NCBI GenBank assembly: GCA_963170055.1
Contig: CAUJGJ010000005.1
Location: forward strand, 657,901 to 721,900
Source of the DNA: Halisarca cf. caerulea
Lineage: Eukaryota > Porifera > Demospongiae > Chondrillida > Halisarcidae
Length of the DNA stretch: 64,000 nucleotides
Direction of reading: 5' to 3'
The notes under the pieces were generated by a model. It made no database searches and had not been told where the DNA came from. It worked only from the letters and a program-made list of their open reading frames with translations. Of the stretch, positions 1-64,000 are shown one piece after another. How positions within the stretch are numbered: position 1 is the first letter of the stretch; every line of letters starts with the position of its first letter. The position numbers and the translations under genes are program-made.

Positions 1-25
1 ATCTTCTCACATGCATTGTACTCAC

Positions 26-900
26 ATTGAAGATAAGGCCCTTCACAGCACCAGCAGTCAGTGAGGGCAGAGTGAAAATGAATATGTCGTACAGCACAAG
101 CACACCAAGTATGGTGATGCCCGATTCCTTGGAAAACATACTGAGAGCAGTACAAAGGGTGACACACAGCATCCATCCAAGCATGGGTAGGACTGTCATA
201 CCAGTACTGTTGTTGTATGCCATTGTACGATGAGGGTTGAATGGAGATGGGAGGAAGGGGCATCCTGCAGCCCTCAGGTGGAACAAGAAAGCAAGGAGAA
301 AGAAAATGCAAGCAAGAACGTCGGCTCTTCCAACGATCCCAGCCACCGCCTCGCAGTGAATTGGGTGCACAGAGAACAACATGGTCGCCATAAGAATGCA
401 ACCCGTCTTGCCGCCAAAGACATGAACGCAAACACACAAGAAGAGAAGGGACGATACGACATGCAGAAGGACGTTCACAAGATGATATCCAAACGGATCT
501 AGTTCTCCAAAGAGGTAGTTGAGTCTAAAGGAGGTAGTGCATACTGGCCTGAAGGATTTGTGACTTCCAGAGTGCTTGAGGGGAGTACCCCAAAAGTCGT
601 TGGATACAAGCACGCTCCAAGGGGATGAAGGTCGCAGATCAGCGTTAGAAACAACAGCTCTCCTACGAACAGAGACGGAAATATAACCAAGTGTTGCTGG
701 AGAATACAGCATACAACAGAACTACAGTACAGGATCTAGAGAGGTATCCATCAACTGATACCCGTACCCGTGCACTTAGCTTACGTGTCATCGTAGACAA
801 ACTGAGCCGAAAGTGTGTTAAAGTAGAGGAAGAAGTTGCTTGCCGCCACTAGAAGTGCAAGACCAACGTACTTATGCCAACCAGATAGTCGAGAATCCAT
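26..900 (-). CDS. TMTC-family transmembrane O-mannosyltransferase, 5' part (two exons; continues past left edge)
   Basis: Exon 1 is 900-785 and exon 2 is 662-26, with donor GTAAGC after 785, acceptor TAG before 662 and donor GTGAGT after 26; the phases join (D-D-T-R-A). The start is the ATG at 900, followed by a hydrophobic segment and the motif AQFVYDD. Exon 2 carries NDFWGTPL, HSGSHKSFRPV, FRLNYLFGELDPFGYHLVNV, LFSVHPIHCEAVAGIVGRAD and a SKESGIT segment, all hallmarks of the TMTC1-4 N-terminal membrane region. TMTC proteins are ER multi-pass enzymes that O-mannosylate cadherins and related folds, with C-terminal TPR repeats; the TPR part would lie left of the window. I cannot say which paralogue this is. 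About 250 residues are visible out of the roughly 700-950 usual for the family. Confidence 0.9.
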
Positions 901-1215
901 GCAAGGTGAAAGTGCTAATCTCCAGACAACAAAATTATGGCGGCACATGCAAGTTGCGCAATACTCGACCAGCAAATGATAACAGTTATACTGTTATTGT
1001 GATTACCTAGCTATACTACTATGATCCACGCACTAACAAAACTCGAGCTTTCATCTACATACGGGTATGTACACACACTGCACACCAAGAAAAATAATGT
1101 AAATAGTAGCATGCAAAAACAAGAAGGTCAGAAGCATTAAATGGAGCAGTGTTCAACTCAAGAGATAATTCATATTAGGAATATGTAGCAACAGGAAAGG
1201 CAGCATCACAGTAAA

Positions 1216-1905
1216 CTACAGAAGGGATTCTTTTCCGATGACAACCGAGCTGGGCTCCATTGGCTCAAGAGTGAGAGTGAGGGGTGTCTTTTTGGTATTG
1301 GTCACTTTTGACGCTCTCTTTGCCAATGGAGGAGGTCTGCTAGGTGCAGCCTGCTTGCTGGTGGTGCGTGGAGGTGGATGAAGCACTCCCTCCTTTACAG
1401 TAGGCTTCTGTAGTGGTCCTGGGATGATGGGCTGTGACTGTGGTGGTTGGGGTATGGTTGGTACACTGGGAACTGGTTTCTTCATTCCTGGCTTGTCAGG
1501 GATGATGAAATCTGAGGATGTCTTCCAGAACTTGTAGTCCACAATGGCTTGCTGGATTGTCTGCATGTACGTATGAAGCAAGCATACGTACATGCGTATA
1601 CATACGTATACTACATGCGAATTATGCTATAGATACACATTAAATTGTATGTATGTATGTGGAATTGTACATACTACGAATACAATACTGTACTATAGAA
1701 TAGCGTACATACAAAATAAACACATGCACAGAATCACTGACACACCTCAAACCATTCAGATCTCTCTTCCTTTGATTCAAAGGCAATGAAGGATTCATGA
1801 TCTTTGTCTCGAAGTACAAGTGCATTAGGTCTTCTAATGTCCAGTCGAGATGCATTTTCAACAGTCATTGTCTAAATTTTCAAAACATAAAAGCAATCAT
1901 ATTTG

Positions 1906-1938
<33 letters not shown>

Positions 1939-3523
1939 CGTACTTCAGTGAAAGTTATAGAATGAATGGGCATTTTCCTCCCAACATCTTCAGGGAAAGT
2001 CCAGCATCGCAAGTGGTTCTGTCGCATGATGCCCCAGAGTCGTACCCAGTTAGGCAAACCAGAGACCAGTTGCTGCAAAGGTCAATGCAAAACAAGACAA
2101 TACGGTAGGGGTCAAGAAATGTAAACTTCTTTTGATCCCTACCAGTATACAAGTTATTGCTGTTCATATAAACGTACGTACGTACATACAATACATACGT
2201 ACACCTAAGTACATAGACCTGTACACTACACGCAGTAATTTCCACATGTTAATTGCTGTGTGTGCACATTCGTATGAAATTACATACGTAACATACACAA
2301 ATACAGTGGAACCTCTCTAATCCAGCCACCTTGGGACCAAGAAATTTGGCTGGACCACAGAGGTCAATGCAAATGAGGTGGCCTTTGGGACCAAACAATG
2401 TGGCCAGGATAAGTAGGGTGGCTGATTACAGAGGCTTGGATTAGAGAGGTTTCACTGTACATACATATGTACATGAATGTATGTACGTACGTACGTATAT
2501 ACGTACATACATACATACATAAGAGCATACAATTTTTAAGCATGCACAATGCTAACCCATCTGCATGCACTATATGACATACGTACCTGTACATTCACAA
2601 AACCAGTAATCCTCGGACCCTCGGCACACTTAGGTTGAGCCATTAGATTGCAGTTGAATGAAGTCCACAGAGGAAGAAGAGGACCATCATCTCTGCCACA
2701 AGTGGCAGCAGTGCCAGAGGAGCCCACTGCTCCCTTCTTCAGAGGATAGCTATTAGACGGCATGTGCAGATCTTCCAGGGTGAGCCCTGTGTGGCCAGCT
2801 ATGGCAAAGCGATGGGTTGGGCACCCAGATTGGAGAGAGGGAACATAGGACACAGCAGATGACAAGGAGTTGTTTATTCCGCCATTTGAAGGAGAGTCTG
2901 AATGATCCTACAAGAAAAGGGAATATACTCATATGTACGTACGTATGTACCGTAGGTACCACTGCACACTGGGATGTGAATGAGCTTCCTTAGTATTTCT
3001 GTTATAATCTACGTATGTACAGTTGACTCTTGTTAGTAAGTACACCAGGGGACCCTCCATATTAGTAACAAGCCAATTGCGAAAGCGTCAGCTAGAGAAA
3101 AACCGCATAGGCACAAACAACACCCGTACGTACGCCATATGTACAGTGGTCAATGTCCGGTCAGTCACCGTACGAACACAGTTTGACCGCTGTTCGTCGT
3201 CCAGTTTTTTTTTTTGTAAAAAGTACCATAGCAGGACTTTTGTACACACTAACCTTCCAAATTCTCTTGAAGACAGATTTAACTGGTGTAGCTGGTTTGT
3301 GGGTGATGTTATCATCCTCACATGGTACAGCACAGTACACTTCAACTTCCAAGTGAAAATCTGGACCAACAGTCTCAGAGCTGCAAGCAACAATTAAACA
3401 CAAAGTCATCAATAAGGATATTTAACATTCACACACCTACATAGGAATATAAAATACGTAAGTGCGCATGAGAGCACAGATGCATGCAATTTGTTTTAAA
3501 ATACGTACATGCGTACGTACGTA

Positions 3524-3601
<78 letters not shown>

Positions 3602-3637
3602 AACACAAACACACACAAACACACACACACAAACACA

Positions 3638-3706
<69 letters not shown>

Positions 3707-6010
3707 ACAATTGAACCAAGCTGTCAAACACAACATCACGTGAATCTCTGGTGATTTCTACAATGCTACTTGTATCCATTACCTCATGTCTCAATTTGAG
3801 GAGACAAAAGATATGAAATGTAGCAGACGGATCTGGTGCAATGAAAAGATGAACATACATAACTACATATGCACGTACGTACGTATGTGCGTCGGTACAT
3901 GTTGCTAAACTATGCATGTATGTATCCATATTACATGCTACAATAGTAGCCATGACTCAGAAACTTACCAGTCTTGCCTCTCTGACTCTCAAACTCTTGC
4001 CATTCAAGTGGAATGCGGATGTCTGGAGTAACAAAGATACGTATGGAGGTACATTTTATAGTGATCATACGTATACACAATGAATGTATGTATGTACATA
4101 TGTACATATACTTAGAGGGAAAATATACATATACGCATGTTATAGATATACATAGGTATGTATGCAAGTACGTACGTATGTGCACACGTACATACGTATG
4201 TATGTACGTACGTACACAAACTTGTCATCCAGAGGTTACAATCAAACAGTCCTTAAGAGATACATACCAGTGTTGTGGTAATGGTAGTTAGTAATTGTAA
4301 TCAATTGTAATTAAGTAAACATTTGCCAGTAATGGTAATGTAATTGTAATGGAGCTGTTTCAGTCTCAGAGTAGTTGTAATGGTAGTTGGTATTCTGCTG
4401 CTATTTGAATCAAATTACACAATTACCATGCAACTACTCTGATGCATATTGTTTATATCTGTGGATACATTTTGCCCCCTAAGAAGGTAGATTTCGGCTA
4501 GTTTGAGGCTGTTTTCTGTGTTACAGTTAACCAAGTGCCTGGTAGAAATGGAAAATGACATCAATCGCATGATTTAAACCACCACAAATATGAAATCTCA
4601 GTAAGATGTAGTAACTTTTGCAAGCATCCAATAATAAATAAGTAATTAGTAATTGTAATTGCAATTGTAGGAATGTATTTGCAATGGTAATTGATTACTT
4701 TAGTGGAGATCTGTAGTGGTAATGGTAATCGTAATGCTTTGATACTGAGATAATTGCAATGGTAGTTGATTGTGATACCCCTGTAATGGCCACAACACTG
4801 ATACATACTCATATCTTACAAGAAAATTCCTACATACATACATACGTACAACAGATAACCATACGTACATGTAGATAAAGGGCGTACTGATAATATTGAC
4901 ATGCGTACGTACGTACATAGTTACTGCTAATGTGTAGCTCTATTATTACAGCACAATCAAATAGAATGTTGGGGTGTCCATAACTCCAGCCAGCAGCATC
5001 ATAATACACGAACAAACGTACAAACGTACATACGTACGTACGTATGTAATACCATCAAAAACCATCACAAACTATACATACGTATAATGTACAACAGAAT
5101 GTTATGGTTTATGGCAAATGAGGAATACTAGGGTAAATCCTACTTGCAATGTCCACACAGAGAACATGCTATACACACCTGATACTGCTATCCTGGCTTG
5201 ACATGGCTTACTGTCCCCTGTTATGGCCATTTCAGGACTACAGGGAAAAAAAAACATGAAGAATTTAAGTACCGATTGGTCGGGTTGGGTGGGTGAGATT
5301 ATGAAGTAGTACTACTACTACACATCTTCAGGCTGTGGACCGGGCAGCCGGAATCTCATCCTAATTTGAACCAGATGAATGGTCAGTGCAATAAGCATAC
5401 CAGTGGCATATGTATGTACGTACGTACATAAGTACATACATACGTTCATACATACGTACATACATACGTACGTGCGTATGTTGCAAGACAAAGAACAATC
5501 CAAGAAAATTAATGATAGTGCTAGGATATTGTCCAACCGCCATTTATTCCATATTCCTAACACTGCATATCAATAATTGATGCATGCTATTCCATGGAAA
5601 CCTTTGAGATTTTAGCTTCTGTAGCTCATTCATCAGTGCAATGATTTTCGAATTGCACACAAACAGTGACTTTGATGCCTCTAAAGCTTGCTTGCTGTTC
5701 GTAGTTGCTTGAAGGAGCTTCACAGTGCCATCTCTGTACAGGCATTCATGATCAATCCTTTCTTGAAGGGCTTTGAGCTGCCTTGCTTGCTACAACCAAG
5801 AGATATGTTTGTACAAATGTTGTTGAAGAATTTACAACTGGCTTAATGAACTACAGTAGATATGTACATAGAATGATAGATACATACGTACATACGTACG
5901 TACCTACTCAATATTTACTGGCATTCAGGATAGATATATCTTCAAGTGATTGCGTACACACACAACTGCATAAGGGTTACTTCTTAATGGTGTGTGTGTA
6001 TGTATTGTGT

Positions 6011-6069
<59 letters not shown>

Positions 6070-6653
6070 TGTTGGGTGTTATATACATACATATTTGTGC
6101 AATACCCACTGTGTAGTATGCATGTGTATATATATAAGGTAGAGTGCCCTAATTCTGAACCCTGCAGTCTCTTAGTCGACACAAAAGGATCTAGGTTTCA
6201 TTCTTCAGTAGCTGTTATGTCCTGTATTAGTGCTAAGAAATGCCAGGCTTAAATGCCTCCAACTCTATTTCCTGAGCTCAAGGCGGTGTTCAGAATTAGG
6301 GACTGTTCAGAATTTGAGAACTCTACCTTATATATGTATGTACATTCTGTTATGTGGCCGTAATCGTCATTCAGTCATCGAGAGAGAATATGAACCTTAT
6401 CTAATACTGCTGTCCTAACATCATGGTTGGGCTTTTCACCTCGAACTCTAATGGTTGGTACTCCAATACGCGGAGGTTTGGGTGGAGGTTGGGACAATTT
6501 GACTCTCTTCTTCTCTGGAATGGTATTGCCATCTTCAGCGCTTTTCAGTAAGTTTTCCTTGTTGTTTTCGGTTTTTCTCTGTATTGCAAGAGGCTCATGG
6601 GAAAGATCGGGTATGTGGGGAGCTGGTCTCTTCGGCCTCTTATCCGCCTCCAT
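1216..6653 (-). CDS. RTKN: Rhotekin-like Rho effector (HR1, anillin-homology/C2-like, PH, Pro-rich tail)
   Basis: Ten exons join in phase to 576 residues: 6653-6396 (or 6420), 5789-5602, 5237-5179, 4022-3969, 3832-3709, 3380-3254, 2907-2587, 2072-1944, 1871-1746 and 1560-1216 (TAG). Exon 2 encodes the HR1 Rho-binding coiled coil (RIDHECLYRDGTVKLLQA, ALEASKSLFVCNSKIIALM). Exons 4-7 match the rhotekin/anillin middle region (DIRIPLEWQ, VGPDFHLEVEVY, AGHTGLTLEDL, CNLMAQPKC). Exons 8-10 encode a PH domain (NWVRLWGIMRQNHLRCWTFP, ERSEWFETIQQAIVDYKFWK). The tail is proline-rich. Rhotekins bind GTP-loaded RhoA and septins at the cytoskeleton. Exon 1 (MEADKRPKRPAP) is basic and proline-rich and is not conserved with vertebrate forms. 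The first ATG in frame is at 6653; the upstream open frame begins at a TTG. Paralogue RTKN versus RTKN2 is not resolvable; a single ancestral gene is expected. Confidence 0.9.
1913..1936. repeat. (CA)n microsatellite in rhotekin intron
   Basis: Twelve CA units lie about 24 bases upstream of the donor end of the 2072-1944 exon. No coding signal. Confidence 0.9.
2304..2457. mobile_element. pogo/Tigger-type MITE
   Basis: The element starts CAGTGGAACCTCTCTAATCC and ends with the inverse GGATTAGAGAGGTTTCACTG, and is flanked by TA on both sides (2302-2303 and 2458-2459). TA target duplication and CAGT termini fit Tc1/mariner-pogo elements. It is 154 bp with no coding capacity and lies in a rhotekin intron. 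Related copies occur elsewhere in the window. Confidence 0.8.
3529..3704. repeat. Interrupted (CA)n microsatellite
   Basis: About 175 bp of CA units with AAACACA interruptions, preceded by a short (TACG)n run. It ends immediately at the donor side of the 3832-3709 rhotekin exon. Confidence 0.95.
4268..4800. mobile_element. hAT-type MITE with 8-bp target duplication
   Basis: Termini are CAGTGTTGTGG on the left and CCACAACACTG on the right. The 8-bp sequence ATACATAC flanks both ends (4260-4267 and 4801-4808). The 533-bp interior is made of TAATTGTAAT-like words and has no ORF. An 8-bp duplication with CAGTG termini is diagnostic for hAT. It sits in a rhotekin intron. Confidence 0.85.
5994..6068. 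repeat. (GT)n microsatellite
   Basis: About 75 bp of GT units in the first intron of the rhotekin-like gene. Confidence 0.95.
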
Positions 6654-6889
6654 TCCAATCACTTTGGACAAGATTTTACAGTTTCCCGCGCTTTTCGTAT
6701 TCTGCGTATTCTATGATATCCTATTCGATAATTTCGTTCACAGTGTCCGCTTTTCTCCGGATATCTGCATAACAACAGGTTGCTGAGGACGGCTGGGGAC
6801 ATCGGTAGCTACGTAGTTGCAGCGTACACGTACGCACTGCAAAGGAAACCGACTGAAGAATTCGAAAGTGTGGATAGAAGCGTCTCATC
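6654..6889. promoter_or_regulatory. Shared head-to-head promoter interval
   Basis: The rhotekin start codon (minus, 6653) and the proposed MORN2-like start codon (plus, 6890) are 236 bp apart with no other gene between them. This arrangement implies a bidirectional promoter. No TATA box or named factor site is claimed. Confidence 0.5.
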
Positions 6890-9388
6890 ATGCCTTCTAC
6901 TTCAAGTTCGCCAATTTCTTGGAATAAATTTTATGATGTTTCCTTTTAATTTTAGCTCTTTGTCTAAATAGGGAAGGGAAAAGGCAGTTCTTCCTCCAAC
7001 CCTGAGAAGGGGACGTTTATTTTTCCCAATAGAGAAAAATATGGTAAGCTACGCATCTGTTATCTGCAATCTATCAAACTCTTTCATTTCTGTATATATG
7101 CCACGCCTTCTAAACCTTGTGTGTGTTCTATGGGAGTCCTTGGTCTTCCAGTTATGGGATATTTGAGGTGGGGGTGCAGAGTGGGAGGGTGTATAGTTGT
7201 GTGTGCTAGTCTTTGTACTGTACATGAGGTAAGGACAGAGTGAGGAGTATGTACTAGTCTGTGTACTGTACATGAGGTAGGGACAGAGTGAGGAGTATGT
7301 ATTAGTCTGTGTACTGTACATGAGGTAGGGACAGAGTGAGGAGTATGTACTAGTCTGTGTACTGTACATGAGGTAGGGACAGAGTGAGGAGTATGTACTA
7401 GTCTGTGTACTGTACATGAGGTAGGGACAGAGTGAGGAGTATGTATTAGTCTGTGTACTGTACATGAGGTAGGGACAGAGTGAGGAGTATGTACTAGTCT
7501 NNNNNNNNNNNNNNNNNNNNNNNNNNNNNNNNNNNNNNNNNNNNNNNNNNNNNNNNNNNNNNNNNNNNNNNNNNNNNNNNNNNNNNNNNNNNNNNNNNNN
7601 NNNNNNNNNNNNNNNNNNNNNNNNNNNNNNNNNNNNNNNNNNNNNNNNNNNNNNNNNNNNNNNNNNNNNNNNNNNNNNNNNNNNNNNNNNNNNNNNNNNN
7701 GTGTACTGTACATGAGGTAGGGACAGAGTGAGGAGTATGTACTAGTCTGTGTACTGTACATGAGGTAGGGACAGAGTGAGGAGTATGTGCTAGTCTGTGT
7801 ACTGTACATGAGGTAGGGACAGAGTGAGGAGTATGTACTAGTCTGTGTACTGTACATGAGGTAGGGACAGTGTGGAGAGTATGCCTGTCCAGAAGTACGT
7901 ACATACATACATACGTATGTACCTTCCAAACCACATATTTATTTCCAAGCTAATTCAACCGTGTAGAGGTTCAAGTTGGTGCGTACTTATCATGCAACTT
8001 ACATATTTCTATCTCCTTATCTACGTATGTACGTATGTATGTATGTAACTACATATCTATTGATCTGTCTATCTCCCTGTCTATATACATATCTATTTTT
8101 CTATCTATCTACGCATCTATTTATCCATCCATCCATGTATGTACATGTGTACATAAAATATTCATTTGTTGTCTCAGAGGGTGAATATATTAAGGTCTCA
8201 AATGGGTCCATCCAGCGACATGGGACAGGAACTCACCATTCTAAGGATGGCTCTGTCTACAGCGGTTGTTGGTTGAATGATGTCATGTGCGGACAGGGGG
8301 AGATCAAACATGCTAATGGATCTACTTACAAGGTGTGGTACTGTGTGTAGTGCATGCTGCATGGATTTAGTGTAGTGCAGTCAGACAGACCACATGCAGG
8401 CCATTCAGTTCAGGACTGATGAAAGTTGTATCAGGGCTTCATTTGGGGAGGGGGTGTAGGGGAGGGTTTGTGTCCCTTTGGAATTGCAGAACACTATAAT
8501 AATTATGTATTTGCGTATGTACACACATACTGTATGTACGTATGTACGTACATATACGTACGTACGTACGTATGCATGCATACATACATACCTACGTATA
8601 CATATATACGTATGTACGTATATGTATGGTTTGTACATAAAGTGTAACTAGCAACTAGTACATAACTCGAAGGGGACACAAAATTGGTGCTTATTATCAG
8701 AAGTACTTACTATCAGGATTGGTTTACTTACTAAGCAAGTTTTACTGTACGTACATATACGTATGTACGTACATACCTCGTGTGTGCTGACAATCATCTT
8801 TAAATGAACAGGAACACACATTTCAACACTAAACACACACACACACACACACTCGTAATATCATGGCCTGCAGTGCAGGCTATTGTGGCCCTCATGTTAG
8901 ACCCCAAAGGGGTGCAATTGGTGGTGGGCCATCAGATATCAGGGAGGGAAAGACCCATTGGATATGGGCTCAGCTTCCCCATCATCCCTGATGGCCCCCT
9001 CATACAATTATGGGTTGCCCATCTGTGAGGTTGCAAGCCCCACGACATGAGGAGGGCTGGGCTGCAGCTGGAGAGCAGTTTCATGTCCATCTAACTCACA
9101 GCAACAGTGATTCCCAACCCTAAACTTGGTAATAGCCAGACTAATAGCATTTGGGGCACCAGCCAACGATCAATACCCACTAAGAGCCGAGTAAAGAATA
9201 ATACCCCAGTCAAATTCTATGTTTCCAATGGTTGAGACTGACAGGTATGTATTATTTCACCTGTAAGCAGCTGAGAGTCACATTTCTCATCCCTCTAAAA
9301 GCACCACCTGCTGGCAACTGGCTTACAGTAAGCTCTCACAAGGGACTACTAACTTGCCACTCACGTCAACTGAGCAGGCGCACACACA

Positions 9389-9449
<61 letters not shown>

Positions 9450-9456
9450 TCACACA

Positions 9457-9514
<58 letters not shown>

Positions 9515-9532
9515 CACATACAAACACATGCA

Positions 9533-9622
<90 letters not shown>

Positions 9623-11209
9623 CGTACGACGTACCTACTGTGTATATTGTGTAGTGTTCATTGCAGGGAGAATTTAGTGATGGAAAGTACAATGGCAGTG
9701 GAACCATGACCTGGCCAAATGGAGGAACATTCACAGGGAATTTTACAGACAACAGGTCAGTTTTCAACAGACTGTGTTGCAGCAGGTCTACTAATTCTCC
9801 TCTTGTTAAGCATGAATCTGTGACTTGCGTGTCCTACTGTAAGTGATGCTAAAGTAAAACCACCAATAGTGGACTCTCCCAACTGGGAAGACTGTTTAAT
9901 ATACCTTTCTACCCTATTATCTACATACATACATATATGTACGTACATGTCTCTACAAAGGAAACAACTTACGGTCCCGGTATGATTCCTACAATACCAG
10001 GGTTTGTGTACATACCTACATACAGTCAAACCTCGTTAGTGAGTAACCTCCATAATCCGACACTCCATGGGACTGAAATTAGATGTCAGATTACAGAGGT
10101 TGTCGGATTATCCAGTGCTTCTTAGTACAGTCAAACATGGTGATTGTCCCTCAGAACATGCATGGTCGGATTAGAGAGAATATTGGATTATAGAGGTGTC
10201 AGACTACAGAGGTTTCACTGTATACAACTACGTACGCATAATGTGTCATGGTGAAGCAAAACAATGCGACAATTGACCATTACGTACTAATGAATAGGGC
10301 ATGAATGGTTTTGTTTGGGCAGGACATTGACAAGTCCCTTGACCTGGGCTACATCAGAGTAGTAGTAGCAGGGTTACATTGTGAATGTAAGCCCGTGGTA
10401 TTCTTCGATCCACCCAACTTTCCCACATGTGCATATGTAGACATATGCACTACGTAGTTACATTGCTCTGTGATCATGGCACAGGGTTGTGTAGCCATCT
10501 GGGCGTTCATGATCATGGCACAGGGTGGTGTAGCCATGTGGGTGACCATGGTGATGGCACAGGGTGGTGTAGCCATCTGGGTGTCCATGATCATGGCACA
10601 GGGTGGTGTAGCCATCTGGGCATTCATGATCATAGCACAAGGTCGTGTAGCCATCTGGACGTTCATGATCATGGCACAAGGTGGTGTAGCCATCTGGGTG
10701 TCTGTGATCATGGCACAGGGTGGTGTAGCCATCTGGGCATTCATGATCATAGCACAAGGTCGTGTAGCCATCTGGACGTTCATGATCATGGCACAGGGTG
10801 GTGTAGCCATCTGGGCATCCATGATCGTGGCACAGGGTGGTGTAGCCATGTGGGTGACCATGGTGATGGCACAGGGTGGTGTAGCCATCTGGGCATCCAT
10901 GATCGTGGCACAGGGTGGTGTCGCCATGTGGGCGTTCATGATCATGGCACGGGATTGTGAGCTGTAGTATAGCTGGGCAATCACCATATATATGTAACAT
11001 ACATACTGTATGTAGGTCCTCTGAGACACAGTTGTGCAGTTTGTATAGGATCGGAGGAGGTGTAGGATTACGGAGATTTCGCTGTATGTACTATTCCTTT
11101 GTGTTTCAGGATCACAGGAGAGGGTTTGTACACAGATGTGTCTGGAAGAGAGTGGGTTGGGGATTTCAGTGGCAAGCAAGTGAAAGGACTTGTTCTCAAG
11201 ATATATTGA
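6890..11209 (+). CDS. MORN2: MORN repeat protein, MORN2-like
   Basis: Proposed exons are 6890-6905 (short start exon, tentative), 6972-7043, 8178-8332, 9667-9755 and 11110-11209 (TGA), giving 143 residues with all phases consistent. The protein has consecutive MORN repeats: EGEYIKVSNGS, YSGCWLNDVMCGQGEIKHAN, GEFSDGKYNGSGTMTWPNGG and TFTGNFTDNR. The end (TGEGLYTDVSGREWVGDF) closely parallels the C-terminus of animal MORN2. MORN repeats form a twisted beta-hairpin sheet involved in membrane or protein contacts; MORN2 has been linked to LC3-associated phagocytosis and sperm. The first exon is the weakest part: its 66-bp intron and GTTCGC donor are guesses, while the acceptor at 6970-6971 and the later exons are firm. 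Confidence 0.8.
7208..7886. repeat. 48-bp minisatellite with assembly gap
   Basis: Near-identical 48-bp units (containing GTGTACTGTACATGAGGTAG) are tandemly repeated in the MORN2 intron. Positions 7501-7700 are N, so the true copy number is unknown. Because 48 is a multiple of 3, spurious long frames arise on the minus strand. Confidence 0.95.
7501..7700. other. Assembly gap (200 N)
   Basis: Exactly 200 undetermined bases lie inside the 48-bp minisatellite. The round length suggests a scaffold placeholder rather than a measured gap. Confidence 0.99.
9379..9620. repeat. Long (CA)n microsatellite
   Basis: About 240 bp of CA with sporadic CG, TACA and ACTC interruptions, ending 46 bases before the MORN2 exon at 9667. 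The reading frames through it (poly-Thr/His or poly-Val/Cys) are artefacts. Confidence 0.95.
10023..10220. mobile_element. pogo-type MITE
   Basis: CAGTCAAACCTCGTTAGTGA at the left and GAGGTTTCACTG at the right are flanked by TA on both sides. Internal copies of the terminal motif (CAGTCAAACATGG at about 10134) suggest a composite or rearranged element. Located in the MORN2 intron. Confidence 0.65.
10470..10965. repeat. 39-bp minisatellite (about 12 units)
   Basis: The unit contains CATGGCACAGGGTGGTG followed by TAGCCATCTGGGC. The period of 39 is a multiple of 3, so three frames stay open (177, 180 and 165 codons). Variants alternate between CATCTGGGC and CATGTGGGTGACC units, hinting at higher-order structure. 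It lies in the last MORN2 intron and is not considered coding. Confidence 0.9.
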
Positions 11210-11302
11210 CAGCTCAGCATTTCTTATCTATGTTCTTTTGTGTGGTGTGTGACATGTTCTGTACAGTTTGCACGATTGCGAATGTGAGTTCATTTACATG
11301 GA

Positions 11303-11489
11303 CAGTGGAGCCCCTCTATTCCGGACACCTTGAGACCAGAAAACTGTCCTGATTATTGAGGTGTCCTCATTTCAGGGACTGAAGATGTACTATGGCTAAG
11401 TATTATGGTGAATCATTTGGTTTCAGTGGTATGTGTCCATGTTAGAGGGGTGTCTGTAATTGAGGGGGCTGGATTAGAGGGGTCTACTG
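11303..11489. mobile_element. pogo-type MITE, sub-family B
   Basis: CAGTGGAGCCCCTCTATTCC at the left and GGGGTCTACTG at the right, with TA on the right flank. The interior shares GAGGTGTCCTCATTTCAGGG and AAGATGTACTATGG with the inverted copy at 12267-12453, so the two belong to one sub-family. Confidence 0.7.
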
Positions 11490-11671
11490 TAGTACAATTC
11501 ACGTCTTTGCAGTATATCCCCAATGTGAAGCACTTAAAGACATATGTATGTACGTATGTGTACAGTATAGACTGAAAAACGTTTATGTGAAGTAATTTAA
11601 AAGTGATCATGGCATAGGACCTCTTTGATCACGAGGTTTTGATTTCATTTGAATCATATATACATATATTT

Positions 11672-11730
11672 AAACAGGAAATCTCGTCAGCCTAATGGCT
11701 GGTCTCCCCGAGAGTCCTGTTATACATACA
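11672..11730 (-). mobile_element. Possible LINE 3'-end fragment
   Basis: On the minus strand the sequence ends in GAGATTTCCTGTTTAAAT and then AT-rich simple sequence. The block GATCTCCTGTTTAAATAA at 37611-37630 is similar and is followed by a (TTGAAC)n tail, as at the 3' ends of some LINEs. Low confidence. Confidence 0.3.
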
Positions 11731-11916
11731 AACACATATCATGGATCACATCACATACTGTACGTACACAGACAAAGAGTATACAATTAGGTATGTACAT
11801 ACTCAAGATAAACGCAGTGTAATCTTTGTTTCTATCTGTCAGTGAGTTTAGCCTGACAACTTCAGGTGTTACAGAGATTGCTGTCCAAAATCGACAACGA
11901 CCACAATGCTCAGCAT

Positions 11917-12224
11917 TTCAATCTTGACCAAGGTCAATTGTAGTTTCCTCCGATAGATCAACCTCTGTGCCGTCTTCAAAATCTTGTCTCCTCCGAATGA
12001 AGTGGATGCACAATCCGCTGCATCCATGTGGTCCCTGACTTGGGATAGCCAACTATAGCAACATCAGTTGAATGAGGTTAGAATTTCAGTGCCTGCTTCA
12101 CTCCCTCCTCTGAGAATTCAGTATTCAAGTGTTGGGTGACTTTATACACAGTAACTGTGCTGCCCATTTCATCAGTTAACAAGACACCTCCAGAATTTAT
12201 GGCCATGCATGTGCATGGTGATCC
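11917..12224 (-). pseudogene. Candidate exon pair or gene remnant of unknown function
   Basis: On the minus strand an acceptor near 12225 opens a frame (INSGGVLLTDEMGSTVTVYK) ending at TAA 12078-12080; it faintly resembles a beta-propeller repeat such as NHL. Further down, a frame from about 12045 reads GPHGCSGLCIHFIRRRQDFE followed by an acidic tail, ending in TGA near 11918. Both look protein-like but I cannot connect them or find a start. They could be the last exons of a gene disrupted by the neighbouring LINE. Confidence 0.3.
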
Positions 12225-12266
12225 TATATAGGGAAAATGAGAGGCACACATGCATGAAGAGGTATA

Positions 12267-12453
12267 CAGTGGACCCCTCCAATCCAGACCCCTGAATTGC
12301 AGAAACCCCCTCTTATGTGGACACATGCCACTGGAACCAAATGATTCACCATGCTTTCCCATAGTACATCTTTAACCCCTGAAATGAGGACATCTCAATA
12401 CTCAGGACAGTCCTCTCTGATCCCAAGGTGTTCCGAATAGAGAGTTTCCACTG
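12267..12453. mobile_element. pogo-type MITE, sub-family B, inverted copy
   Basis: CAGTGGACCCCTCCAATCC at the left and GAGAGTTTCCACTG at the right, with TA on both flanks. Its reverse complement aligns with the element at 11303-11489. The 187-bp element overlaps a spurious minus-strand ORF. Confidence 0.75.
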
Positions 12454-12802
12454 TAGGACATGAAGAACCTGCTAAATATGTAAACCTAATAAACAACCAT
12501 CCATATATATGATTCTACACTAAACATGCATCATGCATGGCTCCATGCACTATACAGCTGGTTTGTGGAGATTGTTGGACCACTACATAGACTAGTTACA
12601 TTTTTGTGGGATCATGCATTTAAGGTATGTTGAGCTATACTGTGTGTTTGCAGGTCTGCCATACTTATTATTAGTTAGTATATACACAGTATAGTTATAA
12701 CAAATTTCAAAGCATTTCGTAAGGTGGCGGGTCAGCCGCCATTTGCAGCAGCTATGAATATAATTATCAGGCCATGAATATAATTATAGAGCGCTTACTA
12801 GT

Positions 12803-15800
12803 ATTATTATTATTATTTCATAACTTTACAGTCACGCACATGGCGGTGACTGAAGGACAAACACCAAAACAATGGTGAAGCCAGAGGGTGGGGGTGGACA
12901 TAAAATTTAAGGTGAAGTTAAAGTGATATTGTTACGAAGCATACATGTAGACCTGAAAATATAGATACAGGAAAGAAGTAGATTGTAATATAAGTGAGGG
13001 ATGCTGAGAGGGAAATTAAGTAGATTGTGGGAAACCATTGTGAAAAAGAGCTTGGAATAAAAATGTATGCCTGTTAGCCCATAATAATTTACAGCAATAA
13101 AATTTGGTACAAGACAAAAGGAAACAGATTCTGAAATGAAATGTAAAAACGTGGATTAGTGATGGTAAGCACTTACTAGACAACATTTAGAACAAGGGCA
13201 TAGGTAATGAAATGTACATGGCAGATCTGAGCAGAAATTTACAATAAAGTGGTCCCGAAAGGTATTGTGAAGTAATTTCTTTATTGTGATGAATGGTAGT
13301 GATATGTCGATTACTGGTAGAGAATTCCAGAGTTTGACAATGCGGTTGAAGAAGAAGTGCCTTGTGATTGTAGTGCGCCTATAGTTGAATTTGAGCTTAT
13401 TTGAGGTACCAAATCTTGTTGTTGATGTTGAAAAGGTAATAAAATTGAAAATGTTGAAATGTTGAAATTATCCGAGGGGTGCTGTAGACATTTAACTAAG
13501 AAGAGGATATCCTGTAATTCGAGCCAATACATTAGGGGTAGCATTTCCAGTTTAATCAGTCGGTCCTTGTAATTGATGGCCTGTGTATAGTCTGCGGTAA
13601 TGTATTTAGTTGCTCTCCTTTGTACTTTTTCAAGTGTGACAATATCGGATATCAGGTTTGGTCTCCAGAGTTGGGAGCAGTAGGTTAATCGACTTCTTAC
13701 GAGGGTTATGAAGAGATGTTTTCTTAATTGAATAGATGAATGATGAGTGTAAATACTTCTCCTAATAAAATTTAGAGATTTGTAGGCTTGCATACAGATG
13801 GATTTGATGTGACTACTCCATAACAGGTTGCTTGATACCAGAACTCCGAGGTCTCTATGGCAGGACATTAAGGGCAAAGGCTCACCATTTAGGTAGTAAG
13901 AGGGTGCGTCAGTGGACGTTGATAGGGTAAAACGCATACATATACATTTGGATGTGTTAAGGGTCAGATTCCACTTTGTACACCACTGATGCAGGGAATC
14001 GATGTCAGATTGAAGGGATGTGGTGCTGAATTGTGATGCTGCAAAAATTAACTTTGAATCATCCGCAAACAAAAAGTAGTGGAGTAATGAAGACAGCTGG
14101 GAAGATCGTTTATGTAGATTAGAAAGAGGAGAGGGCCGAGGATACTACCCTGTGGGACTCCGGAGATAACTGGAAGTCTGTTTGAGGAAGTATTGTCTAT
14201 AACAGTGTAGTGGTAGCGGTTGCATAAATAATTTTTGAAAAAGAGCCATAGTGGGCCAGTTATACCTAGTTTCCACATTTTGTACAAAAGCTCATGATGG
14301 GGAACTGAGTCGAAAGCTTTCTTGAAGTCGAGATAGATGACGTCTGCTGATCCTTCTTCGATAGAGTTAAAGATTTCAGCATGGGATGATAATAGTTGAG
14401 TTGTGCAAGAACGATTTGAAAGGAACCCAAATTGTTTTTTTGAGATTTTAGGGCGAAGGAAAGGTATGATTTTATTGTAGACTATTGATTCCAGTACCTT
14501 GGATATGATGCATAACAAGGAGATTGGCCGGTAGTTTGTAACATTTGTTTTGTCACCACTTTTGTGAATTGGCACTATTTTGTGGGTTTTCCATTCTTGA
14601 GGTAGGCTGGCAGTTGAGTAAGATTGTTGAAACAGAGAGGTAATGATATGTAACAGAGGATGTAGACACAGTATAAGAAGCTGGGGGCAAATGTTGTCAC
14701 AGCCAGGTGATTTTTTAAGTTTAAATTTTAGATTGGAGAGGGCTTGGTAAACATCACTGGGTTCAATGGAGATGCTGCTAAGTTGGTTGGTAGGTGTTGG
14801 TAGCTCTTGAACAGGTGGGAGGGAGAAGTCGCTGACAGTAAATATTGAGTTGAAGTACTTATTGAAGGCGTCAGCTTTTTCTAATGCTGATGAGAGTGGT
14901 TTGCCGTCTAGGTAGATTACGGGTGGAAGGATGTGGTCGTTGGATAGATAATTTAGGTGTGCGAATATCTTGTGGGGATTTGACTGATGTAGCTTAATGA
15001 AGTTTAGTTCGTATTGATCTTTTGTGGTTTCCATGAGAGTTTGGAGGTCCGATTCATATTTGTTTAGTGCAGCAGTCTTGTGAGGTTTTGGATGTTTCTT
15101 TGCTGATCTGCGCAAGGTGTGTAATTTGTTTAGTTGGTGCTTGATTTGTGGGGTAAACCATTTGGGGCTATTCTTTCTAGTACAAGGTAATGAAGGTATG
15201 AGATTATCATTGACAGACAGAAGAAGTTGCCTCAGATTATCCCACATCTCATTCACATTATGGGTTTGTTGGATGGAAGTTCCATGGCGAAGAATGTACT
15301 CAGCTATTTGAGTTGGGTCTGCTCTTGAGAATAAGGTAATTTTGTGCAAATCTGATGGATTAACATTTTTATGATGCAGAGCAGTTGTGTATGTGATGGT
15401 GATGAGGTAGTGGTCCGATTTGGTGTTGATTGTGGTCGAACTATCAATGTGGATGTTCGCTACTTTGTCTGGGGTGTTTGTTAGCACTACATCCAGAATG
15501 TTACCATGAATGTGGGTTGGCTCACCTATGATTTGTATTAGGTTTAGTCTAAAAGTAAAGTCGCAAAATAAGCTGCTAGGGTAGGATGATGATGTCAAAG
15601 ATGACCAGTCAGTATCAGGCATGTTTAGGTCTCCCAGAACAATAATAGCATGGTCCCTAGAGAGGCCCTCAAGAGTATGTACCAATTCGTGTATAAGAGG
15701 GGTGGTTGCATTTGGGGGGATGTAGAGTCCACAAATGATGAGAGGGTTTTTAAGTAGTAGTTCGATGGCGATTATTTCTAGGGGTTCAGAGGTAGTAGTT

Positions 15801-16225
15801 AATGACATGGCTTTGCTCGGTATGTGATTTGAGACGGCCAGAAGGACTCTACCGCCCTGAGTTAATCTATCTTTTCGCCAAATGGTATAGCCATTTGGTA
15901 GAATTTCATTGTTGTGTATATCTGAGTGCAACCAAGTTTCTGTAATACAAAATATGTCAAAAGAATGGCTGTATATAAGCAACTGAAAATAGGACAATTT
16001 GTTTTTGATACTACGAGCATTCCACAGTGCTAATGATAGAGTGCTTGGTGATGGCATTGTACAATAGTTGGGTCGTGCATATAGTTGCAAAAAATAGCTA
16101 AAATTATCATGTATTATACGTGCTAAAATTTTACGTGGTGTCCATCCTGTACAATACATGCTAAGATTTTATGTTGTGAGGCCCACATATATACACATGT
16201 ATGTGCTAAGATTTTACGTTCTGAT
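12803..16225 (-). mobile_element. CR1/jockey-clade LINE, nearly full length
   Basis: The element includes tandem 5'-UTR monomers (16080-16225, sense strand GTAAAATTTTAGCACGTATA-like), one long ORF (16159-13156) and a 3' (AAT)n tail at about 12803-12820. The 5' monomers reappear at 21297-21480. The right-hand boundary is approximate; no target duplication was identified. Confidence 0.8.
13156..16159 (-). pseudogene. LINE ORF2: AP endonuclease plus reverse transcriptase, two frameshifts
   Basis: The first ATG is at 16159; a second at 16057 (MPSPSTLSLALWNARSIKNK) may be the functional start. The endonuclease part shows WNARSIKNK, ITETWL, VLGDLNMPDTDW and SDHYLI. The reverse transcriptase shows NYRPISLLCIISKVLESIV, YLDFKKAFDSVPH, SGVPQGSILGPLLFLIYIND and FADDSK. 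The frame breaks just before the FADD catalytic motif (about 14085) and again near 13455, after which a typical CR1-type end (RIVKLWNSLP and a terminal Cys/His-rich segment) continues to TAA 13156-13158. The element is therefore recently active in type but inactive here. Confidence 0.9.
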
Positions 16226-16490
16226 CGTTATAGGCAATATTGATCCACACCCGTGTATGTTTGCAGAAAGGAATCAGTAATTTCGCCTGCATACCATAGA
16301 AGATACAAAATTAATGGCCGCCGACTCGTCCTTTTGCTTGCATGTTGTGCAGAGAAGCATTCAGATCGCATCGCGTGCCCAATATTTTTCTAACACGTTA
16401 AAAATAGAACGTATGTTGACGTGGTGCTGGGGGATTAGGTCGCATGACATGGATTTGGCGCCGGCGGCATTCGTGTTTTTGACGAAAATC

Positions 16491-16713
16491 ATGTCTCGTT
16501 TTTCGATATTGGTGTTGATCGCTTTTCCTGTAGCTTTTACCATAGTATTCCAGCGACTCTCTGCATATCAGTCAGATGTTCCTCATCAGAATGCAGATGC
16601 TCGACATTTTCAGCTACAGCAGGCTTTAACTGAACTTCAGTGGAGATTTAGCAAAATAACAAGCCCACTGTACTTTGGAAAGAACTACAACTGCATCCAC
16701 AATGGAATCTCTA
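16491..16713 (+). CDS. Hypothetical first exon with signal anchor
   Basis: An ATG at 16491 starts a hydrophobic N-terminus (MSRFSILVLIAFPVAFTIVF) followed by a polar segment rich in Gln/Leu, ending at a GTGAGG donor after SK. This looks like exon 1 of a type II or secreted protein. No downstream exon was recognised, and the RecQ element begins about 0.7 kb later, so the gene may be broken. The longer upstream frame from 16314 is possible but less protein-like. Confidence 0.35.
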
Positions 16714-17430
16714 AAGTGAGGAAAACTCTCATGATTACAACCAATAACATGCATGTATTTAATAGACAGCAGCGTCCAAATCTTGCAATGACAGTATAGT
16801 CAGAGTAGAAAACAATACATATCGTGGGGGGTGAGGTGGGGGTGACACTATGCATGGGCTAGCTATATTGTGGGGGGTGAGGTGCACCCCTCTCACCCTC
16901 CATTCCAGACCTACTTTATTGAATAATAATTCAGATCATGATCAACTATAATTTTATTCCCATATTAAAAATTACCATGCAATGTATTATTCTATATTGT
17001 AGGTACAACACTGTGTGTGGGCTGCATGCAATGACTCATAATTTATAATTGTGTGTCCTTCTGAATACAAGACTTTGTATCAATAGAAGACAGCGAATCA
17101 ATAGGTATATAAGATACATAATATTATTATTTACTATAACATGCAATTATAATGCTTAAATCACACACTATCATGCAGTTAGATTAAAACCTAGATTATA
17201 AGTATAATACAAATCAAGGTTCCATTTACAGTTAATTGTTGATCCTGCATGCAGGAAAAAACAAATGATTGTGTACCAACATAATAGAAGAAAATCAATT
17301 GTGATTAAAGACCTTCCTACAGATGAAGACAAGTGTGAATTTTGCATATCATTGACATAATATTGCTAAATTTGCAGTGAATGAATGCATTATGTAAACT
17401 GAGTCTTATACAGCATTATTTTCATGCAGA
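16714..17430. other. AT-rich interval, no gene seen
   Basis: Contains a short direct duplication of GTGGGGGGTGAGGTG (about 16825 and 16870) and otherwise AT-rich sequence. It is the left flank of the RecQ/transposase element, but I could not find a convincing terminal repeat here. Confidence 0.6.
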
Positions 17431-17610
17431 TTTTCTGGCACATGCTCAAACATATTTGTACGGGACAACATGAAGACTCTGAACTTCCGTGTAGCAGGTG
17501 AGACAACAGTTGCTGAGCTGAAAGAACACATTGCAGCATCTACTGGAGTATGCGGCTCTGAGCAACGGTTAATTTATGGGGTTAGGTTACTACAAGACAG
17601 TGAGAAATGT
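17431..17610 (+). pseudogene. Ubiquitin-like domain of the composite element
   Basis: The frame reads NIFVRDNMKTLNFRVAGE, TTVAELKEHIAASTGV and EQRLIYGVRLLQDSEK, following the beta-grasp order of ubiquitin (LTGKTLTLEV, IENVKAKI, QQRLIFAGKQLEDG). A TGA at 17611 interrupts it, but the same frame continues with QYNDCNINLYCSLKGG, matching the last ubiquitin strand and a terminal di-glycine. The interruption is therefore a point mutation inside one protein. No start codon other than ATG 17470 (inside the domain) is seen; an acceptor-like TGCAG precedes 17431, so an upstream exon is possible. Confidence 0.6.
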
Positions 17611-17613
17611 TGA

Positions 17614-19173
17614 CAATACAATGATTGCAACATTAATCTGTACTGCAGCTTAAAGGGAGGAAATATCTGTGACATTTGTGGTTCTGAACACCCAAAACTA
17701 TTCTGTGAAATGTGTCAAAAAAACTTATGCTCAGATTGCAGTACACTTGTTCACCGCCACCCACAGCGGCAAAACCACACAATCACGAACTATGACTGTA
17801 GTAGTATCACTACCACAATGGACGATCATGATAATAGCCATGCTTCTGATAGCCAGAGCTCTAGCTCAGATTTTTTGGATAGTCTTTCTCACAATGAGCT
17901 TGAGAACAAATGCCAAGTGGCAGAATTGGCAGACAAATTTGGTCTTACAACCTTTCAAGGGTTCCAAAGAAAAGCGATTACCATGGCACTAAATGGTACA
18001 GATTCACTGATTATTCAGCAAACTGGCAGTGGAAAGAGTCTTTGCTATCAAGTCCCACCAGTATACACGCAGACAAAAGCTGTTATCATATGTCCAATTA
18101 TCAGCCTAATGCAAGACCAACATGCACTGCTCACAGCTAAGGACATACAATGTGTATATCTTGGCAGTGCCCAAACAGACAAATTGTTAGAGAAATCTGT
18201 TTTCAATAGCCAGGATCCACACTGTCTAATCTTTGTAACACCAGAATGGATTTTCAAAGAAGCAAATTTAAATAGGGTTAAGGATGCAGCAACATCAAAA
18301 ATTGTCACACTCATTGCAGTGGATGAAGCACATCTAATATGTGAATGGCAGTCCTTTCATGGAAACTATGGAGATTTAGAAACAATAAAAGAACACTTTT
18401 CAACCACACCAGTCATGTTTCTAACAGCCACGGCAACTCCTAGCATGGCTGAGAAATTGAAATGTTGCCTTCATGACCCTTGCGTTTTAAAAGGTACAAT
18501 AAATCGCCCAAACATAATCCTGGATGTGCAAGAGTTTGACAAAGGTCATGTCTCAAAGGACAATCGAGGTGACTATAGTGGTTTTGCCACCAAGGTATCC
18601 AAAATAATCAGCAAAGACAGTGCAATAGTTTACACTGATTTCATTGCAGACATTGCTCCAATCACACAGGCACTAGCTAAAGTGGGGATTACCTTTGCCC
18701 ACTATCATGGAGAGCTGGATGCTAGAGCCAAGCTTGCATCATATAGGCAGTGGTCCAATGGCGAAGTGCAGGTGATGGTGGCCACCAAAGCATTTGGTAT
18801 GGGTATTAACAGTGGAGATGTGATACATGTCATAAGGAATGGTGTACCGCCTAATATCAATACCTGGATGCAAGAATTGGGTAGAGCTGGTCGGCGAGGG
18901 CAAGCAGCTACAGCAACAATACTGTACAGTGAATCTGATGTTCAAAATGTGCTTGGCTGGCTAAGGGATCACCTTCAGAACAGAGTAATCAGGGATACTA
19001 TACTGGCAGAATTTGACATTAGTTGGAAACTAGTCTACAGTAAGCTTGCAGGAAAGTGCATTCGTAAAACTATGCTTGAATACTACAATGAGGAACTAAC
19101 AGATGCAGCAAAACATTGCTGTGGAGTTTGTGACGGTCAAGGTAATAGGAGCTATGTAATTTTGAGACAATAG
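17614..19173 (+). CDS. B-box zinc finger plus RecQ-family helicase segment
   Basis: The first ATG after the TGA is at 17710, but coding is continuous from 17614. A B-box-like finger reads CDICGSEHPKLFCEMCQKNL then CSDCSTLVHRHPQ. The helicase shows motif 0 (FQGFQRKAITMAL), motif I QTGSGKSLCYQVPP, motif II DEAH in VDEAHLICEWQSFHGNYGDL, motif III FLTATATPS, motif V GMGINSGDVIHVIRNGVPPN and motif VI QELGRAGRRGQ. RecQ zinc-binding cysteines follow (CCGVCDG). RecQ enzymes unwind DNA 3' to 5'. All ATPase motifs look intact, so the helicase domain itself is not visibly damaged. The frame ends at TAG 19171-19173, a shift before the transposase. Confidence 0.85.
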   Translation, partial: QYNDCNINLYCSLKGGNICDICGSEHPKLFCEMCQKNLCSDCSTLVHRHPQRQNHTITNYDCSSITTTMDDHDNSHASDSQSSSSDFLDSLSHNELENKCQVAELADKFGLTTFQGFQRKAITMALNGTDSLIIQQTGSGKSLCYQVPPVYTQTKAVIICPIISLMQDQHALLTAKDIQCVYLGSAQTDKLLEKSVFNSQDPHCLIFVTPEWIFKEANLNRVKDAATSKIVTLIAVDEAHLICEWQSFHGNYGDLETIKEHFSTTPVMFLTATATPSMAEKLKCCLHDPCVLKGTINRPNIILDVQEFDKGHVSKDNRGDYSGFATKVSKIISKDSAIVYTDFIADIAPITQALAKVGITFAHYHGELDARAKLASYRQWSNGEVQVMVATKAFGMGINSGDVIHVIRNGVPPNINTWMQELGRAGRRGQAATATILYSESDVQNVLGWLRDHLQNRVIRDTILAEFDISWKLVYSKLAGKCIRKTMLEYYNEELTDAAKHCCGVCDGQGNRSYVILRQ

Positions 19174-20445
19174 CTGATGAAATTGATGCTAATGATAATA
19201 GTCTTGCCGGAAGCGAGGTAACTGCAAAGGAGTATACACAGCTAGGCCGACCCTACATGAGGGAAGCAGGGATTGTCAAAGGAATAAAATTTGCTCTCTT
19301 ACAGTCACCATTTATGTCCCAAATACTATCTGAAGCCAGCTTTATTGAATGTGATATCACATACTTAGAACACCCTGAGTATAAATATCTGTTTAATGTC
19401 ACAGCATTTGATGAAGAAGCAATGAAATGGGTAATAGTAGGTCGATGCCTCTTGTCAAAAGACAACAGTGATGGGTATAGTATTGGCTTTAGTAAGGTGT
19501 TTAGCATGGCCAGAAGTGATAGTAGTAACTTTGAAGAAGGAAAAACACTAAAAGGTATTGTAATAGACTGGAGTGATGCTGAAGCATGTGGGTTACGAAA
19601 AGCAATAGGAGACACAATAGCCAATAGCCTGTTAAGAGGTTGCCAAGTACATTGGTCTCGATCCTACCAAAGGGTAGCAGACAAGGTGTGTAGAACAGCT
19701 GAAGAGAAGAAAGTATACAACACTGTAGCATCTCGTATACCATGTAGTAAATCAAAAGCATCAGTCCTACTCCACTTTCAGGTGCTGTGTGGGGAAAAAG
19801 CACTGGAGACCCTAAACCTTCATGGAATAGAGCCATTTAATAATAGCCACTGGGGGAAGGCAAAGACATGGGTGGAATGGTGGACCAGGCATTGCCATCT
19901 TCAAATGTTGTGTAAGGAATTCTCTCCATTGGATGATGATGCTTGGTACCAGTGTCCAAAGGACACAAATACTGTAGAGAGAAAGAATAGAGACTCAAAG
20001 ATGACAAACACATCGTCCCTTCGCTCACTGATGACTGCGTTGTACAAAAATGACAAGTCATGTGCATGTCAATACATGGCTGCTCTTCGCAGTGGAAATC
20101 TTACTTATAATCGATGTGATCAAGATGCACGACTAAAATCCGCACAAATCAGAAGAGATCAACGTAAGCGATCTTACCCAAAGGATTCTGAATGCCAACA
20201 TGGTCCCCCTGACAAACAGCAACATTTTACTACAATGGGCAACAACTTACTTTTTAAGGAAGTTGAAGTGAGGTATAGTGATGGGGAATGGTATAAAGGT
20301 AAAAACCAACAAGTGGACTGTTTTCTTTGAAAGTGACGGAGAAACAACGGATTTTGTCTTCCCTGATCCAGATGTAAAAATTCTGGATAGCAATGAATCC
20401 GATCATGATGATGATGATGACTTTCAGTATAGCTCCACTAATTAA
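19174..20445 (+). CDS. Mutator-like (MULE) DDE transposase domain and acidic C-terminus
   Basis: An open frame from the helicase junction (FETIADEIDAND) runs through ATG 19257 to TGA 20328-20330. It has the MULE order of catalytic features: first Asp in ECDITYLEHPEYKYLF, second Asp in GIVIDWSDAEACGL, the C-x2-H pair in GCQVHWSRS and a Glu in NTVERKNR. After the frame change near 20300 the frame continues with KWTVFFESDGETTDFVFPD and an Asp-rich tail to TAA 20443-20445, resembling a small Tudor/chromo-like barrel. The upstream helicase lies one frame away with no intervening start signal, so the two were probably one polyprotein. Confidence 0.75.
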
Positions 20446-21084
20446 AACTCTATATACTCTCTATTAGTATTGTGTTCCATGTAATAAAGCATTAAATCAT
20501 TATGTACTCAACATGCTTAGTTGGCAGTATATAATATCATGCAATTGCAAGCTGTTACTCTGGAAGACTCATAGAACAACATATGCGCAGTAGCCACATC
20601 TTATGAATCAGTATCTGCAATCTTAGACTAGCAAATTTGAATAAAATGTAAAACATTTATCTTTTGATTCAGTCCATATTATGTATTCCAAAGCTACATG
20701 ATTGATTATTAGGCATTATTAGGCATTTACTATATTATATTACAATATCTTATCTGAGACTCAAGCAATGTTATACAGTAATAGGCATTGTTACATTCTT
20801 CTTCTGTATTCAGTTTAATATGATAGCAATAATAATATGTCAAATTTTAGAGCGGATACCACATGCAACACGTCATTGAAAGACAAAATGATAGAGAATC
20901 ATGCTTATACAGACATACCTATATAGCTGATGTCCAGCATTGCAATATAAATAGTGTATCTTATGATAGTTTCTTATGAATTACTTTGACTTTCACTTGA
21001 AGCCTGGCTAGTGTCTTTCCCAACTGACTTCCAGCCGCCATTTTGTCTGTCAGAAATGGATCTGGAACCATGCAATTGCAAGGC
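20446..21084. other. Intergenic, AT-rich; no gene seen
   Basis: Holds the candidate polyadenylation signal at 20483-20488 and a partial direct copy (about 21010-21050, GACTTCCAGCCGCCATTTTG) of the arm of the next fold-back element. Confidence 0.6.
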
Positions 21085-21198
21085 AAGTATAATGGCTTAA
21101 TTGGTAGTCTCATTCCCAGCTCACTTCCGGCCGCCAGAATAAAATGGCGGCCGGAAGTGGGGCTGGGAACGAGACTACTTAATTGGCTGATCATACTT
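21085..21198. mobile_element. Fold-back (hairpin) element
   Basis: Arms of about 52 bp (21085-21136 and 21144-21198) are inverse of each other with a 7-nt loop. The core ACTTCCGGCCGCCA / TGGCGGCCGGAAGT is perfect, and the outer parts carry small indels. There is no coding capacity. Confidence 0.75.
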
Positions 21199-21296
21199 AT
21201 AAGCATAAAGTATATATACATACAGCATGCATATAATACAACCAATGTAAACAGCCATACAATGTATACAAAATCGTAATGCATAATACAGAATAA

Positions 21297-21480
21297 ACAT
21301 GCACAACATAAAATCTTAGCATGTATAATACATGATGGACACAGCATAATATCTTAGCATGTATGATACATGGTGGAAACGTAAAATCTTAGCATGTATG
21401 ATACAGGATGGACACAACATAAAATCTTAGCATGTATGATATATGATAATTTTAGTTATTTTTTGCAACTGTCTAAGTAA
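21297..21480 (+). mobile_element. LINE 5'-UTR monomer fragment
   Basis: Four tandem units of about 37-38 bp (AAAATCTTAGCATGTATGAT core) are followed by GATAATTTTAGTTATTTTTT and GCAACT. The same order occurs on the sense strand of the LINE at 16159-16080. Homology stops near 21490, so this is the 5' end of a second, otherwise missing copy. Confidence 0.75.
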
Positions 21481-21530
21481 CCCAATAGTTAGAGGTAATT
21501 GTCTTGGATCGATGTTGTCAATCATTGTGG

Positions 21531-21554
21531 GGGGGGGGGGGGGGGGGGGGGGGG
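21531..21554. repeat. Poly(G) tract
   Basis: An uninterrupted run of about 24-26 G. On the minus strand it would encode poly-Pro at the end of the acidic exon described next. Confidence 0.95.
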
Positions 21555-21680
21555 CTGAGTGTTCGATCTACTAGTGGTAGGAACAGTTACGACAGTCACT
21601 GATGGTGAGGAAGTTTCAGTGTCGCTTTTGTTGGTGGTTGGGGAATCTTCGGGCTCAGAATCTGAGCTGTCAGAGCCCAT
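21555..21680 (-). CDS. Candidate N-terminal exon, acidic/Ser-rich, unknown
   Basis: On the minus strand ATG 21680 opens MGSDSSDSEPEDSPTTNKSD and continues Ser/Thr-rich into a poly-Pro tract formed by the G run. The composition is typical of a disordered N-terminus. No downstream exon was found; the frame runs into the LINE 5' fragment, so it may be a truncated gene or transposon-encoded. Confidence 0.35.
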
Positions 21681-22121
21681 TTAGTCAGGATCAGTTGTGC
21701 GGGTGAAAGAACCGCTTAATGCCTTGCCGTGAAGTTTGCTTTCTATAAAAAGTGATTGCAATCTAATGCTTATTTTGATCTTCGATGGGGAGACCCCAGA
21801 GTATACTTGATCATCGTTGTACCTTCTTTGACACTTTATTCCTGCACGAAGTCCAGTTTTATCGTCAAAATTCGACTGAGCATTCATCTAGGTACGGTGA
21901 ATGATCGTATGTATGGATTTACGGAAATTCTGTTCTTCCACTGTGCCACGGCTCCCAGAATGGCGATTTTGCACCCGCAGCAACGCAAAATAGTTGATTT
22001 TCGGTTAAGCCGAGGAGATTCCCAAATTCCATACATACGATCTGAAATACGAGTGTAAGCTACAAGTTAGTGTCCAAATACACGTGTTACGTTAAAGTTT
22101 GACTCGATAAAGTGTCAAAGT

Positions 22122-22215
22122 AGTCTGGCGTAGCTCAGACCCAAACTCGCTCGGCCATTTTCGGGTCAGTCCCCGAAAATGGCCGAGCGAGTTTGGGTCT
22201 GAGCTACGCCAGACT
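22122..22215. mobile_element. Perfect 44-bp-arm fold-back element with 11-bp target duplication
   Basis: Arm 22122-22165 (AGTCTGGCGTAGCTCAGACC at its start) is an exact inverse of 22172-22215, with a 6-nt loop. AGTGTCAAAGT flanks both sides (22111-22121 and 22216-22226). Target duplications of 8-11 bp are typical of Mutator-like elements. The perfect arms indicate a recent insertion. Confidence 0.85.
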
Positions 22216-22226
22216 AGTGTCAAAGT

Positions 22227-24212
22227 ACGCCGAACGGAAGGAGCTTCGTTTCTGCTGCAGTGAAAGACTTTTTCATTTATTCTTTGGTCTGCACTGGTTT
22301 AACATTCAACTCAGTAAGATGAATAAGAGTAGTGGCACTAATATCGTTCAGCAACATCGATATAACAACTCAATTTTTTGGCGAAAATTGCGTGGGCGAC
22401 CCGACCCGCCACCTTAAATTAAGGTCTATGCCAGCTAGTCTATTGTAATGGTTACAGTGATAGAACATGATAGTGCTGGCTGGTTTAACTGGAAGGTATA
22501 AACATATAGTTAATGGCTGGGGAGTCCCACAGTGGGTTTGGGTCACGTGCTGTTTAGTATGGTGTCATAAGTTTGTCTGCCAAATATAATATGCAACGAG
22601 CAATTAACTTTATTGGTTGCAACATATTCATAATAGGCTAAAGTCTATGAAATTCAATGCCAGTGGCAGCAGCTCAATGACATGCATTATTTTAATATTA
22701 TTGCTATGTCTCCGCAAGAGAGTTCTCTCAGCCCATCTTCCCAGGGTGGTTCGACGCAGCAGACCTAATTCATACCGGCAGTGTCTTAGCTGAAGTATCA
22801 GTTTGATCAGTGCTGCAGGCAGCTTGGCATTTTGTAGCATCAGTTCTCATGCCTCCCATCCGGTGTTTCTGTCTTGTCTGCAGTTACTGGCGCCCCGCCC
22901 TTTGCTTCTAAGTTGGACTAGGATCCTAGCAACAGTTAGTATAATTCCTTCTTTGGCTTGTTTGCTTGTTATTCTTCTGTCTTTTTCCTCTTACTTTATG
23001 TAATTGTCTTGTTTTGCCCTGCTGTGGTTATAATTATGGTTGTATGTGATCGAGCTTGCATTAAAAGCAGCTACCTGTGTGGGCAGGCTCACTGCATGCC
23101 TGTTTATGTTCACTGCCCGGTGTATGGTTGCTTGCTCCACCCTATAATGAGATGCATTTCATGCATGCATCTCATTGAGGGTTGTTAATTGTTTTGTAGC
23201 TGGCCACACAGGCTGCTATACCATGCAGTATATGGTCATTTGTCCCGTGTTGTGGCAGTGGTAATTATAGCTGCATGTATGCATGGGATGTACGTTTGAA
23301 TTTTGCTGTGTTCAAAATTTAACTGGGTTAAATGGGGAACTGGTTGTTGCAGACAAGTTGTCTGCCAAAGGGCGGTGCATATTATTCCACGGTGTATGAA
23401 ATTTCAATTGTGAGCTATATAGTGTATATCTCAAGAGTTGCATAGGGGTTGAGTATCCATGATTAGAGCCCATTGTTAGTGGTTGCTAGGGATGAGGGGA
23501 ATAAGCTGGCATAGATTTGGGAATAATAGGTGTTGAAATTTCACAGGCATAATGTGGGAATAATCGCAGTTTTATACTGGCATCTCTAATGCCAAGTGGT
23601 TTAAAATGGCTACCAATAGCCCAGCTAGTGCTCTTCAGTACTATTATGGAGTGTAATAGTTTCAAGAGTTCATCAGTACATTGTCAAGTGGTAGTGCTTT
23701 AATTCCTATCAATTGAGGATTTGTATACTGATCCAGCTTTGCAACATATTGTGCCGGGTAGCCATGTTGTATAACTGTAGTCTATGGTGTTTACTTGAAC
23801 CATGCACTTTCTACACTGCGCACTATATTTAAACATTTTAAAGGAATAATTGGTAAATTTGAAAGTATAATGGGACTAAACCTTGAGCACAGGAGCATAG
23901 CATAATTGGAGCTTTAGAGCATATTCCCCTCATCGATCGATCCCCTAGTGGTTGCTTGCCGAGTCAGTCAGCGGGGGATTTCCCCCATACCACAATTTCT
24001 CACGTCATAGACCAAAATTTATTCATAGTACTCGTCATAGTATAGATAGTCTATGCTCAAAAGGAGTATCTATTCTCTAATGAAAGTGCGTCCGGCCAGC
24101 CGGGAAGTTATAATTGTGAGGGTTGTAAGGTGAATTGCTGGCTTAGGTCTGTGGATAGGTCTTTGCTTGGATCATTGAACCTTTCTACTACTGCTGTGAC
24201 ATTTGGGTTGAG
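22227..24212. other. Intergenic, no gene seen
   Basis: About 2 kb without a supported coding region; short frames at 22628-23188 lack protein character. ATGAGATGCATTTCATGCATGCATCTCAT near 23147 forms a small palindrome. Confidence 0.5.
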
Positions 24213-26144
24213 ATGATCGCTCCTCGCGTAGCCCTGTTTATAGTTACCCAGCTGACGGGCATCATCTGGGCGGGCGCAAACTCTTTTGAACTCGGTTCCC
24301 CTTCGGCCCACAGCAAATTTAGTCTAAAACAAAAGTTGGATTGTTGTCCTCCGGGTTTCATCCTCCGAAACGAGGACTGTGTCTGCGGATCAGCTAAAGA
24401 AGATCTCCAAATCGTTAGATGCGACGACACCGACGAAACAAGATCTTTCATCAGAGGAGGTACGTGGGTTGGATACGTCCCTTCTACAAACCATCCAGGT
24501 GAATGTCCAGGCAGTAACACTAGCTTCTACGTAGGGAGATGTCCTAATGGGTATTGTGTGAACGAAACAAGCAATGAGATAGCGCTTCCCCACAACAGAT
24601 CAGCCGAAGAACTCGATCGTCTTATTTGTGGAGAGACGAGGACAGGAATTTTGTGTGGACAATGTCGTGAGGGCTATGGACCCGGAGTTAATCTTTTCCT
24701 TGCCCCTTGTGTGGACTGTAAGAACGATCCACTGAGTCAGTTTGGTTGGCTGCTTTGGATAGTTCTGGAGTTTGTCCCTCTGTGCATCATGTTGTTTGTA
24801 GTCCTCTACTTCAACATTGATTTCCTTTCAGGTCCCTTCATTTCATACTGGCTGTACATCCAGATAGTCAACGCCTCCTTTCCTGTGTCTACTACAGGGC
24901 CAATCCCAATCAGCACTACACCACTGAGCATTTTCTTACGGTTGCTGTATATTGTTTTCTATGGGATTTTCGATTTGCAGTTCTTTACGTTTCTTTTCCC
25001 TCCTTTCTGCCTCTCTCAATTTGGAAGTAGCTGGGATACCCTAGACATGATGGTGTTCAAGTCAGCTACTACAATATTCCCCTTGATCGTCATTGCTCTC
25101 ATTATTGTCTACCACACATGTAGAGAGCGAGGGAGCCTTAGTTGTCTGTGTGTCCAATCTTGTACGAAGTGTTCCTGTCGTCTGAAGCTGTGTAAGTGGT
25201 TAACAAATAGAATTTCGGTGAAATCTGCCCTTCATGGACTGGCAGCATTCTTTATTTTGGTGTACTCCCGTTTTCTTACCTACTGTGGAAATCTTTTTGG
25301 GCGTAGATTTATCATTTCAAGCGATCCAAATGCAGACCCGATTGAAATTGTCCGATTACAAGGTGTATTGTATTTTAAGGATGAGAAGCACATTGCTTAC
25401 AGTTCAATCACCTTGCTGTTCATTCTCTTTATCATCCTCCCCCCAGTAGTCCTTTTGCTATTGTATCCGTCACTTCATCAGTTGCAGCAACTTGGAATCA
25501 ATTCCCGCTTCTGGTGTCTGCAAAAAATATTCAGGTTGAAGGTGTTTGGCTTATTTAACACTCCACGAGTACAGCAGTTTGCTGATCTTTTCCAGAGTAG
25601 TTATAAGAATCACTACCGTTTCTTCGCTGGTCTTCTCCTACTTACCAGAATAGCTATAATCATGGTGTGGAATTTAGTGGAGAACCGTTCTGCTAGATTC
25701 ACAGTCCTTGCTGTACTCTGTCTGTGCATATTATTGCTCCATTCACTTCTTCAACCAAACAAGAAGAAGTGGATCAATGTCCTCGATTCTCTGATGTACT
25801 CGCACATGACTGCCATTACTGTACTTGCCACGTACTTTTCTTCCAGTGAAGATGACCCCCATCCGTCTTCTTTGAAATCACTGTATTTGACTGCCCTTTT
25901 TGTTCCTATTCTGTACCCTTTACTGTACTGGAGTAGGAAGGTTTACCTCAAATTGACAAGAAAGAGATGCTTACAGATGAAGTCAGGGGAAGCTAGTGTT
26001 GAGGCCAATGTACAAACTGGAAGCAATACAAGAAGGAGTGGAAATTCAGATGCCGTTCACATATATCCCACTAAAAGTCCCTTCTCATATTCCCAGTGCA
26101 CTCAGATCGGTCGCCATGATGAGCTTTGGCTAGATGACAATTGA
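24213..26144 (+). CDS. Single-exon multi-pass membrane protein with cysteine-rich ectodomain
   Basis: ATG 24213 starts a 643-residue frame with a signal-peptide-like N-terminus (about residues 1-21). A Cys-rich extracellular part follows (CCPPGF, CVCGSAKEDLQ, ICGETRTGILCGQCREGYGP), then about nine hydrophobic segments from residue 178 onward (for example LLWIVLEFVPLCIMLFVVLY and SSITLLFILFIILPPVVLLL) and a polar C-terminal tail of about 65 residues. I recall many related intronless proteins with an RTGxLCGxCxxGY motif in sponge and choanoflagellate genomes, but no assigned function. Predicted N-glycosylation sites (NTS, NET, NRS) lie before the first membrane span. It is probably a plasma-membrane protein; receptor function is a guess. 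Confidence 0.8.
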   Translation: MIAPRVALFIVTQLTGIIWAGANSFELGSPSAHSKFSLKQKLDCCPPGFILRNEDCVCGSAKEDLQIVRCDDTDETRSFIRGGTWVGYVPSTNHPGECPGSNTSFYVGRCPNGYCVNETSNEIALPHNRSAEELDRLICGETRTGILCGQCREGYGPGVNLFLAPCVDCKNDPLSQFGWLLWIVLEFVPLCIMLFVVLYFNIDFLSGPFISYWLYIQIVNASFPVSTTGPIPISTTPLSIFLRLLYIVFYGIFDLQFFTFLFPPFCLSQFGSSWDTLDMMVFKSATTIFPLIVIALIIVYHTCRERGSLSCLCVQSCTKCSCRLKLCKWLTNRISVKSALHGLAAFFILVYSRFLTYCGNLFGRRFIISSDPNADPIEIVRLQGVLYFKDEKHIAYSSITLLFILFIILPPVVLLLLYPSLHQLQQLGINSRFWCLQKIFRLKVFGLFNTPRVQQFADLFQSSYKNHYRFFAGLLLLTRIAIIMVWNLVENRSARFTVLAVLCLCILLLHSLLQPNKKKWINVLDSLMYSHMTAITVLATYFSSSEDDPHPSSLKSLYLTALFVPILYPLLYWSRKVYLKLTRKRCLQMKSGEASVEANVQTGSNTRRSGNSDAVHIYPTKSPFSYSQCTQIGRHDELWLDDN

Positions 26145-26657
26145 CCACAGATCAGCACAAAATACTTCATAGACCTGTGTCTGCACCTACATGGATTCCT
26201 TATATACATGTTGTATTACATTTTGTGTGTAAATATTATGTAGAATGGCATGTTTTGAGATTCTGCAATTTTTAGTAGTTTTCTGTACCCAGGCACAGCA
26301 CCGGCACAAGCAAAATACAGATTGAAATCTGGCTAAGCAAGACCATGCAGGTGCTATGATCCTAGGTGCAGGGGGGGCACTCATTATTATTTTTCAATAA
26401 TGCATGCCGGGATACAAAAATGAAGCCTCAGACACAGGGTTAAAAATATAACAAGTAACTTGGCATAAAGAAGCCTGGTACGTATATTACTAAATAGACC
26501 ATGTATTCACCCTCTGTAATCCTGCATTGATTCTCGAGATCTGTAGTCTATACCATGTACACTCGCGATCGTGCAGCAAAAAGGGTCTATAGTAGGCCTA
26601 CCATTATTCCGACCAATAATATACCGTACACACGTGTCGTCATCGATCTTGCACAAG

Positions 26658-29600
26658 ATGGAGGAAAGGGTCGGCAACGCCAGACTACCTACTGACGAAA
26701 AATTGGAAAGTGAAGGATTCACTTCTCTAGCCGTATTACAGGGGCCATTGGACGTCTCCGTCGTTGCAGATAAGTCATCTGTGCGAGATTTCTTGGAGGG
26801 CGTTGTCTCGGGACAAGAGGATCCGCTCTTTGCTGTGGATCTCGGTCGCTTGATTCGCCTCTACAAGAAGTGGAGAGATCTACTACCACGAGTCGATGTA
26901 TTTTACGGTAACTGACATACTAGACCATGCTGAACAACCTATAACTACCGTATTATCGGGTAAAACGGGGGGTGACTTGGAACAGCGCCTGTATCTTTGC
27001 TATGGTTAAGCTGTCCGGCCTTACTTGCTCCTGCTGAACGCCCAATTCACGGAGACATTATTGACCCAAAGTTGTACCTTGGCTTACTGTTGACACTGCT
27101 TTTACGCGGCCGTTCCAAGTTACCTCGCTTTACCCTAATTAATTATAATGCATGTCCAGAAGTCATAGGTTCAAGTTCTGAAATGCAGAGCCTTCATGTA
27201 CTAGGATCAATGATACTAAGCACCGCACAGCTTTCCAATATAACATCAATGCAGCATGACATACAGTATTACTGTAATTTTACTCTAAAATGACTACACC
27301 ATACCGGCGCCTAGGCTGGCGAGATTGGGTCGCCAAAGCCAGACTAACCGGCGCCTGGTGCTATAGGTCATAGTAATAGTATATCTACATAATTATTATC
27401 CTTGTGACTGAATATGCATGCATGTTGTGTATATAGCGTTGCACTTTCTGGCATGTAGCAACACATGTTGGTATCATTATTTGCAGCTGTCAAGTGCAAC
27501 AGTGATCCAGGTCTTCTGTATGTACTTGCACAACTTGGAGCGGGTTTTGACTGTGCCAGTAAAGAAGAAATAAGATCAATTCTTGATTTGGGAGTCACTC
27601 CAGAGCGAATCATTTATGCCCAGCCAGCAAAACAATTGTCCCATTTGAAGTGAGTACAATTATATATCTTGTATATTTCATGTTTTCTGTTTACATTGGT
27701 AGACTGATTTTGTTATTTTGGTTACACCGCATGCAATGCGGTTTCATTGGTGTGGAGGAGTGAGACGGAGGGAGGGTGCTGGATTGAGGAGTGAGAAGGA
27801 GGGAGGTGCTGGATTGAGGAGTGAGAAGGAGGGAGGTGCTGGATTGAGGAGTGAGAAGGAGGGAGGTGCTGGATTGGGGAGTGAGAAGGACGGAGGGTGC
27901 TGGATTGGGGAGTGAGAAGGAGGGAGGGTGCTGGATTGGGAGGTGAAAAGGGGGGAGGGTATTGGATTTGGGGGTGAGAAGGAGGGAGGGTGCTGGATTG
28001 GGGAGTGAGAAGGGGGGAGGGTGCTGGATTGGGGAGTGAGAAGGAGGGAGGGTGCTGGATTTTGGAGTGAGAAGGGGGGAGGGTGCTGGATTGTGGAGTG
28101 AGAGGGGGGGAGGGTGCTGGATTGGGGAGTGAGAAGGGGGGAGGGTACTGAATTGGAGAATGAGAAGGAGGGAGGGTGCTGGATTGGGGAGTGAGACAGG
28201 GGGAGGGTGCTGGATTGGGGAGTGAGACAGAGGCAGGGTACTGGATTGGGGAGTGAGAAGGAGGGAGGGTACTGGATTGGGGAGTGAGACAGGGGGAGGG
28301 TGCTGGATTGGGGAGTGAGACAGAGGCAGGGTACTGGATTGGGGGGTGAGAAGGAGGGAGGGTACTGGATGGGGAAGTGAGAAGGAGGGAGGGTACTGGA
28401 TTGGGGAGTGAGACGGAGGGAGGGTGCTGGATTGGGGAGTGAGACGGAGGGTGGGTGCTGGATTGGGGAGTGAGAAGGAGGGAGGGTGATGGTTTGTGGA
28501 GTGAGAAGGAGAGAGGGTATTGGATTGGGGAGTGAGAGGGATGAGATGGGGAGGGAAGGATAACCACTTAAGCTCTGTATGTTATTTTGTGTGTACATAC
28601 GTACATACAATGAGTATGTTGTCTGTTCATTGTGTGAGATGTATCCATTTTCCAAGATTTGCTGTAGAATCTGGTGTTCACAAATCCACATTTGATGGCA
28701 AAGAAGAGCTTATCAAAGTGGCCAGTGCAGACCCTAAGGCAGAACTGCTCCTTCGAATCAGAGCTGATGATGAAGAAGCTTACTATACTCTGGGTAGTAA
28801 GTTTGGAGCTACTCTATCTGAAGCACACCATCTTTTAGACACAGCACAACAGATGGGTGTCAACGTCATTGGTGTGAGGTGAGTGCTCTATGCGTGCATC
28901 AGTATAGTTTAGAGCCAGTCAAAGGCAATGGAACACTTGACAATGTTGTATGTTTCGAAAATAGTACCTTGACTGAAATAGGCCTGAGTGGCTAGGTAAT
29001 TCATTCATGATTAAGTTATTGTACAACACTAGCCAGTAGAATGAAATGAGATCCAACATTTTGGCAGTGAATCTACTGCCTTCATCAGGGATACAGGTTG
29101 AACAAAGATACTCAAATATATACTGGATGTTGACATACCATGATTTGTGTACGACAAGTATGATAAGTAAAAGGATGTGTAGCACAACCAAAGGAACATG
29201 TAACAAAAACAGGTTGATGACGTGGTATATGAGAAAACAAGCAATAGACTAATCTACACTGTATGCAAGAAGAAAGAAAAAATGTGGCAACCAGAGATGC
29301 TATTATACACTATCTAGTCAAGTAGTGCCGCATACTCTTGTGGTAACGTGCCCCTGTCCCGGTTCAATGTGTCAGGGTGACGTTGGATGTGCCAGCTCTC
29401 AATCAGGCAGCGAGGGGTAACCCAAGGGTGCCCAGCAATTATTCTTGCCTTGGTGAGGTCCACCTTGTGGCCAGTAGACCAGGTGTGCTCAGCCAAGGCT
29501 GACATATTCACATCCGCTTTCTGTATTGCTCATCTGTGTTCTGGCATGCGATGACTTAAAGAGCGCCCTGACTGGCCTATATACACCTTTGAGCAGTCCA

Positions 29601-32600
29601 AACAAGGCACCCTGTACACTATTCCAGTGCGCTCGTCCAATGGCATTACATCCTTAGGGTGAACTAGTCTGTCACGCAAGGTAGTCAGCGGACTGAAAGT
29701 CACCTTGATGTCCAAGGGGTGCAGGACCCTCCTTATCTCCTCTGCCAAGCCCTTGATATATGGCAGTGTGAGGCAAGCCTTAGGCTGCGACTCACATGGA
29801 CGCAGTTTGTCCCCAGAGTGCTTCATTATAAAACCATACGGGTAGCCATTGCTCCTTAGTGCTTTGATCACCTCTTCTTCTTCAGTTACTCTCTGAGTGA
29901 CACTAGAACATAGAGTGCTCGCTCTCTTCATCAAAGTTTTCACTACTGACACCTTGTGAGCTGTGGGGTGGTGTGAATTGAATGCAAGGTATTGGTTGGT
30001 GTAAGTTGGTTTCCTGTGCACAGAAGTTGTGATGGTCCCATCATCATTCCTCTGTACGCATACATCAAGAAAGGGTAACCGGCTAATCAGTGGATTCCTT
30101 CTCAACAGTAAATTGAATGGCTGTTTCGATGGAGTTCAGATGACCAAGGAACTCATCAACAAGATCTTTGCTGAGGATTGCAAAAGTATCGTCAATATAA
30201 CGCTTCCAGTACCGTGGCGGTGTGGAAAGCGTTGACAGGGCCCTGCGCTCGACATCCTCCATGACTAAGTTTGCCATAACTACTGAAACAGGTGAACCCA
30301 TCACCGTACCACAAGTCTGTTAGTATATGTCCTTCTTTAGGCCCCATTTACATCTATCAGGATACCCTTCTAAACGTATACTTTTGAAGACGTTTACACA
30401 GACTATTTACATGATAACGCCGAAAACCTATAGCGAATGTGGATACTTCATAAACGGATACTTAAGTGGATAAGTATGTAGGATTGACACAGGATCGTGC
30501 AAAAAGGCATTATCAAAAAAGGATTCTCCAAAAACACTTATAACAAGGGTAATTTGCAAAACCGGTACAGGGCTAAGTGGGCAAAGGGCAAGACAGGCAT
30601 AGGGCTAGACGAGCATAGGGCTACACATACATGAGGCTAGATGGGTATAGGGCTAGACAGAGTTTAGTTGGACTGAGTTCGCACTGTGCAAATTCCTACA
30701 TCCCGCATGTGCAGCACATTATACAGTACATATGTGCTGCATCTATAAACGCATACATCGATTGTTTCAATCGTTTTCGTGTAAACAAGTTGTAAACACA
30801 TTCAAAAGCATGCGTTTATAAAGATATCCGGATACGTGTAAATGGGGCCTTAGATGCTGAGTACAAATGCTCATAGTCTACTCATGTACGTGCATAGTAT
30901 GTACATGAGTAGAACATGAACATTACGAATATGTATGTATGTACGTATTACGCACATATTGAAGTGTTTTGTCCTTACTGTGAACTTTCGGTGTCAAGGT
31001 GATGCCTTTTCTCCACATTTGGTACAATGTAAAATCCTTCATCTGTTTGAAATTGTAGAATCAAAGTGAAATACTTCATTTTTTTGGCTGAACCTCACCA
31101 CATGTGGCTAGTTTAGGTACAGCTGCATGGTCCTATATCCAATATTGTTGCGAACAATCACTAGTATTCAATTTTACGAAGTAGTGGCTGCTACGCCTAG
31201 CTGAAGAACGGCGTCTTTTGTGAAATTAAGGGCAAACTAAAATAGACACCTGACAAAGAATTGTTATGTGCTATTTAGCGAAGCTATTGTTTACACGAAT
31301 GAAAAATACTGGCTGTGATTTGAGTATAAAAACAATCTATCTATAATTGTGGCAAGGTTAATGGTCATTGGTGCAATTTAGAGCATGCACAGCTGTTGTG
31401 ACCTTTTCTTCCTTTGGGGATACAGGGAAGCCTCTATTAAAGGACACCTCTGAAATGCAGCCACCTCCTTCAGGACAGCATTGCTGTGCTCCCTCACATT
31501 GACATATGTACATAGAAAACCTCTGAAATAAGGACACCTCCATAAAAAGGACAGTTAACGTTGGTCCCAATGGCGTCTCACTGTACCGGGTTATCATGTA
31601 CACCTTTAAAGCTCCATGAATATCTGCTGACATGGACTATGGGGGGAGGAGAGGTGTATGGGGAGGTGGGGATGACCACACCAGTCATGGGGAGGTAGGG
31701 GTGAACACACCAGTCATGGGGAGGTGGGGGTGAACACACCAGTCATGAGGAGGTGGGGGTGAACACACCACTCATGGGGAGGTGGGGATGAACACACCAG
31801 TCATGGGGAGGTGGAGGTGAATACACCAGTCATGGGGAGGTGGGGGTGAACACACCACTCATGGGGAGGTGGGGGTGACCACACCACTCATGGGGAGGTG
31901 GGGGTGAACACACCACTCATGAGGAGTTGGGGGTGAACACACCACTCATGGGGAGGTGGGTGACCACACCAGTCATGGGGAGGTGGGGGTGACCACACCA
32001 GTCATGGGGAGGTGGGGGTGAAAACACCACTCATGGGGAGGTGGGGGTGAAAACACCACTCATGGGAAGGTGGGGGTGAACACACCACTCATGGGGAGGT
32101 GGGGGTGAACACGCCAGTCATGAGGAGGTGGGGATGAACACACCAGTCATGGGGAGGTGGGGGTGAACACACCACTCATGGGGAGGTGGGGGTGAACACA
32201 TCAGTCATGGGGAGGTGGGGGTGAACACATCAGTCATGGGGAGGTGGGGGTGACCACACCAGTCATGGGGAGGTGGGGGTGAACACACCACTCATGGGGA
32301 GGTGGGGGTGACCACACCACTCATGGGGAGGTGGGGGTGAACACACCACTCATGAGGAGGTGGGGGTGAACACACCACTCATGAGGAGGTGGGGGTGAAC
32401 ACACCACTCATGGGGAGGTGGGGGTGACCACACCAGTCATGGGGAGGTGGGGGGTGAACACACCACTCATGCGGAGGTGGGGGTGAACACACCACTCATG
32501 GGGAGGTGGGGGTGAACACACCAGTCATGGGGAGGTGGGGGTGAACACACCACTCATGGGGAGGTGGGGGTGAACACTCCACTCATGAGGAGTTGGGGGT

Positions 32601-35306
32601 GAACACACCACTCATGGGGAGGTGGGGGTGACCACACCAGTCATGGGGAGGTGGGGGTGAAAACACCACTCATGGGGAGGTGGGGGTGAACACACCACTC
32701 ATGGGGAGGTGGGGGTGAACACGCCAGTCATGAGGAGGTGGGGATGAACACACCAGTCATGGGGAGGTGCATGGGGGTGAACACACCAGTCATGGGGAGG
32801 TGGAGTGAACACACCAGTTAAGGGGAGGTGGGGGTGAACACACCAGGCATGGGGAGGTGGGGGTGAACACACCAGTCATGGGGAGGTGGGGGTGAACACA
32901 CCAGTCATGGGGAGGTGGGGGTGAACACACCACTCATGGGGAGGTGGAGTGAACACACCAGTTAAGGGGAGGTGGGGGTGAACACACCAGGCATGGGGAG
33001 GTGGGGGTGAACACACCAGGCATGGGGAGGTGGGGGGTGAACACACCAGTCATGGGGAGGTGGGGGTGAACACACCAGTCATGGGGAGGTGGGGGTGAAC
33101 ACACCAGGCATGGGGAGGTGGGGGTGAACATGCCAGTCAAGATTGCAATATGCATTGGCAAACACTAATAATGCCACAAATGGTCTTGGAGGATGGGATT
33201 ACAAGCCCTGTCCGCATCGAAACAAAATTCCATCTTGTTTTAGCACTGTCTTGTATCGATGGCAACAACTTATTTAGGTAAATTGTGACACAGAATGCTT
33301 CAGCACATTAGATGGAGGCATGCGTATAATGACTGCTTTCACTGCATTCCAATGGCCCTATACAGTTACCTATACATATAGAGGTATACTGTACAGTGGT
33401 CTGTTGTTGTTCACTGTGTATATAGTTGTACTGTACAGTGGTCTGTTGTTGTTCACTGTGTAGTTGTACTGTACAGTGGTCTGTTGTTGTTTACTGTGTT
33501 GTTGTACTGTCCAGTTGTCTGTTGTTGTTTACTGTGTAGTTGTACTGTACAGTGGTTTGTTATTGTTCACTGTGTAGTTTCCACATCGGTTGGGAGTCAA
33601 AGAATCCAGCTGCTTATAGTAAAGCTATTGAAATGGCTCACAATGTGTTTGAGTATGGTAAGTCCATTGGATACACCTTCACTCTACTTGACATGGGAGG
33701 GGGTTTCCCTGGACACTTTGGGAGTGAAGGGATCTTCCAAGACATTGCGTCAGCTATGAACAGCTCGTTACTGAAATATTTCAAAGATGAGAAGATCACA
33801 GTGATAGCAGAACCAGGAACATACTTTGGTATGTCTCCCTTCACATTAGCTGTTTGTGTTACAAGTAAGAGACAGGTGACAGAGAGTGGCTCTAAGGTAG
33901 GTTAGCTACTACAGTCTCATGGGCTATCTATGTACCGTATGTGCTTTAGTGTTTGCGAAGTGATCGCAAACCATAGTCTATTGTGAAACTCCATGAATCT
34001 TGGATTTCTTGTGATTATTGCATTTAGTATTCACAAATGGCCATGTTTGCCATTGCACGAGAGCCCGATCTGAACTTTAGCAGTGTAAACATTCACAGAT
34101 GGCTTCTAATCCACAAAAAACACAAATAAAGAGTCTCGTGATTGAAGCCCATATTATTATAGTTACTATATTTCCTTGATTTCCCATAGCTACTAAGCAG
34201 TATACATAATTATACTCTGAAAGAAGCAGTTTATGTTTCATAGTACTACTCTCAGCTGAACCACGATGAGTGCTTGTATTGCTATTTAACACAGTCGTCC
34301 ATTTTTCAAGCTTTACAAGGGCTGTGATGTGCGCATACTGGGGAACTTCCGCATGAAGGACACTTTGGGGACAACATAAATTTAGCTGATTTATTCTTTG
34401 CGGAGAGGTTATCCTCTTTGGGAGGTTCGAATGTAATGTAGGAATCATGCTGGGACTGTAAATATTGTCATTCTTAGAGAGGTTTTTTATGCCACTAGCA
34501 GAGGTTCCATTGTAATTGTTTTGTTTCTGAAGAATATTGAGAACATTGAGTACATTGTCACCAAATGTGTGAGCCATTCCTGTGGGGTAGCCTTTGTAGG
34601 TGTAGGGACCAGGGAGGCCAGGGGGGCTGCTCCTCACTTTTAGCAGTAGGGGTAAAATATACTGTTAGCCTTCATAGGCGTAGGAACCAGGGAGGTCATA
34701 TTTGCTCCCTCACTTTTAGCAAGTATAGGGGGCAAGTGTACATGTGTCTAGCATGCTGTTCCTGTGCATATGTTCCATGTAGAACTTTCCGCCCCCTCAC
34801 TTGTGTGAGGATCCCTACACCCGTGACTTTAATGAGTCCACTTAGACATACATAGTTCCCTCTGTCATTTGTAGGTTCAGAAGTGGATGTACTACATCAA
34901 TGAGGGGACGTACGGTTCCTTTCGATGGTATAAAGAGTACTACTCCAGAAATATCGTTCATTTGGTGCCCTCAACAGACGACAGACCTGTCACTAAAGCT
35001 ACTGTTTGGGGTCCAACCTGTTGCAGCACTGACGAGGTGCTCAGTGACATCTCACTCCCTGAGCTGAGCATTGGTGAATGGATGTACTTTGAGAACATGG
35101 GAGCCTATACTGGATCGGTGTGCTCCAATTTCAATGGTTTCCCAACACCACGATCGCTGTACTACATATCACAGAGTGATGCAGCTGAACTGGTGAGCCA
35201 GTGTTCCTCAGGTTATGATCTGACAATGTACACACTGCTGGCATGCTCTACAGAGGCTGTAGAATCATTGGACCTGTTGAAACTGAGATCTGAGCTTATA
35301 GTATAA
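26658..35306 (+). CDS. Ornithine-decarboxylase-like protein, copy 1
   Basis: Exons 26658-26907, 27487-27649, 28657-28878, 33578-33896 and 34875-35306 join in phase to 461 residues, the same length as mammalian ODC. Fold type III PLP-decarboxylase features are kept: the PLP lysine in FYAVKCN, GFDCASKEEI (Asp88, Glu94 in mouse numbering), the FH motif, DMGGGFPG, WGPTC and ENMGAYTGSVCSNFNGF. Several ODC residues differ: HVGSG is HIGWE, the EPGR Arg277 is Thr (EPGTYFG), the residue after WGPTC (Asp361) is Cys, and the Asp332 segment (LYDH) is not recognisable. Vertebrate antizyme inhibitors also lack Arg277. It may be a pseudoenzyme that binds antizyme, or a decarboxylase with another substrate. 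The start is the first ATG; an upstream in-frame GTG is not used. Confidence 0.85.
27760..28545. repeat. 31-bp minisatellite, ODC copy 1 intron 2
   Basis: About 25 units of GTGCTGGATTGGGGAGTGAG plus AAGGAGGGAGG, with point variants. The orthologous array is in copy 2. The long Pro/Ser frames on the minus strand are artefacts. Confidence 0.95.
28969..30332 (-). mobile_element. 5'-truncated Penelope-like element
   Basis: The minus strand encodes the end of a PLE reverse transcriptase (GSPVSVVMANLVMEDVE, RYWKRYIDDTFAILS), a linker and a GIY-YIG nuclease domain (GIVYRVPCLDCSKVYIGQSG), then a typical C-terminus (ALAEHTWSTGHKVDL). Breaks are a frame change near 30100 and an in-frame TGA near 29530, where EHR-AIQKAD would be expected to read through. 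The empty site in ODC copy 2 (AAAATAGTGCCTTCTTTAG, about 43919-43937) confirms the boundaries. A decayed hammerhead-like motif lies near the 3' end. Located in intron 3 of ODC copy 1. Confidence 0.85.
29049..29095 (-). ncRNA. Decayed hammerhead ribozyme motif of the Penelope-like element
   Basis: The minus strand reads CTGATGA (29088-29082), then a stem GGCAGT/ACTGCC with a loop, then AAAA where GAAA is required, then TGTTGGATC. PLE terminal repeats are known to carry hammerhead ribozymes of this layout. The G-to-A change at the GAAA box should abolish cleavage. Confidence 0.5.
30340..30849. mobile_element. Harbinger-like MITE with TTA target duplication
   Basis: GGCCCCATTTACA at the left and TGTAAATGGGGCC at the right are flanked by TTA (30337-30339 and 30850-30852). 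Inverted similarity continues inward (GGATA motifs). It is 510 bp, without an ORF, and is absent from the corresponding place in ODC copy 2. Confidence 0.8.
31423..31583. mobile_element. Degenerate pogo-type MITE, copy 1
   Basis: CAGGGAAGCCTCTATTAAAG to GTCTCACTG, flanked by TA. The equivalent element is at 44541-44705 in copy 2, so this insertion predates the gene duplication. Confidence 0.65.
31650..33140. repeat. 29-bp minisatellite, ODC copy 1 intron 3
   Basis: About 50 units of TCATGGGGAGGTGGGGGTGA plus ACACACCAG. The variant words ACTC/AGTC and AACA/ACCA form longer repeated blocks, indicating higher-order duplication (for example about 31990-32130 versus 32630-32760). Confidence 0.95.
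33395..33577 (+). repeat. Tandem 36-42-bp repeat ending at the exon 4 acceptor, copy 1
   Basis: Four to five units of TTGTACTGTACAGTGGTCTG plus TTGTTGTTCACTGTGTAG. The last unit supplies the real 3' splice site before 33578, so each unit carries a copy of that acceptor. Confidence 0.8.
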
Positions 35307-35648
35307 ACTACAACTGTGAAGCCTCTGGTAGCTAGTGGACCATCCTAAATAAGGACACAGTCTACCATACACCTCTCTACAAAGGAGAACACATTTGGTT
35401 CAAAAGTAACTTTTCTCTATGATCAAATACATTTGGAACCTCCCAAAGAGGACAACCTCTCTACAAAGGACAAAGCAGCGGACTTTATGTCATCCCCAGT
35501 GTGTCCTTTATTCACAGGCTCCATGCACTGAATTACCAGCAAGTCCTATCTCAAAACATTCTGAAATTGTGTAGCATCTCCACATGGTCCGGTGTTATCA
35601 TTATATTATTGCTATGCATTGTACGCTGGTAGTTTATGACCAGCTAAT

Positions 35649-35654
35649 AATAAA
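35649..35654 (+). terminator. Candidate polyadenylation signal, ODC copy 1
   Basis: AATAAA about 343 nt after the stop codon, at the same context (CTAATAATAAATGTA) as in copy 2. Confidence 0.45.
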
Positions 35655-35817
35655 TGTACTTCAAGACGTCCTATTCTATTACTGGGCGGTCATTTGTCCT
35701 AGCAAAGCTCGTTGCAGTCTATTACTTGTTAGTAGTTTGTGCACAGAAATATCATTAAGAGACCCCAGCTCATGTATGTACCTCTGTGGTGCTACCTAGT
35801 GGAACCTCTATCATAAG

Positions 35818-36189
35818 GACACTACTGGGACCACAGTGAGCTCTCTTGTACAGTGAAACCTCTATAGTAAGGACACTACTGGGACCACAGTGAGCTCTCC
35901 TGTACAGTGAAACCTCTATAGTAAGGACACTACTGGTACAATGAAACCTCTATAGTAAGGACACTACTGGGACCACAGTGAGCTCTCCTGTACAGTGAAA
36001 CCTCTATAGTAAGGACACCACATGGGACCACAGTGGACTGTCCTGTTTATATGGAGGTGTCCTTATTTCAAAGGATTCAACCGTACATATGTCAATGTGA
36101 GGGACCTCAAATGGGACAGAGAAATGGTGTCCTGTTAAAGGAGGTTGCTGCATTTTGGAGGTGTCCTTTTATAGAGGTTTCGCTGTATG
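35818..36189. mobile_element. Cluster of pogo-type terminal repeats
   Basis: Repeated words CAGTGAAACCTCTATAGTAA, GGACACTACTGGGACCACAG and a final inverse GAGGTTTCGCTG. Four to five 5' ends in tandem precede one 3' end, so a partially amplified element. A shorter version is in copy 2 (48945-49172). Confidence 0.6.
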
Positions 36190-36662
36190 CACATACGTAC
36201 AAATGCATGTTTGTTTGTTGTTACAAGCAAATTAATATTATTCAAGGAAGTTAATACAGCGGAACCTTTTTAGGACAACTCCCTTAATGAGAAGTTTCTC
36301 TTAAGACAAAACACATAAGTCCAAGGGTAAGTTTAGTTAAGACGAAATTCTCTTAAGGCGAACGTTTATGGGGTGGTCCCTTGGGTTGCGTCTTAAGATC
36401 GAGGGTTCACTGCACAATCTGTATTGTGTTGTGTAGAATCAATGCAGCTCGAAACTATGGTCCAATGCTTATGTTCGTCAATGACAGGTGAAATATGTCC
36501 CAGAGTTAAAAGGCAGCACATTCACAGAGTCAGTGGATACAGATTCAATGGAGAAACCATGATTGCATACTCCACTATGTATATAGTTATATTAATATGC
36601 ATAATATTATTTTTGAGTTGTTCAATCTATTTATATAATATTATGAGTATATGACTAGAACA

Positions 36663-37560
36663 TTTTGTACACGTATATGTGTGTGCCACACATGCATAAG
36701 TGCATGGAGTGCATGAAGGTGGGTTAACGTTGCATGATGTACGTGGACAGTATTGCTATACAACGGGTCATATATATATACACTGTCAGATAAATTCCTA
36801 TAGCTGTTCCTGAGACTGGTGGGAGATATATGGTATGTAATGCCGTGAATGTTCCCCTGCCGTAAGACGTCCCCCTATCATTCTATCAATACTAAACCCT
36901 AACCCAACCCTATAACCCGATAACGCCTCGATGGTATGGAGTTTGTATTTGATAAGCACCCATGCCGCGGACAACTTTTATAGGGAAGACAAGATTTAGT
37001 GTGACAGGTATAGTATGTGTCCATAATGAGAGGTGGATGTCTTGCATGCAGTACTATTTTTTCAAACTTATCATCACTGCATGGTGAAAGTAGACTGGCC
37101 ATGTGTGCATGATCATGAGGTGCACAGTCTGTACTTGTTATGCATGCACTGTACATCTTCTCCAGGCCTGGAATAATAATGTATAGATCATGAACAATTA
37201 ACTTGGAGCATGTGCATGCTCTTTAAGGATCTATAATATATACTATAGTGAGATGAGACTACATGCAAGTATGTTAGAGCATGCATGCGTTTATTAATAA
37301 CCGGGTGCGTTAATTGGCTGAAAATCTCCCAAAGTTGCCCCAGGAAAATTTGGTTACTTAGCAACTTGTATATAGACCGATATGTCCTCTGGTTGAATGT
37401 GATAAGATTGTCACTGACGTGTCATTTCGGCTGAATCCGGCAAACTAAGTTTTTGATTGTTTCTGGAGAGGTTCAAGCTACAGCCACTTGCTATTCTGTC
37501 TTGGTTTACAACGCCTGAAGGTGTCTATGATGTCTTATCAGATCACAAAGTAAGTTGCGT
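36663..37560. other. Spacer after the first duplicate; no gene seen
   Basis: The end of the duplicated block is about 36662. A stretch CTAAACCCTAACCCAACCCT at 36892-36911 resembles telomere repeats only by chance. No supported ORF. Confidence 0.5.
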
Positions 37561-37700
37561 CAATTTGTAAAGCTGTTACAATTCAAGTTCAAGTTCAAGT
37601 TCAAGTTCAAATTATTTAAACAGGAGATCACCACAGCACAAATAGCTGGGTTAAAGGAGAATCCTGCAAATACATACACAGACATTAAATCCAAAAATGA
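37561..37700 (-). mobile_element. Possible LINE 3' end with hexamer tail
   Basis: On the minus strand GATCTCCTGTTTAAATAA is followed by (TTGAAC)n. Short-tandem tails of this kind mark 3' ends of RTE or CR1-type LINEs. Upstream coding sequence was not recognised. Confidence 0.35.
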
Positions 37701-37916
37701 ATAAGAGAGATGGATAGAGGAAAAAGAAACAAGATACACAACAAGACGATCGAGACGGACAATCAAATACAGTGCAATTGTACACATAAAATCAAAAATG
37801 ACAAAAAATACACAGACAAAAAAAACAAAAAACACAAGGACAATTTAATTGTAATACTCACCAGTGTTTCTTCTTTCCACCGTGGCCGGCAGTGAAGTGT
37901 TCGAAAGGATCGCTGA

Positions 37917-37947
<31 letters not shown>

Positions 37948-37948
37948 A

Positions 37949-38250
37949 CTTGATCAGTACGGATTGGAAAACATAGGCAAATGGGTGGAAGAAATTGGGA
38001 AAGTACTTGAAGTGAAGTTAAAATGCGAGCCTGATCTGTACGATAGCCTAAAACAGCGCTACAGAAACTACAAGCGATCGTTTAAGAACAAGAAAGGTGG
38101 ACGCACGCAAAAGCTTTTTCGTAACATGGACCGTGCCCATCAAAGATCACCACTTTGAGGTACAGGCACTTAGAGAAGACTTCGAGCGAGTGAATGGGCG
38201 GATAAGGGAGCTTTCTCAGTCTACACATAAGTGCAGTTACATTTTATTTC
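37949..38250 (+). pseudogene. Basic protein fragment, unknown
   Basis: Directly after a (TTA)n tract a frame reads DQYGLENIGKWVEEIGKVLE, then KLKCEPDLYDSLKQRYRNYK and a Lys/Arg-rich end, stopping at TGA near 38156. A shifted frame continues FEVQALREDFERVNGRIREL, suggesting one frameshift in a coiled-coil-like protein. Probably a transposon or gene relic. Confidence 0.35.
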
Positions 38251-38446
38251 TTTATCATAATAATAATATATAATAAGTATACCGCATTTTACGAAGTATA
38301 AGGTGTACCATGGTCTTAAACAACATCACTTTATCAACCAAAATAACCATTCAGTGCATAAGGCGAACCACGCGTTTTAGGCATCGAAACTGCAACTTTT
38401 ACCCTATTATGCATACAACCATATACAGTATATGTATATATATATA

Positions 38447-39017
38447 CAGGGCTGTAGGAAGGACTTATGCGTTGGTCCGGCCATAAACATGGGATGCATC
38501 TCTTTCTTGTAACGAAACTACATATTATAATACTATACACATAATATGTCATGCTATCATGAATTTTTACACTAAACCATTCGAAACCAATTCACTCAAT
38601 ATTTTGATAGTGGAATGGTCTTAAACTTGGAATCTCTCAAATGACTTTTTCTGTGTTTACTGTATAGTGCATGTCATCGACCAATTACCCCCATCATACA
38701 GACAGTACCACACTTATTTGGCTTCGATATCGCACGTTTCATGACGTCATCATCAAGATGTCTCCCCGCTGATCTAACGGATTATCTAACGGATTTTGGA
38801 CCCTTCTTTAGAATCCATGAACGTATCGCTTCTAAAACGCTAGACTGCTTGAAATTTCAAAGGGTTCATATAACGCCATTACTTTATATCTTCATTTGCT
38901 TAAGTTACCTTCAACTTTAGTGTTAAAAGATGCCAGCACTGTTAGTTTTTTTTATCAGTGCCCTGAAAGTTGGTGCGGCCATGGCCGGACCAACCGCAGC
39001 AGCCCCTACGGCCCATA
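38447..39017. mobile_element. MITE-like element with imperfect TIRs
   Basis: AGGGCTGTAGGAAGGACTTA with GTTGGTCCGGCCAT at the left pairs with ATGGCCGGACCAACCGCA and GCCCCTACGGCCC at the right. There is no ORF in the 570-bp body. Confidence 0.5.
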
Positions 39018-39181
39018 TAGCATAGTGTATATGTGTGTGTGATGCATGATCATATAATATGATATTATAGTACTAATACTATTTGATGCATGTAGATAGC
39101 TGGAAATAGCTGCCTACAAGGCTACATGCCATCTACCCTCAAATACGTATGTGATTATTCCATTCCCTCACCACGTGTACA

Positions 39182-39420
39182 GAGCAATCTGAAGTGCCTC
39201 CTAAACGTAATAAAGCATATGGAGAATGCAGTCAGGGTCATCAGCGGAAAATCAGGAAAGCTGTAGCTCAGACTTGTAGTACGGTGATGGTGGAGAAGAT
39301 GGGTGTTGTACCTACTATGATTGTATACAAGGATCCACTCACCGACAAGAATTCCGTCATTAAAGTGTCAGACTCTGAGGAGTCTGCTGAATCTGATGTC
39401 AAACAATTATATATTAACCC
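39182..39420 (+). pseudogene. Candidate exon of unknown protein
   Basis: After an acceptor-like GTGTACAG the frame reads EVPPKRNKAYGECSQGHQRK, IRKAVAQTCST and VYKDPLTDKNSVIKV, then an acidic Ser/Glu segment. It resembles the basic N-terminal part of retroelement-associated proteins, and a retroelement relic follows on the same strand. Confidence 0.3.
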
Positions 39421-40044
39421 ATTATATATTATATTGAATACACAGGGGTGTTAAATGGTGTCCTGTTAAAGGAGGTGCATGGCTACGTACATTTTGGAGG
39501 TGTCCTTTAATAAAAGTTTCTCTGTATATGGTAGACCTTCACACTCTAGTGGTTCTTGTGCAAACTCACTGCACACCCAAAGGACCCCCCATATCCAAAG
39601 GACCCACCCACATCCAAAGGACCCACCTACACCCAAAGGACTCACACCCAAAAGACCCACCCACAATCTAAGGACCCACCAACACAGAGTACACAACACT
39701 CAACAAGTATGTATTATGACTGCTAGCAACTGACACTGCACAGCTATAATATTATAGTGGTCAGCATTGTGGTGTCAACCAGTGCAGGCCATAACTCTGA
39801 ACATAGAATTGTGTACTGTTTTGTTTCGTTTGTTTCCATGATTCTTTTCTCTTGACAATGTTCTGTAGTCCATAAATTATGCATGCATGATTGTTTTCTG
39901 GGCAGTGCACATGTGTGCCCCCCCTTTATTGATTCAAGATTTTCCCCCCATGCATGTTCTACGAAAGAGTCCGAACATCTTTCTTGTATTCTCACGTATA
40001 TGTCCAGTTTGCTCATGATGTCATCACAAAAATCCAGCTATCTG

Positions 40045-40085
40045 CGCCATAGATACTCTATACTCCGTATAGAGTATCTATGGCG
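40045..40085. repeat. Perfect 18-bp-stem hairpin
   Basis: CGCCATAGATACTCTATA, loop CTCCG, then the exact inverse. Isolated; no T-run follows, so not a terminator-like element. Confidence 0.85.
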
Positions 40086-40199
40086 TGACAAACCCATGCA
40101 GTCAGTGCTATAATAAAATTCATTGAGTGAAACTGTATAAAATGTGTTCACTTTACTGTCAATTTAAAATTGCTCCCTTGCACATAGCATAGAACAGTC

Positions 40200-41145
40200 C
40201 CATTTATTCCCCAAACCATCAAAGAAGAACAGAAGAAGATCAAAGTAGATTTGAAAAACAAGAAGACAAACTTTAAGAAAGGAAAAGAGCAATCCGAAGA
40301 TTTCAAGAGGCTGAATTCGAGTCTGCAAAGATCTGCAACCCTCTCAATGGAGAAAGGAGCATCCAACTGGCTATCTGCACTTCCTCTCAGGAAGGAAGCA
40401 TGGTTTCACTCTTCACAAGGGAGCATTTAGAGACGCTTTGTGCCTAAGATATGGTTGGAGACCTCCCAACCTCCTGGAAAGATGTGTTTGTGGGACAGCA
40501 TTAGCAGTGGAACATGCCATGAGCTGTCCACATGGTGGTTTCGATCCCCATCATGCAGTACAATGAGTTAAGAGACATGACTAACCTGTTGTCAGAAGTC
40601 TGCTGTGGAGTGGGTATTGAGCCCTCCCTCCAACCACTAGCAAATGAGACTTTGAGATATCGTACAGCCAATAGAGAAGAAGGAGCACAACTGGACATTG
40701 TAGCGGAGCCTTTTGGAGTCACAGACAATGCACATTATTTTTCATGTAAGGGTGTTCAACCCACTTGCACCTAGTCTGAGAAACACCTCCCTACCCAGCT
40801 GCTACAGACAGAAGGAACAAGAAAAAAAAAGAGCATATGATCAATGAATCAGGGACATAGAACATGGCTCCTTCACTCCATTGATTTTCTCAACATCCGG
40901 AGGACTGGGACCAGCCGCCACAGTTGTGTACAAGAGGCTAGCTGCACTTCTCTCAGAGAAACAAGGAAAGCAGTATGGATTAGTCATGAACTGGATGCGA
41001 TGCAAATTGAATTTTTCCCTGCTCAGATCATCCATCACATGTTTGCGTGGATATCGATCTCCTCGTCAAGCATCTGGAACATCTACCAACAGTATCAAGC
41101 CAGCGAGCATTGTGTGCAAGACTGTTTATCACTAATTATATCAAT
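40200..41145 (+). mobile_element. Degenerate non-LTR retroelement ORF, C-terminal part
   Basis: Several frames in order encode parts of a C-terminal region widespread in invertebrate LINEs: KGASNWLSALPL, then (shifted) HKGAFRDALCLRYGWRPPNL with a CVCG/EHAMSCPHGG zinc-like motif, then NELRDMTNLLSEVCCGVGIE, GAQLDIVAEPFG, and last STSGGLGPAATVVYKRLAAL with MRCKLNFSLLRSSITCLRG. At least four frameshifts or stops; inactive. It lies just upstream of ODC copy 2. Confidence 0.7.
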
Positions 41146-41329
41146 CTAATTTTTTCTCTCAGTTGGACTATTGTAATGTACATGATTTGCACATAGTATA
41201 CATGATAATAATGTACGTACGTATTCATCAATCATGCACCGTTTAAAACGCACGCGCGCACCAGTTAACGTATGTACGTACGTATGTATAATGTCCCTAG
41301 CTGTAGAGAATTCTCATAGGTTGGCAACT

Positions 41330-44300
41330 ATGCGAGTTTGTCACCGATTCTTCAAATTAAAGTTCTTAAGGCTCGACTCAAGGCTCAAGTCTTTTCAAAA
41401 TGGGGATAATGGTAGATTGGGCCGTATAAAGGCAGCTCCCTCTCCCAAGCAACGTCAGGAGCCACTTTACGTGTCAGTGGTAGCAGATAACTCAACTGTG
41501 CGAGATTTCTTGGATGGTGTCGTTTCAGGACAAGAGGATCCGTTCTTTGCTGTGGATTTCGGTCGTTTGTTTCGCCTCTACAAGCAGTGGAGAAATCTAC
41601 TACCACGAGTCGATGCATTTTACGGTATAATTTCCATTGAATCGTATATAGTGGAGTAACATTTGGAACAGGGCCTGTCACTTATGTTGGTCTTTTCTTG
41701 AGGTTAAGTTGCCCAGCAATCCTTACCACTGCCAAACTCCCCCTTCATGGAGACAATACAGACGAGAAATAATGTATGTAGCTTGTGGTTGACACAGTGA
41801 CTGCTTTTGGCCTGATTTTTCTAAATTCCCTGCTGTTCCAAATCACTCCGTTTTGTGTACCTTGATTACTGGTGATTTTAATTTCAATGCTGCATGGTGT
41901 TTGGTTGTCTGGGGGGGGGGGGGGGGGGGGGGGGGGGGTATGCTCCCTTATCCCTTACGCCTACCCTGGGGTTGATGCATAGTCAGCACATCAGTGATCA
42001 TGCTTATGGGGCATAGGCACCTGCCGTGCTGCTTTTAGAAGTTTCTTGAGGGTGGGCATTGGACCAGGGGGATGAACCATCATAAACCAGGGGATCCATA
42101 GTTACGTGCAAATGAAGATGAATCTGGGGAACGAATCCCCCCACATGCACACACTTAAGTGCAGGCTTGATAGGTATCAAAACGCCAGGTAAGGCTAAAG
42201 GAGGCATAGCTCCCTCACTGTATTTTTTTTATTATTGGGAGTCCATATTGTTGTGTTCCACTGAGTACTACTGGTCCACTCATCCCCTGTGTACGAACAA
42301 CATTCTGTGGGCTACCCTGTATGTATAGGGTGACTACAGTGTCTGTGATACCAATATTGTTTTTGATAGTGTGTTAGACCAGTACGCAGGGTTTCTGACA
42401 GGACGTCAATGTTGATTGTGAAGTCAGAATCAGTTAGTTTGATACATTGTCCAATCTTGATGCCACCAAGTTCACTATGCTAAAAGCATCATGTCAAACC
42501 CTGACAAGAGCTTCCTTTTCCCTCCATTAGTAAACCCCATGTGTGTCTATAGCACTGTATCTTTTCCGAGAGTCACTGATAACAGCAGTGACACCCTTAA
42601 AATCCTGGGGCATGGGATTGGTTGCATGCTGAACTGAGGTCTGATCCACTTGATATTGCGCGTCCATTAAATGACCTCCTAGCTGCATGAAAGTCCGTCC
42701 CCTCAAGCTTCCCTTTGACACAAGAATTGATATATTTCTATTGATGCAGCTGTCAAATGCAACAGTGATCCAGGTCTTCTGTCTGTACTTGCACAACTTG
42801 GAGCAGGTTTTGACTGTGCCAGTAAAGAAGAAATAAGATCAATTCTTGATTTGGGAGTCCTGCCGGAGAGAATTATTTATGCTCAAACTGCAAAGCAATT
42901 GTCCCACTTAAAGTGAGTGTGATATATCTCGTATATTTCTGTTTACATTGGTAGACTGATTTCGTGCTTTTGGTCACACCACATGCAATGCTATTTCATT
43001 GATGTGGAGGAGTGAGAAGGAGGGAGGGTGCTGGATTAGGGAGTGAGAAGAAGGGAGGGTGCTGGATTAGGGAGTGAGAAGAAGGGAGGGTATTGGATTG
43101 GGAAGTTAGAAGAAGGGAGGGTGCTGGATTGGGGAGTGAGAAGGAGGGAGGGTGCTGGATGGGGAGTTAAGGAGGGAGGATGGTGGATTGGGGAGTGAGA
43201 AGGAGGGAGGGTACTGGATTGGGGAGTGAGAAGAGGGAGGGTGCTGGATTGGGGAGTGAGAAGAAGGGAGGGTATTGGATTGGGGAGTGAGAAGGAGGGT
43301 GCTGGATTGGGGCGTGAGAAGGGGGAAGGTGCTGGATTCGGGAGTAAAAAGAAGGAAGGGTGATGGATTGGGGAGTGAGAAGGAGGGAGGGTGCTGGATT
43401 GGGGAGTGAGAAGGGGGAGGGTGCTGGATTGAGGAGTGAGAAGGAGGGAGGGTGCTGAATTGGGAAGTGAGAAGGACGGAGGGTGCTGGATTAGGGAGTG
43501 AGAGGGATGAGATGGGGAGGGAAGGATAACCACTTAAGCTCTGTATGTTATTTTGTGTGTGTATATGCGTACAATGATTATGTTGTCTGTTCATTGTGTG
43601 AAATGTGCCCATTTTCCAAGATTTGCTGTAGAATCCGGTGTTCACAAGTCCACATTTGATGGTAAAGAAGAGCTTATCAAAGTGGCCAATGCAGACCCTA
43701 AGGCAGAACAGGTCCTTCGAATCAGAGCTGATGATGAAGAAGCTGGCGTAACTCTGGGTAGTAAGTTTGGAGCTACTCTATCTGAAGCACACCATCTTTT
43801 GGATATAGCACAACAGATGGGCGCCAATGTCATTGGTGTGAGGTGAGTGCTCTGTGTACGTACATCAGTATAGTTTAGCGCCGGTCAAAGGCAATGGAAC
43901 ACTTGCCATGTGTTTGGAAAATAGTGCCTTCTTTAGTTGGAACCTTTTACGTAGATGCTAAGTACAAATGTTTATAGTCTACTCACATATACAGTACGTA
44001 TCCGTGCGTAGTACATACATGAGCAGAACATGAACTGTATGTATGTATTACGTACATGCTGAAGTATTCTTTCCTTACTGTGAATGGTCGGGGCTATGGG
44101 GTGCCTTTCTCTCACATTAGGTAAAATGTACAATCCTTGATCTGTTTGAAATTGTAGAGAGTGAAATATTTTGATTTTTCTGCTGAATCTCACCACATGT
44201 GACTAGTTTAGGTACAGCTGCGTGGTTCTATATTCAGTATTGTTGTCAGCAATCACTAGTGTTCAAATTTACACATGCAGTAGCAGCTGCTACACCTACC

Positions 44301-47300
44301 GGAAGAAAGGCACCCTGTTCACACTGCCTCTAGTATGGCCTGCTGAGAGAATATGGACAGACTGAAATAGCACCACCTGACAAAGAATCGTTGCATACTA
44401 TTTGGCGTGGCTATTTTTTACATGAACGAACAATACTTGCTGCGATTTGAGTATGAAAACAATCTATCCCTGCGGCAAGCTTAATGGTCATTGGTGCAAT
44501 TTAAGAGCACAGCTATTGTGACCTTTCTCCCTTTGGGATACAGGGAAGCCTCTATTGAAGAATACTGCAGAAATGCAGCCACTTCCTACAGGGTACCATT
44601 GCTCTGCCCCATTTGACATTCCTTTCATTGACATGTGTACATATAAAATCTCTGAAATAAGGACACCTCCGGACAGTTCGCGGTGGTCCCAATGGTGTCT
44701 TACTGTAACAGGCTGATGTACACCTTTGAAGCTCCATGAGTATCTGCTGACATGGACTATGGGGGGAGGGAAGGTGCATGGGGGAGGTGGGGGTGAACAC
44801 ACCAGTCATGGGGAGGTGGGGGTGAACACACCAGTCATGGGGAGGTGGGAGTGAACACACCAGTCATGGGGAGGTGGGAGTGAACACACCGGTCATGGGA
44901 GGTGGGGGTGAACACACCAGTCATGGGGAGGTGGGGGTGAACACACCAGTCATGGGAGGTGGGGGTGAACACACCAGTCATGGGGAGGTGGGGGTGACCA
45001 CACCACTCATGGGGAGGTGGGGGTGAACACACCAGTCATGGGGAGGTGGGAGTGAACACACCAGTCATGGGGAGGTGGGGGTGAACACACCAGTCATGGG
45101 GAGGTGGGGGTGAACACACCAGTCATGGGGAGGTGGGGGAGAACACACCAGTCATGGGGAGGTGGGAGTGAACACACCAGTCATGGGGAGGTGGGGGTGA
45201 ACACACCAGTCATGGGGAGGTGGAAGTGAACACACCAGTCATGGGGAGGTGGGGGTGAACACACCAGTCTTGGGGAGGTGGGGGTGAACACACCAGTCAT
45301 GGGGAGGTGGAGGTGAACGCACCAGTCATGGGGAGGTGGGGGTGAACACACCAGTCATGGGGAGGTGGGGGTGAACACACCAGTCATGGGGAGGTGGGGG
45401 TGTACACACCAGTCATGGGGAGGTGGGGGTGAACACACCAGTCATGGGGAGGTGGGGGTGAACGCACCAGTCATGGGGAGGTGGGGGTGTACACACCAGT
45501 CATGGGGAGGTGGGGGTGAACACACCAGTCATGGGGAGGTGGGGGTGAACGCACCAGTCATGGGGAGGTGGGGGTGAACACACCAGTCATGGGGAGGTGG
45601 GGGTGTACACACCAGTCATGGGGAGGTGGGGGTGAACACACCAGTCATGGGGAGGTGGGGGTGAACGCACCAGTCATGGGGAGGTGGGGGTGAACACACC
45701 AGTCATGGGGAGGTGGGGGTGTACACACCAGTCATGGGGAGGTGGGAGTGAACACACCAGTCATGGGGAGGTGGGGGTGAACACACCAGTTATGAGCAAA
45801 AGGGTTGTAGTTGTGCTTTGGCCATACTATAAAGAGCACCATCACGGTGGCAAAAATTCTCACAGTAAGAAGAGAGGACTTCAACGTGTAAAGACGCGAC
45901 TATTCTAAAGTTCTGTTCTTAACTTCTAAAGCTAGGGTAGATAGAAATGTACTAACCACGATAATCTTAGATGAAACATCGCTGTTTTGCCAATGTGCTA
46001 TAAGGCCTTAATTTTCTGGAAATTCCACCCTTCATCAGTAGCACTGGGCAGAGCAGTAACAGATGTTCCTTGGAAACCTCCCATCACGGGATTGGTCAAG
46101 GAAAATCCAAAACCGCTAGATGGTATTAAACAGACATCTTCAGAAAAGGCCTTATAGCACATTGGCATAACAGCGATGTTTATCTCAGGTTATCGTGGTT
46201 GGTACATCTCTATCAATACACCAGTCATGATCACAATAGGTAATGGCAAACACTAATAATGCCACAACTGATCTTGGAGGATGGGCTTACATTTCCTGTC
46301 AGCATGAAAACCAAATTCCATCTTGTTGTAGTACTGTCTTGAATCTATGGCAACAACTTATTTTAGGAAAATTGTGGCACAGAACACGCTTCAGCACATT
46401 AAATGGAGGCATGCGCATAGTGACTGCTTTCACTGTATTGTAATGACACTATACAGCTACCTACATATAGAGTTGTATTGTACAGTGGTTTGTTGTTGTT
46501 CACTGTGTAGTTGTACTGTACAGTGGTTTGTTGTTGTTCACTGTGTAGTTATACTGTACAGTGGTTTGTTGTTGTTCACTGTGTAGTTGTACTGTACAGT
46601 GGTTTGTTGTTGTTCACTGTGTAGTTGTACTGTACAGTGGTTTGTTGTTGTTCACTGTGTAGTTATACTGTACAGTGGTTTGTTGTTGTTCACTGTGTAG
46701 TTTCCACATCGGTTGGGAGTCAAAGAACCCAGCTGCTTACAGTAAAGCTATTGAAATGGCTCACAATGTGTTTGAGTATGGTAAGTCCATTGGATACAAC
46801 TTCACTCTACTTGACATGGGAGGGGGTTTCCCTGGACACTTCGGGAGTGAAGGGATCTTCCAAGACATTGCAACAGCTATCAACAGCTCGTTACTAAAAT
46901 ATTTCAATGATGAGAGGATCACAGTGATAGCAGAACCGGGAACATACTTTGGTATGTCTCCCTTCACACTGGCTGTTTGTGTTACGAGTAAGAGACAGGT
47001 GACAGAGAGTGGCACTAAGGTACGTTAACTATAACAGTCTCATGGCCTATCTCTGTACCGTATGTGCTTTAGTGTTCGTGGAGTGTCACTGTGAAACCAT
47101 AGTCTATGGTGAAACTCCATGGATCTTGAATTTCTTGTGATTATTGCATTTAGTATTCACAAATGGCCATGTTGGCCATTGCACGAGATGTAGCGGTGTA
47201 AACGTTCACAGATGGCTTCTAATCCACAAAAACCACAAATATAGAGTTACGTGAAATTTAAACTCATATTTTTATAGTTACTACATTTCCTTAATTTTCC

Positions 47301-48353
47301 CATGGCTACTAAGTAGTATACATAGTCATACTCTGAAAGAAACAGTTCATGTTTCATAGTACTACTCTCAGCTGAACCACGATGAGTGCTTGTGTTGCTA
47401 TTTAGCACAAACATTCATTTTTCAAGCTTTACACAAGGGCTGTGATGTGCGCATACCGTGGGACCTCCAAATGAAGGACACTTTGGGGACAAGATAACTT
47501 CAGCTGATTTGTTCTTTGTGGAGAGGTTATCCTCCTTGGGAGGTTTGAATGTAATGTAGGAATCATGCTGGGACTGTAAGTTGTGTCGTTCTTAGAGAGG
47601 TTTATTATGCCACTAGCAGAAGTTCCATTGTAATTGTTTTGTTTCTAAAGAATATTGAGAACATTGAGCACATTGTCATCAAATGTGTGAGCCATTCCTG
47701 TGGGGTAGCCTTCGTAGGTGTAGGAACCAGGGAGGCCAGGGGGCCTGCCCCCTCACTTTTAGCAAGTAGGGGCAAAATATACGTACTGTTAGCCTTCATA
47801 GGCATAGGAACCAGGGAGGCCAGGGGGCCCAGTCCCCTCACTTTTAGCAAGTGTAGGGGGCAAGTATACATGTGTCTAGCATGTTGTTACTGTGCATATT
47901 AAGCACCATGTAGAACTTTCTGCTCCCTCACTTGTGTGAACATCCCTACACCCCTGACCTCAATGTAGTCACTTTGACATACTTAGTTCCCTCTGTCATT
48001 TGTAGGTTCAGAAGTGGATGTACTACATCAATGAGGGGACGTACGGTTCCTTCCTGTGGTATAAAGGATACTACTCCAGAAATAGCATTCAATTGGTGCC
48101 CTCAACAGACGACAGATCTGTCACTAAAGCTACTGTTTGGGGTCCAACCTGTTGCAGCACTGACGAGATACTCAGTGACATCTCACTCCCAGAGTTGAAC
48201 ATTGGTGAATGGATGTACTTTGAGAACATGGGAGCCTATACTGGATCAGTGTGCTCCAATTTCAATGGTTTCCCGACACCACAATCGCTGTACTACATAT
48301 CACAGAGTGATGCAGCTGAATTGGTGAGCCAGTGTTCCTCGAGTTATGTGTAA
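41330..48353 (+). CDS. Ornithine-decarboxylase-like protein, copy 2
   Basis: Exons 41330-41624, 42750-42912, 43621-43842, 46701-47019 and 48006-48353 are phase-consistent and give about 448 residues. Earlier in-frame ATGs at 41291 and 41234 are alternatives. The PLP lysine (AVKCN), FDCAS, FHIGWE, DMGGGFPG, EPGTYFG and WGPTCC match copy 1, including all the unusual replacements. Exon 5 stops 28 residues before copy 1 because a few inserted bases create TAA in SSSYV. Exon 1 is clearly more diverged (start region not alignable) than exons 2-5. It is probably expressed and folded, but with the same doubt about ODC activity. Confidence 0.8.
41911..41938. repeat. Poly(G) tract
   Basis: An uninterrupted G run of about 28 in intron 1 of ODC copy 2; the second such run in the window. 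Confidence 0.95.
43005..43515. repeat. 31-bp minisatellite, ODC copy 2 intron 2
   Basis: Orthologous to the array in copy 1 but shorter (about 16 units) with several 2-4 bp deletions. Confidence 0.95.
44541..44705. mobile_element. Degenerate pogo-type MITE, copy 2
   Basis: Counterpart of 31423-31583, at the same distance before the 29-bp minisatellite. Confidence 0.6.
44775..45795. repeat. 29-bp minisatellite, ODC copy 2 intron 3
   Basis: About 35 units of the same 29-bp motif as copy 1. Variants (GTGTACACACC, GTGAACGCACC) recur every three units, giving a period of about 117 bp near 45380-45760. Confidence 0.95.
45940..46214. mobile_element. Fold-back element with about 75-bp arms
   Basis: Left GATAGAAATGTACTAACCAC to CTATAAGGCCTT pairs with right AAGGCCTTATAG to GGTTGGTACATCTCTATC. 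Copy 1 lacks it, so it arrived after duplication. The adjoining 45788-45939 segment is also absent from copy 1 and may be part of the same insertion. Confidence 0.75.
46473..46700 (+). repeat. 38-bp tandem repeat ending at the exon 4 acceptor, copy 2
   Basis: Six units of TTGTACTGTACAGTGGTTTG plus TTGTTGTTCACTGTGTAG; the last merges into the acceptor for 46701. More homogeneous than in copy 1. Confidence 0.85.
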
Positions 48354-48787
48354 TCTGACATCGTACACACTGCTGGCATGCTGTACAGAGGCTGTATCTT
48401 TGTTATATGTAACATCATTGGACCTGTTGAAACTGAGATCTGAGCTCATTGTATGAACTACTGTGAAGCCTCTGGTAGCTAGTGGACCCTCCTGAATAAG
48501 GTCACAGTATACCATAAGCCTCTCTACAAAGGACAACACATTCAGTTTAAAAGTAACTTTTCTCTTTGGTTAAATGCATTTGGAACCTCCCAAAGAGGAC
48601 AACCTCTCTACAAAGGACAAAGCAGCTGACTTTATGCCCCCCCCCGTGTGTCCTTTATTCAGAGGCTCCACTGAATTACAGCAAGTCCCATCTCAGAACA
48701 TTCTGGAATTGTGTAGCATTTCGACATGGTTCGGTGTTGTCATTATATCGCTATGCATTGTGCACTGGTAATTTATGACCAGCTAGT

Positions 48788-48793
48788 AATAAA
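48788..48793 (+). terminator. Candidate polyadenylation signal, ODC copy 2
   Basis: AATAAA in the conserved context GTAATAAATGTA, about 435 nt after the stop codon. Confidence 0.4.
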
Positions 48794-48944
48794 TGTATTT
48801 CAAGACGTCCTATTCTATTACTGGGCAGTCATTTGTCCTAGCAAAACTCATTGCAGTCTATCACTTGTTAGAAGTTATGTGCACAGAAATTTCATTAAGA
48901 GACCCGGCTCATGTATGTACCTCTGTGGTGGTACCTAGTGAAGC

Positions 48945-49172
48945 CTCTATAATAAGGACACTACTGGGACCACAGTACGCTCTCCTGTACAGCAAAACCT
49001 CTATAATAAGGACGACCACAGTGAACTGTCCTGTTCATATGAAGTTATCCTTCTTTCAGAAGATTCAACTGTATACATGTCAATGTTAGAGGCTTCAAAT
49101 GGACAGAGCAATTGTGTCCTGTTAAAGGAGGTGGCTGCATTTCGGAGGTGTCCTTTAATAGAGGTTACGCTG
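48945..49172. mobile_element. pogo-type MITE remnant, copy 2
   Basis: Counterpart of 35818-36189 with fewer repeated 5' ends (GAAGCCTCTATAATAAGGAC to AGAGGTTACGCTG). Confidence 0.55.
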
Positions 49173-49445
49173 TATACACATACAAATGCATGTTTGTTTG
49201 TTGTTTTGAGCAAATTTATATATTCAAAGAAGTCAATACAGTGGAACCCTTACCCAAAGCTTATGTTCTTCAATGACAGGTGAAATATATCCCAGAGTTG
49301 AAAGGCAGCACATCCACAGAGTCAGTGGCTACAGATTCTATGGAGAAACCATGATCGTTTACTTTCCACTATGTATATAGTTGTAATTTTATGTATATTA
49401 TTTTTTTGAGTTGTTCAATCTATTTATGAGCATATGAATAGAAAA

Positions 49446-49449
<4 letters not shown>

Positions 49450-49521
<72 letters not shown>

Positions 49522-49536
49522 GCGTGTGTGTGTGTG

Positions 49537-49608
<72 letters not shown>

Positions 49609-49623
49609 GCGTGTGTGTGTGTG

Positions 49624-49680
<57 letters not shown>

Positions 49681-49705
49681 ATGTGTGTGTGTGTGTGTGT
49701 GTGCA
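49450..49705. repeat. Interrupted (GT)n microsatellite
   Basis: About 255 bp of GT with two identical internal interruptions (TATAGCGTGTGTGTGTGTGC). It begins where similarity to ODC copy 1 ends (about 49443). Confidence 0.95.
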
Positions 49706-50896
49706 TAATAATTATGTGTACATTTGTGCGTGTGTGTGTGCATGTTTGCATGCATGTGCGCATGCGTGTTTGTGTCCGTGTATGTGTCCATATGTGTGCA
49801 CTTGTGTATGTGTGTTTGTGCACGCGTGTGTGCATGCATGTACATGTTCGAACATGTGCATGTGTGTGTACATGCATGTGTGCATCCTGAGTAAAATTTG
49901 GAATCTATAGCTATAAAGTACCAAATCGTGTCAACTGATGAACCACAAGAGTGTATGGGATTCATTGTATGTATAACATTGATATTAAATTTCTGTTGAA
50001 TATACGTATAGCTGAAGAAGGTCCACAGACCGGATCTGACCGAAATGTTCTATGGTTCTATTGTTGAATGATTGTGCTAAGAGAAGCTCGAGACTTAGTA
50101 TAGATTTTATATTTGCCGATTATGTACTTCTATCGTATTTCTATATTGCAAATACAGCATTACAAGAATAATGTACTAAATGTAGTATGATTATTGTGTA
50201 ATAATGTTATTAATTTAAACTACACATGTATTTAGACAAATTCTACAATCTATTAAGGTCTCAATAAATTGAGTCCTTGACAAGTTGTAAAACCATCCAC
50301 ATGTCATGTACAGCTGCATGAAGAGGTTACTAAGCACATCCGACAAGCATGTTCATGGTCCTGTGAGGCTACAATTAAGGACAACAATAGTAACACTAGT
50401 CAATGAATATAATTATGAATATAACACTTAATTCTTGGGAAATTAGAAATAAAAATGTTATACGTTCATGCATATCACACACGTCATTATGGGATACATT
50501 AATCTTAATATACAGATCTCAACCCAATTAGACAGAAATGCAATCGAGATTCTTATCTTTCAAAGAGCTTTCATTCCAAATGAACATGTCAGTACAGGGA
50601 ATTCCCCTGACAAATGATGTCAAGCATCTCCTTTATCACTAAACATGGCTATCCACTGGTAAGAGCCTATAGTTGTCTATTGCAGTCAATGTTACTTAAT
50701 GTTAAGTGGGCAAACATGCAAACTGTCTATTCACATGCAACTGTGCTACACAGTGTGGAACACCTACATCTCTGTTGTGGCCTACCACAGTGACATAAAC
50801 TACGACGAACACCCAATCAAGAGATACTTACTTTGAGAGTCTCACACAAAGTACCATCACATGGTACAAGGTGCATCCACACCCACGTACTGACTG
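49706..50896. other. Intergenic; possible PLE terminal relic, no gene seen
   Basis: No supported ORF. A hammerhead-like motif lies at 50012-50046 (see findings). The right part would contain the NLR 3' UTR; no clear polyadenylation signal on the minus strand was found. Confidence 0.5.

Positions 50897-64000
<13,104 letters not shown>

Follow-up and report, generated by a model that had tools for sequence, protein, structure and literature searches.

The stretch analysed here (the window: 64,000 nucleotides of contig CAUJGJ010000005.1 from the sponge Halisarca cf. caerulea) contains a whole, internally deleted transposon copy of 5.4 kb with GGG...CCC ends, located at approximately 16070..21483 on the forward strand. 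Its extent was established by homology (16071-21483) to a second copy in the same genome, C416, and exceeds the interval 17431..20445 in which the sequence-only reading had placed the gene; the DNA outside the homology block differs between the two copies. The 108-nt terminal inverted repeats (TIRs), 16068..16175 on the forward strand and 21378..21485 on the reverse strand, are 84% complementary; past GGGT the next ~12 nt are unlike at the two ends. Subterminal 38-bp tandem repeats (3.9 copies, 21302..21447, forward strand) overlap the 3' TIR. The element is bordered by the duplicates AATAGTT (16063..16069 and 21484..21490), or by the 8-bp duplicate CAATAGTT if the 3' end is taken as ...ACC. 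C416 is 97% identical to the window copy and has the same ends with its own target duplicate, TAAAATC (or CTAAAATC), at both of them, so that the duplication is 7-8 bp in the two copies, its exact length hinging on the terminal base. The TIRs, the target duplication and the second copy sharing both ends bear out the suggestion that the locus is a transposon. An open reading frame at 16281-16796 gave no Pfam match.

Domain organisation of the interrupted reading frame

The coding region (17398-20445, forward strand) contains three stretches free of stops, of 71 aa (17398-17613), 519 aa (17614-19173) and 393 aa (19149-20330), the last followed by a short tail that ends at a stop at about 20445. 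A single stop (17611-17613) and a pair of frame changes (~19160 and ~20300) thus interrupt it, as had been read from the sequence. No start codon was found 5' of the first domain within the window, and a first exon is therefore absent from this account.

The first domain is a ubiquitin-like domain (UBL, 17452..17661) that ends in LKGG (17650-17661) and is cut by the stop; the portion ahead of the stop matched Pfam ubiquitin with an E-value of 3e-11, above the cut-off. It is followed by a B-box zinc finger (17662..17787, zf-B_box, E 3.4e-8), a RecQ DEAD/DEAH domain (17962..18444, DEAD, E 5.1e-19) whose translation contains both GSGKS and DEAH, and a helicase C-terminal domain (18604..18900, Helicase_C, E 8.9e-17), all above the cut-offs, and by a RecQ zinc-binding region (19042..19134, RecQ_Zn_bind, E 0.01) below it. 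The best matches in a PDB sequence search were WRN (7e-52), RECQ1 (9e-49), 1oyw (E. coli RecQ, 9e-46) and BLM (6e-43).

The junction at 19159..19162 marks the loss of about 1.17 kb that C416 retains (~L021:4438-5608), comprising the RQC domain, a linker and the predicted zinc-finger region of the transposase; the frame change between RecQ and transposase in the window is due to this deletion. The putative DDE core (19353..19979, forward strand) comprises D1 (19353-19355), D2 (19566-19568), a CxxH motif (19641-19652) and E (19977-19979), of which D2, C, H and E are conserved at 90% or more in the family alignment A1; the window sequence matched Pfam Transposase_mut with an E-value of 0.088, below the cut-off. 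The probable C-terminal Tudor/chromo-like tail (20257..20445) was assigned from weak Pfam matches of its counterpart in C416 (E 5.9e-5, below the cut-off), and comparison with C416 indicates that a short deletion near 20300 disrupts it in the window.

Relatives and the single-protein fusion

In C416, an open frame of 853 aa spans RecQ, RQC (E 8e-7, over the Pfam cut-off) and then the transposase without interruption, and the RecQ-transposase fusion is therefore real. The same domain order occurs in a divergent family of this genome, C89, which is 24-35% identical to pieces of C416; its open 340-aa frame, without a Pfam match, aligns across the RQC and zinc-finger region. The C89 copy has TIRs of 244 bp, and no target duplicate was seen by eye at the ends inspected. 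In a related family of the same genome an Ulp1-like open reading frame adjoins the transposase, the Pfam match being weak (E 0.15).

Among 74 related database proteins, 17 carry the helicase, the RecQ-Zn/RQC region and the transposase in a single open reading frame of up to 1430 aa, and three more join RecQ-Zn/RQC to the transposase. All 17 fusions are colinear with P0044, RecQ first, and the fusion is kept among relatives that are about 40% identical. P0004 has the UBL, B-box and RecQ in one frame with the beginning of the transposase, and P0044, P0052 and P0062 are each the full four-domain protein. The claim that the four domain types form one protein thus holds, and RecQ and transposase do not always occur apart, the pattern that the sequence-only reading had named as counting against it. 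RQC exceeded the Pfam cut-off in C416 and P0001 and scored lower in other relatives; the RecQ zinc model was at or over its cut-off in P0046 and P0053 and below it in the remaining members listed. Taking the window, C416 and the relatives together, the RecQ set of DEAD, Helicase_C, RecQ zinc and RQC is present. In 46 of the 74 relatives the transposase part alone was visible; the search that yielded 36 of them was restricted to 216-688 aa, but ten came from one admitting 494-1573 aa, and free-standing transposases are therefore possible. One pattern search of viral contigs had no matches and another had two, neither of them a relative; bacterial and archaeal contigs yielded three planctomycete loci that matched query residues 139-572, the helicase part, only (32-33% identity).

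A Gly-Gly lies between UBL and B-box in all eight relatives that reach the N-terminus, in agreement with the di-glycine end initially proposed. The UBL family profile aligns with ubiquitin residues 2-76, through the C-terminus, and the remainder of the domain diverges to 19-27% identity while the Gly-Gly stays. This profile also matched ubiquitin-ribosomal protein fusion chains in the PDB.

The expectation that intact relatives exist elsewhere in this genome was not borne out among the copies found, in searches that give lower bounds: at least four loci of the family have coding parts, and the copies bear stops, deletions and inserts. Comparison of the window with the other copies gave no clear constraint from dN/dS, which for the B-box-RecQ part was 1.02 against C369 and 1.19 against C290, with nine nonsynonymous and no synonymous changes against C416; values for smaller segments ran from 0.29, in 59 codons with a single nonsynonymous and a single synonymous change, to 1.59, with 0.65 and 0.70 in between.

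Affiliation of the transposase

The candidate catalytic residues of the window open reading frame are D69, D140, C165xxH168 and E277, giving a spacing of 71/137 with the histidine at D2+28. In the available text on Muta1, an active MULE of Aedes aegypti, the residues are D214, D283, H307 and E419, with a spacing of 69/136 and the histidine at +24 (PMC5225508); the MULE-type DDE spacing, with CxxH between D2 and E, is thus found in both. At E≤1, Pfam Transposase_mut matched 7 of 40 members (best 0.0019) and MULE 5 of 40 (best 0.0099), below the cut-offs wherever bits were given. The hhalign comparison with MULE domains from 25 loci of this genome, many of them near-identical, gave an E-value of 1.8e-4 with D1, D2 and CxxH in register. 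The MULE probability was 49% with 40 sequences and 17% (E 0.0014) with 63, the 63-sequence profile scoring 33.9, where 60 column shuffles reached no more than 21.0. The P superfamily (TNP-like RNase H, seven loci of the genome) was rejected with a score of 16.2, within the shuffles. KDZ (Zisupton) is disfavoured at 16.6, also within the shuffles, on weak material (a poor alignment of five broken loci), and its family PF18758 was not among the 25 listed of the 27 Pfam families matched at E≤1 by the 40 members. A PDB search with the transposase alignment gave three matches, the best (E 0.63) being ribosomal L23 and due to chance. MULEs usually duplicate 8-11 bp of target, and a range of 4-10 bp is given for IS256/MuDR. 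Muta1 makes duplications of 8 or 9 bp (PMC5225508). With reserve, the enzyme can be described as MULE-like on the spacing of its DDE and CxxH residues and on a profile match that is modest; the original MULE assignment is favoured by these two lines and not by Pfam scores, which lie below the cut-offs where given.

Interpretation and comparison with known systems

The interval very probably represents one copy, inactive and with an internal deletion, of a cut-and-paste DNA transposon whose full-length relatives encode a single UBL-B-box-RecQ-MULE-like protein. At ~1300-1430 aa, this protein comprises, in order, UBL, Gly-Gly, B-box, RecQ (DEAD, Helicase_C, zinc and RQC), a linker, and a predicted zinc finger, MULE-like DDE domain and Tudor/chromo-like tail. 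Transposases usually rely on host factors for unwinding and repairing cut ends. Here the cysteines and histidines ahead of the DDE domain may form a TIR-binding zinc finger, and by analogy with MULEs the DDE domain would cut and join the ends. With the transposase bringing it to the site, the fused RecQ could unwind or remodel branched or gapped DNA at excised or inserted ends. A lineage with its own RecQ in one polypeptide opens the question of how a cut-and-paste transposase uses a helicase.

The roles of the remaining domains are proposed with less confidence. The UBL might be a fusion partner that host deubiquitinases cut after Gly-Gly, by analogy with the ubiquitin-ribosomal protein fusions (eS31/S27a, eL40), in which a Gly-Gly-ended domain likewise directly precedes another domain in one open reading frame, although these are non-mobile host genes. 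Alternatively, the UBL might recruit ubiquitin-binding repair proteins; the B-box could aid multimerisation and the tail could read chromatin. The conserved Gly-Gly raises the question of whether transposons exploit ubiquitin-fusion processing. Rather speculatively, the element could encode its own modifier, which, once cut free behind its Gly-Gly, would be conjugated to proteins of the host or of the transposon, a reading that the Ulp1-like open reading frame would fit; if so, the transposon would steer host repair or silencing by ubiquitin-type signalling while the RecQ-transposase half moves DNA.

That an unrelated transposon captured or inserted into a host UBL-B-box-RecQ gene, leaving a merely local fusion, could be supposed from the window copy alone, with its stop and its frame changes at the junctions; the in-frame order recurs, however, in C416, C89 and 17 of the 74 relatives as single open reading frames, and this explanation was rejected as exceedingly improbable. 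Domestication of such a transposon into a host gene is just as improbable: the small number of family loci found, at least four with coding parts, would suit it, but the broken copies and the dN/dS values without clear constraint led to its rejection.

Membership of a named helicase-encoding lineage, AcademH or KolobokH, is improbable, though less so than either of these. Both pair a helicase with a DDE transposase, so that this pairing in itself is not new. KolobokH likewise combines RecQ with a DDE transposase whose superfamily has C/DxxH; in the available text, its RecQ lies downstream (3') of the transposase and it is confined to fungi (PMC9587614), whereas RecQ is upstream in C416 and in all 17 fusions. 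The word ubiquitin does not occur in that text (PMC9587614). Kolobok duplicates TTAA, which neither AATAGTT nor TAAAATC matches. For AcademH, known here from citing papers (PMC10045372 and PMC10799480), the title of Kojima (2020) names animals and fungi, but the duplications are given as 9-10 bp against 7-8 bp here, and the comparison covered this feature. The list of C/DxxH superfamilies does not include Academ.

The novelty first claimed is narrowed, as transposon families with helicases are already named. A protein in which a Gly-Gly-ended UBL, a B-box and RecQ precede a MULE-like transposase did not turn up in the literature searched. No fusion of UBL or B-box to RecQ and transposase was recognised among the matches listed from open-licence PMC, and a description in Repbase only is possible. 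The words helicase, RecQ and ubiquitin do not occur in the main text, as available, of a survey covering 1631 MULEs (PMC6446971). With MULE/MuDR elements, as represented by the available text on Muta1 (PMC5225508), the family shares the DDE spacing, the CxxH between D2 and E, the TIRs and, as predicted from sequence, a zinc finger before the DDE domain; it differs from them in the UBL, B-box and RecQ fused upstream and in the Tudor-like tail.

Coding region and domain fusion

The coding region of the element comprises three stop-free stretches in the same direction, 17398-17613, 17614-19173 and 19149-20330, with a short tail to ~20445. The ubiquitin (E 3e-11), B-box (3.4e-8), DEAD (5e-19) and Helicase_C (9e-17) domains exceed the Pfam cut-offs, and RecQ_Zn (0.01) and Transposase_mut (0.088) lie below them. 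WRN, RECQ1 and BLM are the top PDB matches of the helicase, which is therefore identified as RecQ. The reading track described in the sequence-only reading agrees with these stretches and with the Pfam and PDB results. Ahead of the ubiquitin-like domain (UBL), inspection by eye revealed no in-frame ATG in 17398-17470; a splice acceptor-like sequence, TTTTCATGCAG, also noted by eye at 17419-17429, suggests that a first exon may lie unseen upstream.

The frame change between the RecQ and transposase parts is a ~1.17 kb internal deletion, and the stretch is present in the copy on contig C416. There, an 853-aa open frame comprises RecQ, the RecQ C-terminal domain (RQC; Pfam E 8e-7), a linker, a zinc-finger region and the start of the DDE domain, and a single frame covers the UBL and the B-box start; C416 is itself interrupted in the B-box, the helicase and the DDE region. 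Since these frames span UBL/B-box and RecQ/DDE, the four domain types represent one protein.

Relatives were collected in three protein searches, with 5, 39 and 36 matches and 74 distinct proteins in all; every one was kept and scored by BLASTP against the full-length reference P0044 (1430 aa), a segment being counted at 60% coverage. RecQ and transposase were found joined, not always apart: helicase, RecQ-Zn/RQC and transposase share a single ORF in 17 of the 74, with RecQ first and colinear with P0044 in every one. The other relatives contain RecQ-Zn/RQC and transposase (3), helicase and RQC (5, including P0004, which extends into the transposase as well), transposase only (46) or no full segment (3). 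Free-standing transposases may exist among the transposase-only proteins, for 36 of which candidates were restricted to 216-688 aa, the other 10 coming from a search that admitted 494-1573 aa. The DDE core is covered by eight of the 17 fusions (P0044, P0045, P0046, P0047, P0049, P0052, P0053 and P0062). In the 22-row alignment of relatives (A3), counting rows with letters, partly gapped rows aside, DEAH is present in 17/17, GSGKS in 14/16 (the exceptions being P0001 and one partial row), D1 in 20/20, D2 in 17/17, CxxH in 16/16 and the E motif in 12/12.

The N-terminus is reached by 8 of the 74 proteins (P0004, P0044, P0050, P0052, P0056, P0059, P0062 and P0068). All eight carry Gly-Gly at the UBL end, two or three residues from the first B-box cysteine, the other 14 A3 rows being gapped there; LKGG occupies this position in the window and C416, so the terminal di-glycine proposed earlier is borne out. 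UBL identity to the C416 domain is 19-27% outside P0004. Pfam recognises the UBL in P0004 (1.8e-7) and weakly in P0068 (3.5e-4) and P0056 (0.023), with no UBL match in P0044, P0050, P0052, P0059 or P0062; a six-row UBL profile covers ubiquitin residues 2-76, with single-ubiquitin matches at ~1e-8. We hypothesise that the UBL is either cleaved off after Gly-Gly or serves for docking, the one direct support being the conservation of Gly-Gly.

Element ends, copies and decay

The genome searched comprises 194 Mb in 454 contigs. The C416 copy (L021) aligns to window positions 16071-16389, 16379-19162 and 19159-21483 at ~97% identity, and homology ends at the element borders on both sides. The TIRs are 108 nt long and 84% complementary, the right one containing 38-bp tandem repeats. 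The flanking duplicates are AATAGTT (window) and TAAAATC (C416); a right end one base shorter yields 8 bp duplicates, CAATAGTT and CTAAAATC, but leaves the left terminal base uneven, and the duplicate length is therefore given as 7-8 bp, with no single value. The TIRs that had been anticipated were recovered, and the duplicates fall within the predicted 8-11 bp in their 8 bp reading.

A short inverted repeat, ACTTCCAGCCGCCATTTT, lies in the 3' part (21027-21158), with a longer 34-nt one nearby in C416. The C416 copy carries a ~0.6 kb insert (L021:1082-1694) with inverted repeats of its own, likely a nested small transposon. The left end adjoins two overlapping ORFs (13311-16168, minus strand), which read like a non-LTR retrotransposon, with endonuclease and reverse transcriptase recognised by eye.

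Two TIR searches located element ends at at least five places: the window, C416, a left end in C369 and right ends in C412 and C404. At least four coding loci, in C5 (window), C416, C369 and C290, share at least 79% identity. Intact relatives had been expected elsewhere in the genome; none of the copies found preserves the entire fusion, and each of the four loci is disrupted by stop codons, frameshifts, deletions or insertions. For B-box-RecQ, dN/dS is 1.02 between the window and C369 (505 codons) and 1.19 between the window and C290 (416 codons), with nine nonsynonymous and no synonymous changes against C416 in 506 codons. In the UBL, small segments gave 0.65 (C369) and 1.59 (C290), with zero changes against C416; DDE values are 0.70 (C416) and 0.29 (C369, a 59-codon segment with one nonsynonymous and one synonymous change). 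In this genome, the family looks dead.

A divergent family on contig C89 keeps this domain order (B-box-RecQ-RQC-zinc finger-DDE), its coding sequence being interrupted by introns or frame breaks. Its element has a 244-bp TIR (99%) and GGG at both ends, where no target duplicate was found. Its 340-aa RQC-zinc frame gave no Pfam match and was assigned by alignment. In both families, the dozen or so nucleotides after GGGT differ between left and right, and the inner TIR matches. Downstream of the C89-family transposase, ORF L024:93-755 (minus strand) resembles, around a DCG motif, the C-terminal part of Ulp1 (C48) proteases (Pfam E 0.15, below the cut-off). Genome-wide, the RecQ query gave 90 scored matches, 79 of them showing only 24-49% identity and many interrupted by stops. 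Amplification of RecQ-like sequences seems to have taken place, possibly within other mobile elements.

Transposase class and proposed mechanism

The transposase motifs are D69, D140, C165xxH168 and E277; D2, C, H and E each reach 90% conservation or more in the transposase-part alignment A1, as does D1 in A3. They resemble D214, D283, H307 and E419 of Muta1, each shown by mutation to be important according to excerpts of PMC5225508. Among 40 members, Pfam reported MULE in five (best E 0.0099) and Mutator in seven (best 0.0019), below the cut-off wherever bits were given. Comparison by hhalign with MULE domains of 25 Halisarca loci, many near-identical, gave E 1.8e-4 for a 40-sequence profile (probability 49%) and E 0.0014 for one of 63 (17%); the 63-sequence profile scored 33.9 versus at most 21.0 in 60 column shuffles. 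The KDZ score, from five broken loci, was at shuffle level. The P superfamily (7 loci), also at shuffle level, was rejected. From the comparison with MULE, P and KDZ, we read the transposase as MULE-like; it possibly represents a lineage of its own. The earlier MULE assignment is consistent with the motifs and, modestly, with the profile scores, Pfam remaining below cut-off wherever bits were given.

Available for a mechanism are the domain order, the retained catalytic motifs, the TIRs and the target duplicates. The zinc finger would bind the TIRs, the DDE domain would perform cut-and-paste, and RecQ may act at the element ends, on DNA that is branched or gapped; sub-threshold Pfam matches point to a Tudor/chromo-like tail.

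Comparison with known systems

The domain combination had been considered unfamiliar. Among the matches listed in a search of open-licence PMC papers, no UBL or B-box was found in a helicase-transposase protein, and to that extent the claim holds; the helicase-transposase pairing has precedents in KolobokH and AcademH, which the sequence-only reading did not name. In fungi, subtelomeric repeats contain RecQ genes, without a transposase there, as excerpts of PMC4522978 describe. AcademH, as described in the citing papers PMC10045372 and PMC10799480, encodes a helicase and has TSDs of 9-10 bp, unlike the 7-8 bp of the Halisarca element; Zisupton TSDs are 8-bp (excerpt of PMC12730594), so TSD length by itself is not decisive. 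In KolobokH, reported only from fungi (PMC9587614), RecQ lies downstream of the DDE transposase, whereas all 17 fusions among the 74 relatives place RecQ first.
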